From Leisingera aquaemixtae (GTDB taxonomy: Bacteria; Pseudomonadota; Alphaproteobacteria; Rhodobacterales; Rhodobacteraceae), in assembly GCF_001458395.1 (NCBI RefSeq), contig NZ_CYSR01000040.1:62001-126000 (forward strand): a DNA stretch of 64,000 nucleotides. The letters run 5' to 3'. The translations under genes were made by a program, and so were the position numbers. Numbering within the stretch: the first letter of the stretch is position 1; every line of letters starts with the position of its first letter. Shown here piece after piece: positions 1 to 64,000 of the stretch. The notes below the pieces were generated by a model, which saw only the letters and a program-made list of their open reading frames with translations, had not been told where the DNA came from and made no database searches.

Positions 1-381
1 GTAGGGCACCTGCGGCTGCAGGGGCGCCAGCGGCACCAGGTAGATGGCGGCGATATAGCCCTCGGCATCGGCCTCGACCAGCACCAGGATCTCGGTGTTG
101 GGGCCGCGGTCGGGCATCAGGGTCAGCAGGCAATCCAGGTGCAGCGCGGCGCCGGGGGTGCCAAGCGCGGAGGCCTCCGCCACAGAGAGGCTGCCGTCGT
201 GACCGGCGGCGATGCCCAGCCGCTGCGGCGCGGAGGCGGCGTCCAGCATGTAGACGTCATCCAGCACCAGATCCTCAAGCACGCCCAGCGGGTCGCCGGC
301 GTTGGCACCGTATTCGACGCGGAAATGCTCGGCCAGGCAGGCCTGGACGGAGGTGTGGCTGGCAGTCAAGGTCTGTCCCAT
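1..381 (-). CDS. Partial Hint-domain-type protein (N-terminal segment)
   Basis: The window opens inside this leftward gene; its first 127 codons are present and no stop is reached. The ATG lies at 381..379. The visible protein begins MGQTLTASHTS and ends IYLVPLAPLQPQVPY. This resembles the N-terminal segment that precedes the Hedgehog/intein (Hint) fold in proteins common in marine Rhodobacteraceae, where a PLAPL...Y-T-L-V stretch leads into the fold. The Hint fold itself would lie beyond the window edge, so the call rests on this prefix only. The gene is divergent from the SDR gene starting at 586. Function is unknown. Confidence 0.55.
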   Translation of the reverse strand, partial: MGQTLTASHTSVQACLAEHFRVEYGANAGDPLGVLEDLVLDDVYMLDAASAPQRLGIAAGHDGSLSVAEASALGTPGAALHLDCLLTLMPDRGPNTEILVLVEADAEGYIAAIYLVPLAPLQPQVPY

Positions 382-585
382 AAGCGGCGTGTGTTTCGTT
401 TCCACTGTGAACCCGCGCGGGGCGCTGTCCAATAGATCTGCTGCAGGAATGTGGCAGAAAGCGGTCCGGAAGGGGCTGATTTTCCGGCGGTTTGACGATT
501 GGCGCGGAGGGCGCGGGGCTGGTCTTCGCCGGGCAGGCGGTGCAAGCTCTGCGGCGACTGAAAAGATTCCCGAGGGAGGACGGCA

Positions 586-1365
586 ATGGATCTGGGTATT
601 TCGGGCAAGCGCGCGCTGGTTTGCGCCAGCAGCAAGGGGCTGGGGCTGGGCTGCGCCGAGGCGCTGGCGGAGGCGGGTGTGAACCTGGTGATGAACGCCC
701 GCGGGGCAGAGGCATTGGAGGCGTCGGCGCAGGCGATCCGCGACGCCTATGGCGTCAATGTGGTAACAGTGGCCGCCGATGTGACCACGCCGGAGGGCCA
801 GCAGAAGGTGCTGGAGGCGGCTGAGGGCGTGGACATCCTGGTCACCAATGCGGGCGGGCCGCCGCCGGGCCTGTGGACCGACTGGGACCGCGAGGATTTC
901 ATCAAGGCGCTGGACGCCAACATGCTGACCCCGATTGCGCTGATCAAGGCGCTGGTCCCGGGCATGATCGAGCGCGGCTGGGGCCGGGTGGTCAATATCA
1001 CCTCGGTCTCGGTCAAGTCGCCGGTCCCGGTGCTGGGGCTGTCGAACGCGGCGCGGGCGGGCCTCACCGGCTATGTCGCGGGCACTGCGCGGCAGGTGGC
1101 GGGCAAGGGCGTCATTATGAACAACCTGCAGCCGGGCCTCCATGCCACCGACCGGGCCGAAGCGCTGGACGGCGGCGCGGCCAAGGCGCAGGGCATTTCG
1201 GTGGAGGACGCCAAGAAGCAGCGCTGCGCCACCATCCCGGCGGGCCGCTATGGCACCCGTCAGGAGTTCGGCGCCACCTGCGCCTTCATGTGCTCGCAGC
1301 ATGCGGGCTTCATGGTCGGGCAGAACATCCTGCTGGACGGCGGCGCCACCAACACCACGATGTAA
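586..1365 (+). CDS. SDR-family oxidoreductase with atypical active site
   Basis: This is a 259-residue classical-length short-chain dehydrogenase/reductase. The Rossmann start ALVCASSKGLGLGCAEAL shows the TGxxxGxG-type nucleotide loop, NAG is present (VTNAGG), and NITSVS carries the catalytic serine. Where the usual YxxxK should be, the sequence reads LSNAARAGLTG, so Tyr and Lys are replaced. This occurs in a known BKR-like SDR subgroup annotated as 3-oxoacyl-ACP reductase-like, so a standard reductase activity is not assured. A GGGAGGA ribosome site precedes the ATG. The downstream alkylation-repair gene begins 10 bp after the stop, suggesting co-transcription. Substrate unknown. Confidence 0.85.
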   Translation: MDLGISGKRALVCASSKGLGLGCAEALAEAGVNLVMNARGAEALEASAQAIRDAYGVNVVTVAADVTTPEGQQKVLEAAEGVDILVTNAGGPPPGLWTDWDREDFIKALDANMLTPIALIKALVPGMIERGWGRVVNITSVSVKSPVPVLGLSNAARAGLTGYVAGTARQVAGKGVIMNNLQPGLHATDRAEALDGGAAKAQGISVEDAKKQRCATIPAGRYGTRQEFGATCAFMCSQHAGFMVGQNILLDGGATNTTM

Positions 1366-1375
1366 GGAGCGCCGC

Positions 1376-2497
1376 ATGGCCAGCGGGTTTTCCCTGAAGG
1401 ACCAGCTGTTCAACCGCGGCAAGGTCCGCTATCTGGCGGGCCTTTTTTCCGCGGCTGAGGCTGGGTTTGATGCAGAGGCTTTTGAGGCCCAGGTGATGGC
1501 GGAGCTGCCGGCGCTGGAGCTGAAGCAGCGAATCGCGCTGATTGCGCAGGTGCTGGCGGACCATCTGCCCGCGGCGCTGCCGGACGCCGCACCTGTTCTT
1601 TTGCGGGCGCTGCCGCCGCCGCTGGATCCCGGCAAGACGGACGATGATTTCGGCGATTTCATCTTTGCCCCCTTGGGGGAGTATGTCGCCGCGCGGGGCC
1701 TTGAGGCGCACCGGGATCTGTCGCTGGACATGCTGGAGGAAATCACCCAGCGGTTTTCGATGGAATGGGCGATCCGGCCTTTCCTGAACCGCTGGCCGGA
1801 TGAGGTGCTGGCACGGATGCAGGACTGGGCTGGGCACAGCAGCTATCACGTGCGGCGGCTGGTCAGCGAGGGCACCCGCCCGCGGCTGCCCTGGGGCGAG
1901 TCGGTTGGCCTTGCGCTCGACGCCCCGCTGCCGCTTTTGGACCGGCTGCATGGCGATGGCGCCCGCTTTGTCACCCGTTCGGTCGCCAATCATCTGAACG
2001 ACATTGCCAAGAAGGATCCGGATCTGGTGATGGACCGGCTGCAGCGCTGGCAGCAGGCCGGGCAGCAGCAGCGCAAGGAGCTGGACTGGATGACCGCCCA
2101 CGCCCTGCGCGGGCTGGTGAAGGCGGGCCATCCGCGGGCGATGGCGATGCTGGGCTACGATCCGGATCTGACGCTGGACGCGCGGATCAGCGTCCCGGAG
2201 ACCGTGCGCATCGGCGGGGCGCTGGATCTCTCCTGCCGTCTGGACGGGGCTGCGGGCGCGCCGGTGCTGGTCGATTATATCCTGCATTTCCAGCGTCCTG
2301 CGGGGAAAACCTCGGCCAAGGTGTTCAAGCTGAAACAGGCAAAGATCAGCGGCGGCACGCTGGAGCTGGGCAAGAAGCACAAGCTGAAGGGGGATGCGAC
2401 GACCTTCAAGCTGGTGCCGGGGCCGCACCGGATCGAGCTGATGGTGAACGGCAAGGTGCGGGCCGAGGCGGCGTTTGAGCTGCTGCCGGAAGGTTGA
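1376..2497 (+). CDS. DNA alkylation repair protein, HEAT-like repeat (AlkC/AlkD type)
   Basis: The 373-residue protein looks like the HEAT-like-repeat DNA glycosylases that remove alkylated bases (AlkC/AlkD superfamily). The middle part reads as paired helices with typical segments such as VRRLVSEGTRPRLPWG and VTRSVANHLNDIAKKDPD, the latter very characteristic of the AlkC group. The C-terminal 100 residues (from about 270) form a beta-rich extension with many lysines (FKLKQAKISGG, KKHKLKGD), which could contact DNA. The ATG at 1376 is preceded by AAGGAG and follows the SDR stop closely. Longer in-frame starts exist inside the SDR gene but lack a ribosome site. Glycosylase activity is inferred from family only. 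Confidence 0.8.
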   Translation: MASGFSLKDQLFNRGKVRYLAGLFSAAEAGFDAEAFEAQVMAELPALELKQRIALIAQVLADHLPAALPDAAPVLLRALPPPLDPGKTDDDFGDFIFAPLGEYVAARGLEAHRDLSLDMLEEITQRFSMEWAIRPFLNRWPDEVLARMQDWAGHSSYHVRRLVSEGTRPRLPWGESVGLALDAPLPLLDRLHGDGARFVTRSVANHLNDIAKKDPDLVMDRLQRWQQAGQQQRKELDWMTAHALRGLVKAGHPRAMAMLGYDPDLTLDARISVPETVRIGGALDLSCRLDGAAGAPVLVDYILHFQRPAGKTSAKVFKLKQAKISGGTLELGKKHKLKGDATTFKLVPGPHRIELMVNGKVRAEAAFELLPEG

Positions 2498-2540
2498 GAT
2501 AACGTAACAACTACTCTTTCGCCTGGCGGCACGCCGGGCA

Positions 2541-2568
2541 GCGCCCGCCCGCCCCCATGGGCGGGCGC
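2541..2568. terminator. GC-rich hairpin after the alkylation-repair gene
   Basis: Perfect 10-bp arms GCGCCCGCCC (2541..2550) and GGGCGGGCGC (2559..2568) with an 8-nt loop, followed by TTCGCTTCC. It probably acts as a weak terminator. Closely related GCGCCCGCC hairpins occur near 3842 and at 40181. Confidence 0.5.
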
Positions 2569-2716
2569 TTCGCTTCCGCCCGCGGACGGGCGCTGCCCTC
2601 ATAGCTTTGTATCGCACGCTGCTTCACAGTTGCGTCAGTTCACTCGCCGGACCGATTGCCTGGGTGCTTGGGTGCCGCTATCCCGATGGTCCGGAACCAT
2701 CAGGAGAGGCGCCCCC

Positions 2717-3766
2717 ATGAAACATGAAAACGTGCAGACTTATTACGGCGAGGTGCTGCAGGGCAGCGGCGACCTCCAGACAAACGCCTGCTGCACGCCG
2801 GACGACATGCCGGACCATGTGAAGGCTGTGCTGTCAAAGGTCCATGACGAGGTGCTGACCCGCTATTACGGCTGCGGCCTGATTGCGCCGGAGGCGCTGG
2901 AGGGCGCGCGCATCCTTGATCTGGGCTGCGGTGCGGGCCGCGACGTCTATGCGCTGTCGGCGCTGGTCGGGGAGCATGGCAAGGTGGTGGGCGTCGACAT
3001 GACGCCTGCGCAGTTGGAGGTGGCGCGACGCCATCTGGACTACCACGCCGAGGCCTTCGGCTATGCCCGGTCCAACGTCGAATTCCATCACGGCTATATC
3101 GAGACGCTGGACGCGCTGGATCTGAAGCCGGGCTCTTTTGACATCATCGTCTCCAACTGCGTGATCAACCTGGCCACCGACAAGGGCGCGGTGCTGCGCG
3201 GCGCGTATCATCTTCTGAAAGAGGGCGGGGAGATATATTTCTCCGACGTCTACGCCGACCGCCGGGTGCCGCAGGCGCTGGCGGAGGATGAGGTGCTGTA
3301 CGGCGAGTGCCTGTCCGGCGCGCTCTATTGGAACGACTTTCTGACGATTGCGAAAGAGGCCGGGTTCAAGGATCCGCGCGTGGTGACCTCGCGGCTTTTG
3401 ACCATCGAGAATCCGGTGCTGGAGAAGCGGGTGCAGCCGCTGAAGTTCCTGTCGGCGACCTACCGGCTGTTCAAGCTGCCCGCCCTGGAGCCGGCCTGCG
3501 AGGATTACGGCCAGGCGGTGATCTACAAGGGCACCATCGAACACGCGCCGCATCGTTTCATGCTGGATGATCATCATGTGATGGAAGCGGGCAAGGTATT
3601 CCCGGTCTGCGGCAATACCTGGATGATGCTGCAGGACACCCGCCTGGCGCCGCATTTCGAGTTCATCGGCTCGTTTGAGACCCACTATGGGATTTTCGAG
3701 GGGTGCGGCGGCAATTCTCCCTTTAACGGGCTTGAACTGGACGGCGCCGCTCAGGGGTGCTGCTAG
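2717..3766 (+). CDS. arsM: Arsenite S-adenosylmethionine methyltransferase
   Basis: A 349-residue class I methyltransferase. The SAM motif LDLGCGAGRD lies at residues 67-76. The arsenic-methyltransferase cysteines are visible: C148 in SNCVINL and C198 in YGECLSGALYW, both in ArsM-specific contexts, plus a CC pair at 25-26 and a terminal CC. ArsM methylates As(III) stepwise using SAM and thiols in the cytosol. The ATG at 2717 follows CAGGAGAGG with good spacing; an upstream in-frame start at 2630 would add unrelated sequence. No ars operon genes or ArsR are adjacent, so it stands alone, with a strong terminator after it. The C-terminal third fits the ArsM extension. Confidence 0.88.
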   Translation: MKHENVQTYYGEVLQGSGDLQTNACCTPDDMPDHVKAVLSKVHDEVLTRYYGCGLIAPEALEGARILDLGCGAGRDVYALSALVGEHGKVVGVDMTPAQLEVARRHLDYHAEAFGYARSNVEFHHGYIETLDALDLKPGSFDIIVSNCVINLATDKGAVLRGAYHLLKEGGEIYFSDVYADRRVPQALAEDEVLYGECLSGALYWNDFLTIAKEAGFKDPRVVTSRLLTIENPVLEKRVQPLKFLSATYRLFKLPALEPACEDYGQAVIYKGTIEHAPHRFMLDDHHVMEAGKVFPVCGNTWMMLQDTRLAPHFEFIGSFETHYGIFEGCGGNSPFNGLELDGAAQGCC

Positions 3767-3870
3767 AAGGAAGGCCGTAAACCGGGACTTGAAAGCTCAA
3801 ACAGAGGGCGGCGCCCGGCCCGGCGGGGAGGGCGAGAAGCGCCCGCCCCGTGGGGGGCGGGACGGGCGCT

Positions 3871-3901
3871 GCCCGGCCTATAGGCCGGGCGGTAGGTTTT
3901 T
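3871..3901 (+). terminator. Rho-independent terminator after arsM
   Basis: Perfect 8-bp stem GCCCGGCC/GGCCGGGC with a TATA loop (3871..3890), followed by GGTAGG and a run of five T. A second GC hairpin lies just upstream (3842..3861). Confidence 0.75.
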
Positions 3902-3990
3902 CACGCAGTGCTGACCGCTTGCGGCGGCTGAGCAGGATTGCTATCCCGGCGTGACCCCAAGCGTTTTTATCGGAAAAGCCCCGAGGCCCC

Positions 3991-5097
<1,107 letters not shown>

Positions 5098-5139
5098 GGC
5101 TTAAGAGGCATTCTGCACCCAGTGAAACAGGAGATGCAG

Positions 5140-5991
5140 ATGCAAGGCAGCTATCAGATCCGGGCGTTGACGCCTGCGGAGATCCGCACCGCCGCGGACT
5201 GGGCGGCGCGCGAAGGCTGGAACCCCGGGCACAGCGATGCCGCGTGCTTTGCCAGCGTCGACCCCGAAGGTTTCTGGGGCGGCTTCCTGGACGGGCAGAT
5301 GATCGCCTGCATCTCGGTGGTGAACTACGGGCAGGCGTTCGCCTTCCTCGGCTTTTACATCGTGGCGCCGGCGCACCGCGGCCAGGGCTATGGCTATGCC
5401 CTGTGGCAAAAGGCGCTGGAGCATGCCGGGGGCCGGGTTGTCGGCCTTGACGGGGTGGTGGATCAGCAAGCGAACTACCGCCGCTCGGGCTTTGAGCTGG
5501 CGTACCGCAATATCCGCTTTGGCGGGGTGCCCGCCGGCGTGCTGCAGGCCGCCGCGGATTTCGAGCTGTCGCCGCTGAGCGCCCCCGCAGCGGAGCTGGA
5601 GGCGCTGGACGCCCGCGTCTTCCCGGCGCCGCGCCCGGTCTTCTGGCAGCAGTGGCTGGGGGCGGCGGGGCATCACTCCTTTGCCGCGTACCGGGACGGA
5701 CGCTTGGCCGGGTTCGGCACCCTGCGGCGCTGCGGCAGCGGCTGCAAGATCGGGCCGCTGGTCGCGGTCTCCCGCCCGGCGGCGGTGGCGGTGCTGGCGC
5801 GGCTGCTGCAGGAGCTGCCGCCCGGGCAGGAGGTGTTCCTGGATGTTCCGGAACCTCATGCCGCGGCGGTCGAGCTGGCGCGCGGCCTCGGGCTGGCGCC
5901 GGTGTTCGAGACCGCGCGGATGTATCGCGGGCCTGCGCCGCAGCTGGAGACGGATCTGATTTACGGCGTGACCAGTTTCGAACTCGGGTAG
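5140..5991 (+). CDS. GNAT N-acetyltransferase with YitH-type C-terminal domain
   Basis: The 283-residue protein has an N-terminal GNAT domain (about 1-135): the acetyl-CoA loop is HRGQGYGYALWQKAL, preceded by the strand FLGFYIVAP. The second half (about 145-280) resembles the Acetyltransf_18/YitH-type domain found after a GNAT in many bacterial two-domain proteins. Acceptor substrate is unknown. Three starts are possible: GTG 5122, ATG 5134 and ATG 5140. The AGGAG at 5128..5132 is ideally spaced (7 nt) only for ATG 5140, which I chose. It lies 42 bp after the ABC ATPase and may share its transcript. A dispersed repeat follows the stop directly. Confidence 0.8.
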   Translation: MQGSYQIRALTPAEIRTAADWAAREGWNPGHSDAACFASVDPEGFWGGFLDGQMIACISVVNYGQAFAFLGFYIVAPAHRGQGYGYALWQKALEHAGGRVVGLDGVVDQQANYRRSGFELAYRNIRFGGVPAGVLQAAADFELSPLSAPAAELEALDARVFPAPRPVFWQQWLGAAGHHSFAAYRDGRLAGFGTLRRCGSGCKIGPLVAVSRPAAVAVLARLLQELPPGQEVFLDVPEPHAAAVELARGLGLAPVFETARMYRGPAPQLETDLIYGVTSFELG

Positions 5992-6108
5992 GGGGCGCTG
6001 CCCCCGCCGCCGCTGGATAGGGGTTCCGCCCCGTTCAGCCCTGAAACCGTCCCCCGGACGGTTCCCGGGACGGGCTTCACCCCCGGAGTATTTTTGCAAA
6101 GGTGAAGG
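5992..6108. repeat. Dispersed intergenic repeat, GGAGTATTTTT subtype
   Basis: Starts with a GGGGGCGCTGCCCCC hairpin right after the GNAT stop and ends with CCCCCGGAGTATTTTT and CAAAGGTGAAG. CTTCACC and GGTGAAG flank the core as 7-bp inverted arms. One of eight copies in the window. Confidence 0.7.
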
Positions 6109-6143
6109 CCGCGCTTGCACACAGGCTGCCGGTGCGGCGGCGG

Positions 6144-6779
6144 TCAGCGCAGCGCGCGCCCGTAGCGCAGGAACAGATGCGCCAGCGTGCAGACGGCAAC
6201 AATTGCCAGCAGGCCAAGGCCGCGCTCGTACAGGCCGTCGATGCCGGTGGGCAGGAAGAAGAACACCGGCGCCGTCAGCGTCCAGAGCACTGCAATGGCC
6301 CGCAGCATCCGCGTGTAGCCCTGGCCCATCTGCCCCGCCGCGCCTGCCATCACCCAGGGTGCGACTGCCATCAGCACCCCCAGCGCGTAGACCAGGTAGA
6401 TGTGGATCACCACGCCCTCGTTATCGCTGTCGCCGTATTCATTGCGCGCGCCGACCAGAAAGACGATCAGCCCCATCAGCGCAAAGGCGACGATCCCGAA
6501 GCTCCAGCCGCGGCCGCCCAGATGCACATGGGCAGCGGCGACGGCGATAGCGACCAGCGCGGCGGAAAAGGCGTACAGCCCCGAATCGACGATGAATTCA
6601 TACCGTCCAGCGCCAAGGTCGCTGATCGTGTCTGCCGCCCAGTCATGGCCGGGTACGATGACGTCGGCGGCAATCACCGAGGCGGCGAGCAGGACACAGC
6701 CGAGAACGGCATAGCACGCGAGCAGGATGATGAGGGTGGGGGCGCTGTGCAGGGCGGGGGGAAGCGAAATCTGGGACAT
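6144..6779 (-). CDS. DUF998 family integral membrane protein
   Basis: A 211-residue polytopic membrane protein with about six hydrophobic segments. After the first helix comes the polar motif VPGHDWAADTISDLGAGRYEFIVDSGLY, characteristic of DUF998 proteins (the D-x-I-S-D-L-G core). Function of the family is unknown. I chose the ATG at 6779 (MSQISLPPAL), preceded by GGAG at about 10 nt; an alternative start 11 codons upstream exists. It stands alone between a dispersed repeat and the WYL-regulator operon. The same-strand gene upstream starts far to the right and is separated by another repeat. Confidence 0.78.
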   Translation of the reverse strand: MSQISLPPALHSAPTLIILLACYAVLGCVLLAASVIAADVIVPGHDWAADTISDLGAGRYEFIVDSGLYAFSAALVAIAVAAAHVHLGGRGWSFGIVAFALMGLIVFLVGARNEYGDSDNEGVVIHIYLVYALGVLMAVAPWVMAGAAGQMGQGYTRMLRAIAVLWTLTAPVFFFLPTGIDGLYERGLGLLAIVAVCTLAHLFLRYGRALR

Positions 6780-6946
6780 GGGCGCGGGCTCCGGTTGCGT
6801 ACAGCGACTCAACGCGGCGGCGCGGCCAGCTGTTCCGCGTTTGCAGCGCAGGCAGCGGAAGGTGCGGCTGCCGATGCGGGGCGTGGCCCCAGGCCGCGGT
6901 TGGAGGCGGATCCGAAATCAGGTGCGGCGCGTGCAGAGCCGGGGCA

Positions 6947-7010
6947 GGGGGCTCTGCCCCAGGCGCTGCGCGCCTTCCCCGGGATATTTTCAGCCAGAAG
7001 AAGAACGGAT
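6947..7010. repeat. Dispersed intergenic repeat, GGGATATTTTC subtype
   Basis: GGGGGCTCTGCCCC followed by CCCCGGGATATTTTCAGCC and AGAAGAAGAA, directly abutting the 3' end of the WYL regulator gene. Same architecture as the copies at 24.6 and 26.2 kb. Confidence 0.65.
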
Positions 7011-7011
7011 C

Positions 7012-7686
7012 TTAGCGTCCGTATGGATCGTAGTCCTGCAGGCGCTTGCCGGGCTCGTCCACGAACAGCTCCGGCAGGGCAGAGGCGTCTTCGATCAGGT
7101 CGACCCGGAACACCCGGAAATCCTGCCGCGTCTCGCACCACGCGGTCAGGGTCCAAACCCGGCCCCAGTATTCCATGTGCAGAGGGCGGATCTTCCGCTC
7201 TGTCAGGGTGCCGTCGATGCGGCGGTAACTGAGCTGCAGTTTCTGCCGCGCCTTTATCGCAGCACGCAGCGCCGGCATATGCGCCAGGGCGCGGGCGGCG
7301 TCCGAGAAGGGATAGACCGCGAATTTCCAGGCGTCGGCCTCGGCAATTGTCTGCTCCGGCAGCACCGCGTCCACCTTGGCCGCCAGAGACAGGGCGGCGG
7401 CCTTCAGGTCCGGGTCGGCGGCCTCGGCGACGATGGCCATGCCGAGGTTCAGCGCCTCCAGCTCCTCCGGCGTCAGGGTCAGCGGCGGCAGGCTGATCTG
7501 CTCGCGCACCATGTAGCCGACGCCGCGCTCCCCCTCGACCGGCACGCCAGAGGCCATCAGCGTGTCCATGTCGCGGTAGATGGTGCGGGTGGAGACCTCC
7601 AGCCGCCCGGCGATGTCCTGGGCGCGGTGCAGCTTCCCGTCGCGCAGGATCTGGATGATTTCGAAAAGGCGGTCGGTGCGGCGCAT
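7012..7686 (-). CDS. HTH-WYL transcriptional regulator, YafY family
   Basis: A 224-residue DeoR-type winged-helix plus WYL regulator. The helix-turn-helix is MRRTDRLFEIIQILRDGKLHRAQDIAGRLEVSTRTIYRDMDTL at the N-terminus, and the WYL-domain segment with LQLSYRRIDG and RKIRPLHMEYWGRVWTLTAWCE is in the second half. I start at ATG 7686 because the family begins with MRRTDRL and the upstream in-frame codons overlap the neighbouring gene. It is the distal gene of a two-gene leftward operon with the ABM-like protein at 7770..8078. A perfect 9-bp dyad upstream of that operon (8124..8147) is a likely autoregulatory operator. The ligand of the WYL domain is unknown. Confidence 0.85.
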   Translation of the reverse strand: MRRTDRLFEIIQILRDGKLHRAQDIAGRLEVSTRTIYRDMDTLMASGVPVEGERGVGYMVREQISLPPLTLTPEELEALNLGMAIVAEAADPDLKAAALSLAAKVDAVLPEQTIAEADAWKFAVYPFSDAARALAHMPALRAAIKARQKLQLSYRRIDGTLTERKIRPLHMEYWGRVWTLTAWCETRQDFRVFRVDLIEDASALPELFVDEPGKRLQDYDPYGR

Positions 7687-7769
7687 GGGCCTAGCCTTTG
7701 CGCGGGGGAGGGAGGAGGTCAAGGGCTGCGCCTGCTGTGCTTTCAGCGGACAGGCGCAGCCCTCAGGTC

Positions 7770-8078
7770 TTAGGGCGTCATCTGCCACTGCACCTCTTCA
7801 TGGCGCATGGCCGCGCTGTCCGGTGCAAGCGCTGCAACCACCTCGGCGGCGAAGTCCTGCTGCATGAAGGTCTGCGCCGCCTTTTGCGCCGTCGCCATGT
7901 CCTTCCACACCACATAGTCGGTCCAGCTGCCGTCCGCGCCCCGGCTCAGCTGGCGGGTGACAAAGCCGTCCTGGGCGCGCACGAAGGCCTCGGTGCGCTG
8001 CATCAGCGCTGTGAAATCCGCGGGACTCACGCCCTCGGCCAGTTTGAAGGTCACGATTTCGGCTGCATGTTTGCTCAT
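7770..8078 (-). CDS. Small antibiotic-biosynthesis-monooxygenase-like (ABM) protein
   Basis: A 102-residue protein beginning MSKHAAEIVTFKLAEGVS. The pattern of an N-terminal strand EIVTFKL, a helix with FTALMQRTEAFVRAQDGF, the strand RQLSRGADGSWTDYVVWKD and a helix with AQKAAQTFMQ is that of a dimeric ferredoxin-like alpha-beta barrel (ABM-like). Its enzymatic role is not shown. AAAGGAG stands 7 nt before the ATG. It is the first gene of an operon with the WYL regulator, the usual arrangement of a YafY-type regulator with a small protein it controls. Confidence 0.72.
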   Translation of the reverse strand: MSKHAAEIVTFKLAEGVSPADFTALMQRTEAFVRAQDGFVTRQLSRGADGSWTDYVVWKDMATAQKAAQTFMQQDFAAEVVAALAPDSAAMRHEEVQWQMTP

Positions 8079-8123
8079 CACGTTTCTCCTTTGTTCATGT
8101 GATAGGCTGGATTTACTGTGTAA

Positions 8124-8147
8124 CAACTGACATAAACCTGTCAGTTG
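8124..8147. promoter_or_regulatory. 9-bp perfect dyad, candidate WYL-regulator operator
   Basis: CAACTGACA (8124..8132), spacer TAAACC, TGTCAGTTG (8139..8147). It lies 46 bp upstream of the ABM-like gene that shares an operon with the WYL regulator, a position suited to autoregulation. Confidence 0.6.
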
Positions 8148-8304
8148 AATGCGGGCCGCCTGCAAAAACTGTGAAATCCTCTGCTTGCAGGCGCTTTGCG
8201 CGCGCGGAGTTGCTTTCGCTCAAAGCAGGCCGCGCGCTAAACCCGTAGCGAACAATTCCACCGGCGCTGCAAACCCGCGCCGGATCACGTAAGGAGAGAT
8301 ACTT

Positions 8305-8520
8305 ATGCTCAACAACATCGGCCTGCCTGGCCTGCTGCTCATCGCCGTTGTGGTTCTGGTCCTGTTCGGCCGCGGCAAGATTTCCTCGCTGATGGGCGAA
8401 GTCGGCAAGGGCATCACCTCATTCAAGAAGGGCATCAGCGAAGGCAGCAACGAGCTGGAGCAGGACGCCTCGGACTCGGCCAAGGACGTGACCCCCGAGA
8501 CCGAAAAAGACAAGGCCTAA
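8305..8520 (+). CDS. tatA: Twin-arginine translocase subunit TatA
   Basis: A 71-residue TatA/E protein. The N-terminal membrane helix [20 protein letters not shown] carries the hallmark FGRGK hinge. It is followed by an amphipathic helix ([16 protein letters not shown]) and an acidic tail rich in Glu/Asp/Lys. TatA oligomers form the pathway for folded proteins with RR signal peptides across the inner membrane. AGGAGAG precedes the ATG. First gene of tatA-tatB-tatC; tatB starts 6 bp after the stop. Confidence 0.95.
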
Positions 8521-8526
8521 GCGCGG

Positions 8527-8991
8527 ATGTTCGATCTTGGGTGGACCGAACTGCTGGTCATCGGCGTTGTCGCGCTGATCGTGGTCGGCCCCAAGGACCT
8601 GCCGGTGCTGTTCCGCAATGTCGGGCGGTTCGTGGGCAAGGCCAAGGGGATGGCGCGCGAATTCAGCCGGGCAATGCATGACGCGGCGGATGAGGCCGGG
8701 GTCAATGAGGTCGCCAAGGGCCTGAAGACTGCATCGAACCCCGTCGGCTCTGCCATGGACGGGATCAAGCAGGCGGCGCAGGAGATGGCTTCGTCGATCG
8801 ACCCGGCGAAATTCGACCCCGGCAGCGAGACTGGCAAGCTGGCGGCGCAGCGCGCCGAGGATGCCAAGAAGATCCAGGCCTCCACCGCGCGCGCAGCGGC
8901 GGAGCGCAAGGCGCGCGAGGCGGAAGAGGCGCTGGCCAAGGCGGAAGCCGCCGAGGCGGCGCTGAAGACGGATGATGAGGCCAAATCATGA
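8527..8991 (+). CDS. tatB: Twin-arginine translocase subunit TatB
   Basis: A 154-residue TatB. The N-terminus [34 protein letters not shown] is diagnostic: a short membrane helix with the conserved E8 and the GPKDLP hinge. A long amphipathic, then Ala/Lys/Glu-rich coiled-coil tail follows ([25 protein letters not shown]). TatB forms the receptor complex with TatC. Its stop overlaps the tatC start by 4 bp (ATGA), indicating translational coupling. Confidence 0.95.
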
Positions 8992-9890
8992 GCAACCCGG
9001 ATGAGATCGACGACTCAACCGCACCGCTGATCGAGCATCTGGCCGAGCTGCGCACGCGGCTTATTCATTCGGTTCTGGCCTTCATCGCCGGCATGGTGAT
9101 CTGCTTCACCGTGGCAACACCGGTGTTCAACTTCCTCACCGCGCCCTTGTGCGAGGTGCTGGCGGAGAGCGGCCAGGACTGCGCGCTGATCTTCATCAGC
9201 CCGCAGGAGGGCTTCTTTGTTGCGATCAAGATCTCCTTCCTGGGCGGGTTCATGCTGGCGTTTCCCTTTATCGGGTTCCAGCTGTGGCGGTTTGTGGCGC
9301 CGGGACTGTATAAATCCGAGAAGGGGGCGTTCCTGCCGTTCCTGGTGGCGTCGCCCTTCATGTTCCTGCTGGGCGCGAGCTTTGCCTTCTATGTCGTCAC
9401 CCCGCTGGCCTACGACTTCTTCCTGGGCTTCCAGCAGTTTGGCGCCACTGGCGAGGCGATCACCGGCGAGGAGGTCACACAGGGCCTCAGCGTGGTGTTC
9501 CAGGGCTCGGCGCAGGAATACCTGAACCTGACCATCAAGTTCATCGTGGCTTTTGGCCTGTGCTTCCAGCTGCCGGTGCTGCTGACGCTGATGGGCAAGG
9601 CCGGTCTGGTCAGCGCCGAAGGCCTGGGGTCTGTCCGCAAATACGCGGTGGTTGCGATCCTGGTGCTGGCAGCCCTGGTGACGCCGCCGGATGTGATCAC
9701 CCAGATCATCCTGTTTGTGGTCGTTTACGGGCTTTACGAGATCTCGATCTTCCTGGTGGCCCATGTCGAGAAAAAGCGCGAGGAAAAGCTGCGCGCCGAC
9801 GGCTACTATGACGATGAGGACGAGATGGATGCGCATCCCGACGATCCGATGATGGCTGAGTTCGAGGCCGAGGACGGCAAGGACAAGTAA
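8988..9890 (+). CDS. tatC: Twin-arginine translocase subunit TatC
   Basis: A 300-residue polytopic protein with the six-helix TatC plan. The N-terminal cytoplasmic segment [17 protein letters not shown] contains the conserved HLxELRxRL signal-peptide-binding motif, and the sequence [17 protein letters not shown] and the PDVITQ region are also family hallmarks. The C-terminal tail (about 260-300) is unusually acidic ([17 protein letters not shown]). TatC recognises the twin-arginine signal together with TatB. Last gene of tatABC, followed by a clear terminator. Confidence 0.96.
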
Positions 9891-9915
9891 GCCGGAGACG
9901 GTTTGAGACAGAAAG

Positions 9916-9942
9916 GCGCGCCAGGGATGGCGCGCTTTTTTT
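9916..9942 (+). terminator. Rho-independent terminator of tatABC
   Basis: Stem GCGCGCC (9916..9922) and GGCGCGC (9929..9935), 6-nt loop, followed by seven T. Confidence 0.88.
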
Positions 9943-9981
9943 ACCTTTGACCGGGGGGCGAGGAGGCCGCGGGGCGTGCAG

Positions 9982-10413
9982 TCAGCCGCTGTGTGCAGCG
10001 TTGATAATCCGCCGCATCAAGCCCAGGAACTGCTCTCTTTCCTCGTCTGACAGGGGCGCTAGGGAATGTTCATTCTGATCGCTGGCGGCCTGGTAGGCAC
10101 TGTCCCGGGGCGCCTGTCCTTTTTCTGTCAGCCAAATTTGCTGCGACCGCGCGTCCGCAGGGTGTTTCTTTCTGACGATCAGCCCGTCTCTTTCCATGCG
10201 GTTCAGCGTATTGGCCAGGGTCGCCTGTTCCAGCGCCAGTTTTTCCAGAAGCTCGCGCTGGGTCACCCCGTCCTTGATCCAGAGTTCCAGCAGGATGGGG
10301 AATTGCCCTATGGTGATGCCAAGCGGAGTGATGCGCTCCTGCAGGCCGGCGGCAAACAAGCGGGCAGTGTGGTTGACCAGATACCCGGCGGAGTTTTCTT
10401 TCTCGAATTTCAT
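9982..10413 (-). CDS. MarR family transcriptional regulator
   Basis: A 143-residue winged-helix regulator. The HTH region reads LGITIGQFPILLELW...VTQRELLEKLALEQATLANTLNRMERDGLIVRKKHPADARSQQIWLTEKG, with the MarR wing motif D-x-R-x-x-x-I-x-L-T. I start at ATG 10413 (MKFEKENSAGY); ATG 10422 and GTG 10428 are alternatives. It is divergent from the ABM-like gene at 10487. Two identical 12-bp palindromes fill the 73-bp gap, so it most likely represses itself and that gene. The inducer is unknown; ABM-type targets suggest a quinone or other redox-active compound. Confidence 0.88.
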   Translation of the reverse strand: MKFEKENSAGYLVNHTARLFAAGLQERITPLGITIGQFPILLELWIKDGVTQRELLEKLALEQATLANTLNRMERDGLIVRKKHPADARSQQIWLTEKGQAPRDSAYQAASDQNEHSLAPLSDEEREQFLGLMRRIINAAHSG

Positions 10414-10432
10414 GGTTCTCATCTGCACTTGA

Positions 10433-10466
10433 ATAGCATGCTATGCAATGATACATAGCATGCTAT
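10433..10466. promoter_or_regulatory. Twin MarR operators (two ATAGCATGCTAT palindromes)
   Basis: Identical perfect 12-bp palindromes at 10433..10444 and 10455..10466, centres exactly 22 bp apart (two helical turns). They lie between the divergent MarR and ABM-like genes. Confidence 0.8.
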
Positions 10467-10486
10467 GGTAATAGAAAGGAACCAAC

Positions 10487-10855
10487 ATGCCTGGACTTGC
10501 AGAACTGGACGCCGCCGTCACGCTTGCCGATCAGATGGAGGCCCGGGAAGGGCCTGTTGTTCTGATGAATGTGTTCACCATCGACCCGTCTGATGAGCAG
10601 GCCTTGCTGGAGGCTTGGGCGCATGACGCCGACTTCATGAAGGCGCAGCCCGGGTATATTTCGACGCAGATGCACAAGGGGATCGCAGGCAGTGCCACAT
10701 ACGTGAATTATGCTGTCTGGCAGGATGTCCAGAGCTTTCGCGCGGCCTTCATGAACCCCGAGTTCCAAAGCCGGATTGCCCGATACCCGGAAAGCGCGGT
10801 CACGCGGCCGCATTTGTTCAAAAAACTGGCAGTCGCCAACCATTGCGTCGCCTGA
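10487..10855 (+). CDS. Antibiotic biosynthesis monooxygenase (ABM) domain protein
   Basis: A 122-residue protein whose central segment (VVLMNVFTIDPSDEQALLEAWAHDADFMKAQPGYISTQMH, then YVNYAVWQDVQSFRAAF) matches the ABM dimeric alpha-beta-barrel fold: strand, helix, the xxQPGYxxxxxH turn, and a W-x-D/S-x-x-x-F helix. Members oxidise quinones or act as heme or polyketide monooxygenases; here the substrate is unknown. AAAGGA precedes the ATG. It is divergent from the marR gene with the twin operators in between, and probably co-transcribed with the small membrane protein starting 21 bp downstream. Confidence 0.82.
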   Translation: MPGLAELDAAVTLADQMEAREGPVVLMNVFTIDPSDEQALLEAWAHDADFMKAQPGYISTQMHKGIAGSATYVNYAVWQDVQSFRAAFMNPEFQSRIARYPESAVTRPHLFKKLAVANHCVA

Positions 10856-10876
10856 CCTGTGTGGGATGCAACAGCC

Positions 10877-11320
10877 ATGAAACAGAAAATTCACGCAGCC
10901 GCAGGTGTCACCGCCTTTCTGATCATCCTGACGTTTTGGACTTCCACGGTGCTAAGCGAGGCCTTTGGAACACCGGAAACCATAGCCTTGGTCAAATCCA
11001 GAATCCTTATTGGTATGTTTGCCCTGATCCCGGCGATGGCCATCGCTGGTGGATCTGGCATGGCCATCGGGCGGCGGCGTAAGGATGCGCCGGCCGCTGC
11101 GAAGAAAAAACGCATGCCCTTGATTGCCGCGAACGGTTTGCTGATCCTCCTGCCGACGGCCTTCTTCCTTGAAGCCAAGGCAAGTGCCGGAAACTTTGAC
11201 GGTGCCTTCGTCTTTGTGCAAGGCGTTGAGCTGCTGGCCGGCGCGCTGAATCTCACCATGATGGGATTGAATATCCGGGACGGCCGCAGAATAGCGGCGC
11301 GGCGCAAGGGCCGGGCTTAG
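10877..11320 (+). CDS. Small four-helix membrane protein
   Basis: A 147-residue protein with about four hydrophobic segments: AAGVTAFLIILTFWTSTVL, ILIGMFALIPAMAIAGGSG, LIAANGLLILLPTAFFL and VFVQGVELLAGALNLTMMGL. Basic loops (GRRRKD, KKKR) and a basic C-terminus (RRIAARRKGRA) suggest cytoplasmic sides. I do not recognise a family with confidence. It follows the ABM-like gene at 21 bp and so is likely part of the MarR regulon. ATG 10877 was preferred over an in-frame start 6 codons upstream. Confidence 0.65.
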   Translation: MKQKIHAAAGVTAFLIILTFWTSTVLSEAFGTPETIALVKSRILIGMFALIPAMAIAGGSGMAIGRRRKDAPAAAKKKRMPLIAANGLLILLPTAFFLEAKASAGNFDGAFVFVQGVELLAGALNLTMMGLNIRDGRRIAARRKGRA

Positions 11321-11392
11321 GCCGGTTCTTCCCCTTGCCGGCCTTGCCGGAACATGCTTTGAAATCCGTCGACTTACCGACGGAGGCCCCCC

Positions 11393-12235
11393 ATGGACCA
11401 GATCGCATTGACCCGCATTGCCGAGGCGCTGGAGCGGATGTCTCCGGCGCCATTGGAAACCCCTGATTTCAACGCGGCCAGTGCCTTTGTCTGGCATGTG
11501 GGGCCGGAGCGGCTGGAGCCGGTGGAGGCGGTGAATCGGGTTGATCTGGACCTGCTGGTCGGCATCAACCGCTCCCGCGATACGCTGCTGGAGAACACCC
11601 GCCGCTTCGCCCAAGGGTTCGCCGCCAACAACGCGCTGTTGTGGGGCGCCCGCGGCATGGGCAAGTCGAGCCTGGTGAAAGCCGTGCACGGCGCGCTGGC
11701 CGGGGATCACCCGGAGCTGAAACTGGTGGAACTGCAGCGCGAGGATCTGCCTTCGGTGGCGCGGCTTTTGAACCATCTGCGCGGGTCCCAGCACCGGTTC
11801 ATCCTGTTCTGCGACGACCTGTCGTTCAGCCATGACGACCAGCATTACAAAAGCCTCAAGGCGGTGCTGGACGGCGGCATCGAGGGGCGGCCGGAGAACG
11901 TGGTGTTCTATGCAACCTCCAACCGCCGCCACCTGATGCCGCGGGACATGATCGAGAACGAACGCTCCAGCGCCATCAACCCGTCGGAGGCTGTGGAGGA
12001 GAAGGTTTCGCTGTCCGACCGTTTCGGGTTGTGGCTGGGCTTCCACCCCTGCGATCAGGATGAATACCTGGCGATGATCGAGGGCTATTGCGCCGCCTAC
12101 GGGATCGAGGCGGACGCGGAGGACCTGCGTGCCGAGGCGATCGAATGGCAGGCGACACGAGGCGCGCGCTCGGGCCGGGTGGCCTGGCAGTTCTTCACCG
12201 ATCTGGCGGGGCGGCACGGAGTGGCGCTGCGCTGA
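11393..12235 (+). CDS. DUF815 family AAA-type ATPase
   Basis: A 280-residue P-loop protein. Walker A is LLWGARGMGKSSLVKA (about 84-99) and Walker B is RFILFCDDLSF (about 137-147). The motif FYATSNRRHLMPRDM, containing the sensor region and a conserved arginine, and GFHPCDQDEYLAMIEGY are characteristic of DUF815. Function is unknown. In related alphaproteobacteria this gene sits beside the surE-pcm-nlpD cluster, as here, though it is transcribed convergently with it. A shared bidirectional terminator separates the two. Confidence 0.88.
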   Translation: MDQIALTRIAEALERMSPAPLETPDFNAASAFVWHVGPERLEPVEAVNRVDLDLLVGINRSRDTLLENTRRFAQGFAANNALLWGARGMGKSSLVKAVHGALAGDHPELKLVELQREDLPSVARLLNHLRGSQHRFILFCDDLSFSHDDQHYKSLKAVLDGGIEGRPENVVFYATSNRRHLMPRDMIENERSSAINPSEAVEEKVSLSDRFGLWLGFHPCDQDEYLAMIEGYCAAYGIEADAEDLRAEAIEWQATRGARSGRVAWQFFTDLAGRHGVALR

Positions 12236-12253
12236 GACCGCTGAGCACAGCAA

Positions 12254-12288
12254 AAGAAAAGCCCGGCTGATTGGCCGGGCTTTTCTTT
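12254..12288. terminator. Bidirectional terminator between DUF815 and nlpD-like genes
   Basis: AAAAGCCCGGC (12257..12267), loop TGATTG, GCCGGGCTTTT (12274..12284) with A-rich and T-rich flanks, so it can stop transcription from both convergent genes. Confidence 0.88.
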
Positions 12289-12309
12289 ATTAACATTCTG
12301 TTAACGCCG

Positions 12310-13560
12310 TCAGTTCAGGTAGTTCAGCGGGTCGATGCTCTCGAACCCGTCGCGCACTTCGAAATGCACATAGGCGTCGTTACCGCCGCGCAGGGAGGCG
12401 ATGCGCTGGCCGCGGGCGACGGTTTCGCCCTTCTTCACCGTGATATTGGCGACGTTCTGATACACCGTCAGCAGCTTCTGGCTGTGGCGGATCACCACGA
12501 TCGGCACGTTGTTGGAATCCTTGGTGATCGCCGCCACGGTGCCCGCTTCGGCCGCATTCACAGGCGCACCGGCGGCGCCGGAAATGTCGATCCCGTCATT
12601 GCGGCCCTTGGAGTAGGTCTTGATGATCTTGCCCTGCACCGGATAGGCCATCGCCGCGCTGCTGGCGCGGGTGGGTTTCGGCAGCTCCGGCTTGGGCAGG
12701 GTCTCTGCCGCGGGCTTGACCGCGGCGGGCGCGACCTTTTCTTCCGGCAGCGGCTTGCTGGCACTGGGCGGCACCGGCGTCTGGGTGCCTGCGCCCGGTT
12801 CGGTCACGGCAACGGGGGCTGCGGCCGGGGTCAGTTCGGCCGCCGGTTGCTCCTTCAGCGGGATCAGCAGGAACTGGCCCTCGCGCACGGCAAAGTCGCT
12901 GCCCAGGCCGTTCCATTCCGCCAGCGATTTCACCGGCACCTGATACAGGCGCGAGATGGTATAGGCGGTCTCGCCGCGTTTCACCTTGTGGCGCACCGGC
13001 TCCGGGCCGCGCTGCACCTTGGCGGGCTGCGGTTTGGGCGCCGGCTGGATCGCGGTGGTGGTCACCGAACCCGGACTGGGAGAGGTCAGCGGCGCGGTCT
13101 CAATCGCCTGTCCGGCCAGGGTGGCGATATCCACCGAGCCCGGGGCGGCGGTGCCGTCCGCGGGGAAATCTGCCGGGGCGCGGCGCGGCAGCGCCAGCAC
13201 TTCGCCCTGGCGCATCTTGTCACCGGCCGCCATGCCGTTGTAGCGGGCGACCTCCTCCGGCGGCAGACCGATGCGCGCGGCGACATCCGCGACGGTGTCG
13301 CCGCGCTGCGCCACCGCCACCTGGTAAGAGGGGTAAGTTATCAGCCCGCGGCCATCCGGAGCGGGACGGCTGGAGGTGGCCGACTGGGCGGCGGTGGCGG
13401 TGTTGAAGGCGCCAAGCTGGCCGCGCAGGTCATAGTCCAGCGGACTTTGGCAGGCCGCCAGCACCCCGGCCATGGGCAGCAGCGCCAGCAGCCGGGCCCG
13501 GGGCAGCCGGAAACGGGGCAGCCCGCGGGACGCGGTCCGGGTGGGGGGGGTCCGGGTCAT
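12310..13560 (-). CDS. nlpD: NlpD/EnvC-like LysM-M23 lipoprotein, catalytically degenerate
   Basis: A 416-residue predicted lipoprotein (signal with LPMAGVLAAC lipobox, Cys at about 38). Two LysM modules follow (about 80-132, YQVAVAQRGDTVADVA...; about 190-235, HKVKRGETAYTISRLYQ...), then a Pro/Ala-rich linker and a C-terminal M23/LytM domain (about 305-416). In the zinc site the first His of HxxxD is missing (NDGIDISG, as in E. coli NKGIDIAG of NlpD) and only VHFE remains of HxH. This predicts an amidase activator rather than an endopeptidase. GAGGAG precedes the ATG. It follows pcm on the same strand, the classic surE-pcm-nlpD order. Confidence 0.85.
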   Translation of the reverse strand: MTRTPPTRTASRGLPRFRLPRARLLALLPMAGVLAACQSPLDYDLRGQLGAFNTATAAQSATSSRPAPDGRGLITYPSYQVAVAQRGDTVADVAARIGLPPEEVARYNGMAAGDKMRQGEVLALPRRAPADFPADGTAAPGSVDIATLAGQAIETAPLTSPSPGSVTTTAIQPAPKPQPAKVQRGPEPVRHKVKRGETAYTISRLYQVPVKSLAEWNGLGSDFAVREGQFLLIPLKEQPAAELTPAAAPVAVTEPGAGTQTPVPPSASKPLPEEKVAPAAVKPAAETLPKPELPKPTRASSAAMAYPVQGKIIKTYSKGRNDGIDISGAAGAPVNAAEAGTVAAITKDSNNVPIVVIRHSQKLLTVYQNVANITVKKGETVARGQRIASLRGGNDAYVHFEVRDGFESIDPLNYLN

Positions 13561-13718
13561 CTTGCTCTCCTCAAAACACGCTTCCCCCTTTTTCGCGGGG
13601 ATTCTCTCGCGTCAATCACTATAGCCCATGCAATTCAGCGGGCGGCTGAATTCCGCCGCCAGTTTACGGGGCCAGCGCAGGAATATCAAACGAAGCTTGC
13701 GCAATTGCGGCCGCGGTC

Positions 13719-14366
13719 CTAGCTGTCCTTGCCCAGCCCTTCAAGCAGCGGCACGAAGCGCACCGGACGCAGCTCGTCATATTCCAGCCCGTCATCGGTC
13801 TTGCGTACCCGGATCAGGGTCTGCACGTGGTCCGACTGGCCCACCGGCAGCACCATGATGCCGCCGGTCTTGAGCTGCGCCAAAAGCGGCCCGGGCGGGT
13901 CCTCGGCGGCAGCGGTCACGATGATGCGGTCAAAGGGCGCCTGGTCGGGCAGCCCGTGGCTGCCATCGCCGACCAGCGACGTCACGTTGGCGAGCCGCAG
14001 GCGGTCGAACACGGACCGCGCCTCGCGCACCAGCCGGGCGTGGCGGTCGATGGTATAGACCCGGCGCGCCAGCTTGGACAGGATCGCCGCCTGGTAGCCG
14101 GAGCCGGTGCCCACCTCCAGCACCGTGTCGCGCTGGGACAGCTGCAGCGCCTGGGTCATCATCCCCACCACCGAAGGCTGCGAAATGGTCTGGCCGCAGG
14201 CAATCGGCAGCGGCACGTCCTCGTAGGCGCGTTGCGAGAAGATGCCGCGCACGAACAGGCCGCGGTCGATCTCCTCGATCGCCTCCAGCACCTTCTGGTC
14301 GGTCACCCCGCGCGAGCGCACGGAGTAGAGGAACTGCATCTTGGTTTCCGGATCGGGTCCGCTCAT
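13719..14366 (-). CDS. pcm: Protein-L-isoaspartate O-methyltransferase
   Basis: A 215-residue SAM-dependent repair enzyme. It methylates isoaspartyl residues in aged proteins. Motif I is [15 protein letters not shown] (about 77-91) and the substrate-side motif is [31 protein letters not shown] and GGIMVLPVG are further PCMT hallmarks. The start [10 protein letters not shown] at 14366 lies 8 bp after the surE stop; an ATG at 14390 would overlap surE. Part of the surE-pcm-nlpD set, read leftward. Confidence 0.93.
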
Positions 14367-14374
14367 TGCTGCGC

Positions 14375-15169
14375 TCACTTGCCCGTCCATTCGACCGCCT
14401 TCAGCGCATCCAGGGCATCGCCCGCGGTCAGGTCGGCGCGCATCGGGGTGACGGAGATGTAGCCGTCCAGGTTGACCGCAGCGTCGGAGCCGGGGGTGGC
14501 CTCGACATGCTGGTTGCCGCCGCGGATCCACAGGTAGCGGCGCCCGGTGGGCGACAGCTGCTCCTCGGCCGAGAAATGGCAGCCGGGGCGCCAGCCCTGC
14601 GGCGCCACCCGGGTGCCCTTGACCTCCGCGGCCGGGACCGGCGGGAAATTGATGTTGTAAAATAGCCGGTAATCCTGCGCATCCTGCGGCTGGGCGGCCA
14701 GGATCTTCTTGATCAGGGCGGCGCCATGCACGGCAGCGGCTTCAAACGGATTGCCGGTCTCCCGGTTGGCGGGGCCGTAATACTGCGACAGCGCCATTGC
14801 CGGGATGCCCTGCAAAGCGGCCTCCATCGCGCCGCCCAGCGTGCCGGAGTACAGCGCGTTTTCCGCAGAGTTGTTGCCGCGGTTCACGCCGGACAGCACC
14901 AAGTCGGGCCTTTGGCCGTGCATCACCACATGCAGACCCGCCAGCACGCAGTCGGCCGGGGAGCCTTCGGCGGCAAAGCGGCGCTCGCTCAGCTGGCTGA
15001 GCATGGTGGGGCGGGTATAGCTGATGCAATGGGCGACGCCGGATTGCTCAAAGGCCGGCGCCACGGTCCAAACCTCGCCTTCCGGGCCTGCGACCTCATG
15101 GGCGATGGCCTCCAGGATGGTGAGCCCTTCGGCACTGATGCCGTCGTCATTGGTGATCAGAATGCGCAT
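14375..15169 (-). CDS. surE: 5'-nucleotidase SurE (stationary-phase survival protein)
   Basis: A 264-residue SurE. The N-terminus [16 protein letters not shown] carries the metal-binding NDDG motif, followed by [16 protein letters not shown], and [25 protein letters not shown] is the second conserved block. SurE hydrolyses nucleoside monophosphates with divalent metal ions in the cytosol. Start fixed by the near-terminal MRILxTNDDG signature; a longer in-frame extension is not supported. First gene of surE-pcm-nlpD. Confidence 0.95.
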
Positions 15170-15399
15170 GGGGTGTCTGCCTGCCGTCTTCAACCGGGTT
15201 TCCGATTGAATAGGACCTGTGCCGGAACGGGGCAAGGTTTTCGCAGGGAGAAGCGGCATCCGCCGCAAAGCGGGGCAGGGAGGCAACAGGCAGAGCCGCC
15301 GGGGGGGGGCTCCCGCCGCTTTGGCCTGCATCGCAGATGCCGTCCCAAGCGTTGGGCCGGGCGCCGCGCGGGGGCGCGGCGCGGGGCCGGTTTCCGGCG

Positions 15400-16047
15400 T
15401 CAGTCCGCCAGGATCAGCGGCAGCAGGCGCGCGGCCTCGTCCTGGATCGGGGTCAGCGCCCCGCGGTCCTCGCCGGGGTGGAAGCGGGCGCGCAGGGCGG
15501 TGGCCATCGGCTGCGGCTCCAGAATGCGCACATTGGGGCCGGTGCGTCCGGTTTCCGCCTGCCAGCTGCGGGCCAGCGCCATCTGCGCGGCCTTGGTGGC
15601 GCCATAGGTGCCATAGAACTTCTCGCCCGCCTTGGGGTCGTCGAAGAACACCGCACGGCCCGATTGGCCCAGCAACGGCGCCACATAGGGGATCAGCACC
15701 GAGGTGGCAGTGGCGTTGATCGCAACCGCCTTGGTCCAGTCCTTGGCCGCAACGGAAGGTGCCGGGCAGAGCGCGGTGGCATGGATCGCGGTGTGCAGCC
15801 ACAGGTCCAGCTTGCCCCAGCGGTCATGGATGCCGCGGCACAGCGTTGCCATCGCCTCCGGCACGGTGATGTCCATCGGTGCCAGGGTGGCGCTGCCGCC
15901 CGCTGCCTTGATGCGGTCGTCCAGCTCTTCCAGCGCGCCGGTGGTGCGCGCCACGGCGACGATGTGATGGGTGGGCGCAAGGGCCTCGGCCAGGGCGCTG
16001 CCCAGGCCGCGGGATGCGCCGGTGATGAGAGCGATTTTGTCTGTCAT
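15400..16047 (-). CDS. SDR-family oxidoreductase
   Basis: A 215-residue short SDR. The nucleotide loop is [18 protein letters not shown] (TGxxxGxG). The active-site Tyr/Lys motif is [13 protein letters not shown]. The usual catalytic serine position near strand beta-5 is atypical ([13 protein letters not shown] rather than ..SS..), so activity needs testing. In related genomes a YciK-like SDR lies next to purF. Start at ATG 16047 ([10 protein letters not shown]). The gene precedes surE on the same strand by 230 bp and probably has its own promoter. Confidence 0.82.
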
Positions 16048-16159
16048 GGGCGCCTTCTTGGGCCGCGGGCGAAGGCAGGTCAAGAGGCAGCGGCCCGGGG
16101 CAAGAGTTTTCAAAAATTCTTGGCAAACTTCTTCGAAGAAATTTGCGGCGCTCCCGCGC

Positions 16160-16435
16160 TCAGCTGCCGGGCATCGGCAGGCGTTTTGTCTCGCCGTTGG
16201 CGCTCAGCACCAGGCCCTCGGCGTCGATTGCCACCACCTGGCCCAGCGAGGACAGGCGGGTGCCGCGGGTCACGGTCTTGGTGCGGCCGTTGGGCAGGCG
16301 CACCAGCGCGGTCAGGCTGTTCTCGGGGCCGTAGATGCCCAGAAGGTTCAGCCGGTTGCGGTTCACTGCATTGCCTTGGGTGGCCAGTCCGGCCACCTTG
16401 GCGGGTGTGCCGCCCGCCGTCTCTGCGTTTGCCAT
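16160..16435 (-). CDS. Small PilP/GspC-like hypothetical protein
   Basis: A 91-residue protein. The second half, with LLGIYGPENSLTALVRLPNG and RTKTVTRGTRLSSLGQVVAIDAEGLVLSANG, has the beta-strand layout of the small homology domain of PilP/GspC pilus and type II secretion proteins. There is no signal peptide and no secretion gene nearby, so this may be structural similarity only. ATG 16435 has GGGGA at about 8 nt; ATG 16444 is a near alternative. Codon use fits coding. It lies between the DUF2199 gene and the SDR gene on the same strand. Confidence 0.6.
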   Translation of the reverse strand: MANAETAGGTPAKVAGLATQGNAVNRNRLNLLGIYGPENSLTALVRLPNGRTKTVTRGTRLSSLGQVVAIDAEGLVLSANGETKRLPMPGS

Positions 16436-16595
16436 GTTCTTCATCCCCGATGTGTCAGGGCGTATCTGGTCAATCGGCCGGGCCGGTTCAACCAGCCTGC
16501 GTGCGGCTCGGCGGGAAGCCGCGGACCGGCGGGGGCGCAATCGGTGGAAGGCCGCCGCCGCGGCCGGCCGCACGCGCCTGCGCTGAAATGCCCCG

Positions 16596-17138
16596 TCAGG
16601 CGTCGAAAACCAGCGACGGCAGGTCGTGGCCATAGGCATAGAGCAGCTCCAGAAGCTCCTCCAGCTCGGCGCCGTCCTTTTGCAGCGGATAGAGCGGGTG
16701 GTTCTGCTCGGTGACCTTGAGCTCCGGATACTGGCCCTCCGGCCGCATCTCCAGAACGCAGCCCGCGGGCATCGGCATATCCGGCGGGATCGCATTGGCC
16801 AGCCAGGCCGGGCGGTCGCCCAGCTTTTCCGTCTCGCGCATCTCGAACAGGTCGAGATAGGCGTCGAAATCGTCGCGGCTTAGGCTGGCCCAGGTGCCCA
16901 GCAGAAACTCCTCGCCGCGGCTGCCGGGCAGCGGGATCGCCAGCACCGCGCGGACAAAGCGCAGATCGCCCAGGCGGCAGAAATCGTCGGTCAGGATGTC
17001 GCCGCGGGTGGCCAGGACGGCGGAGTTGTCCTCCACCTCCATATCCTCGGAGCAGATATCGGGCCGGTCGCAGCTCAGGCTCAGCAGTTGCGCAAAGGTG
17101 GCGCCGCAGCAGCGGCACTGGCGCGGAGAGGTCAGCAT
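16596..17138 (-). CDS. DUF2199 domain protein
   Basis: A 180-residue protein of the DUF2199 family. It begins with a Cys-pair knuckle (QCRCCGATFAQLLSLSCDRPD) likely to bind metal, then DILTDDFCRLGDLRFVRAVLAIPL and LLGTWASLSRDDFDAYLDLF, typical of the family, and ends HPLYPLQKDGAELEELLELL. Function unknown. I chose the ATG just before the Cys motif because DUF2199 proteins usually start there. An ATG at 17222 would add 28 residues without a clear ribosome site. Downstream of purF on the same strand; a small hairpin separates them. Confidence 0.75.
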   Translation of the reverse strand: MLTSPRQCRCCGATFAQLLSLSCDRPDICSEDMEVEDNSAVLATRGDILTDDFCRLGDLRFVRAVLAIPLPGSRGEEFLLGTWASLSRDDFDAYLDLFEMRETEKLGDRPAWLANAIPPDMPMPAGCVLEMRPEGQYPELKVTEQNHPLYPLQKDGAELEELLELLYAYGHDLPSLVFDA

Positions 17139-17268
17139 GCGGGCAAGATGCGCGTCCAAGAGGCGGCCTTTCGTCTGGAAGCATAAAAAGGCGCGGGCCG
17201 TCACGGCCAGCGCCTTGTCCATGCAGTGGTCGCGGCCCTCATACGCGGATGCGGCCGGAAGTTCAAAC

Positions 17269-17287
17269 CCCCCTTTCCGCAAGGGGG
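17269..17287 (-). terminator. Hairpin downstream of purF
   Basis: CCCCCTT (17269..17275), loop TCCGC, AAGGGGG (17281..17287). Read leftward it is followed by GTTTGAAC; a weak terminator candidate for purF. Confidence 0.45.
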
Positions 17288-17297
17288 CAGGGCGGGG

Positions 17298-18818
17298 TCA
17301 GCCGGAGGCCAGGTTGGGGGCGTTCCAGGAGGCGCCGGGGACCGGCATGTCCTGGATCTTGGCGCTGACCCGGCTGCTGCTTTCCAGCGCGTTCAGGTAC
17401 TCGCTGGTGACGCCGGTGACATAGTTGCCGTCAAAGCAGGAGCAGTCGAACTGCTCGATATCCGGGTTGCCTTCCTTGGCGGCCCAGATCAGGTCGTCGA
17501 GGTTCTGGTAGAACAGCGCGTCGGCGCCCAGCTCGTCGCGGATTTCCTCGATGCTGAGGCCGTTTGCGATCAGCTCGTGCTTGGTCGGCATGTCGATGCC
17601 ATAGACGTTGGGGTACTTCACCGGCGGCGAGGCGGAGGCGACGTAGACCTTCTTGGCGCCCGCTTCGCGGCACATCTGCACGATCTTCTTGATGGTGTTG
17701 CCGCGCACGATCGAATCGTCGATCAGCAGCACGTTCAGGTCCTTGAACTCCAGCGGAATCGCGTTGAGCTTGCGGCGCACCGACTTCTGCCGCTCGGCCT
17801 GGCCGGGCATGATGAAGGTGCGGCCCACATAGCGGTTCTTCACCAGCCCTTCGCGGTAGCGGATGCCGGTGGAATTGGCGACTTCCAGCGCCACGGGGCG
17901 GGCCGAATCGGGCACCGGGATGATGCTGTCGATCTCCAGCCCCGACTCCTCGATCTGCTTGGCCAGCGCCTGGCCCATGCGCAGCTGGGTCTTGTAGACC
18001 GACACCCCGTCCATCATCGAGTCGGGGCGGGCCAGGTAGACATATTCGAAGATGCAGGGGGTCAGCTTGCCCTCGACCGCCTGGAACTCGTGCAGGTTGC
18101 CCTCCAGATCGACCAGGATCGCCTCGCCCGGCTTGACGTCGCGGGTTTTCTTGAAGCCGTTGATGCCAAAGGCCACGTCTTCGGAGGCAAAGGCGTAATC
18201 GGTGCCGCCGTCCGCCGCCGGGCGCGCGGCCATCGACAGGGGCCGGATGCCATGCGGGTCGCGGAAGGCCAGCATGCCGACGCCGGCAATCAGGCAGAGC
18301 ACGGAATAGGCGCCCTGCACCCGCTCCATCGTCATCTTGACGCCGGCCAGGATGTTGCGGACGGGGTCGGCATTGCCGTTCACCTTGATCGCGTCGGCGA
18401 CCTTGTCGGCCAGCACGTTCAGCAGGATTTCCGAATCCGAAGTGGTGCGCAGGTGGCGGCTGTACTTGCCGGTCACCTTCTCGCGCTGCTCGGCGGTGTT
18501 GGTGATATTGCCGTTGTGAACCAGGTAGATGCCGTAGGGCGCGTTGACGAAGAACGGCTGCGCCTCGGAGGCGCTGAGCGAGCCCGCAGTGGGATAGCGG
18601 ACGTGGCCCATGCCGACGCGGCCAGTCAGGGTCTCGGCGTCTGCGGGGCCGAACACATCCTTGACCAGCCCGTTTTCCTTGCGCTCGCGGAAGAACTCGC
18701 CGGTGTAGGTCACGATGCCCGAGGCGTCCTGGCCGCGGTGCTGCAGCATCAAGAGCCCGTCATAAATTTCCGCAAAGACATCCGTGTCCCGGCTTGCGAT
18801 CCCCAAAATCCCGCACAT
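17298..18818 (-). CDS. purF: Amidophosphoribosyltransferase
   Basis: A 506-residue PurF, the first committed enzyme of purine synthesis (PRPP + glutamine to phosphoribosylamine). The N-terminus MCGILGIAS puts the catalytic Cys at position 2 with no propeptide, as in E. coli. The Ntn glutaminase segment LMLQHRGQDASGIVTY and the PRPP loop VLLIDDSIVRGNTIKKI are both present. In many bacteria cvpA directly precedes purF; here three genes (membrane protein, SBP56, Hint) lie between cvpA and purF on the same strand. No purine riboswitch is visible upstream. Confidence 0.96.
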   Translation of the reverse strand: MCGILGIASRDTDVFAEIYDGLLMLQHRGQDASGIVTYTGEFFRERKENGLVKDVFGPADAETLTGRVGMGHVRYPTAGSLSASEAQPFFVNAPYGIYLVHNGNITNTAEQREKVTGKYSRHLRTTSDSEILLNVLADKVADAIKVNGNADPVRNILAGVKMTMERVQGAYSVLCLIAGVGMLAFRDPHGIRPLSMAARPAADGGTDYAFASEDVAFGINGFKKTRDVKPGEAILVDLEGNLHEFQAVEGKLTPCIFEYVYLARPDSMMDGVSVYKTQLRMGQALAKQIEESGLEIDSIIPVPDSARPVALEVANSTGIRYREGLVKNRYVGRTFIMPGQAERQKSVRRKLNAIPLEFKDLNVLLIDDSIVRGNTIKKIVQMCREAGAKKVYVASASPPVKYPNVYGIDMPTKHELIANGLSIEEIRDELGADALFYQNLDDLIWAAKEGNPDIEQFDCSCFDGNYVTGVTSEYLNALESSSRVSAKIQDMPVPGASWNAPNLASG

Positions 18819-19173
18819 TGGCTGGCTCCAATCCCACTTAGGCTTTGCTGTTCGGTTGATGCTGGAAGCGGTGGTGCCGGCAGTCTAGCGCATTTGTGCG
18901 CCGGCGCGCCAATCCGGCTGCCCTGGCCGCACTCCGGCCCGCTGCCTGGGCGCGGGCCCGGCCGCCGGCCTGAGGGCCGATTGCGGCAGCAGACCCCGGC
19001 GCCGGGCGCGGCAGGTCATGTCCACAAAGGCAGGCGGGCAGCAGCGGCAAGGCGGTGAGGCTCCGAATCCGTTTCCTGTTCGCGCCCTCACATAGTGGCT
19101 TTCTTTCCCTCTGTCATCAAAGGATCACAAATCCCCGCTGCACTGCGGCGGCGGCGGGGAAGCACCCCTGCCG
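18819..19173. other. Gene-free interval upstream of purF
   Basis: 355 bp between purF and the leftward membrane-protein gene. It is very GC-rich near purF and more AT-rich around 19070-19140. Short open frames here have no ribosome site or recognisable product. It presumably holds the purF promoter; I see no clear terminator or riboswitch. Confidence 0.5.
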
Positions 19174-19833
19174 TCAGGGCAGCGTCAGCAGCGAGATGGA
19201 CCCGACCAGCACCAGGCTCAGCGCCCAGACCAGGTCCAGGTTGAACCAGCCTCTGGACAGGAATTTCAGCCCCACCCAGCGGTAGATCCCATAGGCCAGC
19301 ACGCCGCCCGCGGCGGTCATCGCAGCGGTATGAAGCAGCGCCACCAGCGCCGCGATACCCGCATTGCCGGTGATCAGCGTGCCGGCGGCGGCGTGGCCTG
19401 CATCCGTCTCAACCGTGCGGCAGATCCCGAGGTAGATCGGCACCAGCATCAGCCCCGCGCCATGCGCCATCGCCGCCAGGAAGGACCACAGCACCAGCCG
19501 CGACGGCGGCACCCGCGCCAGGAACCGCGGGTGGCGGCGGTTCCACAGCAAATAGAGGCCCAGGGCAATCACCAGGCAGGCGGCCCCGGTCTGGATCTCG
19601 CGATGCCATTGTGCCAGCACCATCAGCGCCGAGAACGGAAACAGGATCGCCGCCATCGCCAAGAGGTGCCCGGCCGCCAGCGCCGCCAGCGCCCGCCACA
19701 GGCTGCCCTGTGACCGGTCCATCAGCGCGGCTGACACCGCCAAGGGCCAGCCCATGCCGGGGTTCACGCCGTGATAGACGCCAGAGGCGGCAACGGCCCC
19801 CCACAGGGCCGCCGCCGTGCTGATCTCTGCCAC
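19174..19833 (-). CDS. Polytopic membrane protein partnered with SBP56
   Basis: A 219-residue integral membrane protein with about six helices and conserved-looking polar residues within them (GVYHGVNPGMGWPLAV near the N-terminus, AAGHLLAMAAILFPFSAL, AAMAHGAGLMLVPIYLGIC). Histidines near or inside helices hint at metal or heme contact but no known motif is complete. The GTG start at 19833 lies 3 bp after the SBP56 stop, so it is translated in tandem with it. The tight pairing suggests a role in export, metal supply or electron transfer for SBP56; that is inference. Confidence 0.7.
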   Translation of the reverse strand: MAEISTAAALWGAVAASGVYHGVNPGMGWPLAVSAALMDRSQGSLWRALAALAAGHLLAMAAILFPFSALMVLAQWHREIQTGAACLVIALGLYLLWNRRHPRFLARVPPSRLVLWSFLAAMAHGAGLMLVPIYLGICRTVETDAGHAAAGTLITGNAGIAALVALLHTAAMTAAGGVLAYGIYRWVGLKFLSRGWFNLDLVWALSLVLVGSISLLTLP

Positions 19834-19836
19834 GCG

Positions 19837-21237
19837 TCAGGCGGAGGGGTAGCAGAAACTGTCGGTGGAGCAGTCGCCGCCCTCCAGCCGGATCTGGTGG
19901 CTGCGGTAGCCTTTGGGGAATTCCACATAGAAGTCCTTGTCCAGCTCCAGCCCGCCGTTTTCACCGGCATTGGCCATCACCATCTGGCCGCCCTCGGCGT
20001 CCGGATAGAACTGGTCATCCCAGGTGGAATAGAGCGAGTTGGTCCAGTAGACCCGCTTGCCGTCGCGGCTGATCTCGACCATCTGCGGGCCATAGGCAAA
20101 GTCCTTGCCGTTGGGGTGCTTGGCGTTCCGCGCAATGCCGCCGATCTCCACCTTGCCGGCCAGCTTGGGGTTCATCGGGTCGGACACATCATACTGATGC
20201 ATCTCGCCCAGGCCCCAGCAGGCGACGTACAGGAACCTGTCATCCAGGCTCAGGTCGATATCGGTGACCAGGGGCGGCACCGCCTCGAACCCCTGCAACA
20301 GCGGCGGCAGGTTTTCCGGCTTCTCGGGCCGCGGGTCGATGGTGATGGTCTTCTTGGCCTCAAAGCTGCCGTCGGCCTGCTGCCACCAGGTGAAGATCGC
20401 GCCCTGCAGGTTGGTGGTGTCAACCACCACACCGCAAAACCCGTAATCCTTGGAGGGATCATGCGCGGGCCGGATCTCCAGCGCCATCTGGTGGTTTTCA
20501 CCCAGGTCGATGGTCTGCACGTTCTTGCGCTGGCGCAGGTTCCAGAAATGGATCGAGTGGCCGTATTTGTTGCTCAGCAGATCCTCCGCCACGATGCCGT
20601 TCTCGAACTGCGGCGGCAGGCCCCATTCCGAGCTCACCATGTAGTCGCGCGGCAGGTTCCACCAGAAGTCATAATGCTTGTCCTGCTTGCCGCGGTCCAT
20701 CTCGTAGCGGCCCAGGATCTCGAAGGTCTCGCAATCCATGATGAAGATGCCCGGGGGCCCGTCGGTGCCATCCTCGCCGCCGCCGCCCAGGGTGGACACA
20801 TAGATGCCTTCAGGGCCGCAGTGGATGGTGTGCGGGCGCGAATAGCCAGTCTTGGCAAAAACCTCCTCGGGTTCGATGATCTTGTGGATCTTCGCCGCGC
20901 GCGGCTCCTTCACGTCCACCACATAGATCCGGCTGGAGCGGATGCCCGGAATAATCAGATAGCGCCGCTCCAGAAACGCGTGGCCGGACAGCGGCGACAG
21001 CGACGAGGAGCAGGCGTTCCAGCCGAAGTGGTGAAATTCGTCGCCCTTGTTGGGCATGATCAGCTGATGCACGATCTCGCCATAGCTGTCGGACTTCGGG
21101 TCGACATCGACCACTGCCAGCCCGTCCGGCTGGGAGCCGTCGGGACTCAGCATCAGGGTAAAGGCCAGCGTTTCCGCCGGGGCCTCCATGGCAAGCCTGG
21201 GGGTGGCATGAAAAGTGGGGTCAGGCCTCAAGTTCAT
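19837..21237 (-). CDS. Selenium-binding protein 56 family (methanethiol-oxidase-like)
   Basis: A 466-residue SBP56/SELENBP1-family seven-bladed propeller. Hallmarks: DEFHHFGWNACSSS (with the conserved Cys and metal-ligand type His), RPHTIHCGPEGIYVS, GNLQGAIFTWWQ-like blade motifs, and SHQIRLEGGDCSTDSFCYP at the end. Bacterial homologues (MtoX) are copper-dependent methanethiol oxidases producing formaldehyde, H2S and H2O2, known from Hyphomicrobium and roseobacters. No signal peptide is evident, unlike periplasmic MtoX, so location and activity are uncertain. GGGAGG precedes the ATG at 21237. Operon with the downstream membrane protein. Confidence 0.88.
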   Translation of the reverse strand: MNLRPDPTFHATPRLAMEAPAETLAFTLMLSPDGSQPDGLAVVDVDPKSDSYGEIVHQLIMPNKGDEFHHFGWNACSSSLSPLSGHAFLERRYLIIPGIRSSRIYVVDVKEPRAAKIHKIIEPEEVFAKTGYSRPHTIHCGPEGIYVSTLGGGGEDGTDGPPGIFIMDCETFEILGRYEMDRGKQDKHYDFWWNLPRDYMVSSEWGLPPQFENGIVAEDLLSNKYGHSIHFWNLRQRKNVQTIDLGENHQMALEIRPAHDPSKDYGFCGVVVDTTNLQGAIFTWWQQADGSFEAKKTITIDPRPEKPENLPPLLQGFEAVPPLVTDIDLSLDDRFLYVACWGLGEMHQYDVSDPMNPKLAGKVEIGGIARNAKHPNGKDFAYGPQMVEISRDGKRVYWTNSLYSTWDDQFYPDAEGGQMVMANAGENGGLELDKDFYVEFPKGYRSHQIRLEGGDCSTDSFCYPSA

Positions 21238-21462
21238 CGTCAAATCCTCCCTGGAAAACAGGCGCCTGAAATTTTGGTCTTCTAGCTGCGCCCGGGGCGA
21301 TGCTGGCACACATCCGGATTTCGGGCAAATTTTTTTGAATTGCGCCCGCCTTGGGGAATAATGTTCTGCCTGAATGGCCGTAATGCGCGCGTTTTGGCCG
21401 CTGCCAGGCCGGCCGGGCGGACCTCTGCACGATCGCCTTGGGTGTGACGCGGCAAAAGGAAA

Positions 21463-21482
21463 GGCCCGCACAGGGGCGGGCC
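21463..21482 (-). terminator. Terminator downstream of the Hint-domain gene
   Basis: GGCCCGC (21463..21469), loop ACAGGG, GCGGGCC (21476..21482); read leftward it is followed by TTTCCTTTT. Separates the Hint gene from SBP56. Confidence 0.7.
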
Positions 21483-21512
21483 GAAGGTGGGGGAGGGAAA
21501 AACGGTTGGCGG

Positions 21513-22190
21513 TCAGGCCGCCAGAATGCGGTCCAGAAGGTTGTCCAGCGGCGCAGGCAGGCGGGCGTCTTCCGCGCCCATGCCGGTGTCCGCAAGGGCA
21601 CGGCCCTCGCCGCTGGCCAGGACCTGGCGGGTTTCGGTCAGCGACAGATGGTGAAAGGCAGAGCCTTCGGAGTCATCGCCGGCGGGCAGCAGCATGCCGC
21701 TTTCGGCCCAGACCAGCTCTTCTTCCTCGAATTCGAAATGGATCCGGCCCAGACGCTCGGGCGCGGCGGCGGTGATGCCCTTGTAGCCGGCCAGGGCGAT
21801 CAGCTTGGTGACCACAACCGGCAACCCGAACAGGCGCTCGGCGGTGTCCATCTCCAGCGCCACTTTCTGGTCGGAGGGCAGCATCAGATCGGTGTCATTG
21901 CCCAGGGCGCCGGCGGGGACATGCATGCAGGTGGTCAGGCGCGGCACGGCATGGCGGACCGCTTTCACTTCCTGGGCGCCGCCGTCAAAGGTGAACACCA
22001 TGTCGCCGGGCTTGATGTCGCGGGCTTGCTTGAAGCCTTCTTCGGTCTCCACCAGGGTGGCGGGCAGAAAGCCGCCGCTGCGGATGCGGGCGCGCTTCGG
22101 CGCCGGGTTGCAGGACTGCGGCAGGGGAGTGTTCAGCAGCATGTCAACCGGCAGGAAGTCGGCGAAATCTGTGGTGTGATCCAGCTGCAT
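21513..22190 (-). CDS. Hint-domain protein
   Basis: A 225-residue protein with a Hint (hedgehog/intein) fold of the Rhodobacteraceae type. After a short N-terminus, SGGFLPATLVETEEGFKQARDIKPGDMVFTFDGGAQEVKAVRHAV gives the opening strands (xxL-x-x-T-xxGFxxxxDIxxGDxVxT). PSDQKVALEMDTAERLFGLPVVVTKLIAL supplies the block with the usual L-PSxQ-x-xL motif. The typical catalytic Cys/Ser at the fold start is replaced by Gly/Phe here, so self-processing is doubtful. AAGG is 8 nt before ATG 22190; an upstream ATG at 22241 is less likely. The leader carries GANTC, CtrA-like and DnaA-like motifs. Confidence 0.75.
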   Translation of the reverse strand: MQLDHTTDFADFLPVDMLLNTPLPQSCNPAPKRARIRSGGFLPATLVETEEGFKQARDIKPGDMVFTFDGGAQEVKAVRHAVPRLTTCMHVPAGALGNDTDLMLPSDQKVALEMDTAERLFGLPVVVTKLIALAGYKGITAAAPERLGRIHFEFEEEELVWAESGMLLPAGDDSEGSAFHHLSLTETRQVLASGEGRALADTGMGAEDARLPAPLDNLLDRILAA

Positions 22191-22413
22191 TTTGTGTCCC
22201 TTCTGAGCGTCTTTGGCCCGGCGTCTTGCCGTTGAAGCCATCAGGCCCCCGAATTGGGACCAAATTGGGGCAGGGGTGCGGCCCCTTCCGGGATGCGGCG
22301 GATTTTTGGGGACAAAAGCACGGTTTTACCCGGCATTGTTAACCTTTTGACGGTGCAGCCTGAGGATTTGTTAAGAATTGACCGTCGTTTGACGCTCGGC
22401 GCCCGCGCGGCTC

Positions 22414-22425
22414 GAATCGCGATTC
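22414..22425. promoter_or_regulatory. Palindrome carrying two CcrM (GANTC) methylation sites
   Basis: GAATCGCGATTC is a perfect 12-bp palindrome with two adjacent GANTC sites, eight bases from the CtrA-like box. Confidence 0.6.
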
Positions 22426-22432
22426 CTGTTGG

Positions 22433-22448
22433 TTAACAAGGTATTAAC
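22433..22448. promoter_or_regulatory. CtrA consensus box TTAA-N7-TTAAC
   Basis: TTAA, seven bases CAAGGTA, TTAAC matches the alphaproteobacterial CtrA consensus exactly. The nearest downstream gene on the leftward side is the Hint gene, 243 bp away. Confidence 0.6.
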
Positions 22449-22484
22449 GCACGGTTGCGCTGTTAATAATTACGGTGATGACTC

Positions 22485-22493
22485 TGTGGATAA
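22485..22493 (-). promoter_or_regulatory. Perfect DnaA box (TTATCCACA)
   Basis: Plus strand TGTGGATAA is the exact complement of the TTATCCACA DnaA box. Only one perfect copy is seen in the interval. Confidence 0.6.
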
Positions 22494-22516
22494 CTGTGTG
22501 AACGCTTTGATAGCAA

Positions 22517-22545
22517 AGAAAAACGGGCGCCACTGCGGCGCCCGT
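22517..22545 (-). terminator. Rho-independent terminator of cvpA
   Basis: ACGGGCGCC (22523..22531), loop ACTGC, GGCGCCCGT (22537..22545); read leftward it runs into TTTTTCTT. Lies 33 bp beyond the cvpA stop. Confidence 0.85.
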
Positions 22546-22577
22546 TCGGATCTGTCCCGGAAATGTGCTTTGCGCGG

Positions 22578-23132
22578 TTACTGCCCGCAGCTGCCGATCA
22601 GCGCCTCGTACTGCTGGGTGACCCAGCCCAGGGCCTGCTCGGGATTGCGCTCCTCGATCTTGCCGATCATGCGCTCGAACACCACCGCCGAGCGGCTTTC
22701 GTCAACCACGGTAAAGCTCTGCCCGGTCATCACCACCGCATAGAGGAAGAAGGCAATCGCCACCAGAAGGATGCCGCGCAGCACCCCGAAGAAGAAGCCC
22801 GCGCCCTGGTCCACTCCGCCAAGCGCCGAGCGCTGCACCAGGGTCGAGAACAGCGGCGTGAAGAAGGAGACCACGATCAGCGCCAGCGCGAACACCGCGG
22901 CAAAGGCGGCGATGATCGACAGCTCGCAGCTGTCGGCGATGAATTCGCCGATCACCGGGATCTCCGCCATCAGCGGCTCGACCTGCGGCGCAAAGATGAA
23001 GGCGAGAATGCCGGCGGCGATCCAGCCGGCGATGGCCATGGCCTCGCGCACGAATCCGCGCGAATAGGCCAGCAGCGCCGATACGACGATGACCAGGGCC
23101 ACGACCCCGTCAATGATTGTGAAACCTTCCAT
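22578..23132 (-). CDS. cvpA: CvpA family membrane protein
   Basis: A 184-residue CvpA/colicin V production-type protein with four predicted membrane helices. The N-terminus FTIIDGVVALVIVVSALLAYSRGFVREAMAIAGWIAAGI is the family signature (DxxVxxVxxxSxxxxxxRGFxREAxxxxGWxxA), followed by GAGFFFGVLRGILLVAI. Its role is membrane or purine-linked but unclear. It lies 42 bp downstream of radA on the same strand and ends in a terminator, so cvpA is uncoupled from purF here. Confidence 0.92.
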   Translation of the reverse strand: MEGFTIIDGVVALVIVVSALLAYSRGFVREAMAIAGWIAAGILAFIFAPQVEPLMAEIPVIGEFIADSCELSIIAAFAAVFALALIVVSFFTPLFSTLVQRSALGGVDQGAGFFFGVLRGILLVAIAFFLYAVVMTGQSFTVVDESRSAVVFERMIGKIEERNPEQALGWVTQQYEALIGSCGQ

Positions 23133-23174
23133 GTCCCTCGCCCGTTTACCTGCGGTATCAAATTTTTTGCGACT

Positions 23175-24536
23175 TTAGCCGGCCCCGAAGAATTCGCCAA
23201 CAAAACCGGCTAGGTCGCTGGACTTTCGCAAGTTCAGGCCATTTACGGACACGGTTTTACTGCCGCTTGGGGCAATCGCCGCCGTGAAACCAAGTTTTTG
23301 CGCCTCTTTCAACCGGTTTTCGGTCTGCGGCGCCGGGCGCAGGGCCCCGGATAGCGAAATTTCTCCGAAAACCGCGGTATCGGCAGGCAAAGCGACGTCT
23401 TCCCGTGCACTCAGCAGCGCCGCGGCCACCGCCAGGTCGGCGGCCGGTTCGGAAATCTTCATGCCGCCCGCCACGTTCAGGTAGACATCCAGCCCGGCAA
23501 ACGGAATGCCGCAGCGCGCCTCCAGAACGGCCAGGATCATCGCCAGCCGCGATGAATCCCAGCCGACCACCGCCCGGCGCGGCTGCGAATGCGGCGAGGG
23601 CGCAATCAGCGCCTGCAGCTCGACCAGAACCGGCCGGGTGCCCTCGATGCCCGCAAACACCACCGATCCGGGGCTGGGCTCGCCGCGTTCGGACAGGAAC
23701 AGGGCAGAGGGGTTCACCACTTCCGCCAGCCCGCCGCCGGTCATCTCGAACACCCCGATCTCATCGGCCGGGCCAAAGCGGTTCTTGACCGCGCGCAGGA
23801 TGCGGAACTGGTGGCCGCGCTCGCCCTCGAAATACAGCACCGTGTCGACCATATGCTCGACCACCCGGGGGCCTGCGATCTGGCCGTCCTTGGTGACATG
23901 GCCCACCATGATCACCGACACCCCGTTGCGCTTGGCAAAGGTGGTCAGCTCATGCGCTGCCGCGCGCACCTGGCTGACGGACCCGGGCGCGCTGTCCACG
24001 TGATCGGCCCACATGGTCTGGATCGAGTCGATGATCGCCAGCTGCGGCTTCTCCGCCTCCAGCGTCGTCAGGATGTCGCGCAGGTTGGTCTCCGCTGCCA
24101 GCTGCACCGGCGCATCCGCCAGCCCCAGCCGCTGCGCCCGCATCCGCACCTGGGCCGAGGCTTCCTCGCCGCTCACGTAAACCGTCTTCAGCCCCGCATG
24201 GGCAAATCGCGCAGCCGCCTGCAGCAGCAGGGTGGATTTGCCGATGCCCGGATCGCCGCCCACCAGGATCGCCGAGGCCGGCACCAGCCCGCCGCCCAGC
24301 ACCCTGTCCAGCTCTCCCGCGCCGCAGCAGGTGCGCGGCGGCGGCGTCTCCCGCGCCGACAGATCCGTCAGCTGAATGGTGCGGCCGCGCTTCACGCCCA
24401 AGGACTTCTTGGCGGGACCGGAGGACAGCCCCTGATCTTCGCTGATGGTGTTCCAGTCGCCGCAGCCTTCGCAGCGGCCTGACCATTTGGAGAAGCTGGC
24501 CCCGCAGGCCGAGCAGGAGAAAGTTGTTTTTGCCAT
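23175..24536 (-). CDS. radA: DNA repair protein RadA (Sms)
   Basis: A 453-residue RadA, a RecA-like branch-migration helicase for recombinational repair. C4 zinc finger: C8, C11, C22 and C25 in FSCSACGASFSKWSGRCEGC. Walker A is GGDPGIGKST (93-102). The RadA-specific KNRFG motif follows (VKNRFGPADEIG), then a C-terminal Lon-like domain (from about 290; AVVGWDSSRLAMILAVLEARCG...). Full length, no anomalies. Same strand as and upstream of cvpA. Confidence 0.96.
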   Translation of the reverse strand: MAKTTFSCSACGASFSKWSGRCEGCGDWNTISEDQGLSSGPAKKSLGVKRGRTIQLTDLSARETPPPRTCCGAGELDRVLGGGLVPASAILVGGDPGIGKSTLLLQAAARFAHAGLKTVYVSGEEASAQVRMRAQRLGLADAPVQLAAETNLRDILTTLEAEKPQLAIIDSIQTMWADHVDSAPGSVSQVRAAAHELTTFAKRNGVSVIMVGHVTKDGQIAGPRVVEHMVDTVLYFEGERGHQFRILRAVKNRFGPADEIGVFEMTGGGLAEVVNPSALFLSERGEPSPGSVVFAGIEGTRPVLVELQALIAPSPHSQPRRAVVGWDSSRLAMILAVLEARCGIPFAGLDVYLNVAGGMKISEPAADLAVAAALLSAREDVALPADTAVFGEISLSGALRPAPQTENRLKEAQKLGFTAAIAPSGSKTVSVNGLNLRKSSDLAGFVGEFFGAG

Positions 24537-24610
24537 GCCGGATCAGTGGCAGATGTTTCTGTTTTGTTCAAGAGGGCTGCGGCTGGCTGCACCGCCGGAT
24601 GCGAGGCTCT

Positions 24611-24715
24611 GCCTCGCGCTCCGGGATATTTGGGGCCAGATGAAGATGGATCCGGTCTTCATCTGGCTGAAAATATCCCGGGGGAGGCCCGTGAGGGCCG
24701 GGGGCAGCGCCCCGG
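24611..24715. repeat. Two dispersed repeats head to head
   Basis: CCGGGATATTT (24621..24631) and AAATATCCCGG (24671..24681) enclose perfect 11-bp arms CCAGATGAAGA (24636..24646) and TCTTCATCTGG (24656..24666). The right flank carries the GGGGGCAGCGCCCC hairpin. Between the radA start and the coiled-coil gene's 3' end. Confidence 0.75.
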
Positions 24716-24723
24716 CACCCAAG

Positions 24724-25506
24724 TCAGTCGGCGCGCCGCGGCGGCTTCATCGCCACCACGCTGCCGGTTTCGGGATCGGTGCCGTCCGGCGGGCTCTGCA
24801 GCTGCGCCGACAGTTCCGGGAGCAGCTCGAACAGCTCCTCGCGCAGGCGACCCAGGTGCGATTTTGCCAGCGATTCCTCTATTTCCACGTCGCGGGTCCA
24901 CTGGCGCAGCTCGTGCATCACCATCTTGGCATCCTCCAGCCGGGCCTGGAAGGCATCCAGTTCCTGCTGGCGCTGCTTCAGAAAGGTGCGGGCACGGTCG
25001 ACATTGGCGTCGGAATAGGTGCTGGCCAAATCCTGGCTGACCTGGCTCATCTGCGCCGCCAGTTCCAGCACTTCCGGTTCCAGGTCGCCCAGGTCCGGGT
25101 GGTTGCGCATGAAGGCCAGCCGTTCCTTCACCGCGTCGAACTCGGAGCGGGCGGTGAACAGCCCCTTGCGGTCGCCGGCATGGGCGGTGTGATAGGCGCG
25201 GGCCACATCCTCCATCTGCACGCTGAATTTGCGGTGCGAGTTTTCCAGCGCCAGCATGCGGCCGTTTGCAGGCAGGAAAAACGCCAGCATCAGCACCAGC
25301 GCGGTCAGCGTGATCTGCGCCACCATGCCGGCCTGCGGATAATAGGTCCCGTCCAGCCCCGCCTGCAGCGTCAGCCAGGGCCAGACACCGGCAGCAGACA
25401 GCGCTGTCGCCAAGACCGCGCCCAGGGCGGCAATGCAGATCAGAGCAAACGTAAGGCGCAGGAACAGCGCCTGGGATTTGAACAGGACAGTGTGAACAGC
25501 GGACAT
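24724..25506 (-). CDS. Membrane-anchored coiled-coil protein of unknown function
   Basis: A 260-residue protein with two N-terminal membrane helices (LTFALICIAALGAVLATALSA and MVAQITLTALVLMLAFFLPA) and a long C-terminal helical, coiled-coil-like domain (about 85-235; FDAVKERLAFMRNHPDLGDLEPEVLELAAQMSQV and FLKQRQQELDAFQARLEDAK). Roseobacter genomes tend to label it a DNA repair protein, probably only because it adjoins radA; nothing in the sequence supports that. GGAGGGG precedes ATG 25506 well. Separated from radA by a double repeat. Confidence 0.65.
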   Translation of the reverse strand: MSAVHTVLFKSQALFLRLTFALICIAALGAVLATALSAAGVWPWLTLQAGLDGTYYPQAGMVAQITLTALVLMLAFFLPANGRMLALENSHRKFSVQMEDVARAYHTAHAGDRKGLFTARSEFDAVKERLAFMRNHPDLGDLEPEVLELAAQMSQVSQDLASTYSDANVDRARTFLKQRQQELDAFQARLEDAKMVMHELRQWTRDVEIEESLAKSHLGRLREELFELLPELSAQLQSPPDGTDPETGSVVAMKPPRRAD

Positions 25507-25648
25507 GAATACCCCTCCAAAATAGCGAAACCACCCGGGGGCCGGTGGCAGGGGGGGTGGCCTTCTCAGGCCGTCCACGGCGGCACCCTCGGAACACAAC
25601 AACGCGGTTCGTCGGCAAAATGTTGCACAAGAATCAAATTTATGGCAA

Positions 25649-26101
25649 CTATCCGCTGATATCTTTCCTTAACGCCTGCGCCGTATTTGCCATGCCCAGC
25701 ACCAGCGAGGCCAGGATGCAGCCGGTGAACAGGTAGAGGCCCCAGGCGGTCTCGATGGTGGCGAGACCGATGCCCTTGGCAAGGGTGATATAGAGCGCGA
25801 TCAGGAACACATCGGCCATCGCGAGCTTGCCCAGCACGTGCAGCACCGGCTTCAGCCGCGCGTCCAGCAGGTTCCACTGCACCAGCGCCAGGCCGATGGT
25901 CTTGAGGTAGGGCGCGAAGATCGCAAAGAAGGTCACGATCAGCGCCAGCACCGCATCACTGCCCCACAGGGATTGCAGCCCCGTGATCACCGAGATCTCG
26001 CTGAGGCCGAAGACCGGCAAGAGCCCCGCCCGCATCAGCGGCGCAAACCAGGCCACGGGGTAGAGGATCAGGAGCGAGAGGGTGAGTAGGCGGAGGATCA
26101 T
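25649..26101 (-). CDS. Paraquat-inducible protein A-like membrane protein
   Basis: A 150-residue PqiA-family protein equal to roughly one four-helix PqiA domain. Signature segments are YPVAWFAPLMRAG, ITGLQSLWGSDAVLALIVTFFAIFAPYLKTIGLALVQW, the ...GKLAMADVFLIALYI block with the conserved MxDVF motif, and GLYLFTGCILASLVLG. PqiA proteins accompany MCE-type lipid transport, and here it is near MlaF/MlaE-like genes, so a shared envelope-lipid role is plausible. GGAG with 6-nt spacing selects ATG 26101. A dispersed repeat separates it from mlaF. Confidence 0.82.
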   Translation of the reverse strand: MILRLLTLSLLILYPVAWFAPLMRAGLLPVFGLSEISVITGLQSLWGSDAVLALIVTFFAIFAPYLKTIGLALVQWNLLDARLKPVLHVLGKLAMADVFLIALYITLAKGIGLATIETAWGLYLFTGCILASLVLGMANTAQALRKDISG

Positions 26102-26149
26102 CTGCATCTCCAAAACTGGCAGCGGCCCGGGCCGAGGCCGGTCCGCGAT

Positions 26150-26213
26150 GGGGCGCTGCCCCCGCCGCGCGGGGCGCGCGGCTCCCCCGGGATATTTGCA
26201 GCCAGAAGAAGAG
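26150..26213. repeat. Dispersed intergenic repeat, GGGATATTTGC subtype
   Basis: GGGGCGCTGCCCCC, a GCGCGGGGCGCGC stretch, then CCCCCGGGATATTTGCAGCC and AGAAGAAGAGG, between the pqiA-like gene start and the mlaF 3' end. Confidence 0.65.
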
Positions 26214-26238
26214 GATCAAGCCCGTTCAAGCCGAGCTG

Positions 26239-26985
26239 TTACCTCACCGCCTCGATCGGCCCCTCCGCGCGGCCGTGGATGAACTGGTCGAGATAGGGAT
26301 CGCCCGAGTGGTCCATCTCGGCGACGGGGCCGGTCCACTGGATCACCCCGCCGTGCAGCATCGCCACATTGTCGGCAATGGCGCGCACGGAGGTCATGTC
26401 GTGGGTGATGGTCATGGCTGTGGCGCCCATCTCCACCACGATCTCGCGAATGAGGTCGTTGATCACACCGGACATGATCGGGTCCAGCCCGGTGGTCGGC
26501 TCATCGAAAAAGATGATCTCCGGCTCCGCCGCAATGGCGCGGGCGAGGCCCACGCGCTTTTGCATCCCGCCGGACAGCTCCGACGGGAACAGGTCGGCCA
26601 CATTGGCCTTCAGGCCCACGCGGCGCAGCTTTTCGATGGCGATGGCGCGGGCTTCCTCCGCCGGGCGCTTCAGCGTGCCGCGCAAAAGGCGGAAGGCCAC
26701 GTTCTGCCAGACCGGCAAGCTGTCAAACAGCGCGCCGCCCTGAAACAGCATGCCGAAGCGGGCCAGGAACTTGTCGCGGTCGCCGGAGTCTGCGGGCTTG
26801 CCATCGACAAAGATCTGCCCCGAGTCCGGCGTGATCAGCCCCAGGATGCTTTTCAGCGCCACCGATTTGCCGGTGCCGGAGCCGCCGATGATCACCATCG
26901 AGGTGCCCTTGGGGATCTCCAGGGTCATGCCGTTCAGCACCTGGTTGTCGCCAAAGGCCTTATGGACGTTTTCCATGCGGATCAT
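26239..26985 (-). CDS. ABC transporter ATPase, MlaF-like
   Basis: A 248-residue ATPase of the MCE/Mla retrograde phospholipid transport type. Walker A is IGGSGTGKSVALK (about 34-46), signature ELSGGMQKRVGLARAI (about 142-157), Walker B EIIFFDEPTTGLDPI. The LSGGMQKR signature (Met after GG) is typical of Mla-type ATPases. Its start overlaps the stop of the MlaE-like permease gene by 4 bp. No MCE-domain (MlaD) gene follows in the window; the next leftward gene is PqiA-like. It works at the inner-membrane face. Confidence 0.9.
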   Translation of the reverse strand: MIRMENVHKAFGDNQVLNGMTLEIPKGTSMVIIGGSGTGKSVALKSILGLITPDSGQIFVDGKPADSGDRDKFLARFGMLFQGGALFDSLPVWQNVAFRLLRGTLKRPAEEARAIAIEKLRRVGLKANVADLFPSELSGGMQKRVGLARAIAAEPEIIFFDEPTTGLDPIMSGVINDLIREIVVEMGATAMTITHDMTSVRAIADNVAMLHGGVIQWTGPVAEMDHSGDPYLDQFIHGRAEGPIEAVR

Positions 26986-27764
26986 AGCGAGAAGAACACC
27001 CCTGTGAGGACAAAGTTGGCGGCCAGGATCAGCACCGCGGCGGCTTCCACCGAGCCTTTGGTGGCCCGGCCCACGCCCTGCGCGCCGCGGCCCGACTGCA
27101 TGCCGTAGTAGCAGCCCATCATCGCCGCGATGGTGCCGAATGCCGCGCCCTTGACCAGCGAGGAGACGATGTCGAGCGGCTCCAGGAAGTCGACCGTGTT
27201 CTTGAGGTAGGCGGCAGCGTTGAAGCCGAGGTTCTGCACCGCCACCGTATAGCCGCCCATGATGCCGATGATGTCGCCGATGCCGACCAGCACCGGCACC
27301 GTGATCAGCGCCGCCAGCACGCGGGGCGCGACCAGGTACTTCATCGGATGGGTGGACAGCGTCACCAGCGCGTCGATCTGCTCGGTCACCTTCATGGTGG
27401 CGATCTCCGCCGCAATGGAAGAGGTCACCCGTGCCGCGATCATCAGCCCGACCAGAACCGGGCCCAACTCGCGCACCATGCCGATCGCGACGATCTGCGG
27501 CACCACGGCTTCGGCGTTGAAGCGGGCGCCACCGGCATAGATCTGCAGCGCCAGCGCGCCGCCGGTGAAAATCGCGGTTAGGCCGACCACCGGCAGCGAC
27601 AGCCAGCCGATGTTCAGCAGCGCGTTCAGCACTTCCCGCGGGTAATAGGGCGGGCGCAGCATATGGCTGAAGGCCCCCAGCGCAAACAGCGCCGCGCGGC
27701 CAACAGCCGACAGCCCCGCCAGGGCGGTGCGGCCCAGCCGGGCCAGGAGAGCGATTGGAGTCAT
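26982..27764 (-). CDS. ABC transporter permease, MlaE-like
   Basis: A 260-residue MlaE/YrbE permease. Hallmarks: [17 protein letters not shown], the [46 protein letters not shown] block, which is the signature of the family, and [26 protein letters not shown]. It pairs with the MlaF-like ATPase (4-bp overlap downstream). Its own start overlaps the alr stop by 4 bp, so alr-mlaE-mlaF form one coupled operon. Likely moves phospholipid between the membranes together with an MCE protein encoded elsewhere. Confidence 0.92.
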
Positions 27765-28798
27765 CCCAGATATGTCCGTGCCGAACGGTGGCCTGAGGAG
27801 GTCAGGATTTCATAGCCGATGGTGCCCGCCGCATCGGCGAGCATGTCCACTGTCTGGCGCTCGTTCAGGATTGCCAGCATGTCCGGCACCTCGGCCAGGT
27901 CGGTGACATCCACGGTGATCAGATCCATCGAGACGCGGCCGACAACGGGGCAGGGGGTATCGCCTGCGTAAACCTGAATGCCGCCCTGGCCCATCGCACG
28001 GTGCAACCCGTCGGCATAGCCGGCGGCAACGGTGGCGATGCGGCTGGGGCGTTTGGCGACCCAGGCATTGCCGTAACCGGCGCTTTCGCCCGGCTCCATA
28101 TCGCGCACCTGAATCACAGGCAGGTCCAGCTGCACCACCGGCAGCGCGTCCTTGAACGGCAGCCCGCCATAGAGGCCGATGCCGGGGCGGCAGAGGTCGA
28201 AGTGGTAATCGGCGCCCAGCAGCATCCCGCCGGTCGCGGCCAGCGAGCGGGGAATGTCCAGCCCGTCCGTCAGCTCGCGGAAGGTGTGCAGCTGGCGGGC
28301 GTTCATGCCGTGGCCCGGCTCATCGGCGCAGGCCAGATGCGACATCAGGAGCACCGGGTTCTGGCCCAGGGCGATTTCCGCCACCGCGGCCCATTCGCCC
28401 GCCTCCATGCCCAGCCGGTTCATGCCGCTGTCCAGCTGCACCCCGAACGGGTGGCCCGGCAGGGTCTCGAAATGGCGCAGCATCTGGTCCAGCGAGTTCA
28501 GCATCGGCGTCAGCTGGAAATCCTTCAACAGCTTGGCGTCGCCCTCCATATGGCCGGAGAACACCGAAATGCCGGGGCCCGGCCCCAGCGCGCGGCGCAG
28601 CGCGCCGCCTTCCTCGGCCGCGGCCACAAAGAAGTTGCGCGCGCCCGCCCGGGCCAGCGCCTTGCCGACGCGGCCTGCATCCAGGCCGTAGCCGTTCGCC
28701 TTGACCACCGCGGCCGTCTCGCAGTTGGTCAGCGCATCCAGATTCCGCCAGTTGGTGACCAGCGCATCCAGGTTGATTGTCAATCTTGCCGTGCTCAT
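27761..28798 (-). CDS. alr: Alanine racemase
   Basis: A 345-residue fold-type III PLP enzyme that makes D-alanine for peptidoglycan. The PLP-lysine motif [14 protein letters not shown] is near residue 33, RPGIGLYGG and the catalytic tyrosine region ESAGYGNAW follow, and [16 protein letters not shown] is the second-domain signature. Start [13 protein letters not shown]. First gene of the alr-mlaE-mlaF operon, an arrangement in which the overlaps (4 bp each) suggest coupled translation. It is downstream of dnaB, as in related genomes, but separated by the dnaB terminator. Confidence 0.95.
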
Positions 28799-28875
28799 GC
28801 GGTGTTCATGACATGGGCGGGGCGCAGGTCAAGGGGGAAAAACCGGAATGCCGGCGGAGGTTTGCCTTTGAAGAA

Positions 28876-28914
28876 GCAAAAAAGCCCGGTCCGGCGGGGG
28901 AGCCGGCCCGGGCT
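28876..28914 (-). terminator. Rho-independent terminator of dnaB
   Basis: AGCCCGG (28883..28889) pairs with CCGGGCT (28908..28914), with an inner CCGGC/GCCGG stem. Read leftward it is followed by TTTTTTGC. 80 bp after the dnaB stop. Confidence 0.8.
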
Positions 28915-28993
28915 GGTGCTGATGGCCTGACGGTCAATGGATCCGGCAGGCAGCAGCGCTGAAATTCCGCGATCCGGGCCGCAGGGGCCGGGA

Positions 28994-30517
28994 TCAGTGC
29001 TCGTCGTAGCCTTGCTGCCAGGCTTTGGCGAGGTTGCCGAAGCGGGTGAACTGCGCCTCAAACGACAGCTCCACCGTGCCGATGGGGCCGTGACGCTGCT
29101 TGCCGACGATGACTTCGGCCTTGGCGTGCAGCCGCTCCATCGCCTGCTTCCACTCTTCCATCTTCTCCAGCTCGTGGTCGCCGGGCTTCTCCCGTTCCTT
29201 GTAGTATTCCTCACGGAACACGAACATCACCACGTCGGCGTCCTGTTCGATCGAGCCCGATTCCCGCAGGTCCGACAGCTGCGGACGCTTGTCCTCGCGG
29301 TTCTCCACCTGGCGCGACAGCTGCGACAGCGCGATCACCGGGATGTTCAATTCCTTTGCAATCGCCTTCATCCCCATCGAGATTTCGGCGATCTCGTTCA
29401 CCCGGTTGTCGGCCATGCCGCGGCACAGCTGCAGATAGTCGATCACCAAAAGGTCCAGCCCGTGGGTCCGCTTCAGGCGCCGTGCCCGTGCGGCCAGTTG
29501 GGAGATCGGAATGGCCGGCGTGTCGTCAATGAACAGCGGGCAGCTTTCCAGATCCTTTGCCGCTTGCACGAAGCGGCGGAATTCGCTTTCGGTCATGTCG
29601 CCCTGGCGGATCTTGTGCGAGGAGATTTCCGACGCCTCCGCCAGAATACGCCCCGCCAGCTGCTCGGCGCTCATCTCCAGCGAGAAGAACCCCACCACGC
29701 CGCCATCCAGCGCGCCTTCCGATCCGTCGGGTTTCACCCCGCGTTTGTATGCCTTGGCGACGTTGAAGGCGATGTTGGTCGCCAGCGACGTCTTGCCCAT
29801 AGAGGGGCGGCCTGCGAGGATGAGGAGGTCCGAGGGATGCAGGCCGCCAAGTTGTTTGTCGAGGTCTGTCAGGCCCGTCGAGATGCCGGCCATGCCGCCA
29901 CCCCGCTGATACGCCTCGTTGGTCACATTGACCGCTTCTGTGACGGCCTTCAGGAAAGATTTGAAGCCGCTTTCCGTCTGGCCCTGCTCTGCCAGCTGGT
30001 AAAGCGCCTGCTCTGCCTCAACAATCTGCTCTTTGGGTTCTGATGCCACGTCAACGCGGCGTGCCTTTTCTGAAATGCTCTGGCCCAGGGCGATCAGCTC
30101 GCGCCGGATCGCCAGGTCGTAAATCATCTGCGCGTAATCCCGCACCGCAAAGGCGGAGATCGACGCGCCGGCGAGCTTGGCCAGATAGGCCGGCCCGCCC
30201 AGTTCCTTCAGCCCTTCGTGGTCCTCCAGGAAGGCCTTCAGCGTCACCGGCGAGGCCAGCGCGTTCTTGGAGATCCGCGCCGCCGCCACCTCATAGATGC
30301 GGGCATGGACCGGGTCATAGAAATGCGACGAGTCGATGATCAGCGCGATCTTGTCGTAGACCTCGTTGTTGGTCAGGATCGCGCCCAACAGCTGCTGTTC
30401 CGCCTCTACCGAATGGGGCAGCTCGTTGTCCGGCATCGCGGCCGCCGGCGCCGCGGCCGGTTCGGGCATCGGGGCAGCAGGGGGCATATCGCCGTCGAAA
30501 GGGGTAATCTCGTTCAT
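28994..30517 (-). CDS. dnaB: Replicative DNA helicase DnaB
   Basis: A 507-residue hexameric replicative helicase. After an Ala/Pro-rich N-terminal extension of about 30 residues comes the N-terminal domain (NELPHSVEAEQQLLGAILTNNEVYDKI). The RecA-like domain carries Walker A LAGRPSMGKTSLATNIAFN (near residue 235), GFFSLEMSAEQL, LDLLVIDYLQL and ALSQLSRQVENREDKRPQLSDLRESGSIEQDAD. No intein is inserted at the usual sites. ATG 30517 chosen over an adjacent upstream GTG. Its promoter region contains a GANTC inverted repeat and DnaA-like boxes. Confidence 0.96.
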   Translation of the reverse strand: MNEITPFDGDMPPAAPMPEPAAAPAAAMPDNELPHSVEAEQQLLGAILTNNEVYDKIALIIDSSHFYDPVHARIYEVAAARISKNALASPVTLKAFLEDHEGLKELGGPAYLAKLAGASISAFAVRDYAQMIYDLAIRRELIALGQSISEKARRVDVASEPKEQIVEAEQALYQLAEQGQTESGFKSFLKAVTEAVNVTNEAYQRGGGMAGISTGLTDLDKQLGGLHPSDLLILAGRPSMGKTSLATNIAFNVAKAYKRGVKPDGSEGALDGGVVGFFSLEMSAEQLAGRILAEASEISSHKIRQGDMTESEFRRFVQAAKDLESCPLFIDDTPAIPISQLAARARRLKRTHGLDLLVIDYLQLCRGMADNRVNEIAEISMGMKAIAKELNIPVIALSQLSRQVENREDKRPQLSDLRESGSIEQDADVVMFVFREEYYKEREKPGDHELEKMEEWKQAMERLHAKAEVIVGKQRHGPIGTVELSFEAQFTRFGNLAKAWQQGYDEH

Positions 30518-30573
30518 CACTGCTCTCGTCTTTCCGGCCGCCTTATACGGTGCGCGGGGCCATTCGCCTATCT

Positions 30574-30602
30574 GGGAATCTCTGGGGATTCCCTGTGGAT
30601 AT
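30574..30602. promoter_or_regulatory. GANTC inverted repeat abutting a DnaA-like box, upstream of dnaB
   Basis: GGGAATC (30574..30580), 6 nt, GATTCCC (30587..30593), each arm with one GANTC site. TGTGGATAT (30594..30602) follows directly; its complement ATATCCACA differs from the DnaA box at one base. About 60-85 bp upstream of the dnaB start. Confidence 0.55.
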
Positions 30603-30736
30603 CCGCACCGGGCCTGTGGGCTGTTTACCGCAATGGGCCAGCAAGCCTGTCCTATGAAGGCTACATGATGCGGCCGCGTTTGGATAGGCCCCTATATCTG
30701 CGCATCAGCTGCCGCGGGGAACGATTCGAGGCAGGC

Positions 30737-30776
30737 TTTTCCACAGCCCGCCGGGGAACGCTTAACCAAGCGTTAA
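30737..30776. promoter_or_regulatory. DnaA-like box plus CtrA-like dyad
   Basis: TTTTCCACA (30737..30745; one mismatch to the DnaA box) and a dyad CGCTTAAC-CAAGC-GTTAAGCG whose core reads TTAA-N7-TTAA (30762..30776), lacking only the final C of the CtrA consensus. The dyad could instead be a pyrE terminator hairpin. Confidence 0.4.
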
Positions 30777-30846
30777 GCGGATATTCGCGTGCCGCGCCTG
30801 CTGCGGCCCTGGCGGCGGACTGGCGGGCGATGTGCCCGCCGCAGCC

Positions 30847-31527
30847 TCACTCTGCCTTGTTGGCTTCCTGCCAGGCGCGCGGATCCTTGAGGAATGTCTC
30901 CACCTCGGCCAGCGTCTCCTCGCTGAAGCTTTTCTGTGCCTTGGCTTCTGCCAGAACATCCCACCAGGTGCACAGGTAATGCAGCTCAACGCCGTGGTCG
31001 CCCAGGCGCTTGGTGGTTTCGGGGAAGATGTCGTAGTAGAAGATCACCGCGGTGTGGCCGCAAGACGCGCCGGTTTCGCGGATTGCATCGACAAAGGACA
31101 GTTTCGAGCCGCCGTCGGTGGTCATGTCTTCCACGAGCAGCACCCGCTGATCCTCGGTCATCACCCCTTCGATGCGGGCGTTCCTGCCATAGCCCTTGGG
31201 CTTCTTGCGCACATAGGTCATCGGCAGCGCCAGCCGCTCCGCCACCAGCGCGGCAAACGGAATGCCCGCAGTTTCGCCGCCGGCGATGTTGTCGAACGCC
31301 TCAAAGCCCGCGTTGCGCATCACGGTGACGGCCATGAAATCCATCAGGGTGGAGCGGATGCGCGGGTAGGAGATCAGCTTGCGGCAGTCGATATAGCTGG
31401 GCGAGGGCAGGCCGGACGCCAGCGTATAGGGCGTCTCGGTATTGAAGTTCACCGCGCCGATTTCCAGCAGCATCCGGGCCGACAGGCGGGCGATTTCTTC
31501 TTTCGACGGGTAGGAAGAGGGGATCAT
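30847..31527 (-). CDS. pyrE: Orotate phosphoribosyltransferase
   Basis: A 226-residue PyrE converting orotate and PRPP to [22 protein letters not shown] and [23 protein letters not shown] are OPRTase blocks, and the PRPP loop is [18 protein letters not shown] (VEDxxTxGxS). The basic [17 protein letters not shown] segment is the flexible catalytic loop. I start at ATG 31527 ([15 protein letters not shown]), the family's usual N-terminus; an ATG four codons upstream is possible. pyrC lies nearby on the same strand with an RTX gene in between. Confidence 0.95.
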
Positions 31528-31644
31528 GGCGGCGGGCATCCTTTGCGGCAGCGGTTTTGCTGTCCTTAAACCGGAACGCCACCGGTTTGAAGCCCCGGCG
31601 AAGGGCCGGCCCCCAATGATCGCGGGGGCCGGCCGCAGCGCGGG

Positions 31645-33003
31645 TCAGAAAATGAAATCGTTGCCCGACAGGTCGGCGATCCCGATCCCGTCCAGCGTGA
31701 TCGTATTGCCGTTGTTGTCGCTGATCACGGCATCGCCATCGCCGTTTTCGGACAGGTGGTTGTTCTTCAGATCGCGGAACGACTTGATGGGGGTGACATC
31801 GGACAGGTCGATCTTTTCCTTGCGTCCGGCGGTCTCGAAATCCGACACGGTGTCGTCGCCGAAGGCGCCCCTGAAGATGAACCGGTCGGCGCCGCCGTCT
31901 CCGAACAGATCGTCGTTGCCGCCGTCGCCCAGGATCTTGTCGCGCCCGGCGCCGCCCATGATCAGGTCATCGCCGCCTTTGCCGGACAGCGTGTCATTGC
32001 CGCCCAGGCCCATCAGGCGGTTGCCGCCGCCATTGCCCAGCAGCTTGTCCGCGCTTTCCGAGCCGCGGGCCCGTTCGATGCTTTTCAGCGTGTCGCGGTC
32101 GCCGAACCCGTCGATGGCAAAGCCCTTGGCCAGGTCCACGGTCACGCCGTCCTCGCCGCCATAGCGCGCGTCGCGGTCATAGCGGACCTCGTCTTTGCCC
32201 TTGCCGCCGTTGATGGTGTCGTTGCCTTCGATGCCGCGGAAGTAGTTGGCCTTGCCGTTGCCAATCAGCTTGTCATCATGGGCGGAGCCGCGCAGCGCCT
32301 CGATGCTTTTCAGCGTGTCTGTCTTGCCCCAGCCGTCCGTCGCGGTGCCCTTGCCCAGATGCGCAATGACCCCATTCGGGTCATTGGTAAAGGCGACCTG
32401 ATCAAAGGTGCCGCTGCCGCCGTTATAGGTGTCGCGCCCGTTGGAACTGACGAAATAGTCGTCACCGGCACCGCCATAAAAGGTGTCGCGGCCCGGCGTG
32501 CCGTAGAACTCGTCGTCTTCGGTGGAGGTTGCCCCGTCGATCGAGGACCAAGCGATTGGTGAGTTCGCGCCATACGCGCCAGTCGGTTTGGTTAAGGAGG
32601 CAATATCGTTCTCGACTGCGGACCAGCCCAACGTGTCAATGTCAGGCAACGCTTTGCCATCCAGTACAAAGTAGAATTCCGTGTCGGTGTTCGCACCTGT
32701 TTCAAGTGAGATAATCAGAATGACGCTCGATCCGCCGCTTTTCCAGTTCGCCTGCGTGATCAGGGCTTCCTCGGAAAGCACATCGAAGTCCGGATTGTCC
32801 AGATTGACGCCACCGAGAATGGCCTGAGCGACGTCATCGTTCATGTCGATGAAGAAAACTCCGTCGTCTTCTTCACCGGTGAAAGTGTATGTGAAGGTCG
32901 AGCTGGCGCTCGTAACCGTCACGGCGGCCTCGATCGAACTGGCGTTCGTCGTTGTATCTCCGTCGTAATCGACCCGCGCGCCACTGAACGTAAAAGTTGT
33001 CAT
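31645..33003 (-). CDS. RTX calcium-binding repeat protein, likely type I secreted
   Basis: A 452-residue acidic protein. Residues 1-150 form a Thr/Ser/Asp-rich beta domain without a known family. From about 165 come nonapeptide calcium repeats (GGAGDDYFV, GGKGKDEVR, GLGGNDTLSGKGGDDLIMGG, GDGGNDDLFGDGGADRFIF). Residues 211-268 and 286-343 are clear internal duplicates (DG-x-G-xx-DTLKSIE-xx-RGS-xxx-DKL-x-GNG). A C-terminal segment DGIGIADLSGNDFIF fits a type I secretion signal. No transporter genes adjoin it. The coding DNA for the N-terminal third is distinctly less GC-rich. ATG follows AAGGGG. It is inserted between pyrE and pyrC. Confidence 0.82.
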   Translation of the reverse strand: MTTFTFSGARVDYDGDTTTNASSIEAAVTVTSASSTFTYTFTGEEDDGVFFIDMNDDVAQAILGGVNLDNPDFDVLSEEALITQANWKSGGSSVILIISLETGANTDTEFYFVLDGKALPDIDTLGWSAVENDIASLTKPTGAYGANSPIAWSSIDGATSTEDDEFYGTPGRDTFYGGAGDDYFVSSNGRDTYNGGSGTFDQVAFTNDPNGVIAHLGKGTATDGWGKTDTLKSIEALRGSAHDDKLIGNGKANYFRGIEGNDTINGGKGKDEVRYDRDARYGGEDGVTVDLAKGFAIDGFGDRDTLKSIERARGSESADKLLGNGGGNRLMGLGGNDTLSGKGGDDLIMGGAGRDKILGDGGNDDLFGDGGADRFIFRGAFGDDTVSDFETAGRKEKIDLSDVTPIKSFRDLKNNHLSENGDGDAVISDNNGNTITLDGIGIADLSGNDFIF

Positions 33004-33134
33004 ACCCTTGCCCCTTACCGGTAAATGCCAGCGGCAGCCGCTGGCGGAAATCAATAGCCCGATACTTGAGTGGGGCTGCTGATTCCCGGCAAGGCGAAGG
33101 GGAGCGAAATTTTACTGTTGGTTAACAAGTGTTG

Positions 33135-34175
33135 CTATTCGGCACGCCAGTAAACCTCAAAGCCCGGATCAAACACGGTGACAGGCCCGTCGCCGGTCTC
33201 GATCTTCTCCGGAAACGCCACGGCGGTTTCCGACTTGGTCAGGGTCAGCGTCTGATCGCTCACCGGCAGACCATAAAAAGCAGGGCCGTGTTCGGAGGCA
33301 AAGCCCGCTAGCTTGTCCAGCGCGCCGTCTTCCTCGAACACATGCGCCAAGAGGGACATGGTATTTGTGGCGGTGAAACAGCCCGCACAGCCGCAGGCGC
33401 TTTCCTTGTTCGGGTCGGTATGGGGCGCCGAGTCCGTGCCGAGGAAATACCGCTTGTCGCCCGAGGTTGCGGCCCTCCGCAGCGCCAGCCGGTGCTCCTC
33501 GCGCTTGGCCACCGGCAGGCAGTAGTAATGCGGCTTGACGCCGCCCACCAGGATGTGGTTGCGGTTGATGATCAGGTGGTGCGTGGTGATCGTCGCGCCC
33601 AGATCACGCTCCTGGCTCGCCACGTAGTCGGCAGCGTTTTTGGTGGTGATATGCTCCATCACCACCCGCAGCCCCGGCGTGGAGCGGCGGATCGGGTCCA
33701 GCACCCGGTCGATGAACACCGCCTCGCGGTCGAAGATGTCGATGTCGTGGTCAGTCACTTCGCCGTGGGTGCAGAGCGGCAGGCCGATTTCGGCCATCTT
33801 CTCCAGCACCGGGCGCACCTTGTCGAAATCGCGCACACCGGAGGCCGAATTGGTGGTCGCCCCCGCCGGGTACAGCTTCACCGCCTTGACCAATCCGCTG
33901 GCATGGGCGGCGGCCACATCCGCCGGATCGGTGTCCTCGGTCAGGTAGAGGGTCATCAGCGGCTCGAACGCCATGCCGCCGGGCAGCGCCGCCAGAATGC
34001 GGTCGCGGTAGGCGGCGGCCTGGTCCCCGGTCACCACCGGCGGCACCAGGTTCGGCATGATGATGGCGCGGCCGAAATGGCGGGCGGTTTCGGGCAGTAC
34101 GGCCTGCAGCATCGCGCCATCGCGCAGATGCAGGTGCCAGTCGTCGGGGCGGGGGATGGTCAGCGTCTGGGTCAT
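33135..34175 (-). CDS. pyrC: Dihydroorotase, type II homodimeric
   Basis: A 346-residue zinc amidohydrolase closing carbamoyl-aspartate to dihydroorotate. Metal ligands: DWHLHLRDG (HxH, about 12-20), the carboxylated lysine in [17 protein letters not shown], and VVMEHITTK. The catalytic Asp region is [10 protein letters not shown] near residue 250. Length and pattern match E. coli-type PyrC. Start [20 protein letters not shown]. Same strand as pyrE; both are pyrimidine genes, separated by the RTX gene. Confidence 0.95.
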
Positions 34176-34239
34176 GCGCCCGCGTTACCACATGGCAGCG
34201 GCGAAACAAAGCGGCGGATTGACCGGGCGGCGCCGCCGT

Positions 34240-35196
34240 TCAGCGTTTGGGCGGGAACCGGAATTCGCCGCTTTCGGCCCGCTGTTCCAGCTCCTGCAGG
34301 CGGCGGCGGAACCGCGGCGCCCGCATCCGCTCGGTCACGTTGCGGCACACCAGCGCAACCAGATAGTTGCGGTCCTCGCGCTCCAGCCGCCCCAGCAGGT
34401 TGCGCAGGTAGAAAGAGTTGTTGCGGCGGCTGCGGAACAGCTTGTGGAACGCCGCCGCCGTCAGCTTACGGCTGCCGGCCAGCGACAGGATGTGATACAG
34501 CATCTCCATCTCGATCAGCCGGGTCTGCACCGCATCGCCCAGATACGCCGCCCGCAGCCGGGTCACGTTCTTGCGGGCAAACAGCGAGGCGTGCATGGCG
34601 TCCAGACGCTCCTGCGGATCATAGATCACAAAGGCCTGTTCCGCCGCATCCAGCATATCCGGCGCATAGCCGTAGCGGTCGGTGAACGACAGGCGGCGCA
34701 TCTCGGTGAACCGGTCGTCCCATTCGGTCATCCGCGGCTCCAGCGTCGCCTGCGGCTGCACCGCCACCACCACAGCGCCGGGGGCTGCCACCGAATAGGC
34801 CGCCGCCGCATAGCCGCAAGGCCCTGCGCCGTAAAAGATCACATTGTCAAATTCGTCGAAGAAGCCGTCATCAATCAGCTGGTCGAAAAAGCCGTAGATA
34901 CGGTCATCGCGGAACCAGGTGTCGCCGTCGGAGACCACGCACATGTGCGACCAGCCCAGGTTCTTCACCAGATCGAATCCCAGCGGCTGCGCCAGATCGG
35001 ACAGGTTGTGAATGCCCTGCATGGTCTCAAAGGTCACCAGCAGCGTGTTGCCCTGGTCGATGAAGGTGGCGAAGTGACGGCTGCCCAGTTGCTGGTGCAT
35101 TCCGTACTCTTCCGCCAGGGCCGCCATCCGGGCCTTCCACTGCACAGGCTTCAGCCCGGAGAGGTCTTCTTCCAGATTTTCAAGTCCGTCCGGCAT
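34240..35196 (-). CDS. Conserved Roseobacter protein of unknown function
   Basis: A 318-residue soluble protein. A central segment, FDNVIFYGAGPCGYAAAAYSVAAPGAVVVAVQPQATL, looks like an alpha/beta-hydrolase-style strand-elbow-helix with Cys in the nucleophile place (G-P-C-G-Y) and a following strand. The C-terminus is basic and helical (FRSRRNNSFYLRNLLGRL, RMRAPRFRRRLQELEQR). Homologues are sometimes labelled phosphoadenosine phosphosulfate reductase, but no PAPS-reductase motif is visible. AGAGGA precedes ATG 35196. It forms a pair with the upstream glycosyltransferase (150 bp), suggesting a cell-surface carbohydrate context; inference only. Confidence 0.6.
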   Translation of the reverse strand: MPDGLENLEEDLSGLKPVQWKARMAALAEEYGMHQQLGSRHFATFIDQGNTLLVTFETMQGIHNLSDLAQPLGFDLVKNLGWSHMCVVSDGDTWFRDDRIYGFFDQLIDDGFFDEFDNVIFYGAGPCGYAAAAYSVAAPGAVVVAVQPQATLEPRMTEWDDRFTEMRRLSFTDRYGYAPDMLDAAEQAFVIYDPQERLDAMHASLFARKNVTRLRAAYLGDAVQTRLIEMEMLYHILSLAGSRKLTAAAFHKLFRSRRNNSFYLRNLLGRLEREDRNYLVALVCRNVTERMRAPRFRRRLQELEQRAESGEFRFPPKR

Positions 35197-35346
35197 ACCT
35201 GCTATCCTCTGCGCCCGTCGCAATACTGCGGGCTTGCTGCTCGGAGTCACAGTTAGGAGGCAATTGAGGCCAAATTTGGAAAAACTTCTGCCTCTTTAGG
35301 GCGTTGCAGCGTCCTTTCGGCGGCCTTCCGGCGCGGCGCCTGCGGT

Positions 35347-36411
35347 TCAGCTGCCGTCTTCGGGCTGCGCTCTGGCGGTCTGGCCCTGCAGGGCAAAGCC
35401 GCGCAGCAGCTCCGCCGCTGCCGGGCTCACCGCGCGTGAGGGCGGCGTCATCAGCAGCCGGGCAAACAGCGCGCGGGCGGGCTCCTGCTGCATCAGCGCT
35501 GCAAACCGTTCATGGCGCCACGCCACCGCGCTGGTATGCAGCCGCGCCAGCTCCGGGTCGCGCAGCAGGCCCGCTTGCAGCTCTGCCCGCGCCGCGCTGC
35601 TGCGCGGGATGGAAGTGTCGCTGGCCGCGCAGTAATTGCGCTCCACCCAGTAATCCATCCCCAGCTCCGCCTGCCGGTTGACCCGGCCGCGGTCGGCCTT
35701 CAGCACATAGCTCTCCATCGCGCCCAGCGGGTAGTGGTTCAACTGCGCCAGGCGCCCGTTCGGCTGGCCATAGCTGGAGAACAGTCGCTTGGTCTTGAAC
35801 TCGGCGCCCAGCTCGCGCCCCTCGCAGTCGAACCAGCGGAAGCGGTCCAGCCGCGCCGCGTCTTTCACGTCGCGGGGCCGGTGGACGCCGCATTTGCGGT
35901 AGGTGCCGTCGTTGCGGTACAGCGTCTTGAACATCACCGACCGCCAGGGCCAGTGGATCACCTCCGGCGCGCAGCGGGTGAACTGTTCCGTCACCGGCTG
36001 ATCCTCAAAGCGCACGATCCCGGCATTGCCGAACAGCCGCCAGGTCAGCGTCACCGCATCCGCCTGCGGCAGCGCCGCCAGCAGGTCCGCCACCGTGCCA
36101 TCGCCGGTCTTGATGCAGACAAACTCGTCGATATCCAGCACCAGCACCCAATCGATCAGCTTCATCAGCGGATGCCGGTCCGCCTGTTTCAGCGCGGTGA
36201 ACTGGATGCCGCCCTTGTCGTAAGGCCCCTCGTTGCGCACATGCGCGAGCTGCCCCAGCGCCTCCAGCCGGTCCAGCATCCGCGCCGTCCCGTCCTGGCA
36301 ATTGTTGGAAAAGACCAGGAAATCGGTAAAGCCGGCGGCCCGGTGATGGGCCAGCCATTCCAGCAGAAAGGCAGCTTCGTTGCGCACGCAGAGGACGGCC
36401 AGTACCCGCAT
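35347..36411 (-). CDS. Family 2-type glycosyltransferase
   Basis: A 354-residue cytosolic glycosyltransferase of the Glyco_tranf_2_4 (GT2/GT92-like) group. The start MRVLAVLCVRNEAAFLLEWLAHHRAAGFTDFLVFSNNCQDGT has the VRNE and SNNCxDGT motifs; WVLVLDIDEFVCIK is the DxD metal site, and the HRPRD and LNHYPLGAMESYVLKADRGRVN stretches follow. It would transfer a sugar to a surface polymer or protein; acceptor unknown. Divergent from the CO dehydrogenase accessory genes across a 251-bp gap. Confidence 0.82.
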   Translation of the reverse strand: MRVLAVLCVRNEAAFLLEWLAHHRAAGFTDFLVFSNNCQDGTARMLDRLEALGQLAHVRNEGPYDKGGIQFTALKQADRHPLMKLIDWVLVLDIDEFVCIKTGDGTVADLLAALPQADAVTLTWRLFGNAGIVRFEDQPVTEQFTRCAPEVIHWPWRSVMFKTLYRNDGTYRKCGVHRPRDVKDAARLDRFRWFDCEGRELGAEFKTKRLFSSYGQPNGRLAQLNHYPLGAMESYVLKADRGRVNRQAELGMDYWVERNYCAASDTSIPRSSAARAELQAGLLRDPELARLHTSAVAWRHERFAALMQQEPARALFARLLMTPPSRAVSPAAAELLRGFALQGQTARAQPEDGS

Positions 36412-36662
36412 CGCTCTCAGGCCTCCCGGATTGAGGCAGGCTGGCAGAACAGCTTGTGCGGGGCTTTGCGCATGGCGTGCTTCTCGGTCCTCGTAACCCG
36501 CGCCCGGGTCAGCGCATCTCTGTTGTGAAGTTTTACCTGCCCGGACGGGATTTACAACTCTGCGGCCGTCCAGGGCCGGCGCCGCCGCAGCGTCGCGGCG
36601 GCGCGCGGCTTGACCGGGGCCGTCCTGCGTGGCCTGTTGGGCGGGGTAAAGGGAGGCTCAGC

Positions 36663-37583
36663 ATGCAGCAGGCGCAGACTATCGATCAGGTCCAGCAGAT
36701 TCTCTCCGGCCAGGGCTATGTCTGCGGCCGGGCGCTGGCCACGGTGGTGTTCCTGTCGCTGAAACTGGGCCGCCCGCTGTTCCTGGAGGGCGAGGCCGGC
36801 ACCGGCAAGACCGAGATCGCCAAGGCGCTGGCCGCGGGCCTGGGCCGCCGCCTGATCCGGCTGCAGTGCTACGAGGGGCTGGACGCCGCCAGCGCCGTCT
36901 ACGAATGGAACTTCGCCGCCCAGATGGTCGCCATCCGCACCGCAGAAGTTTCGGGCGAAGCCGCAGGCGCCGCCGGCCGCGTGGCCCTGCAGAACGAACT
37001 GTTCTCCGCCGATTACCTGATCGAACGCCCGCTGTTGCAGGCGATGCGCCCGGATGAGCGCGGCGCGCCGGTGCTGCTGATCGACGAGCTTGACCGCACG
37101 GATGAGCCGTTTGAGGCCTTCCTGCTGGAGGCGCTCAGCGACTTTCAGGTGACGATCCCGGAACTCGGCACCATCCACGCCCCCGAGCCGCCCATCGTGG
37201 TGCTCACCTCCAACCGCACCCGCGAAGTGCATGACGCGCTGAAACGCCGCTGCCTTTATCACTGGGTCGACTACCCGGATTTCAGCCGCGAGGTGGAAAT
37301 CCTGAACGCCCGCGCCCCGGAGGCCAGCCAGCAGCTCAGCCGCGAAATCGTCGCCTTCGTGCAGGCCCTGCGGACCGAGGATCTGTTCAAGAAGCCGGGG
37401 GTGGCCGAAACCATCGACTGGGCCAATTGCCTGCTGGCGCTCGACGTCATCGCCCTCAGCCCTGAGGTGATCGCCGACACTCTCGGCGCCATCCTCAAGT
37501 ACCAGGACGACATCGCCCGCCTGCAGGGCTCCGAGGCCAAGCGCATTCTGGATCAGGCGCGCGCCAGCCTGGACGCCGCCTGA
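36663..37583 (+). CDS. coxD: MoxR-type AAA ATPase (CoxD-like)
   Basis: A 306-residue MoxR ATPase. Walker A is LEGEAGTGKTEIAKAL (about 40-55), Walker B is PVLLIDELDRTDEPFEAFLLEAL, and sensor I is IVVLTSNRTREVHDALKRRC. It resembles CoxD, the AAA+ chaperone that helps install the [CuSMoO2] centre of CO dehydrogenase, and it is followed by the CoxE-like VWA protein, the standard MoxR-VWA pair. ATG 36663 is preceded by GGGAGG; an earlier in-frame start lies in non-coding-looking sequence. First gene of the rightward cox accessory cluster. Confidence 0.87.
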   Translation: MQQAQTIDQVQQILSGQGYVCGRALATVVFLSLKLGRPLFLEGEAGTGKTEIAKALAAGLGRRLIRLQCYEGLDAASAVYEWNFAAQMVAIRTAEVSGEAAGAAGRVALQNELFSADYLIERPLLQAMRPDERGAPVLLIDELDRTDEPFEAFLLEALSDFQVTIPELGTIHAPEPPIVVLTSNRTREVHDALKRRCLYHWVDYPDFSREVEILNARAPEASQQLSREIVAFVQALRTEDLFKKPGVAETIDWANCLLALDVIALSPEVIADTLGAILKYQDDIARLQGSEAKRILDQARASLDAA

Positions 37584-37587
37584 TGGT

Positions 37588-37648
37588 TCATCTTTCAAAA
37601 AATACTCCGGGGGAGGCCGGAGGCCGGGGGCAGCGCCCCCAGGGGCAC
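37588..37648. repeat. Dispersed intergenic repeat in reverse orientation
   Basis: TTCATCTTTC then AAAAATACTCCGGGGG and the GGGGGCAGCGCCCCC hairpin, i.e. the GGAGTATTTTT element inverted. It fills the coxD-coxE gap. Confidence 0.65.
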
Positions 37649-37650
37649 TG

Positions 37651-38916
37651 ATGCCTGACTATCCGCCGCTATCCCTGCCGGACAACCCCAAGCTGGTCCG
37701 CAACATCACCCATTTCGCCCGCGCCCTGCGCAAGGCCGGGCTGCCGATCGGCCCCGGCCGGGTGCTGGACGCGGTGCAGGCGGTGGCCGCCGCAGGCTTC
37801 ACCAGCCGCGAGGATTTCTACTGGGCCCTGCACGCCTGTTTCGTCACCAAGCCGGAGCAGCGGCTGGTGTTTGCCCAGGTCTTCCGCCTGTTCTGGCGCG
37901 ACCCCAGATACCTTGAGCAGATGATGGCCGCGATGCTGCCCGCGATCCGCGGCGTGCAGGAGGAGCGCACGGCAAAACCCGCCGAAAAACGCGCGGCGGA
38001 GGCGCTGCTGGACGGGATGCTCGATCCGCCCGATGTCCCGGCGGAAGAGCCGGAGGGCACGGAGATCGGCATCGACGCCTCCCGCACCGCCTCCGCTGAG
38101 GAGCGCCTGAAAACCCTCGATTTCGAACAGATGAGCACGGCTGAGATTGCCGCCGCCAAACGCATCTTGGCGCAGCTCGCGCTGCCGGTGACGCCGATCC
38201 AGTCGCGCCGCCTGATGGCCTCGCCCAACGGGCGCCGGGCGGACTGGCGCCGCACCCTGCGCAAGGCCGCGCGCCAGGGCGGCGACCTGCAGGAAATCGC
38301 CCGTGCCAAGCGCCGCATCCGCTGGCCCAACCTGGTGGTGCTCTGCGACATCTCCGGCTCGATGAGCCAGTACAGCCGCATCATCCTGCATTTCCTGCAT
38401 TCCGTCGCCAACGCCAAGGGCGCGGGCTGGGCGCGGGTGCATGGGTTCACCTTCGGCACCCGGCTCACCAATATCACCCGCCACCTGCACCAGCGCGACG
38501 TCGACGCGGCGCTGGCCGCCGCAGGGGCGGAAGCGCAGGACTGGGAGGGCGGCACCCGGATCGGCGACTGCCTGCACGCCTTCAACCGCGACTGGTCGCG
38601 CCGGGTGATGGGGCAGGGCGCGGTGGTCCTGCTGATCACCGACGGGCTGGACCGCGGCGGCCCGGAGGCGCTGGCGCGCGAGATGCAGCGGCTGCAGCTG
38701 TCGTCGCGCCGCCTGATCTGGCTGAACCCCCTGCTGCGCTGGGACGGCTTTGCCCCCAAGGCGCAGGGCATCCGCGCCATGCTGCCCTATGCCGACAGCT
38801 TCCGCGCAGGCCACTCCATCGCCTCGCTGGAGGAGTTGGCGCAGGTGATCTCCAGCCCCTCCGATGCGGGCGAGAAGGCGCGCCTGATGGCGCTGCTGCC
38901 GCCTGCTGGAAAATGA
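37651..38916 (+). CDS. coxE: VWA-domain protein, CoxE-like
   Basis: A 421-residue protein. The N-terminal helical domain (LVRNITHFARALRKAGLPIGPGRVLDAVQAV) and the C-terminal von Willebrand A domain match CoxE, the partner of MoxR/CoxD in CO dehydrogenase maturation. The MIDAS metal site is LVVLCDISGSMSQYSRI (DxSxS; about 229-245), with the threonine in WEGGTRIGDCL and the Asp in LITDGLDRGG. The start codon is ATG 37651. Immediately after its stop is a SqrR-type box for the next genes. Confidence 0.88.
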   Translation: MPDYPPLSLPDNPKLVRNITHFARALRKAGLPIGPGRVLDAVQAVAAAGFTSREDFYWALHACFVTKPEQRLVFAQVFRLFWRDPRYLEQMMAAMLPAIRGVQEERTAKPAEKRAAEALLDGMLDPPDVPAEEPEGTEIGIDASRTASAEERLKTLDFEQMSTAEIAAAKRILAQLALPVTPIQSRRLMASPNGRRADWRRTLRKAARQGGDLQEIARAKRRIRWPNLVVLCDISGSMSQYSRIILHFLHSVANAKGAGWARVHGFTFGTRLTNITRHLHQRDVDAALAAAGAEAQDWEGGTRIGDCLHAFNRDWSRRVMGQGAVVLLITDGLDRGGPEALAREMQRLQLSSRRLIWLNPLLRWDGFAPKAQGIRAMLPYADSFRAGHSIASLEELAQVISSPSDAGEKARLMALLPPAGK

Positions 38917-38932
38917 ATTCCAAAACCGGAAT
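38917..38932. promoter_or_regulatory. SqrR/BigR-type box 1 (ATTC-N8-GAAT)
   Basis: ATTC CAAAACCG GAAT, starting at the base after the coxE stop codon. Matches the ATTC-N8-GAAT consensus reported for persulfide-sensing SqrR, as I recall it. Confidence 0.6.
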
Positions 38933-38937
38933 GTGAC

Positions 38938-38951
38938 TTGATCTGAATCAA
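38938..38951. promoter_or_regulatory. FNR/Anr-type box TTGAT-N4-ATCAA
   Basis: TTGAT CTGA ATCAA is an exact FNR-family consensus, centred at 38944.5. With a -10-like TATATT at 38972..38977 the predicted start near 38984 puts it about -40, a class II activator position. Confidence 0.65.
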
Positions 38952-38974
38952 ACCGTCTCTTATGGCTATGATAT

Positions 38975-38990
38975 ATTCTGAAAGCAGAAT
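38975..38990. promoter_or_regulatory. SqrR/BigR-type box 2 (ATTC-N8-GAAT)
   Basis: ATTC TGAAAGCA GAAT overlapping the likely -10 and start point, 58 bp (centre to centre) from box 1. Placement suits repression. Confidence 0.65.
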
Positions 38991-39012
38991 GTAACGTGCG
39001 AAAGGAGACATC

Positions 39013-39564
39013 ATGCCACTCAACTGGAAAGCCGGGGGGCTCTTGCTGGGGCTGGTGTTCTTCCTGGCGGTGCTGCTGGTCAAACCCATCGGGGTCTCGA
39101 CCCAGTTTGTGATCCTCGACGGCATCCTCGCGGACGCTGTGAACCCGCAGCTGGTGACGCAGACCGCCGACGGGTATACCTCCACCAACGCCTATCTGGC
39201 GAAATCGGACGGCAAATACGCGAAAGCCATCGCTAATCCGCTGAACTACAGCTTTGTCTTCGTGCTGGCGATGGCGCTGGGCGGGCTGCTGTCGGCCAAG
39301 CTGCGCGGCGGCATCACCGGGGCAGAGCGCAGCGTGCACGCCCTGTGGCGCGCCAATTTCGGGGACAGCCCGGCGAAACGCTATGCCGCGGCCTTCCTTG
39401 GCGGCTTCATCGTGCTTTACGGCGCCCGGCTGGCGGGCGGCTGCACCTCCGGCCACATGATGTCGGGCATGATGCAGACCGCGCTGTCGGGCTACATCTT
39501 CGCCGCCGGCGCCTTTGCCGCCGCCATCCCCGTCTCTCTGATGCTGTTCAAGAAGGAGGCCTGA
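39013..39564 (+). CDS. YeeE/YedE-family sulfur transport protein (first half)
   Basis: A 183-residue membrane protein with about four helices. The motif FLGGFIVLYGARLAGGCTSGHMMSGMMQTALSGYIF carries the conserved Cys of the GGCTSG loop used by YeeE/YedE (thiosulfate or sulfane-sulfur) transporters. Such transporters often occur as two half-size genes (PmpA/PmpB-like), as here: the partner starts 3 bp after the stop. AAAGGAGA precedes the ATG. The upstream region has two SqrR-type boxes and an FNR box, linking expression to sulfide/persulfide and low oxygen. Confidence 0.88.
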   Translation: MPLNWKAGGLLLGLVFFLAVLLVKPIGVSTQFVILDGILADAVNPQLVTQTADGYTSTNAYLAKSDGKYAKAIANPLNYSFVFVLAMALGGLLSAKLRGGITGAERSVHALWRANFGDSPAKRYAAAFLGGFIVLYGARLAGGCTSGHMMSGMMQTALSGYIFAAGAFAAAIPVSLMLFKKEA

Positions 39565-39567
39565 GCC

Positions 39568-40158
39568 ATGACAACCATCCTCCTGGCAATCGTGATCGGC
39601 GCCGCCTTCGGCGCGGTGCTGGACCGGATCGGGGCCTCCAACCCCAACTATATCGGCAAGATGCTGAACCTCACCGACCTGAACCTGGCGAAAACCATCC
39701 TGCTGGCGATCGGCACCGGCTCGGTCTTGATGTTCGGCGGCCAGATGGCGGGGCTGGTCGATGTTGGCCATATGTCGGTCAAGGCGGCCTATGCCGGCGT
39801 CTTCATCGGCGGGCTGATGCTGGGCGCGGGCTGGGCGCTGGCGGGCTACTGCCCCGGCACCGGCGTGGTCGCTGCCGCCTCGGGCCGCAAGGACGCGCTG
39901 TTCTTCATCGCGGGCGGCCTGGTGGGCGCGGCGGCCTATATGGTCACCTACCCGGCGTGGAAGGCCAGCGGCCTCTTGAACAGTTTCGCGGGCGGCAAGG
40001 TGACCCTGGGCACAGTGCCGGGCGCCGGATACGACGGCCTGACCGCGCTGCCCGGCGACCTTCTGGGGATCGTCCTGGGCCTTGGCTTCATCGCATTGGC
40101 CTTTGCCCTGCCGGAACGGCTGCTGCCGCAGAAACCTGCCGCGCAGCCTGCGGAATAA
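39568..40158 (+). CDS. YeeE/YedE-family sulfur transport protein (second half)
   Basis: A 196-residue partner of the preceding gene, with about five helices. The conserved Cys motif is LAGYCPGTGVVAAASGRKDALFFIAGG; GGQMAGLVDVGHMSVKAAYAGVFIGGLMLGAGWALAGY is typical of this half. Two-gene YeeE/YedE systems move sulfur species across the inner membrane. Placed within the CO dehydrogenase accessory cluster with its own control region and its own terminator, it looks like an inserted cassette. Confidence 0.88.
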   Translation: MTTILLAIVIGAAFGAVLDRIGASNPNYIGKMLNLTDLNLAKTILLAIGTGSVLMFGGQMAGLVDVGHMSVKAAYAGVFIGGLMLGAGWALAGYCPGTGVVAAASGRKDALFFIAGGLVGAAAYMVTYPAWKASGLLNSFAGGKVTLGTVPGAGYDGLTALPGDLLGIVLGLGFIALAFALPERLLPQKPAAQPAE

Positions 40159-40180
40159 ACTGCGCGCAGGGCAACAGGGG

Positions 40181-40209
40181 AGCGCCCGCCGGGGATGGCG
40201 GGCGCTTTC
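40181..40209 (+). terminator. Terminator of the YeeE/YedE pair
   Basis: AGCGCCCGCC (40181..40190), loop GGGGAT, GGCGGGCGCT (40197..40206), then TTTCC. Short T run, moderate strength. Confidence 0.6.
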
Positions 40210-40315
40210 CGGTCTTTCGCCCGCCTTTTGCGGGCGCTTCGCGCTTGAAACTTCCCCTGCCAGCGCCGAGGTTTAAAGGCAGCCGCCGCCCGGGCGGCCC
40301 GGGGAGAGACGCAAG

Positions 40316-41296
40316 ATGCAGCACACCGCCCAGTTTGAGACCGCGCCGGAGACCGCGCTGGAATGGCACACATCCGGCGCAGGCGCGGCCCTTGCGACCG
40401 TGGTGCAGACCTGGGGCTCCGCCCCGCGCCGCACCGGGGCGCAGCTGGCGGTGTCGGGCGATGGCAGGATCGAAGGCTCCGTCTCCGGCGGCTGCGTCGA
40501 AGGCGCCGTGGTGGTGGAGGCGCAGGAGGCGCTGGCGGACGGCAAGCACCGGCTTTTGGAATTCGGCGTCAGCGACGCGGATGCCTTTGCCGTCGGCCTC
40601 GCCTGCGGCGGCACCATCAAGGTGCTGGTGGAACCCATCGGTGCTGCGCTGCCTGCGGACCTGCTGGAAGACCTGGTGCAGGCCCGCGCCAGCCGCACGC
40701 CCGTGGCCTATGAGGTGAACCTGACCACCGGCGCCCGCCGTCTGGTGCGCGGCGCATACCCCGACCGGATGCGCATGGACCGGTCCGGGCTGGAGGAAGA
40801 CGGCGAGACCTTCGTGGCTGTCCACAACCCGCCGCTGCGGCTGGTGGTGGTGGGCGCGGTCCATATCGCCCAAGCCCTGGTGCCGATGGCGCGGATTGCG
40901 GGCTATGACCCGGTGATCATCGACCCCCGCGCAGCCTTCGCCTCAGCGGAGCGCTTCCCCGGCGAGGCCCTGATGGATGACTGGCCGGACGAGGCGGTCC
41001 AGAAGCTGGGCCTCGACAGCCGCACCGCGCTGGTGCTGCTGACCCACGACCCGAAACTGGACGACCCGGCGCTGCAGGCGGCCCTGGTAGCGGATGTGTT
41101 CTACATCGGCGCGCTGGGCAGCAAGAAAACCCACGCTGCCCGCATCGCCCGGCTGCAGGAGGCAGGCTTCACCGAAGCCCAAATCGCCCGCATCCACGGC
41201 CCCATTGGCCTCGACATCGGCGCGGCGGGTCCGGCGGAAATCGCCGTCTCCATCCTTGCCGAAATGACCGCCGTCCTGCGCGGCAAACAGCCATGA
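40316..41296 (+). CDS. XdhC/CoxI-family molybdenum-cofactor maturation factor
   Basis: A 326-residue XdhC-type protein. The N-terminal XdhC_CoxI domain reads TVVQTWGSAPRRTGAQLAVSGDGRIEGSVSGGCVEGAVV and the second block LLEFGVSDADAFAVGLACGGTIKVLVEP. The C-terminal Rossmann-like domain (from about 180) has LRLVVVGAVHIAQALVPMA and FYIGALGSKKTHAARIARL, also diagnostic. It binds and sulfurates or delivers molybdopterin cofactor to xanthine-oxidase-family enzymes, here the CO dehydrogenase large subunit. A 4-bp overlap couples it to the MoeA-like gene. GGGGAGAG before the ATG. Confidence 0.9.
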   Translation: MQHTAQFETAPETALEWHTSGAGAALATVVQTWGSAPRRTGAQLAVSGDGRIEGSVSGGCVEGAVVVEAQEALADGKHRLLEFGVSDADAFAVGLACGGTIKVLVEPIGAALPADLLEDLVQARASRTPVAYEVNLTTGARRLVRGAYPDRMRMDRSGLEEDGETFVAVHNPPLRLVVVGAVHIAQALVPMARIAGYDPVIIDPRAAFASAERFPGEALMDDWPDEAVQKLGLDSRTALVLLTHDPKLDDPALQAALVADVFYIGALGSKKTHAARIARLQEAGFTEAQIARIHGPIGLDIGAAGPAEIAVSILAEMTAVLRGKQP

Positions 41297-42306
41297 GGTT
41301 CGGCCCGGTTCCCCTGAAGGACGCCGAGGGCGCCATCCTCGCGCACTCGCTGCAGGGCTCCAGCGGCAAGGTGGCCAAGGGCACGGTGCTGACGGCTGAA
41401 GACATCAAGGACCTTGCCGCCGCAGGCCACGAGACACTGACCGTCGCGCGGCTCGACCCCGCCGACATGCATGAGGACGCGGCGGCAGAGACACTGGCAA
41501 AGGCGCTGGTGCCGGACCCGTCCGCGCAGGGCATCCGGATCTCCGGCGCGGGCACCGGGCGGGTGAACCTCTATGCCACGGGCGCGGGCCTGGTGCGGCT
41601 GGACCGCGGCAAGCTTGAAGCCGTCAATGCGGTGGACCCGATGATCACCGTTGCCACCGTGCCGGACTATCACCGGGCCGATGCCGGGGGCATGCTGGCC
41701 ACCATCAAGATCATCTCCTACGGCGTGCGTGCCGATGCCATCCGCCGCGCCAGCAGCGGGGCAGGGGACGCCATCCGGGTGCTGCCGCCGGTCCTGTCCT
41801 CCGCCACGCTGATCGAAACCACGGTGGGCGAGGACACCCCGCCGGACAATTTGCCTGACAAGGGCCGCGCCGCGATGGCAGGCCGGCTGCACCGGATGGG
41901 CCTCAGCCTGTCGGCGCGGGTGGTGGTGCCGCACCGGGAGGACGCGCTGGCCGAGGTGATTACCCGGGCACCGGGGCAGCTGGTGCTGATCCTCACCGGC
42001 TCCGCCACCTCTGACATTCACGACGTTGCTCCCGAAGCGCTGCGCCTCGCAGGCGGCACCATGACCCGCTTCGGAATGCCGGTCGATCCCGGCAACCTGC
42101 TGTTTCTGGGCACCTGCCGGGACAAGCCGGTGATCGGCCTGCCGGGCTGCGCCCGTTCTCCGGCCCTCAACGGTGCCGACTGGGTGCTGGAGCGGGTGAT
42201 CTGCGGCCTGCCTGTCCGCTCTGCCGATATCGCCGCCATGGGCGTCGGCGGGCTGTTGAAGGAAATCCCCACCCGCCCGATGCCGCGCCGCGATGCAGAA
42301 GGCTGA
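41293..42306 (+). CDS. Molybdopterin-binding protein (MoeA/MogA-like domain)
   Basis: A 337-residue protein whose C-terminal half is a molybdopterin-binding fold: LVLILTGSATSDIHDVAPEALRLAGGTMTRFGMPVDPGNLLFLGTCRDKPVIGLPGCARSP, with the MoCF-type G-S/G-x-S-x-D and GMPVxPG motifs. The N-terminal part (MRFGPVPLKDAEGAILAHSL) is found in the MoeA-like proteins of CO dehydrogenase or xanthine dehydrogenase clusters, where the gene is often fused to a MocA-type nucleotidyltransferase; that part is missing here. Coupled by overlap to the XdhC-like gene. Confidence 0.85.
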   Translation: MRFGPVPLKDAEGAILAHSLQGSSGKVAKGTVLTAEDIKDLAAAGHETLTVARLDPADMHEDAAAETLAKALVPDPSAQGIRISGAGTGRVNLYATGAGLVRLDRGKLEAVNAVDPMITVATVPDYHRADAGGMLATIKIISYGVRADAIRRASSGAGDAIRVLPPVLSSATLIETTVGEDTPPDNLPDKGRAAMAGRLHRMGLSLSARVVVPHREDALAEVITRAPGQLVLILTGSATSDIHDVAPEALRLAGGTMTRFGMPVDPGNLLFLGTCRDKPVIGLPGCARSPALNGADWVLERVICGLPVRSADIAAMGVGGLLKEIPTRPMPRRDAEG

Positions 42307-42327
42307 CGCCGCAGCGCAGCGCGGGAT

Positions 42328-42346
42328 TTGTGACGCAGGGTCACAA
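42328..42346. promoter_or_regulatory. Perfect 7-bp dyad upstream of coxS
   Basis: TTGTGAC-GCAGG-GTCACAA (42328..42346), 124 bp before the coxS ATG. CRP/FNR-family-like half sites (TGTGA...TCACA) but with a spacing of 7 rather than 6. Candidate operator of the coxSLM genes. Confidence 0.55.
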
Positions 42347-42469
42347 CCTTGGGTAAGCCCTTCTGACGCGAATTTTACCCCTTGCCCCCCCGTTAAAACA
42401 CTTCGCGGACGGCGCGGCCCGTGCTTAACTCCCGTCAGCCAGACAAAAACAAGCTAAAGGGAGGGTACT

Positions 42470-42955
<486 letters not shown>

Positions 42956-43054
42956 GCAGACGACCCCAGGCCGGACCGCGGCCTGAGCTGACCAAGGAGT
43001 AAGTGACAAAGAGGTGCGCCAGTGGCAGCACCCTCCAGGGAGGAAAGACCAGAC

Positions 43055-45418
43055 ATGCCCAAGGACCAAGGCATCGGCGCCAGCCCCAAGCGGCGCGAGG
43101 ACGTGCGGTTCCTGACAGGAGCCGGAAACTACACCGACGACATCAATGTGAACGGCCAGGCCTATGTGCATTTCCTGCGCGCGGATGTGGCCCATGCGAC
43201 CATCAACTCCATCGATACATCCGCGGCTGAGACGATGCCCGGCGTGGTGAAGGTCTTCACCGGCGCAGATTTCGCCGAGGTGGGCGGCATCCCCTGCGGC
43301 TGGGGCGTCACCGATCGCCACGGCAACCCGCAGCAGGAGCCGCGACACCCGATCATCGCCGACGGCACCATCCGCCACGTGGGCGAGATCGTCGCTGCCG
43401 TGGTCGCCGACACGCTGGAGCAGGCCCGCGATGCGGCGGAAGCCATCGAACTGGACCTGAGCGACAAGCCCGCGGTGGTCAATATGGCCGCCGCACTGGC
43501 AGAGGATGCCGCCAAGGTGCATGAGGACCTGACCTCAAACCTCTGTTATGACTGGGTGTTCGGCAATCCCGATGACGATGCGGTGCAGGCGGCCTTTGAC
43601 TCTGCGGCGCATGTGACGACGCTGGAACTGGTCAACAACCGGCTGGTCGCCAACCCGATGGAGCCGCGCGTGGCGATCGGTGAATACACACGTGGCACGG
43701 ACGAATACACGCTCCACACCACCAGCCAGAACCCGCATGTGATCCGCCTCCTGATGTGCGCCTTTGTGCTGGGCCTGCCAGAACACAAGGTTCGGGTGAT
43801 CGCGCCCGATGTGGGTGGCGGCTTCGGCTCCAAGATATTCCACTATGCCGAGGAAGCCTTCTGCACCTTCGCCGCCAAGGCCTGCGGGCGGGCGGTGAAA
43901 TGGACCTCCACCCGGGCCGAGGCCTTCATCTCCGACGCCCATGGCCGCGACCATGTGACCAAGATCGAGCTGGCGCTGGACGCGGACAACAACTTCACCG
44001 CGCTGCGCACCAACACGATGGCCAACATGGGCGCGTATCTGTCGACTTTCTCCACCTCGGTGCCCAGCTACCTGCACGGCACCCTGATGGCGGGGAACTA
44101 CAAGACGCCGATCGTGCAGGTGAACGTGAAGACCGTGTTCACCAATACGGTGCCGGTCGATGCCTACCGCGGTGCGGGCAGGCCCGAGGCGACCTTCCAA
44201 CTGGAGCGGGTGATTGACAAGGCTGCGCGCGAACTGGGCGCCGACCCGATTGCGCTGCGCCGCCAGAACTTCATCACCGAGTTTCCCTATGAAACCCCGG
44301 TGGCGCTGACCTATGACACCGGCGACTATGTGGCGACCATGGACAAGCTGGAGGAAGTCGCGGACATCGCCGGCTTTGCCGCCCGCCGTGCGGAAAGCGA
44401 GAAGAACGGCAAGCTGCGCGGCTTCGGCGTCAACTGCTATATCGAGGCCTGCGGCATCGCGCCCTCCAACATCGTCGGCATGCTGGGCGCGCGGGCGGGC
44501 CTTTATGACGCCGCCACCGTGCGGGTGAATGCCACCGGAACCATCAGCGTCTTTGTCGGCGCGCATTCGCACGGGCAGGGGCATGAAACCTCCTTCCCGC
44601 AGGTGGTCGCGGATATGATCGGCATTGATGAAAGCATGGTCGATATCGTGCATGGCGACACCGGGCGGGTGCCCTTCGGCATGGGCACCTACGGGTCGCG
44701 CTCCATCGCCGTCTGCGGCTCCGCCATGGTGCGGGCGACCGAGAAGATCATCAGTAAGGCCAAGAAGATCGCAGCCCATCTGATGGAGGCGTCTGACGCC
44801 GATATCGAATTGAAGGACGGCCAGTTCACCGTTGCAGGCACCGACAAATCGGTGGCCTGGGGCGATGTCACCCTGACGGCTTACGTGCCCCACAACTACC
44901 CGCTGGAGGAGCTGGAGCCGGGGCTGGAGGAGACCGCGTTCTATGATCCCGCCAACTTCACCTATCCGTCCGGCGCCTATGCCTGCGAGGTGGAAGTGGA
45001 TCCCGACACCGGCAAGGTCACCATCGAGCGCTTCGCGGCTGCCGATGATTTCGGCAATATCATCAACCCGATGATCGTCGACGGCCAGGTCCATGGCGGG
45101 CTGGGGCAGGGCATCGGCCAGGCGCTCTTGGAAAACGCGGCCTATGACGAAGACGGCCAGCTGTTGTCGGCCTCCTTCATGGATTACGCCATGCCGCGCG
45201 CGGATGACGTGCCGTTCTACCAGGTGGATCATACCTGCCAGACCCCCTGCACCCACAACCCCTTGGGGGTGAAGGGCTGCGGCGAGGCAGGCGCCATCGG
45301 CTCGCCCCCGGCGGTGGTCAACGCGGTGATCGACGCGCTGCAGTCGGGCGGCAAGAGTGTCACCCATATCGACATGCCGCTGTCGCCCGCGCGGGTCTGG
45401 GCGGCGATGAACGGGTAA
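43055..45418 (+). CDS. coxL: Aerobic CO dehydrogenase large (molybdenum) subunit, form II
   Basis: A 787-residue molybdenum hydroxylase subunit. The active-site loop is AYRGAGR at 370-376, the form II signature; form I proteins have AYXCSFR with the Cu-ligating Cys. So true CO oxidation is uncertain and another substrate is possible. The Mo-site glutamate motif GVKGCGEAGAIGSPPAVVNAV is near the C-terminus, and VGGGFGSKI and GAHSHGQGHETSFPQVVAD are further family blocks. ATG 43055 (MPKDQGIGASPKRREDVRFLTG) follows GGGAGGAAAG; an upstream GTG at 43022 is less fitting. Confidence 0.94.
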   Translation: MPKDQGIGASPKRREDVRFLTGAGNYTDDINVNGQAYVHFLRADVAHATINSIDTSAAETMPGVVKVFTGADFAEVGGIPCGWGVTDRHGNPQQEPRHPIIADGTIRHVGEIVAAVVADTLEQARDAAEAIELDLSDKPAVVNMAAALAEDAAKVHEDLTSNLCYDWVFGNPDDDAVQAAFDSAAHVTTLELVNNRLVANPMEPRVAIGEYTRGTDEYTLHTTSQNPHVIRLLMCAFVLGLPEHKVRVIAPDVGGGFGSKIFHYAEEAFCTFAAKACGRAVKWTSTRAEAFISDAHGRDHVTKIELALDADNNFTALRTNTMANMGAYLSTFSTSVPSYLHGTLMAGNYKTPIVQVNVKTVFTNTVPVDAYRGAGRPEATFQLERVIDKAARELGADPIALRRQNFITEFPYETPVALTYDTGDYVATMDKLEEVADIAGFAARRAESEKNGKLRGFGVNCYIEACGIAPSNIVGMLGARAGLYDAATVRVNATGTISVFVGAHSHGQGHETSFPQVVADMIGIDESMVDIVHGDTGRVPFGMGTYGSRSIAVCGSAMVRATEKIISKAKKIAAHLMEASDADIELKDGQFTVAGTDKSVAWGDVTLTAYVPHNYPLEELEPGLEETAFYDPANFTYPSGAYACEVEVDPDTGKVTIERFAAADDFGNIINPMIVDGQVHGGLGQGIGQALLENAAYDEDGQLLSASFMDYAMPRADDVPFYQVDHTCQTPCTHNPLGVKGCGEAGAIGSPPAVVNAVIDALQSGGKSVTHIDMPLSPARVWAAMNG

Positions 45419-45423
45419 GGGCT

Positions 45424-45472
45424 CATGGGGGCGCTGCCCCCATACCCCCGGAGTATTTTCGGAAAGATGAAA
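45424..45472. repeat. Dispersed intergenic repeat between coxL and coxM
   Basis: GGGGGCGCTGCCCCC, then CCCCCGGAGTATTTTC and GGAAAGATGAAA. Lies in the 86-bp coxL-coxM gap, so the repeat is transcribed within the operon. Confidence 0.65.
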
Positions 45473-45504
45473 GCCGGTCAGCCGGTTTTCGGAAAGGATA
45501 CGCG

Positions 45505-46293
45505 ATGTATGAATTCGAATTCGAGAAACCCTCGACCGTCGCTGAGGCCGTGGCCGCGCTGGCGGATGAGGACGCGCAGGCGCTCGGCGGCGGGCAGACG
45601 CTGATCCCGACGCTGAAGCAGCGGCTGGCGATGCCGTCGAAACTGGTCTCCCTCACCGGCATTGCGCAGCTGAAGGAGCTGAGCGACAACGCCGGCATGC
45701 TGACCATCGGCGGCGCGGTCACCCATGCCGAGGCGGCCGAAGCCGCGGCGGGCCCCTACCCGGCGCTGGCGGATCTGGCCAGCCATATCGGCGATCCGGC
45801 GGTCCGCAACCGCGGCACCATCGGCGGCTCGCTGGCCAACAATGACCCGGCCGCCTGTTATCCGGCGGCGGCGCTGGGCAGCGGTGCCACCATCGTCACC
45901 AGCCGGCGCGAGATCACCGCCGATGACTACTTCCGCGGCCTGTTCGAAACCGCGCTGGAAGAGGGCGAGATCATCACCGCGGTGCGCTTTCCGGTGCCGC
46001 AGAAGGCCAATTACCAGAAGTTCGAGCAGCCCGCCTCCCGCTTTGCGCTGGTCGGCGTGTTTGTTGCGAAATACGCCGCCGGCGTGCGGGTGGCCGTTAC
46101 CGGCGCGTCAGAGGAGGGCGTGTTCCGCTGGCGCGAGGCCGAGGCGGCGCTGGATGCCAGTTTCGCGCCTGACGCGCTCGACGGCCTCAGCCTGGATGCC
46201 GGCGGCATGATCGGCGATTTGCACGGCACCAAGGAATACCGCGCCCATCTGGCGGCAGTGGTGACCAGGTGGGCGGTGGCGGCGGCGGCCTGA
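45505..46293 (+). CDS. coxM: Aerobic CO dehydrogenase medium (FAD) subunit
   Basis: A 262-residue FAD-binding subunit of the xanthine-oxidase family. LGGGQTLIPTLKQRLA and TIGGSLANNDPAACYPAAAL are the two FAD-pyrophosphate motifs (the family's AGGxSLIP and TIGGNxAxxDPAxD sites). It passes electrons from the 2Fe-2S centres to quinone or cytochrome b. Third gene of coxS-coxL-coxM, followed by its own terminator. Confidence 0.94.
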   Translation: MYEFEFEKPSTVAEAVAALADEDAQALGGGQTLIPTLKQRLAMPSKLVSLTGIAQLKELSDNAGMLTIGGAVTHAEAAEAAAGPYPALADLASHIGDPAVRNRGTIGGSLANNDPAACYPAAALGSGATIVTSRREITADDYFRGLFETALEEGEIITAVRFPVPQKANYQKFEQPASRFALVGVFVAKYAAGVRVAVTGASEEGVFRWREAEAALDASFAPDALDGLSLDAGGMIGDLHGTKEYRAHLAAVVTRWAVAAAA

Positions 46294-46318
46294 GACCGGC
46301 TGAACCGCGGAGAGGCAG

Positions 46319-46344
46319 CAGGCACCGGGGTCCGGTGCCTGTTT
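46319..46344 (+). terminator. Rho-independent terminator of coxSLM
   Basis: Perfect 10-bp arms CAGGCACCGG (46319..46328) and CCGGTGCCTG (46332..46341), 3-nt loop, then TTTGCGTTT. Confidence 0.8.
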
Positions 46345-46376
46345 GCGTTTGGGGCCGGGCACCCATCCAAGGCATA

Positions 46377-46408
46377 AGAAAAGCCCCGCAGGACGGGCCT
46401 GCGGGGCT
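46377..46408 (-). terminator. Rho-independent terminator of infC
   Basis: AGCCCCGCAGG (46382..46392), loop ACGGG, CCTGCGGGGCT (46398..46408); read leftward it runs into TTTTCTT. 23 bp after the infC stop. Confidence 0.88.
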
Positions 46409-46431
46409 GTGCCGTGCACCTGCGGTGCGGC

Positions 46432-46980
46432 TTACTTCTTGGCCAGCGGGCCGATCATCATGATCATCTGGCGGCCTTCCATCTTCGGCATGTTTTCGAC
46501 CTTGCCGATTTCCTTGGTGTCTTCGGCCACCCGTTCCAGCAGCTCGCGGCCGAGGTTCTGGTGCGCCATCTCGCGGCCGCGGAAGCGCAGGGTGACTTTC
46601 ACCTTGTCGCCGTTTTCCAGGAACTTGAAGACGTTGCGCATCTTCACGTCATAGTCATGAGTGTCCGTGTTGGGACGGAACTTGACCTCTTTGACCTCGA
46701 TGATCTTCTGCTTCTTACGGGCTTCGCTCTCGCGTTTTTGCTGTTCGTACTTGAACTTGCCAAAGTCCATGATCTTGCACACGGGCGGGTTGGCATTGGG
46801 CGAGATTTCAACCAGATCCAGTCCGGCTTCGGCAGCCATTTCCATGGCCTTGGCCGGATGCACGACACCGGCGTTTTCACCATCGGCGCCAATCAGGCGG
46901 ATTTCGGGGGCGCGGATTTTTTCGTTGACGCGCGGGCCGGTATCACGTTGCGGCGGCGCGTTATGAGGTCTGCGGGCTAT
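46432..46980 (-). CDS. infC: Translation initiation factor IF-3 with an ATA start codon
   Basis: A 182-codon IF-3. The N-terminal domain ([22 protein letters not shown]), the linker [42 protein letters not shown], and the C-terminal domain [41 protein letters not shown] are all canonical. No ATG, GTG or TTG occurs in frame between the upstream TAG and the conserved N-terminus. The AGAAGG ribosome site points to an ATA codon at 46980..46978 (reading [13 protein letters not shown]). Noncanonical infC starts are classically AUU/AUA and give autoregulation through IF-3 discrimination. A start at the internal GTG 46863 would delete the N-terminal domain. Single gene with its own terminator; rpmI/rplT do not follow. 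Confidence 0.92.
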
Positions 46981-47339
46981 GACTGCTATCCTTCTGTCAT
47001 TGCAAAAAGTGCGGGAACGCTACTGCCCCCGCGCGTGTGATTCAAGACTTATGGGCGGTATGGCGGCAGGAAAGCTGTTTTTCAAGGCCGCATATCGCGG
47101 ACAGCCCTTGAAACGGGCGCTTTTGCGGCCTGTTGCGGCGGCCGGGGCGCGAGCGGCAACGTCCTGATAAGGCAGGGTTGCGGCGGGGTTCCGCCGGTGG
47201 GCTGCCGACGGCGGCGCGGGCCCGCCCGTGAGGCCGCGTCCGGGAACTTTCCCCTTGAGCGGAGCCGCTTGCGGTCCCATTTGGCAAAGCAGAAGGCGAG
47301 AGACCGGCCAGCAGGGCCGGATCATGGAAGGAGCCCATT
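46981..47339. other. Gene-free interval between infC and the acidic Ala-rich gene
   Basis: 359 bp upstream of both divergent genes. The infC ribosome site AGAAGG is at the left end; the right end carries AAGGAG for the gene at 47340. I see no convincing ORF, terminator or known riboswitch; the middle is very GC-rich. Confidence 0.5.
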
Positions 47340-47891
47340 ATGAAAAAACTGTTGATCGTGATTGCCGTGGCCATTGCAGCGGTGGCTGCCTTTATGCTGC
47401 TGACCGGTCCGGAGCCGGAGGAGACCGTGCCGCAGGTGCAGGAAGAGCAGAGCAGCACCGTTCCGGAATCCGCCGAAGAGAGCACCGCCCCGGCTGAACA
47501 GGCTGCCGAAGACGCGGCGGCGGCCGTGGAGGAGGCGATTGAAACCGGTGCCGAAGCTGCCGGCGCGGCGGTTGATGCCGTGCAGGACACGCTGAACCAG
47601 GCGGTGGATGCCGCTGCCGGGGCAGCCGGCGATGCCGTTGACGCGGTTCAGGACTCTGCCGGTCATGACGGCGGCGTGGCCGATTTGGCCGGTGAGGCCG
47701 CGGATGCGGCGGATCAGGCCGTGGATCAGGCAGGCCAGGCTGCGGATGCCGCAGCGGACAGCGCTGCAGGCGCAGCGGATGCGGCGCAGGATGCCGCGGC
47801 AGATGCCGCCACTGAGGATCTGAACAGCGCAACCGGATCGGTTGAGGGCGATGCCGCCGTGGAAACCGAAGGCACCGCCGGCAGCAATTAA
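47340..47891 (+). CDS. Membrane-anchored acidic Ala-rich helical protein
   Basis: A 183-residue low-complexity protein. Residues 1-22 (MKKLLIVIAVAIAAVAAFMLL) form a signal peptide or membrane anchor. The rest is Ala, Asp, Glu, Gln and Val with helical runs such as DAADQAVDQAGQAADAAA, where Asp/Glu recurs every three to four residues. The only lysines are K2 and K3 and there is no arginine, so it is strongly acidic. The composition recalls LEA/YtxH-like or surface-helix proteins, but I cannot assign a family. AAGGAG precedes the ATG. It stands alone. Confidence 0.7.
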   Translation: MKKLLIVIAVAIAAVAAFMLLTGPEPEETVPQVQEEQSSTVPESAEESTAPAEQAAEDAAAAVEEAIETGAEAAGAAVDAVQDTLNQAVDAAAGAAGDAVDAVQDSAGHDGGVADLAGEAADAADQAVDQAGQAADAAADSAAGAADAAQDAAADAATEDLNSATGSVEGDAAVETEGTAGSN

Positions 47892-48013
47892 GCGCTGCTG
47901 ACGCCGCTTCGCGGCCGGTGACATAACGCCGCGCGGCCGGGCTGGACCGGCCGCCGGTTCAAGACGCTGTTCAGTGCGGCCCGGTCAAGGCGGCCCGAAA
48001 AAAGGCAGCTTTT

Positions 48014-48517
48014 TCAGTGCGGGCGGGCCTGGGCCTGCTGGGCCACGCGGGCGATCTGATCCAGCGCGCTGTGGCCGCTTGCCGGGGGCTGCGGCGCCAG
48101 GAAGGCCAGGAAGGTTTCCCAGCCGGCGGCGTTGCTGCCCTGTTTGCGGGCGCGCTGGATCTGCAGCTGCGCCACGCCGACCAGGTCCAGCGGTTTGGAC
48201 CCGTCATAGGCGCTGCCGGTGATACCGGCCAGATGGCTGCGGAACTTCGCGCCCATCGAGTTCAGCAGAAGCATCGGCCCGGTCACCGGCTGCCCGGCCT
48301 GCACCAGCGCGTCGAACATCTGGTCGATGTCCTGCGGCGCGATGGCGCGCGGGTCATAGCCCGCCTTAATGCCGGCAATCTTTTCGGGGATCGAGGGCTG
48401 CACCTGGTCGGTGCGGGCCTGAAAGCCTGCCACCGCAGCCTTGACGCGGGCCTTGCCTGCCTCTGTTCTGACGGACATGAAGACGGGCGCCTGCCCGGAG
48501 GCCATTTCATTCTGCAT
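48014..48517 (-). CDS. Hypothetical protein
   Basis: A 167-residue soluble protein I do not recognise. It begins MQNEMASGQAPVFMSVRTEAGKARVKAAVAGFQARTDQV and contains PEKIAGIKAGYDPRAIAPQDIDQMFDALVQAGQP, predicted mostly helical, ending with QIARVAQQAQARPH. No signal peptide or membrane helix is visible. A start at ATG 48517 follows GGAGAAGCTCGAA; a later in-frame Met (MASGQAP) is also possible. Isolated between the acidic protein gene (convergent) and fpr. Confidence 0.6.
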   Translation of the reverse strand: MQNEMASGQAPVFMSVRTEAGKARVKAAVAGFQARTDQVQPSIPEKIAGIKAGYDPRAIAPQDIDQMFDALVQAGQPVTGPMLLLNSMGAKFRSHLAGITGSAYDGSKPLDLVGVAQLQIQRARKQGSNAAGWETFLAFLAPQPPASGHSALDQIARVAQQAQARPH

Positions 48518-48652
48518 TTCGAGCTTCTCCGTTCTGGATACTTGCTCCCGGAATACAGAATCATCCCCAACAAATGATAAACGGGAGGCGGCGGCCTCCC
48601 GTCAAAACAGTGTCAAAAATGGGGCTGCCAGCGGCGGCCCTCCGGCGCCGGA

Positions 48653-49519
48653 TCAGTCCAGGAACGCCTTTTCCACCACGAAATGCGCGGGCCTGGAATT
48701 GGCGCCTTCCTCCAGCCCGTAGGTGTTCTCGAACAGGTCCTTGAGCTCCAGGTTGAAGGCCAGGTTGCCGCAGATCATCGCGCGGTCGCTTTCCGGGTTC
48801 AGCGGCGGCACGCCGAGATCGGCAAACGCCTCGCCGGAACGCATCAGGTCGGTGATGCGGCCCATCTTGGGGCTCTCTTCGCGGGTGGTGGTCGGGTAAT
48901 ATTTGATCTTCTTCCAGAAGCCTTCGCCGATCACCTCATTCAGGAGCTCGTCGTCCTTCAGGCTTTCGATCAGTTCGCGGCCATAGGTCAGCTCGCCCGC
49001 CTCGCGGCAGGTGTGGGTGATGATCACCTCGTCGAATTTCTCATAGGTTTCCGGCTCGCGCAGCAGCGAGGCAAAGGGCGCAAAGCCGGTGCCGGTGGCA
49101 AAGAACCAGATCCGCTTGCCGGGCACCAGCGCGTCATGCACCAGGGTGCCGACGGGCTTGGGGCGCAGGATGATCTCGTCGCCTTCCTTGATGTGCTGCA
49201 GCTTGGAGGTCAGCGGGCCGTCCTGCACCTTGATGGAGTAGAACTCCATTTCCTCGTCCCAGCTGGGGGAGGCGATGGAATAGGCGCGCAGCAGCGGTTT
49301 CTGCTTGCCGGTCTTGGGGTCCGGATCGCCCATCAGGCCGATCATCACGAACTCGCCGGAGCGGAAGCGCAAGGACGCGGGCCGGGTGCAGCGGAAGGAA
49401 AACAGCCGGTCGGTCCAGTGCTTCACTTGGGTGACGGTCTGGGCGTCGGGCAGGGCCGGCACCGCTTTGGCCGGTTTCGGGTCGGTTGCAGTGTCGGTCA
49501 CGGGTGTCATCTCATTCAT
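48653..49519 (-). CDS. fpr: Ferredoxin--NADP reductase
   Basis: A 288-residue flavoprotein of the bacterial FNR/FPR class. The FAD motif is RAYSIASPSWDEEMEFYSIKV (RxYS), the NADP-binding region is IWFFATGTGFAPFASLLREP, and it ends in HFVVEKAFLD. It moves electrons between NADPH and ferredoxin or flavodoxin and could feed the neighbouring sulfite reductase. An extra 25-30 N-terminal residues (TDTATDPKPAKAVPALPDAQ) precede the domain. Start at ATG 49519 (MNEMTPVTD); another Met lies 3 codons later. Separated from the sulfate operon by about 140 bp, so it may be independently expressed. Confidence 0.92.
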   Translation of the reverse strand: MNEMTPVTDTATDPKPAKAVPALPDAQTVTQVKHWTDRLFSFRCTRPASLRFRSGEFVMIGLMGDPDPKTGKQKPLLRAYSIASPSWDEEMEFYSIKVQDGPLTSKLQHIKEGDEIILRPKPVGTLVHDALVPGKRIWFFATGTGFAPFASLLREPETYEKFDEVIITHTCREAGELTYGRELIESLKDDELLNEVIGEGFWKKIKYYPTTTREESPKMGRITDLMRSGEAFADLGVPPLNPESDRAMICGNLAFNLELKDLFENTYGLEEGANSRPAHFVVEKAFLD

Positions 49520-49661
49520 CGGTTCCACTGCCGGAGGAGTAGCCGGCACCTCTGATTAATCTTTGATACAGGTCAGGAAAAGCCCCCGTTTTGGAAAACC
49601 GGCCCCGCGCGTGACGCAACGGAACCGGTTCGAGGGGCGTTTCCCGGGTTCGGGGGCTGGC

Positions 49662-50057
49662 TCAGCGGGCGGCGGTGCTGCCGCGCAGGCGGGCCTGATA
49701 GCTGTGGTCCTGCCAGTTGGCGCGGGCCAGCCACTGGTCCTCGGGCTGGCGGGCGGCCAGTTCATCGGACAGCTCCACCTCGTCAAAGCCGGAGCGGCGG
49801 GCCATTGCGTACTGGTCGGCGATCACATGGCCGAAGGCGCGCAGGCGGCCCTCATACCCCCTGAGCCGCAGCTGGCGGGCCAGGGTGAAGCCGCGGCCGT
49901 CGGCAAAGCTGGGGAACTCAACCCGCACCAGCTCGACGCCGTCCAGCGGCACGTCGTTCAGATTGGCGTCCGAGGCCAGCTCCAGCACGTTTGAGCCGTC
50001 AAAGCCGCCGGTCCAGTCATCAGCAGCAAAGCCGGTGTCGGTCACGATAACAGTCAT
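49662..50057 (-). CDS. DUF934 family protein of the sulfate assimilation operon
   Basis: A 131-residue DUF934 protein. The segment VELVRVEFPSFADGRGFTLARQLRLRGYEGRLRAFGHVIADQYAMARRSGFDEVEL is the family core (FPxFxDGRGFSxArxLRxxGYxGelRAxGxVlxDQ). It always travels with assimilatory sulfite reductase and CysH genes, but its biochemical role is not known. ATG 50057 starts 5 nt after the cysH stop; the ribosome site GGAG lies in the last cysH codons. Last gene of the operon. Confidence 0.88.
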   Translation of the reverse strand: MTVIVTDTGFAADDWTGGFDGSNVLELASDANLNDVPLDGVELVRVEFPSFADGRGFTLARQLRLRGYEGRLRAFGHVIADQYAMARRSGFDEVELSDELAARQPEDQWLARANWQDHSYQARLRGSTAAR

Positions 50058-50062
50058 CTCAC

Positions 50063-50836
50063 TCACGCTCCTGTGCGTACGAATTTGCCATCCACCACAT
50101 GGATGCCGCATTCTTCTTTGTTTTCGCCGCGCCAGCGCCCGGCACGGGGGTCTTCGCCTTCCTTGACCGGGCTGGTGCAGGGCGCGCAGCCGATCGAGGG
50201 ATAACCCTTGGCCACCAGCGGATGGCGGGGCAGGCGGTTTTCATCCATATAGGTGCGCACGTCCTCGGGCGCCCAATGGGCCAGCGGGTTGATCTTGAGC
50301 CGCCCAGTTGAGCCTTCTGGGCCGTCCTCGACTTCAAAGAAGTCCAGAGCAGCGCGGGAGCCGGACTGGAACCGCTTGCGCCCCGTGATCCAGCCTTCAT
50401 ATCCGTCCAGCGCCTTTTGCAGCGGGATGGTCTTGCGCAGGGTGCAGCAGGCGTCCTTGTCGCTGAACCGCAGCGCCCCGTAGGGGTCCTTCTCGGCGAT
50501 GTCATCGGCGCGGATGATGCGCACATTGCGCAGGCCCAGCCGCTCGCTCACTTCCTGCTGATAGATCAGCGTCTCGGTGAACAGCAGTTCGGTGTCCACG
50601 AACACAATCGGCGTCATCGGGTCGATGATCGCGGCCATGTGCAAAAGCACCACGGATTCCGCGCCGAAAGAGGAGACCAGGGCGATGTGGCCCGCGTCCC
50701 GCAATGCGCCCTCCATCACCGAGGTGGCCGAGTGGTGGCGGTAGCGCGCATTGAGCGCTTCCGCCTTGGCGGCCAGCTCCCGGTCCCGAAGGGGGATTTC
50801 CCCTCCGGCGGGCGTGTTTCCGGCTGAATGGAACAT
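50063..50836 (-). CDS. cysH: Assimilatory APS reductase (CysH-type, 4Fe-4S)
   Basis: A 257-residue protein of the PAPS/APS reductase family. It has the Cys pair C130-C131 (DACCTLRK) and C217xxC220 (IGCAPCT), the 4Fe-4S ligands that mark APS-type reductases, and the catalytic C243 in EECGIHV. It reduces adenylylsulfate to sulfite with thioredoxin in the cytosol. Start MFHSAGNTP at 50836, 4 bp after the sulfite reductase stop. No cysN/cysD (sulfate adenylyltransferase) genes are in the window. Confidence 0.93.
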   Translation of the reverse strand: MFHSAGNTPAGGEIPLRDRELAAKAEALNARYRHHSATSVMEGALRDAGHIALVSSFGAESVVLLHMAAIIDPMTPIVFVDTELLFTETLIYQQEVSERLGLRNVRIIRADDIAEKDPYGALRFSDKDACCTLRKTIPLQKALDGYEGWITGRKRFQSGSRAALDFFEVEDGPEGSTGRLKINPLAHWAPEDVRTYMDENRLPRHPLVAKGYPSIGCAPCTSPVKEGEDPRAGRWRGENKEECGIHVVDGKFVRTGA

Positions 50837-50840
50837 CGGA

Positions 50841-52505
50841 TCAGGCGACCTTTTTCTGAGCCTCGGGATAGAGCGCGGCCTTGAACGGCTCCATGCCGAT
50901 CCGGCGGTAGGTTTCGAGGAAGGTTTCCTCGGCGCTGTCACGCCGGGCCATGTAGACATCGACGATGCGTTCAACCGCGGGCACGATCTCGTCATAGGCA
51001 AAGCCGGGGCCGGTGCGGGTGCCGATGGCCGCCGTCTCGGTGGCGTCGCCGCCCAGGGTGATCTGGTAGTTCTCCACCCCTGCGCGGTCCAGGCCCAGAA
51101 TGCCGATGTGGCCCACGTGGTGATGGCCGCAGGCGTTGATGCAGCCCGAGATCTTGATCTGCAGATGGCCGATGTCGTGCTCCATCTTCAGTTCGTCAAA
51201 GCGTGTTGCGATTTCCTGCGCGACCGGGATCGAGCGGGCGGTGGCCAGCGCGCAGTAATCCATGCCCGGGCAGGCGATGATGTCCGAGATCAGGCCGATG
51301 TTGGCGGTGGCCAGGCCATGCGCCTTCAGCGTAGCATGGATTGCCGGCAGGTCGTTCTTGCGGACATGCGGCAGGATCACGTTCTGCTGGTGGCTGATGC
51401 GCAGCTCGTCATAGGCGTATTGCTCGGCCAGATCGGCCATTACCCGCATCTGCTCCGCCGTTGCGTCGCCCGGGGTTTGCCCATGCGCCTTGATCGAGAT
51501 GGTGGCGATTGCGTGGCCCTCGGCGCGGTGCGCGTGCAGATTGGTGTCGGCCCAGGCGCGGAACACCGGGTCGCTTGCATAGGCCGCGTCGAACACATCG
51601 GTCGGGGCGGAGCGGAACTCCGGCGCCTGGAAATGCGTCTTGATCTCTTCCAGCAGTTCCTGGTCGGTGCCATCGTACTGGCCGCGGATCGCGAGGAAAG
51701 CTTCCTCGGTCATCGCGCGGTAGGTGTCGATGCCGTTCTCGGAAACGGTGATCTTGATGCGGGCCTTGTACTTGTTGTCGCGGCGGCCCAGCACGTTGTA
51801 GACGGTCAGCACCGCCTCCAGATAGGGCAGCAGATCCGCCTGCGGCAGGAATTCCCGCAGCACCTGGCCGATCATCGGGGTGCGGCCCAGGCCGCCGCCG
51901 ACGATGACCTTGAAGCCAATCTTGCCGTCCTGCTCCACCACCTGCAGGCCCACGTCATGCGCCTTGATCACGGCGCGGTCGGCGCCGCTGCCGGTGATGG
52001 CGATCTTGAACTTGCGGCCCAGGAACTGGAATTCCGGGTGGTCGGTCGACCACTGGCGGATCAGCTCGGCATAGGGGCGGGGATCGGTCAGCTCATCCGC
52101 GGCGGCACCGGCGAAATGGTCGGCGGTGGTGTTGCGGATGGTGTTGCCGGAGGTCTGGATGGCGTGCAGCCCAGCCTCTCCCAGCGCGTCCAGCATGTCC
52201 GGGATGTCACGCAGCTTGGGCCAGTTGTACTGGATGTTCTGGCGGGTGGTGAAATGGCCGTAGCCCTTGTCCCACTTCTCGGCCAAGAGCGCCAGGGTGC
52301 GCATCTGGCCGGAATTCAGGGTGCCATAGGGGATCGCGACCCGCAGCATGTAGGCATGCAGCTGCAGGTAGACGCCGTTCATCAGGCGCAGCGGCTTGAA
52401 CTCATCCTCGGTGAGGGAGCCGTCGATGCGGCGCTCGACCTGGGCGCGGAACTGGGCGTTGCGTTCGGCAAGGAAGGCTTCGTCGAATTCATTGTACTTA
52501 TACAT
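50841..52505 (-). CDS. Nitrite/sulfite reductase hemoprotein, siroheme-4Fe-4S (assimilatory sulfite reductase)
   Basis: A 554-residue siroheme enzyme. The 4Fe-4S/siroheme cysteines are C412-x5-C418 (ACPGMDYCALATARS) and C455-x3-C459 (SGCINACGHHHVG). N-terminal ferrodoxin-like half: GHFTTRQNIQYNWPKLRDIPDMLDALG. It reduces sulfite to sulfide by six electrons. The start MYKYNEFDEAFLAERN overlaps the DUF2849 gene's end by 8 bp, so the two are tightly coupled. No flavoprotein subunit (CysJ) is present, so electrons probably come from ferredoxin, consistent with fpr close by. Confidence 0.93.
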   Translation of the reverse strand: MYKYNEFDEAFLAERNAQFRAQVERRIDGSLTEDEFKPLRLMNGVYLQLHAYMLRVAIPYGTLNSGQMRTLALLAEKWDKGYGHFTTRQNIQYNWPKLRDIPDMLDALGEAGLHAIQTSGNTIRNTTADHFAGAAADELTDPRPYAELIRQWSTDHPEFQFLGRKFKIAITGSGADRAVIKAHDVGLQVVEQDGKIGFKVIVGGGLGRTPMIGQVLREFLPQADLLPYLEAVLTVYNVLGRRDNKYKARIKITVSENGIDTYRAMTEEAFLAIRGQYDGTDQELLEEIKTHFQAPEFRSAPTDVFDAAYASDPVFRAWADTNLHAHRAEGHAIATISIKAHGQTPGDATAEQMRVMADLAEQYAYDELRISHQQNVILPHVRKNDLPAIHATLKAHGLATANIGLISDIIACPGMDYCALATARSIPVAQEIATRFDELKMEHDIGHLQIKISGCINACGHHHVGHIGILGLDRAGVENYQITLGGDATETAAIGTRTGPGFAYDEIVPAVERIVDVYMARRDSAEETFLETYRRIGMEPFKAALYPEAQKKVA

Positions 52506-52806
52506 TGGCTTCAGCCTCCTGCTTGCCGTGGAAGTAGTTGGAGGGGCCGGTGCGGCGGAATTCCTCGCGGAAGTGGGTCGGCTCGGGGCCGTTCGGGCCT
52601 GCCTTGGCGTCGGCCAGATAGGCGCCGACGATCTTGATGTTCTGCTTTTCCGCTTCCAGCAGGCGCAGCTGGGCTTCGGCTTCATCGGTGATCAGCTCGG
52701 CCTCGGCCATGTTGCGGGTCCAGCTGCCCTCGGCGGTGAAATAGATCACGTCGCCTTCCAGCAGATCGTTGGCGGTGATGACTTTGGGCGTAAAGGCGCG
52801 GGCCAT
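52498..52806 (-). CDS. DUF2849 family small protein
   Basis: A 102-residue protein of DUF2849, found next to sulfite reductase genes in alphaproteobacteria. It begins FTPKVITANDLLEGDVIYFTAEGSWTRNMAEAELITDEAEAQLRLLEAE, an N-terminal small beta domain then helices, and ends with an Asn/Tyr/His stretch (GPSNYFHGKQ). Role unknown; its position between cobA and sir with overlaps on both sides (1 bp and 8 bp) suggests a stoichiometric partner or maturation aid. Confidence 0.85.
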   Translation of the reverse strand: MARAFTPKVITANDLLEGDVIYFTAEGSWTRNMAEAELITDEAEAQLRLLEAEKQNIKIVGAYLADAKAGPNGPEPTHFREEFRRTGPSNYFHGKQEAEANV

Positions 52807-53624
52807 TATGCAAGCTCCGTTTTGAGATCGTTCAGGGCCGCCGCCGCCTGGCGCGGGGCTAATCCCAGGAAGGTGAGGGCAGGGCCGCCGAAACCGGCCG
52901 CGTCGAGGTCGGCGGGCAGGCGGTCCAGAGTGGTTTGCAGCACCCGCTGATCGGGGCGGGAGGCGTTCTCGACAATGGTCACCGGCGTGGCGCGGTCGGC
53001 ACCGTGCATGATCAGGCGGCCCTGCACGAAACGCGCGGATTTCTTGCCCATATAGACCGCGGCAACCTCGCCCGGACGCGCCAGTGCGGCCCAGTCGTGA
53101 TCGGCAAAGCCACGCATCGCGTGGCCGGTCAGGAACCGCACCGCGGTGTTGCGGCCGCGCTGGGTCAGGCTTTGGCCGATGGCGGCGGCGGCAGCGGAGG
53201 CCGCGGTGATGCCGGGGATGATGCTGTAAGCGATGCCCGCGTCCTCGCAGGCGGTCAGCTCCTCATCCAGGCGGGCAAAGATGGCCGGGTCGCCGCCCTT
53301 GAGGCGCAGCACCTTCTTGCCTTCGCGGGCCAGTTCCACCAGACGGGCGTTGATCTCGGCCTGGGAGACCTGGGCGCCGAAGCCTTCCTTGCCGGCGTCT
53401 TCCAGCACCGCCTGCGGGCCGGCCAGAGCGAGGATGTCATCGCTGACCAGACGGTCGTGCAGGATCACGTCGGCGGCTTGCAGGGCGCGCAGCGCTTTCA
53501 GGGTCAAAAGCTCTGCATCGCCGGGGCCGGACCCGGCAAAGGTCACCTGGCCCGCAGCCATACAGTCCATGCGGCCACGGGTGTGAGTGGCGGCATTGGC
53601 AGCATGTGTCGTTGGTGCGGACAT
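52806..53624 (-). CDS. cobA: Uroporphyrinogen-III C-methyltransferase (siroheme synthesis)
   Basis: A 272-residue SUMT. The substrate and SAM motifs are FAGSGPGDAELLTLKALRALQAADVILHDRLV, VLRLKGGDPAIFARLDEEL and GITAASAAAAAIGQSLTQRG. It makes precorrin-2 for siroheme, the sulfite reductase cofactor, explaining its place as first gene of the operon; it is monofunctional, lacking the CysG dehydrogenase/ferrochelatase part. The N-terminus carries about 20 extra residues. Its stop TAA overlaps the next ATG by one base. Confidence 0.92.
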   Translation of the reverse strand: MSAPTTHAANAATHTRGRMDCMAAGQVTFAGSGPGDAELLTLKALRALQAADVILHDRLVSDDILALAGPQAVLEDAGKEGFGAQVSQAEINARLVELAREGKKVLRLKGGDPAIFARLDEELTACEDAGIAYSIIPGITAASAAAAAIGQSLTQRGRNTAVRFLTGHAMRGFADHDWAALARPGEVAAVYMGKKSARFVQGRLIMHGADRATPVTIVENASRPDQRVLQTTLDRLPADLDAAGFGGPALTFLGLAPRQAAAALNDLKTELA

Positions 53625-53664
53625 CCCTGTACCCTCTTCGGTGTGTTTGACTTAAGGGTAGATA

Positions 53665-53675
53665 TAGGAAATATT
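53665..53675. promoter_or_regulatory. Short dyad GGAA-N3-TTCC between the Lrp and sulfate operon genes
   Basis: GGAA ATA TTCC within an AT-rich stretch (TAGATATAGGAAATATTCCC) of the 147-bp divergent gap. Candidate Lrp-family or other regulator site. Confidence 0.4.
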
Positions 53676-53771
53676 CCCGGTATCGCGCTATATGGGCGCG
53701 GAAATAAGAACAATGGTTTTGCCGCGGCGGGACATCGGGCCGTTTGGTCCTCACATAAGGAGAAAACAGGA

Positions 53772-54239
53772 ATGACGGTGCGGATCGACGGCACGGACCG
53801 GAAAATTCTGGCTGAACTGCAACGGGATGCCAGCCAGTCGCTGGACGAAATAGCCCGCCGGGTGGGGTCTTCCAAGACCCCTGTTTGGAATCGGATCCGC
53901 AAGCTGAAGGAGGCCGGGGTGATCGGCCAGCAGACGGTGCTGCTGGACCCGGAGGCGCTGGGGTTCGAGGCCTGTTTCTTTGTCCTGATCCGCACCTCGG
54001 AGCATGAGGCGGAATGGCAGGCCAAGTTCCTGCAGGCCTTGCGTGACCGCCCCGAGGTGCAGGAGGCGCACCGGCTGGCGGGCGACATCGACTATATCCT
54101 GAAGGTGCGGGTGCAGAACGCGCGCGCCTATGACGTGTTCTATCAGGCGCTGATTTCCGAGGTGAAGGTGCACAATGTGACGGCGCTTTTGTCGATGGAG
54201 GAAATCAAGTCCACCACCATGCTGCCGCTGGGCGCCTGA
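53772..54239 (+). CDS. Lrp/AsnC family transcriptional regulator
   Basis: A 155-residue Lrp-type regulator. HTH: IDGTDRKILAELQRDASQSLDEIARRVGSSKTPVWNRIRKLKEAGVI, then a RAM/effector domain (AEWQAKFLQALRDRPEVQEAHRLAGDIDYILKVRVQNARAYDVFYQAL). It is divergent from the sulfate assimilation operon and close to it (147 bp), making that operon its likeliest target; the effector could be a sulfur amino acid. ATG 53772 follows AAGGAGAAAACAGGA. Ends at a terminator shared with the convergent small gene. Confidence 0.9.
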   Translation: MTVRIDGTDRKILAELQRDASQSLDEIARRVGSSKTPVWNRIRKLKEAGVIGQQTVLLDPEALGFEACFFVLIRTSEHEAEWQAKFLQALRDRPEVQEAHRLAGDIDYILKVRVQNARAYDVFYQALISEVKVHNVTALLSMEEIKSTTMLPLGA

Positions 54240-54257
54240 GGGGCGGCTGCGGTTCTG

Positions 54258-54293
54258 CAACAGCAGGCGGGACCGGTGTCCTGCCTGCTGTTG
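54258..54293. terminator. Terminator between the Lrp and 93-residue genes
   Basis: Perfect 11-bp arms CAACAGCAGGC (54258..54268) and GCCTGCTGTTG (54283..54293), an inner GGAC/GTCC stem, and AATTTGTC after the right arm. Serves the rightward Lrp gene; it may also stop the leftward gene. Confidence 0.65.
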
Positions 54294-54299
54294 AATTTG

Positions 54300-54581
54300 T
54301 CACAGGGGCGGGCGCAGCAGCAGGTGGCGCCCGTCCTGCAGCCGCCAGGGCGATGCCTCACCAGTGGCAGCCTCCGGCATCACGCCGATGTCGGCCAGCA
54401 GATGCGGAGATGTTTCCGTCAACCGCTGCAGCTCGTGACGCGGCACCTGTACCACGCCCTGAGACGCCGCTGCATGAGGCTCAGCTTTTCTCAGTCCCGT
54501 CAGGCCTGCAATCCAGCCAAGCACGCTGCGGGCAAAAGACCCGTGGGGCCGGGCACCCGCGTTATCACAAAATGCAGTCAT
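54300..54581 (-). CDS. Hypothetical protein, 93 residues
   Basis: The protein begins MTAFCDNAGARPHGSFARSVLGWIAGLTGLRK, with a possible amphipathic or short membrane helix, and contains LQRLTETSPHLLADIGVMPEAA, faintly similar to the LxxxHLLxDIGLxxxxA motif of DUF1127 proteins. I would not press that. The ribosome site GGAGGAG seven bases before the ATG is excellent, which supports a real gene. It is divergent from the LysR gene (101 bp), so it could be the LysR target. Confidence 0.6.
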   Translation of the reverse strand: MTAFCDNAGARPHGSFARSVLGWIAGLTGLRKAEPHAAASQGVVQVPRHELQRLTETSPHLLADIGVMPEAATGEASPWRLQDGRHLLLRPPL

Positions 54582-54647
54582 GGCTACTCCTCCGTTCTGG
54601 CCTTTGAGAGTTAGGGTCCGAGGGGCTTGCGCGCAAACCAGTTAAAC

Positions 54648-54682
54648 TTCACCATGGATCAGGAAAACTGACCCATGGTGAA
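54648..54682. promoter_or_regulatory. 15-bp inverted repeat at the LysR gene start
   Basis: TTCACCATGGATCAG (54648..54662), loop GAAAA, CTGACCCATGGTGAA (54668..54682); arms match at 14 of 15 positions. The right arm ends one base before the LysR ATG, and a minimal ATG-GTG-AAA-TGA frame overlaps it. Operator for the LysR protein, or a start-region RNA hairpin. Confidence 0.6.
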
Positions 54683-55594
54683 ATGATGCGCCTGCCGCCC
54701 CTCAATGCCCTGCGCGCCTTCGAGGCCGCCGCCCGCCATGAGGGCTTCATCGCTGCCGCGGATGAACTCTTCGTGACGCGCGGCGCCATCAGCCGCCAGG
54801 TGAAGATCCTGGAGGACCACATCGGCGTGCAGCTGTTTCACCGCAACGCCCGCGGTGTGGAGCTGACGGCGGCGGGGCAGCGGCTTTATCCGGTGCTGAC
54901 CGGGGCCTTTGCGATGATGCAGCGCGAGGTGGAGCGGATCGCGGCGGATGCCTCCGAGCTGCGGGTGATCTGCCCGCCGACGCTGTCGATCCGCTGGCTG
55001 CTGCCGCAGCTGGAGCAGTTCCGCGCCGCGCATCCGGAGATCAAGCTGCAGCTGACCACGGACTTCTACAGCAGCAAGGGGTTCAGGGGGGCGGAATACG
55101 ATCTTGGCATTTCCGTTGAGAACCGCGTGGGGCGGCCGCCGGACATCGAGGTGCTGCCGCTGTTCGAAATGGTCCTCGCTCCGGCCTGCGCCCCGTCGCT
55201 GCTGCCGGCGCTGGAGGCCGGCCCCGAAGCGCTAGCCGGCCAGCGGCTGCTGCATGAGAGCCCGCGCCGCTTCGACTGGCCAACCTGGGTGCAGCATTTC
55301 GGGGTGGAGCAGGTGGACCCTGCAAGCGGCGAGGCGTTTCCGAACCTCGACATGGCCACCCGCGCCGCAGTGATGGGGGCCGGCGTGGTGATGGCGGATC
55401 TGGTTCTGTGCCAGGAGGAACTGGCCCGCGGCGATCTGGTGCTGCCGTTCCCTGAGATGACCTGCGGCACCCCGGACGGCGCCTATGCGCTGATCGGCGA
55501 GCGGCAGAAATGGCATGACCCCAAGGTGGCCGCCTTCCGGGACTGGCTGCTGAGCGGTCCCTGCATGGCGGCGCTCTCTGCCCTGCCGGAATGA
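54683..55594 (+). CDS. LysR family transcriptional regulator (GcvA-like)
   Basis: A 303-residue LysR-type regulator. HTH: LPPLNALRAFEAAARHEGFIAAADELFVTRGAISRQVKILEDHIGVQLFHR, followed by a periplasmic-binding-like effector domain (about 95-300; LRVICPPTLSIRWLLPQLEQFRAAHPEIKLQLTTD). Closest to the GcvA/AmpR-type group. ATG 54683 or the next codon 54686. An inverted repeat abuts the start, unusual for LysR sites, which more often lie further upstream. Divergent gene is the 93-residue unknown. Confidence 0.88.
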   Translation: MMRLPPLNALRAFEAAARHEGFIAAADELFVTRGAISRQVKILEDHIGVQLFHRNARGVELTAAGQRLYPVLTGAFAMMQREVERIAADASELRVICPPTLSIRWLLPQLEQFRAAHPEIKLQLTTDFYSSKGFRGAEYDLGISVENRVGRPPDIEVLPLFEMVLAPACAPSLLPALEAGPEALAGQRLLHESPRRFDWPTWVQHFGVEQVDPASGEAFPNLDMATRAAVMGAGVVMADLVLCQEELARGDLVLPFPEMTCGTPDGAYALIGERQKWHDPKVAAFRDWLLSGPCMAALSALPE

Positions 55595-55612
55595 CATCCC
55601 GGCGCGGGGGGT

Positions 55613-55680
55613 GGAAAGGGGGCGCTGCCCCCTCGGCGCTGGGGCGCCTCACCCCCGGAGTATTTAGCCAAAGGTGAAAT
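55613..55680. repeat. Dispersed intergenic repeat after the LysR gene
   Basis: GGGGGCGCTGCCCCC, a second GCGCTGGGGCGC stretch, then CCCCCGGAGTATTTAGCC and AAAGGTGAAATG. Between the LysR stop and the cytochrome P450 3' end. Confidence 0.65.
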
Positions 55681-55766
55681 GGGGCGCGCGCCGCGTCAGC
55701 GGCGCCGGGCCCAACCGGGCAAGGGGATCTGTGATCCCCGCGGCGCGGGCGGGAGTGCCCCGGTCC

Positions 55767-56951
55767 TTAAGAGCGGGTGACCAGCAGCTGCGTGAGCCCG
55801 TGGAAATGGTAGCTGTTGCTGTATTCGGGCTCTGCCGCCAGTTTCAGGTCCGGGCAGTGCTCGAACAGGATTGGCAGGGCGATCTGCATTTCCAGCCGCG
55901 CCAGCGGCGCGCCGACGCAGAAGTGCAGTCCGCCTCCGAAACTTTTGTTCACCTTCGGCGGACGGGTTGGGTCGAAGCGGCCGGGGTCGTCCAGCGCCGC
56001 CGGGTCGCGGTTGGCGGAGCCCAGAAGCAGCGCCACCTGCTCGCCGCGCTGGAAGGTGTGGCCGAACACCTCCGCCTCTTCATAAGCGTAGCGGGTGAAC
56101 ATGTGCAGCGGCGGATCAAAACGCAGGATTTCCTCCACCAGCCCCTCGATTCCTTCCGGTGCCAGCCATTCCGGCTGCCAGCCCTGCTGCAGCATCGTCT
56201 TCACGCCGTTGCCAAGCGCATGCACCGTGGCCTCGTGGCCGGCATTCAACAGCAGGATGCAGGTGCCGATCAGCTCATCGGTGGAGAGCTTGTCTCCTTC
56301 TTCTTCTGCCGCGATCAGCCGGGTGATCAGGTCGTCGCGGGGATCGTCGCGGCGGTCGTCAATGTAGCCGCGCAGGAAATCCGTGAACTCCTGCGCGGCC
56401 TGTGCCGCGGCCTGTTCGGTCGCCTCGGTGCGCGCGGCCTGATACATCGCGACCATCCTGTGCGACCAGTCCAGAAGCTGCGGCGCCATCTCCTCCGGCA
56501 CGCCCAGCAGGCGGCAGATGGTGATCACCGGCACCTGGGTGCAATAGGCGTCCAGGAGGTCGAAGGGCTGGTCCGGGAAGGCACCGGTCAACTGGTGGCA
56601 CAGGTCGTGGATGCCCGGCGCCAGCGCCGCGATCTCACGCGAGGTGAAGGCGCGCAGCACCAGTTTGCGCAGCCGGGTGTGGCGGGGCGGCTCGGCATCG
56701 AGCATCGAATGCGCCTCCGCCGCCAGGAAGGGGGCGAGATGGGCGGGGCCTTCGGTGCGCAGCTCTTGCGGCACCTCGCGGCCGAAGCGGCGGTCGCGCA
56801 GCAGCATGTGCACCGCGGAATGGCCGAAGGCGGCCGCCATGCCGTAATCCTGCCAGTGGTGCATCTGGCCCTCAGCCCTGGCGGCAGCATAGAAAGGATA
56901 GGGATCCTGCACAAAGGCGGGATCGGTCGGGGATTGGGTTAAAGTCTTCAT
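55767..56951 (-). CDS. Cytochrome P450
   Basis: A 394-residue soluble bacterial P450. I-helix oxygen-activation motif AGHEAT at 237-242, K-helix EILR at 274-277, and the heme-Cys loop FGGGLHFCVGAPLARLE with C345. N-terminal anchor is absent, as usual in class I bacterial enzymes, so ferredoxin and reductase must come from elsewhere; none adjoins it. Substrate unknown. ATG 56951 (MKTLTQSPTDPAFVQDPYPFY) is the family-like start. Divergent from dctB by 59 bp. Confidence 0.92.
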   Translation of the reverse strand: MKTLTQSPTDPAFVQDPYPFYAAARAEGQMHHWQDYGMAAAFGHSAVHMLLRDRRFGREVPQELRTEGPAHLAPFLAAEAHSMLDAEPPRHTRLRKLVLRAFTSREIAALAPGIHDLCHQLTGAFPDQPFDLLDAYCTQVPVITICRLLGVPEEMAPQLLDWSHRMVAMYQAARTEATEQAAAQAAQEFTDFLRGYIDDRRDDPRDDLITRLIAAEEEGDKLSTDELIGTCILLLNAGHEATVHALGNGVKTMLQQGWQPEWLAPEGIEGLVEEILRFDPPLHMFTRYAYEEAEVFGHTFQRGEQVALLLGSANRDPAALDDPGRFDPTRPPKVNKSFGGGLHFCVGAPLARLEMQIALPILFEHCPDLKLAAEPEYSNSYHFHGLTQLLVTRS

Positions 56952-57010
56952 ATACCGGTTGTTGCCGCTGCATCTGGCCAATGCAAGGGGGGCTTTGATA
57001 ACGTGCCGCC

Positions 57011-58771
57011 ATGAAAACACAAAACCTTCTTCGCTGGAGCCTGCCCGCCGGGTTCCTTCTGGCCGTGGCGGCGCTGGCGCTGGCGGCGTGGTCCTATGGC
57101 TACCGGCAGGCGCTGGACAGTCTGGCCGAGCGCAGTGCGGCCGATCTGGCGCTGGCCTCGGACCGGGTGAGCACGCAGCTGCAGGTCTATCAGGAACTGG
57201 CGGTGCTGACCGCGGAGCATCCGGCGCTGGCGGATCTTGCCGCGCCTGGGGCGCAGGCCGGGGCGGCGGATCTGCTGCGGTCGGTGGCGGACAAGACTGC
57301 GGCGCTGGATGTGTTCTTTGCTGCTGCGGGCGGCCGGGTGCTGGCGGCAGCCGAAGGGGTGACAGGCGCCAGCGTGGCGCAGCAGGGTTATTTCGTCCGG
57401 GCGATGCAGGGGGCCTTGGGCACCGGCCACGGGGTGCTTCAGCCGGATGGCCAGCGGGCCTATTTTTATGCCGCCCCGGCCTTTGCCCCGGACGGGCGGG
57501 TGCGCGGGGCGCTGGTGGTGGTGGCCGATGTGGCGGATGTGGAGCAGACCTGGCGCGGCTCGCTGCCGGCGGTGTTCTTTACCGATCAAACCGGCGAGGT
57601 GTTCATCGCCAACCGGTCCGAGCTGTTGTTCTGGCAGCGCGGCGGGGCGGCGGCGGAGGCGGAGGCGGGCCAGCCGGAGGTGACCGGCAGGCGCCGTTAT
57701 GCCGGGCATGAGATCTGGTCGCTCAGGGGCAGTGCCTACCTGCCGCAGCAGGCGCTGCATCTGTCGGTGGATCTGCCGGTCATCGGCATGACGGGCGAGA
57801 TCCTGGTGGATGTGGCCCCGGCGCGGCGGCTTGCGGTGCTGCAGGCGGCGGCGCTGGCGGCGGTGTGCCTCGCCTTGGGCGCCATGCTGTTCATCGTGAT
57901 GGAGCGCCGCCGCACCCTGGCCGAAGCCAATGCGGTGCTGGAAAGCCGGGTCGAGGCGCGCACAAGGGCGCTGTCGGCGGCCAACCTGCAGCTGCGCCGC
58001 GAGGTGCGCGAGCGCGAGGAGGCCGAGGCGGCGCTGAAGCGCGCGCAGGAGGAGCTGGTGCAGGCGGGCAAGCTGTCGGCGCTGGGGCAGATGTCGGCGG
58101 GGATCAGCCATGAGCTGAACCAGCCCCTGATGGCGATCCAGCAGTATGCCGAGAACGGCGCCGCCTTTCTGGAGCGCGGCAAGGCGGCGCGCACCGGGGA
58201 AAACCTGGGGCGGATTTCGGACATGGCGGCGCGGATGGCGCGGATCATCAAGAACCTGCGCGCCTTTGCCCGCAATGAAAGCGAGCCGATGGGGCAGGTC
58301 GATCTGGTGCGGGTGATCAGCGCCGCGGCAGAGCTGACCGCGCCGCGGCTGAAGGCGGAGCAGGTGGATCTGCGCTGGCAGGCTGCGGACTATCCCGTGC
58401 CGGTCTATGCCTGGGGCGGCGAGGTGCGGCTGACGCAGGTGTTTGTGAACCTGATCAACAACGCCGCGGACGCCATGCAGGGGCAGGTGGAGAAGGTGAT
58501 CTCGATCTCTGTCGACAGCGGCCCGCGGCTGCAGGTGCGGGTGCAGGACAGCGGCCCCGGCATCAAGGAGCCGGAAAAGGTGTTCGAGCCGTTCTATTCC
58601 ACCAAGGTGGTGGGCAGCTCCGAGGGGATGGGGCTGGGGCTGTCGATCTCCTATGGGCTGGTGCAGAGCTTTGGCGGCAACATCCGAGGCACCAACACCG
58701 GCGGCGGCGCGGTGTTCACGGTGGAACTGGAGCCGTGGAGCGAGGCCGGGCAGAGGGATGATGCGGCATGA
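57011..58771 (+). CDS. dctB: C4-dicarboxylate sensor histidine kinase DctB
   Basis: A 586-residue sensor kinase. TM1 is near 11-30 (LPAGFLLAVAALALAAWSYG), a periplasmic tandem PAS/PDC-type sensor domain spans about 45-265, TM2 is about 275-298, then a coiled-coil (EANAVLESRVEARTRALSAANLQLRREVREREEAE). The dimerisation/phosphoacceptor is H367 in MSAGISHELNQPLMAIQQYAENGAAFL, typical of DctB. ATPase boxes: LINNAADAM, VQDSGPGI, MGLGLSISYGLV. It senses C4-dicarboxylates in the periplasm. Overlaps dctD by 4 bp. Confidence 0.93.
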   Translation: MKTQNLLRWSLPAGFLLAVAALALAAWSYGYRQALDSLAERSAADLALASDRVSTQLQVYQELAVLTAEHPALADLAAPGAQAGAADLLRSVADKTAALDVFFAAAGGRVLAAAEGVTGASVAQQGYFVRAMQGALGTGHGVLQPDGQRAYFYAAPAFAPDGRVRGALVVVADVADVEQTWRGSLPAVFFTDQTGEVFIANRSELLFWQRGGAAAEAEAGQPEVTGRRRYAGHEIWSLRGSAYLPQQALHLSVDLPVIGMTGEILVDVAPARRLAVLQAAALAAVCLALGAMLFIVMERRRTLAEANAVLESRVEARTRALSAANLQLRREVREREEAEAALKRAQEELVQAGKLSALGQMSAGISHELNQPLMAIQQYAENGAAFLERGKAARTGENLGRISDMAARMARIIKNLRAFARNESEPMGQVDLVRVISAAAELTAPRLKAEQVDLRWQAADYPVPVYAWGGEVRLTQVFVNLINNAADAMQGQVEKVISISVDSGPRLQVRVQDSGPGIKEPEKVFEPFYSTKVVGSSEGMGLGLSISYGLVQSFGGNIRGTNTGGGAVFTVELEPWSEAGQRDDAA

Positions 58772-59997
58772 TCCGCAAGGTGCTTTTGGTGGATGACGAT
58801 GCTGCGGTGCGCGAGGCGCTGGCGCAGACCTTGGAGCTGAATGAGCTGGAGGCGGTCGCGGCGGGTTCCTTTGTGGCGGCCAAGGACCATATCACCCGCG
58901 AATTTGCGGGGGTCATCGTCTCGGATCTGCGGATGCCGGGGCGGGACGGGTTTCATCTGCTGGACTATGCCCGCAGCATTGATGACGAGCTGCCGGTGGT
59001 GCTGCTGACCGGCGAGGGCGACATTCCGATGGCGGTGAAGGCGATGTCGCAGGGGGCGTTCGACTTCCTGGAGAAGCCCTGCGCCGCCGCCGACTTCCTG
59101 CCGGTGCTGGAGCGCGCGCTGAAGACCCGGGCGCTGGTGCTGGAGAACCGGCGGCTGAAGCGGCAGCTGGAAACCGGCGATCCGGCCTCCAGGCTGCTGT
59201 TCGGCAGCTCGCCGCAGGCGGAGGAGATGCGCCAGCGGGTGCGGGCGGTGGCGCCGACGGGGGCAGAGGTGCTGGTGACCGGCGCGCCGGGCAGCGGCAT
59301 TTCCAAGGTGGCGGAGGTCATCCACCTGATGTCGCCTGCCGCGCAAGGCCCGTTTGTGAAACGCCCCGCCGCCGGTCTGGCGGCGGAGACCGTGGCCGGG
59401 CTGTGCCAGGAGGCGGCGGGCGGCTCGCTGTTCCTGGATGAGGTGCAGGCGCTGCCGGAAGCGGCGCAGTATGCGCTGCTGGCGCAGCTGGAGCAGGGCT
59501 GCGGGGTGCGGATCATCGCAGGCTCCAGCGCCGGTCTGGCGGAGCTGGCACAGGCGGGGAAATTCAGCGCCGATCTGTTCTACCGGCTGGACGTGATGCG
59601 GGTGCGCATCCCCTCGCTGGCGGAGCGCCCGGGCGACATTCCCGTGCTGTTCCGGCATTACGTGGCGCAGGCGGCAGAGCAGGCGGGGATCGAGCCGCCG
59701 GAGATCAGCCAGGACCATCTGGCGGCGCTGATGGCGCAGGACTGGCCGGGCAACGCGCGCTCCCTTATGTCGGCGGCGATGCGGTTTGTGCTGGGAATGC
59801 CGGAGGAGGCTGCCGCTGCCGCCGGGCTGGGGCTGGCGGAGCAGATGGCGCAGGTGGAGCGGTCGCTGCTGATTGCGGCGCTGGGGCGGGCCAACGGGCG
59901 CGCGGCTGCGGCCGCGGAAGCCCTGAAGCTGCCGCGCAAAACGTTTTATGACAAACTGGCCCGCTATGGCATCCGGCCCGAGGATTACCGCCGCTGA
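58768..59997 (+). CDS. dctD: DctD-type response regulator lacking GAFTGA and the Walker A lysine
   Basis: A 409-residue NtrC-family regulator. Receiver (about 1-120): D10/D11, phosphoacceptor D53 in VSDLRMPG, K103. The AAA+ region is degenerate: Walker A reads GAPGSGISK at 172-180, lacking the lysine of GxxxxGK, and the span from FVKRP to GGSLFLDE (196-225) is far shorter than normal with the sigma54-contacting GAFTGA loop absent. Walker B LFLDE at 221-225 and the RLDVMRVRIPSLAERPGDIPVLF tail remain. A Fis-type HTH (about 370-405) ends it. It is therefore unlikely to activate sigma54, yet it is coupled to dctB and likely binds the dyads upstream of dctP. Confidence 0.9.
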   Translation: MIRKVLLVDDDAAVREALAQTLELNELEAVAAGSFVAAKDHITREFAGVIVSDLRMPGRDGFHLLDYARSIDDELPVVLLTGEGDIPMAVKAMSQGAFDFLEKPCAAADFLPVLERALKTRALVLENRRLKRQLETGDPASRLLFGSSPQAEEMRQRVRAVAPTGAEVLVTGAPGSGISKVAEVIHLMSPAAQGPFVKRPAAGLAAETVAGLCQEAAGGSLFLDEVQALPEAAQYALLAQLEQGCGVRIIAGSSAGLAELAQAGKFSADLFYRLDVMRVRIPSLAERPGDIPVLFRHYVAQAAEQAGIEPPEISQDHLAALMAQDWPGNARSLMSAAMRFVLGMPEEAAAAAGLGLAEQMAQVERSLLIAALGRANGRAAAAAEALKLPRKTFYDKLARYGIRPEDYRR

Positions 59998-60383
59998 GGG
60001 CGCAGGTGCCGGACGGGGGCGGGTCGTCAGGTCCGGCGGTGATGCCGGGATACTGAAGGAGGCGGCGCCGCCGGAAAGCCCCAAGGGGCCATAGGCGGAG
60101 GGAGGACGGGGGGCGCAAGCCCCCATGTCCGCTGAAGCCTTCGGTGCGGGACGCCCCTGCACCCGATGAAGAGGTGGTCTTGGGGGCCCTGTGATCTCCT
60201 GGCGGTGCGGGGTGTCAGTCCGCACCAGTGTCGCGACGGGAGGCAGTATCGCAGGACCAGGTTAAGGCCGGGAAAGCGGGGCGTGCGGTTGGTGTGCAAC
60301 GCCCTAGCGCCCGCCCAGGCAGGCGCAGACCTCGCGGTGGACAGCAGACGGCGAATCCCCTGCAGTTCTGTCGGGCGCTAACA
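59998..60383. other. GC-rich structured region after dctD, no gene recognised
   Basis: About 386 bp, part of a 634-bp gap before dctP. It contains a GGCGGCGCCGCC palindrome (60061..60072), a GCCCC-AA-GGGGC hairpin (60078..60089), a stem GGGGGC-GCAA-GCCCCC with a GNRA tetraloop (60109..60124) and GGTGCGG-N9-CCGCACC (60204..60226). No ORF with a ribosome site stands out. It could be a structured transcript or only a GC-rich spacer. Confidence 0.45.
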
Positions 60384-60405
60384 TTTGTGCGGTTTTCCGC
60401 ACAAA
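60384..60405. promoter_or_regulatory. DctD-type dyad 1 upstream of dctP
   Basis: Perfect 9-bp arms TTTGTGCGG-TTTT-CCGCACAAA. Matches the GTGCGG...CCGCAC pattern of rhizobial DctD sites as I recall it. 227 bp before the dctP start. Confidence 0.7.
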
Positions 60406-60418
60406 GGCAGAAGCACCT

Positions 60419-60436
60419 TGTGCGGGATTTCGCACA
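60419..60436. promoter_or_regulatory. DctD-type dyad 2 upstream of dctP
   Basis: TGTGCG-GGATTT-CGCACA, centre 33 bp (about three turns) from the first dyad's centre. 196 bp before the dctP start. Confidence 0.65.
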
Positions 60437-60538
60437 GCTTTTGATCCGCTTCGTCAAGCTGCCTCCAGGGGTCATCGTAACTGACTGTCAAATTGGGAAA
60501 ATTTCGGGCGGCGGGTGATTCCCGAATCAAAACTTGAG

Positions 60539-60550
60539 CGGCTTTCCGCA
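60539..60550. promoter_or_regulatory. Degenerate third dyad near the dctP promoter
   Basis: GCGG-CTTT-CCGC, preceded by CTTGA and followed by AACTT, a shortened form of the two upstream dyads. It abuts a poor TTGAGC (60535..60540) / GATGCT (60558..60563) promoter candidate. Confidence 0.4.
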
Positions 60551-60631
60551 ACTTGGGATGCTCTGAGCGGGCTTCAGCCATGCGCTGAGGGCAACATAGA
60601 GTTTTCTGATGATTTTTCTGGGAGGAAAGAC

Positions 60632-61633
60632 ATGAAATTCCTGACCACTGCTGCAACCGCACTGGCACTGGCCGTTTCCGCAGGCGCCGCAAGCGCCGCC
60701 TGTGACGACGGCGAAATCGTGGTGAAGTTCAGCCATGTGACCAACACTGACAAGCACCCCAAGGGGATTGCCGCGTCGCTGCTGGAAAAGCGCGTGAACG
60801 AGGAAATGAACGGCACCATGTGCATGGAGGTCTATCCGAACTCCACGCTGTACAACGACAATAAGGTGCTGGAAGCGATGCTGCAGGGCGACGTGCAGCT
60901 GGCCGCGCCGTCCTTGTCGAAGTTCGAGAAGTTCACCAAGCAGTTCCGCCTGTTCGACCTGCCGTTCATGTTCAAGAACATCGAAGCGGTGGACACGTTC
61001 CAGGCGTCTGAAACCGGCCAGGAGATGCTGGACTCGATGCAGCGCCGCGGCCTGCAGGGGCTGGCCTACTGGCACAACGGCATGAAGCAGATGTCGGCCA
61101 ACAAGCCGCTGGTCGAGCCGTCGGATGCCAACGGGCTGAAGTTCCGCGTGCAGTCCTCTGACGTGCTGGTGGCGCAGATGGAAGCGATCGGCGGCAGCCC
61201 GCAGAAAATGGCGTTCTCCGAAGTGTACGGCGCGCTGCAGCAGGGGGTTGTGGACGGGCAGGAAAACACCTGGTCCAACATCTACGGCAAGAAGTTCTTT
61301 GAGGTGCAGGACGGCGTGACCGAGACCAACCACGGTGCGCTGGATTACCTGGTGGTGACTTCGGTCGACTGGCTGGACAGCCTGGAGCCGGAGGTGCGCG
61401 ACCAGTTCCTGACCATCCTGAACGAAGTGACCGCAGTGCGGAACGCCGAATCCACCAAGGTGAACGCCGAGGCCAAGCAGTCGATCATCGACGCCGGCGG
61501 CGTGGTGCGCGAACTGACACCTGAGCAGCGCGCGGCCTGGGTCGAAGCGATGAAGCCGGTCTGGGAGAAATTCGCAGGCGACGTCGGCCAGGAAAAGATC
61601 GACGCCGCGCAAGCCATCAACGCAGGCCTGTAA
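60632..61633 (+). CDS. dctP: TRAP transporter solute-binding protein DctP
   Basis: A 333-residue periplasmic DctP for C4-dicarboxylates. Signal peptide MKFLTTAATALALAVSAGAASA (cleavage near residue 22). Mature start CDDGEIVVKFSHVTNTDKHPKGIAASL. FRVQSSDVLVAQMEAIGGSPQKMAFSEVYGALQQGVVDGQENTWSNIYGKKF is the ligand-cleft signature of DctP proteins (the Arg in K-F-R-V-Q). GGGAGGA before the ATG. First gene of dctPQM; regulated by DctB/DctD. Confidence 0.95.
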   Translation: MKFLTTAATALALAVSAGAASAACDDGEIVVKFSHVTNTDKHPKGIAASLLEKRVNEEMNGTMCMEVYPNSTLYNDNKVLEAMLQGDVQLAAPSLSKFEKFTKQFRLFDLPFMFKNIEAVDTFQASETGQEMLDSMQRRGLQGLAYWHNGMKQMSANKPLVEPSDANGLKFRVQSSDVLVAQMEAIGGSPQKMAFSEVYGALQQGVVDGQENTWSNIYGKKFFEVQDGVTETNHGALDYLVVTSVDWLDSLEPEVRDQFLTILNEVTAVRNAESTKVNAEAKQSIIDAGGVVRELTPEQRAAWVEAMKPVWEKFAGDVGQEKIDAAQAINAGL

Positions 61634-61735
61634 TCAGCGCCTTTCCGGGGTGCCCGCGCGGGCGCCCCGTATCCGCGGGCGGCGCGGGGATCCGCCGCCT
61701 GCACCCTTACTTTCCGCAAAACTTGGGAGGCAGCC

Positions 61736-62413
61736 ATGGTGGGGTCCAGAACCGGCCCGAGCGGGCTTATCAACTCACTCGAAGAAACCCTGATCGCGCT
61801 CCTCCTGGGGCTGATGACGGCGATTACATTCGCCAATGTGATCGCGCGGTTTGTATTCAATTCCAACATTCTGTGGGCGCTGGAGCTGACCGTGTTCCTG
61901 TTTGCCTGGCTGGTGCTTCTGGGCGCGTCTTATGCGGTCAAGACCCATGCGCATCTGGGGGTGGACGCCATCGTCAACATGCTGGCGCCTGGCGCGCGCA
62001 AGGCGGTGGGGCTGTTTGCCGTTGCCTGCTGCCTGGTGTTTTCGCTGCTTCTGCTGAAGGGCGCCTATGACTACTGGGCAGTGTTTGCCGACCTGCCGCC
62101 CACCTCGGGCCGCTGGTTCCCGACCGGGTTTGACATGAAGGCGCGCAGCCAGAGCTTCTATGAGGTTCAGGACGTGCCGATGGTGGGGATCTTCAAGTTC
62201 CTGGAAGACCTGATCAATTACGGCGACTCCTACGAGAAGCTGCCGAAGGTTGTTCCTTACGTGGTGCTGCCGGTGTCGATGCTGCTTCTGGTGTTCCGTT
62301 TTACCCAGGCAGCGTTCCAGATTGCCCGCGGCGAGGCGGACCGGCTGGTCGCCAGCCATGAGGTCGAAGACGAAATTGCAGAAGTGCAGGCGCAGCGCGG
62401 GGAGCATGACTGA
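61736..62413 (+). CDS. dctQ: TRAP transporter small membrane subunit DctQ
   Basis: A 225-residue four-helix DctQ: EETLIALLLGLMTAITFANVIARFVFN, LWALELTVFLFAWLVLLGASYAVKTHAHLGVD (the GxxxAxxxxxHxxxD motif), a third helix about 80-105, then an extended middle loop (about 110-165, TSGRWFPTGFDMKARSQSFYEVQDV) that makes it longer than the usual 160-170 residues. GGGAGG precedes the ATG. Its stop shares one base with the dctM start. It partners DctM at the inner membrane. Confidence 0.94.
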   Translation: MVGSRTGPSGLINSLEETLIALLLGLMTAITFANVIARFVFNSNILWALELTVFLFAWLVLLGASYAVKTHAHLGVDAIVNMLAPGARKAVGLFAVACCLVFSLLLLKGAYDYWAVFADLPPTSGRWFPTGFDMKARSQSFYEVQDVPMVGIFKFLEDLINYGDSYEKLPKVVPYVVLPVSMLLLVFRFTQAAFQIARGEADRLVASHEVEDEIAEVQAQRGEHD

Positions 62414-63789
62414 TGGAAGTGGTAATCCTCTTTGCGATGGTGATCGGCCTATTGCTGATCGGGGTGCCGATTGCGGTGTCCCTGGGCCTCAGCTCCACCA
62501 TCTTTCTGCTGATCTATTCCGACAGCTCGCTGGCGTCGGTCGCGGGCACGCTGTTTGAAGCCTTTGAGGGGCATTTCACCCTGCTGGCGATCCCGTTCTT
62601 TATCCTGGCCTCCAGCTTCATGACCACGGGCGGCGTGGCGCGGCGGATCATCCGCTTCTCCATCGCTTGCGTGGGCCATCTGCCGGGCGGTCTGGCGATT
62701 GCGGGTGTGTTCGCCTGTATGCTGTTTGCGGCGCTGTCCGGGTCGTCGCCGGCCACCGTTGTTGCGATTGGTTCCATCGTGATCGCGGGCATGCGGCAGG
62801 TGGGATACACCAAGGAGTTTGCGGCCGGTGTGATCTGTAACGCAGGCACCCTGGGCATCCTGATCCCGCCGTCGATCGTGATGGTGGTCTATGCGGCGGC
62901 GGTTGAGGTTTCGGTGGGCCGGATGTTCCTGGCCGGGGTCATCCCGGGCCTGCTGGCGGGCCTGTTCCTGATGGTCACCATCTACGTGATGGCCAAGGTC
63001 AAGAACCTGCCCAAGGGCGAGTGGAGGGGCTGGGGCGAGATCATCACCTCGGGCCGCGAAGCCGGCTGGGGGCTGTTCCTGATCGTGATCATCCTGGGCG
63101 GCATCTATGGCGGCATCTTCACCCCGACCGAGGCGGCGGCGGTTGCGGCAGTGTACGCCTTCCTGATCGCGAGCTTTGTCTACAAGGACATGGGGCCGCT
63201 GTCGAACGGCGAAGGCGCACCGAAGACGCCGCTGATCAAGAAGCCTTATGCGCTGGTCACGGCGTTCTTCCACAGCGACACCAAGCACACGCTGTTCGAG
63301 GCGGGCAAACTGACCGTCACGCTGCTGTTCGTGATCGCCAACGCGCTGATCCTGAAGCATGTGCTGACCGATGAGCAGGTGCCGCAGCATATCGCCAATG
63401 CGATGCTGTCGGCGGGCTTTGGCCCGGTGATGTTCCTGATCGTCGTCAACGTGATCCTGCTGATCGGCGGCCAGTTCATGGAACCCTCGGGCCTGCTGGT
63501 CATCGTAGCGCCCCTGGTGTTCCCGATTGCCATCGAACTGGGCATCGACCCGATCCATCTGGGTATCATCATGGTGGTGAACATGGAGATCGGCATGATC
63601 ACCCCGCCGGTCGGCCTGAACCTGTTTGTGACCTCGGGCGTGGCGGGCATGCCGATGATGGGGGTGGTGCGCGCGGCGCTGCCGTTCCTGGCGGTGCTGT
63701 TCGTCTTCCTGATCCTGATCACCTATGTGCCCTGGCTGTCGACAGTGCTGCCAAATGCGGTGATGGGGCCGGAGATCATAACGAAGTAG
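62413..63789 (+). CDS. dctM: TRAP transporter large permease DctM
   Basis: A 458-residue, 12-helix ion-coupled permease. The hallmark segments are ILASSFMTTGGVARRIIRF, LFAALSGSSPATVVAIGSIVIAGMRQVGY, GTLGILIPPSIVMVVYAAAVEVSVGRMFLAGVIPG and, near the end, MVVNMEIGMITPPVGLNLFVTSGVAGMPM. A long soluble-looking loop (about 255-285, DMGPLSNGEGAPKTPLIKK) sits between halves. It imports succinate, fumarate and malate with DctP and DctQ. Followed by a strong terminator. Confidence 0.95.
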   Translation: MEVVILFAMVIGLLLIGVPIAVSLGLSSTIFLLIYSDSSLASVAGTLFEAFEGHFTLLAIPFFILASSFMTTGGVARRIIRFSIACVGHLPGGLAIAGVFACMLFAALSGSSPATVVAIGSIVIAGMRQVGYTKEFAAGVICNAGTLGILIPPSIVMVVYAAAVEVSVGRMFLAGVIPGLLAGLFLMVTIYVMAKVKNLPKGEWRGWGEIITSGREAGWGLFLIVIILGGIYGGIFTPTEAAAVAAVYAFLIASFVYKDMGPLSNGEGAPKTPLIKKPYALVTAFFHSDTKHTLFEAGKLTVTLLFVIANALILKHVLTDEQVPQHIANAMLSAGFGPVMFLIVVNVILLIGGQFMEPSGLLVIVAPLVFPIAIELGIDPIHLGIIMVVNMEIGMITPPVGLNLFVTSGVAGMPMMGVVRAALPFLAVLFVFLILITYVPWLSTVLPNAVMGPEIITK

Positions 63790-63804
63790 CCTTAAGGCAA
63801 AAAG

Positions 63805-63832
63805 AAACGCCCCGGGAAACCGGGGCGTTTTT
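63805..63832 (+). terminator. Rho-independent terminator of dctPQM
   Basis: AAACGCCCCGG (63805..63815), loop GAAA, CCGGGGCGTTT (63820..63830), then T run. Confidence 0.9.
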
Positions 63833-63842
63833 CGTTTCAGGG

Positions 63843-63958
63843 GAGGGGCGCTGCCCCGCAGGTTTGAGTTGGAAGAGGGGCGCTGTCCCGCGGGATTGAA
63901 TTGGAAGAGGGGCGCTGCCCCGCAGGATTGAATTGGAAGAGGGGCGCTGCCCCTCTTG
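63843..63958. repeat. 32-bp tandem repeat array (three and a half copies)
   Basis: Units of exactly 32 bp begin at 63843, 63875, 63907 and 63939, each with GAGGGGCGCTGCCCC followed by GCAGGATTGAATTGGAA (small variants). The last is partial and runs into the dispersed-repeat tail. Confidence 0.85.
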
Positions 63959-64000
63959 GCCCTTGGCCAATTCACCCCGGAGTATTTAGGGGAAAGATGA
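63959..64000. repeat. Dispersed-repeat tail at the window end
   Basis: CCCCGGAGTATTTAGGGGAAAGATGA, the same terminal segment as at 6080, 45450 and 55650, follows the tandem array and continues to the window edge. Confidence 0.7.

Follow-up and report, generated by a model that had tools for sequence, protein, structure and literature searches.

A predicted FNR-type dyad and one or two putative ATTC-N8-GAAT operators are kept in a fixed geometry ahead of the long-form pmpAB genes of Rhodobacteraceae, an arrangement shared by dozens of marine relatives from many genera. The window analyzed here is a stretch of 64,000 nucleotides from Leisingera aquaemixtae, in which these elements precede two half-transporter genes (Table 1). 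FNR-type activation combined with SqrR-type repression, as first proposed in a preliminary description of this DNA, remains the best reading of these predicted sites. We consider it probable that they make up a promoter with two inputs ahead of a self-contained pmpAB unit, where the repressor would be, rather than SoxR, an orphan paralogue that we name SqrR2.

Table 1. Features at the pmpAB locus, with positions in the window
Feature	Positions	Strand	Remarks
Distal putative operator ATTCCAAAACCGGAAT (slot D)	38917..38932	+	Exact match; starts directly 3' of the stop codon of the coxE-like gene
FNR-type dyad TTGATCTGAATCAA, presumably for class II activation	38938..38951	+	Exact match
Candidate -10 TATATT	38972..38977	+	Overlaps the proximal operator; presumptive, read by eye
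Proximal putative operator ATTCTGAAAGCAGAAT (slot P)	38975..38990	+	Exact match
Shine-Dalgarno-like AAAGGAG	39001..39007	+	Read from the sequence
PmpA-like half-transporter, 183 aa, C-terminal YeeE/YedE half	39013..39564	+	Pfam Sulf_transp, profile positions 176-308
PmpB-like half-transporter, 196 aa, N-terminal half	39568..40158	+	Pfam Sulf_transp, profile positions 10-130; DUF6691
GC-rich hairpin, possible terminator	40177..40212	+	Weak T tract; approximate limits; between pmpB and xdhC

Motif scans returned the two ATTC-N8-GAAT boxes as the sole exact copies in the window and the FNR box as its single exact copy, confirming the earlier report of two exact boxes flanking an exact TTGAT-N4-ATCAA within less than 75 bp. 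Together the three elements span 74 bp and end 22 bp 5' of the first codon of the pmpA-like gene. The ATTC-N8-GAAT motif is not by itself enriched in the window, as copies with at most one mismatch number 6 against a shuffle mean of 12.9, which is below expectation. Across the 4.61-Mb genome, exact ATTC-N8-GAAT boxes occur at 24 places compared with 2 for the reversed-pattern control, and exact FNR boxes number 6 compared with 0 for the control. The motifs had also been named correctly: ATTC-N8-GAAT is cited as the deduced SqrR site of Rhodobacter capsulatus (PMC9774250), and TTGAT-N4-ATCAA is given as the Fnr site (PMC5398030). A search of PMC9143464 for a site, and of PMC10451225 and PMC5823870 for operator terms, found none.

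The preliminary description placed the FNR site near -40 and the second box over the -10 region. This geometry is plausible with the candidate TATATT, which would fit the class II placement of an FNR dyad (centered at about -41.5), but the candidate is not among the matches of a sigma-70 consensus scan, which listed no plus-strand promoter at the control stretch. The single sigma-70-like match between 38600 and 40400 lies on the minus strand at 38968-38995, across the proximal operator, where an antisense start is possible.

Footprinting covered 81 upstream regions of 150 bp, comprising the window and the best 80 of 414 relatives; at three loci (L058, L069, and L115), the start was moved to the annotated first residue before the upstream regions were read. 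At least one exact ATTC-N8-GAAT box is present in 62/81 regions and at least two in 24/81, while 73/81 have a box with no more than one mismatch, leaving 19 regions without an exact box and 8 without a box even at one mismatch. FNR sites with at most one mismatch occur in 53/81 regions, 14 of them exact; such a site is missing from 28/81, and in 18/81 none is found in the expected place at up to two mismatches. An exact box and an FNR site (at most one mismatch) are found together in 46/81 regions. By comparison, 100 dinucleotide shuffles gave means of 0.53 regions for the exact box, 1.16 for the FNR site, and 0.01 for both (maxima of 2, 5, and 1), and the reversed patterns are found in none of the 81 regions. 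Upstream of seven neighboring genes (coxD, yeeB, xdhC, moCF, coxS, coxL, and coxM), the exact box is present in 0/311 regions and an FNR site in 1/311. Measured against the shuffles and the 0/311, the counts of 62/81 and 46/81 rule out a chance co-occurrence of boxes and FNR site. A second sample, which overlaps the 80-locus set and consists of the 42 pmpAB-bearing genomes out of 295 searched in the family, contains 25 genomes with an exact box, 29 with an FNR site, and 17 with both. The dyad could also have been a plain -35 hexamer, a reading that we ruled out because both FNR half-sites are conserved: across 63 loci, TTGA is present in 63/63 and the facing T, C, and A in 63, 62, and 62, although these loci were chosen by resemblance to the dyad and the count is partly circular.

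The geometry of the boxes was read at these 63 loci, which have an FNR-like site in place; the 18 further loci are without one. Exact boxes start in three slots relative to the start of the FNR site, D at -21 to -19 (n = 14), M at +12 or +13 (n = 20), and P at +36 to +40 (n = 37), and three exact boxes fall outside them (at +19, +42, and +56). With up to one mismatch, D is used at 16 loci, M at 29, and P at 48, the P offset then ranging from +36 to +41, which gives 16 DP, 19 MP, 13 P, and 10 M loci and 5 with none. Slots D and M are never used in the same locus (0/63), suggestive of mutual exclusivity between these putative operators, although on independent pairs this comparison comprises only four (median p of 0.25) and cannot reach significance. 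A box in slot M overlaps the FNR site by two bases and changes its final A to T; the last FNR base is T in 28/29 loci with M and A in 31/34 of the others. On the PmpAB tree, the minimum number of changes is at least 5 for D, 11 for M, and 12 for P, and even sister loci differ in type, with L053 being DP and L058 being MP. The two flanking boxes first described are real in the window, but the distal one is a lineage variant, and the second box of many relatives overlaps the FNR site instead.

The genes downstream had been described as a sulfur-transporter (YeeE/YedE) pair, and both indeed match Pfam Sulf_transp. As in PmpAB/YedE1E2 proteins, the two halves match the C- and N-terminal parts of YeeE and carry one conserved cysteine each, PmpA Cys144 and PmpB Cys95, both invariant in 81/81 loci. 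Their nearest relatives are those of Leisingera species. Against solved structures, the PmpA profile matched TsuA weakly (E of 9e-4), and PmpB had no match at an E of 1. The PmpA/PmpB arrangement is described in PMC11582611, which gives a half-protein length of about 130 aa; compared with these, the window proteins belong to a longer subfamily. Transporters of the PmpAB type (YedE1E2) take up zero-valent sulfur, speed the formation of glutathione persulfide (GSSH), and require the conserved cysteine, and this import is established for the Cupriavidus and Sinorhizobium pairs (PMC10812762). The genome also contains a short second pmpAB pair between a metallo-beta-lactamase (persulfide-dioxygenase-like) gene and a DUF442 gene (L286:5120-7315, G000:C30), and the 12-kb stretch around it has no exact ATTC-N8-GAAT box.

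The long pair is preceded by coxD-like and coxE-like genes and followed by xdhC, a MoCF-domain gene, coxS, coxL, and coxM, a molybdenum-hydroxylase cluster that surrounds pmpAB at 36456-46293 of the window. CoxL carries AYRGAGR, presumably the form II signature. Because pmpAB sits between coxE and xdhC on the same strand in most of the 80 relatives, the transporter could serve the molybdenum-hydroxylase (form II cox) genes, for example with cofactor sulfur, and its promoter could also drive xdhC-coxSLM. We find this improbable, as seven 16.5-kb loci (L110, L112, L116, L118, L121, L123, and L125) gave no cox hit, yet an exact box is kept in six of them. In addition, a stable hairpin lies between pmpB and xdhC (-52 kcal/mol and z of -3.14 for 40150-40240), although its T tract is weak and it is not listed by a consensus terminator scan. 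The existence of cox-free loci makes it unlikely that pmpAB is part of the cox system, and since six of them retain the box and the hairpin separates pmpB from xdhC, pmpAB and its putative promoter seem to form a unit of their own.

For class II activation by an FNR protein, both the site and a regulator were found: the TTGAT-N4-ATCAA dyad is exact and conserved, and the genome encodes an FnrL-like protein (L265) with an N-terminal Cys cluster and Crp/FNR domains. Another member of the CRP/FNR family, such as a Dnr-type NO sensor or a CRP-like protein, is a possible though somewhat unlikely reader of the dyad. Seven strong Crp-type helix-turn-helix (HTH) matches (E below 1e-9) are found in the genome, and the Dnr proteins of D. 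shibae recognize the same kind of site (PMC5398030); however, the dyad fits the FnrL consensus (T/C/A)TGA-N6-TCAA (PMC4634722), an FnrL-like protein with the Cys cluster is encoded, and the fnrL-like gene has another exact FNR site (C10:269337) at a distance of about 1.7 kb.

On the side of repression, two SqrR-class proteins are encoded in the genome, SoxR, whose gene belongs to the sox cluster (L033), and the orphan SqrR2 (L039:10098-10424, minus strand), and the Cys pair can be read in both sequences. The best PDB match of both is an ArsR-family regulator (13ct/6o8k-6o8o; E of 6e-33 and 4e-35), which we take to be R. capsulatus SqrR, while their scores against NCBIfam BigR, 96 and 99 bits, are below the cut-off of 155. 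A box over or near the candidate core promoter and an encoded two-cysteine repressor, as expected of SqrR/BigR promoters, are both present, and a homologue (E ≤ 1e-15) is found in 42/42 pmpAB-bearing genomes of the family sample. An ArsR tree of 94 rows, with few columns and a bootstrap that has not settled, places 42 rows in a supported SqrR2 clade and 32 rows in a SoxR group (89/91), with R. capsulatus SqrR (RcSqrR) outside both. The presumed recognition helix reads VSQM in 40/42 rows of the SqrR2 clade and VSQQ in 32/32 SoxR rows and in RcSqrR.

The line for SqrR2 presence was set at 135 bits across 78 searched genomes, in which the next values are 120 and 118. Its status is known for 78 of the 80 relatives and for the window, 56 with and 23 without, although some genomes are incomplete assemblies and absences may be false; L049 and L063 were left out, and L088, whose best match is 71% identical but covers residues 14-89 only, was scored as being without SqrR2. 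The protein has further roles besides pmpAB, as it is also found (at 135 bits or more) in at least 36 of 253 family genomes that have no long pmpAB, among which the scores show no gap at 135. We set aside autoregulation of SqrR2, as an exact box lies near the gene in 0/30 orthologues. In one genome (G267; L229, L347), the contig that carries pmpAB also has, about 9 kb away, an SqrR-like ArsR gene with 47% identity to SoxR, and the pmpAB upstream region of this genome has no box within one mismatch.

Upstream regions of soxX, taken from the best 30 of the 38 genomes that gave a match out of 42 searched, were used as a control. The ATTC-N8-GAAT core can be tied to sulfur repression in the family, since 26/30 of these regions carry an exact box. 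ArsR-family dyads look alike, and with 11 HTH_5 matches in the genome, the boxes might instead belong to an ArsR/SmtB metal sensor that is unrelated but has a similar dyad. This seems very improbable given that the same core precedes soxX at those 26 loci and that 4 of the 24 exact boxes in the genome are in the sox cluster beside soxR. The soxX operators read AATTCAY-N4-RTGAATT, with A at position 0 in 49/52 half-sites and at position 5 in 49/52 (94%), whereas among exact pmpAB boxes (n = 86), position 0 is C/T in 91%, position 5 is A in 22%, and position 6 is A/G in 78%. Instead of the position-5 A of sox-type SoxR operators, the window half-sites have C, C, T, and T. An FNR site (at most one mismatch) is found in 1/30 soxX regions. 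The predicted pmpAB operators are thus a different subclass from the soxX boxes with a common ATTC-N8-GAAT core.

Operator type also varies with the presence of SqrR2. With kinship ignored, A is found at position 5 in 18/138 pmpAB half-sites of genomes with SqrR2 versus 17/26 of those without, two or more exact boxes in 23/56 versus 0/23, any exact box in 47/56 versus 13/23 (p of 0.018), and an FNR site in 39/56 versus 13/23. In the 42-genome sample, an exact box is present in 18/27 genomes with SqrR2 and 7/15 without. We rejected the idea that the presence of SqrR2 cleanly predicts any exact box, as the association (47/56 versus 13/23) is weak. On independent pairs, the comparison of SqrR2 with operator type cannot reach significance (two pairs; two to four on supported branches, none against the trend), and one exception is L048, in which SqrR2 is present and the distal box is sox-like. 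A likelihood-ratio score of operator type was set aside as evidence because it was trained partly on the same sequences.

The preliminary description named the repressor SqrR. The class and the operator core agree with this name, but it is ambiguous, as there are two such repressors and the pmpAB boxes differ from those of soxX. The operator differences, the single, more sox-like boxes of relatives without SqrR2, and the recognition-helix difference between the paralogues make SqrR2 the likelier repressor of pmpAB. It is unlikely, in our view, that SoxR controls pmpAB as well, with the differing operator flanks merely tuning affinity. Sox-type operators of SoxR do share the core, genomes that lack SqrR2 but keep an exact pmpAB box have SoxR-clade or related proteins (e.g., G231), and the Hyphomicrobium regulators sHdrR and SoxR share DNA fragments as targets of in vitro binding (PMC12423496). 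However, the pmpAB boxes of genomes with SqrR2 are without the A that 49/52 soxX half-sites have at position 5, and position 0 separates the two sets in the same way. Taking SqrR2 as the probable repressor, we tentatively propose, as a serious possibility, that two persulfide-sensor paralogues of roseobacters split one ancestral operator code: SoxR would read AATTCAY-N4-RTGAATT at sox, and the SqrR2 clade, with its Q-to-M recognition helix, would read another ATTC-N8-GAAT subclass at pmpAB. The pmpAB promoter would be an AND gate for oxygen and sulfur, with a second operator that has shifted between upstream and FNR-invading positions.

At the predicted pmpAB promoter, FnrL would occupy the dyad at about -41 under low oxygen and activate transcription from a class II position. 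A reduced dimer of the SqrR-class repressor would sit on the proximal operator (slot P), covering the -10/start region, and a second dimer would bind either upstream (D, as in the window) or over the downstream end of the FNR site (M), and RNA polymerase, FnrL, or both would be blocked. Persulfide or polysulfide would join the two cysteines of the repressor and release it, such that pmpAB expression would require both low oxygen and sulfane sulfur. Because YedE1E2-type import yields glutathione persulfide, zero-valent sulfur imported by PmpAB would add cytoplasmic persulfide and exert positive feedback on the sensor. Like the preliminary description, we infer that pmpAB is induced by sulfane sulfur under low oxygen, with caution on account of two published results: transcription of Hyphomicrobium pmpAB is unresponsive to thiosulfate (PMC11582611), and under anaerobic conditions, the sqr promoter of R. 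capsulatus is induced by polysulfide and not by sulfide (PMC9995734). In Escherichia coli, the YgaV regulon is reported to overlap seldom with the FNR and ArcAB regulons (PMC9774250).

Similar elements are found at other loci of the genome. Upstream of hemA (L032:4105-4192, G000:C40), an FNR site with one mismatch is followed 72 bp further on by an exact ATTC-N8-GAAT box; among 30 loci read, the exact box is present in 10/21 genomes of the same genus, this genome among them, and in one further genome from a different genus. Exact boxes also lie just 5' of two genes with a metallo-beta-lactamase fold (L034:4281 and L030:4354). Sulfane-sulfur sensing and oxygen sensing have mostly been studied separately, and a search of one limited literature collection for SqrR together with FnrL found no paper. 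At pmpAB, both inputs appear to be wired into the promoter of one importer in many marine genera. Natural variants in which the second operator is absent, upstream, or overlapping make the promoter logic testable without design, and the split between paralogues and operators poses a concrete specificity question, involving one helix residue and two operator positions, for a widespread family of redox sensors.

Several known systems share parts of this arrangement. The yeeE-yedE-pdo2 operon of Acinetobacter baumannii likewise combines an SqrR/BigR-class persulfide-sensing ArsR repressor with a YeeE/YedE pair (PMC7315123), a combination that is predicted from sequence in the window. However, the A. 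baumannii pair as described there shares its operon with a persulfide dioxygenase gene, whereas pmpAB of the window stands alone in the cox cluster. Also unlike in the A. baumannii BigR system, the predicted regulator of the window is unlinked, the half-transporters are longer, and the putative promoter has a built-in FNR dyad. The operator core and the two-cysteine repressor class are those of R. capsulatus SqrR (PMC9774250), although in the ArsR tree (few columns, bootstrap not settled), RcSqrR groups with neither paralogue, and in the presumed recognition helix, the Q of RcSqrR is replaced by M in SqrR2. The sox promoters that SoxR controls in Alphaproteobacteria (PMC11582611) have the same ATTC-N8-GAAT core, here found upstream of soxX in 26/30 loci, but their operators deviate from those of pmpAB at inner and outer positions, and an FNR site is present in 1/30 soxX upstream regions. 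As in FnrL class II promoters (PMC5398030 and PMC4634722), the spacing between TTGAT-N4-ATCAA and a candidate -10 would be suitable, but the pmpAB dyad is flanked or overlapped by putative sulfur-repressor operators. What is new relative to these systems is the slot architecture, together with evidence pointing to a second repressor of the SqrR class that has an operator subclass to itself.
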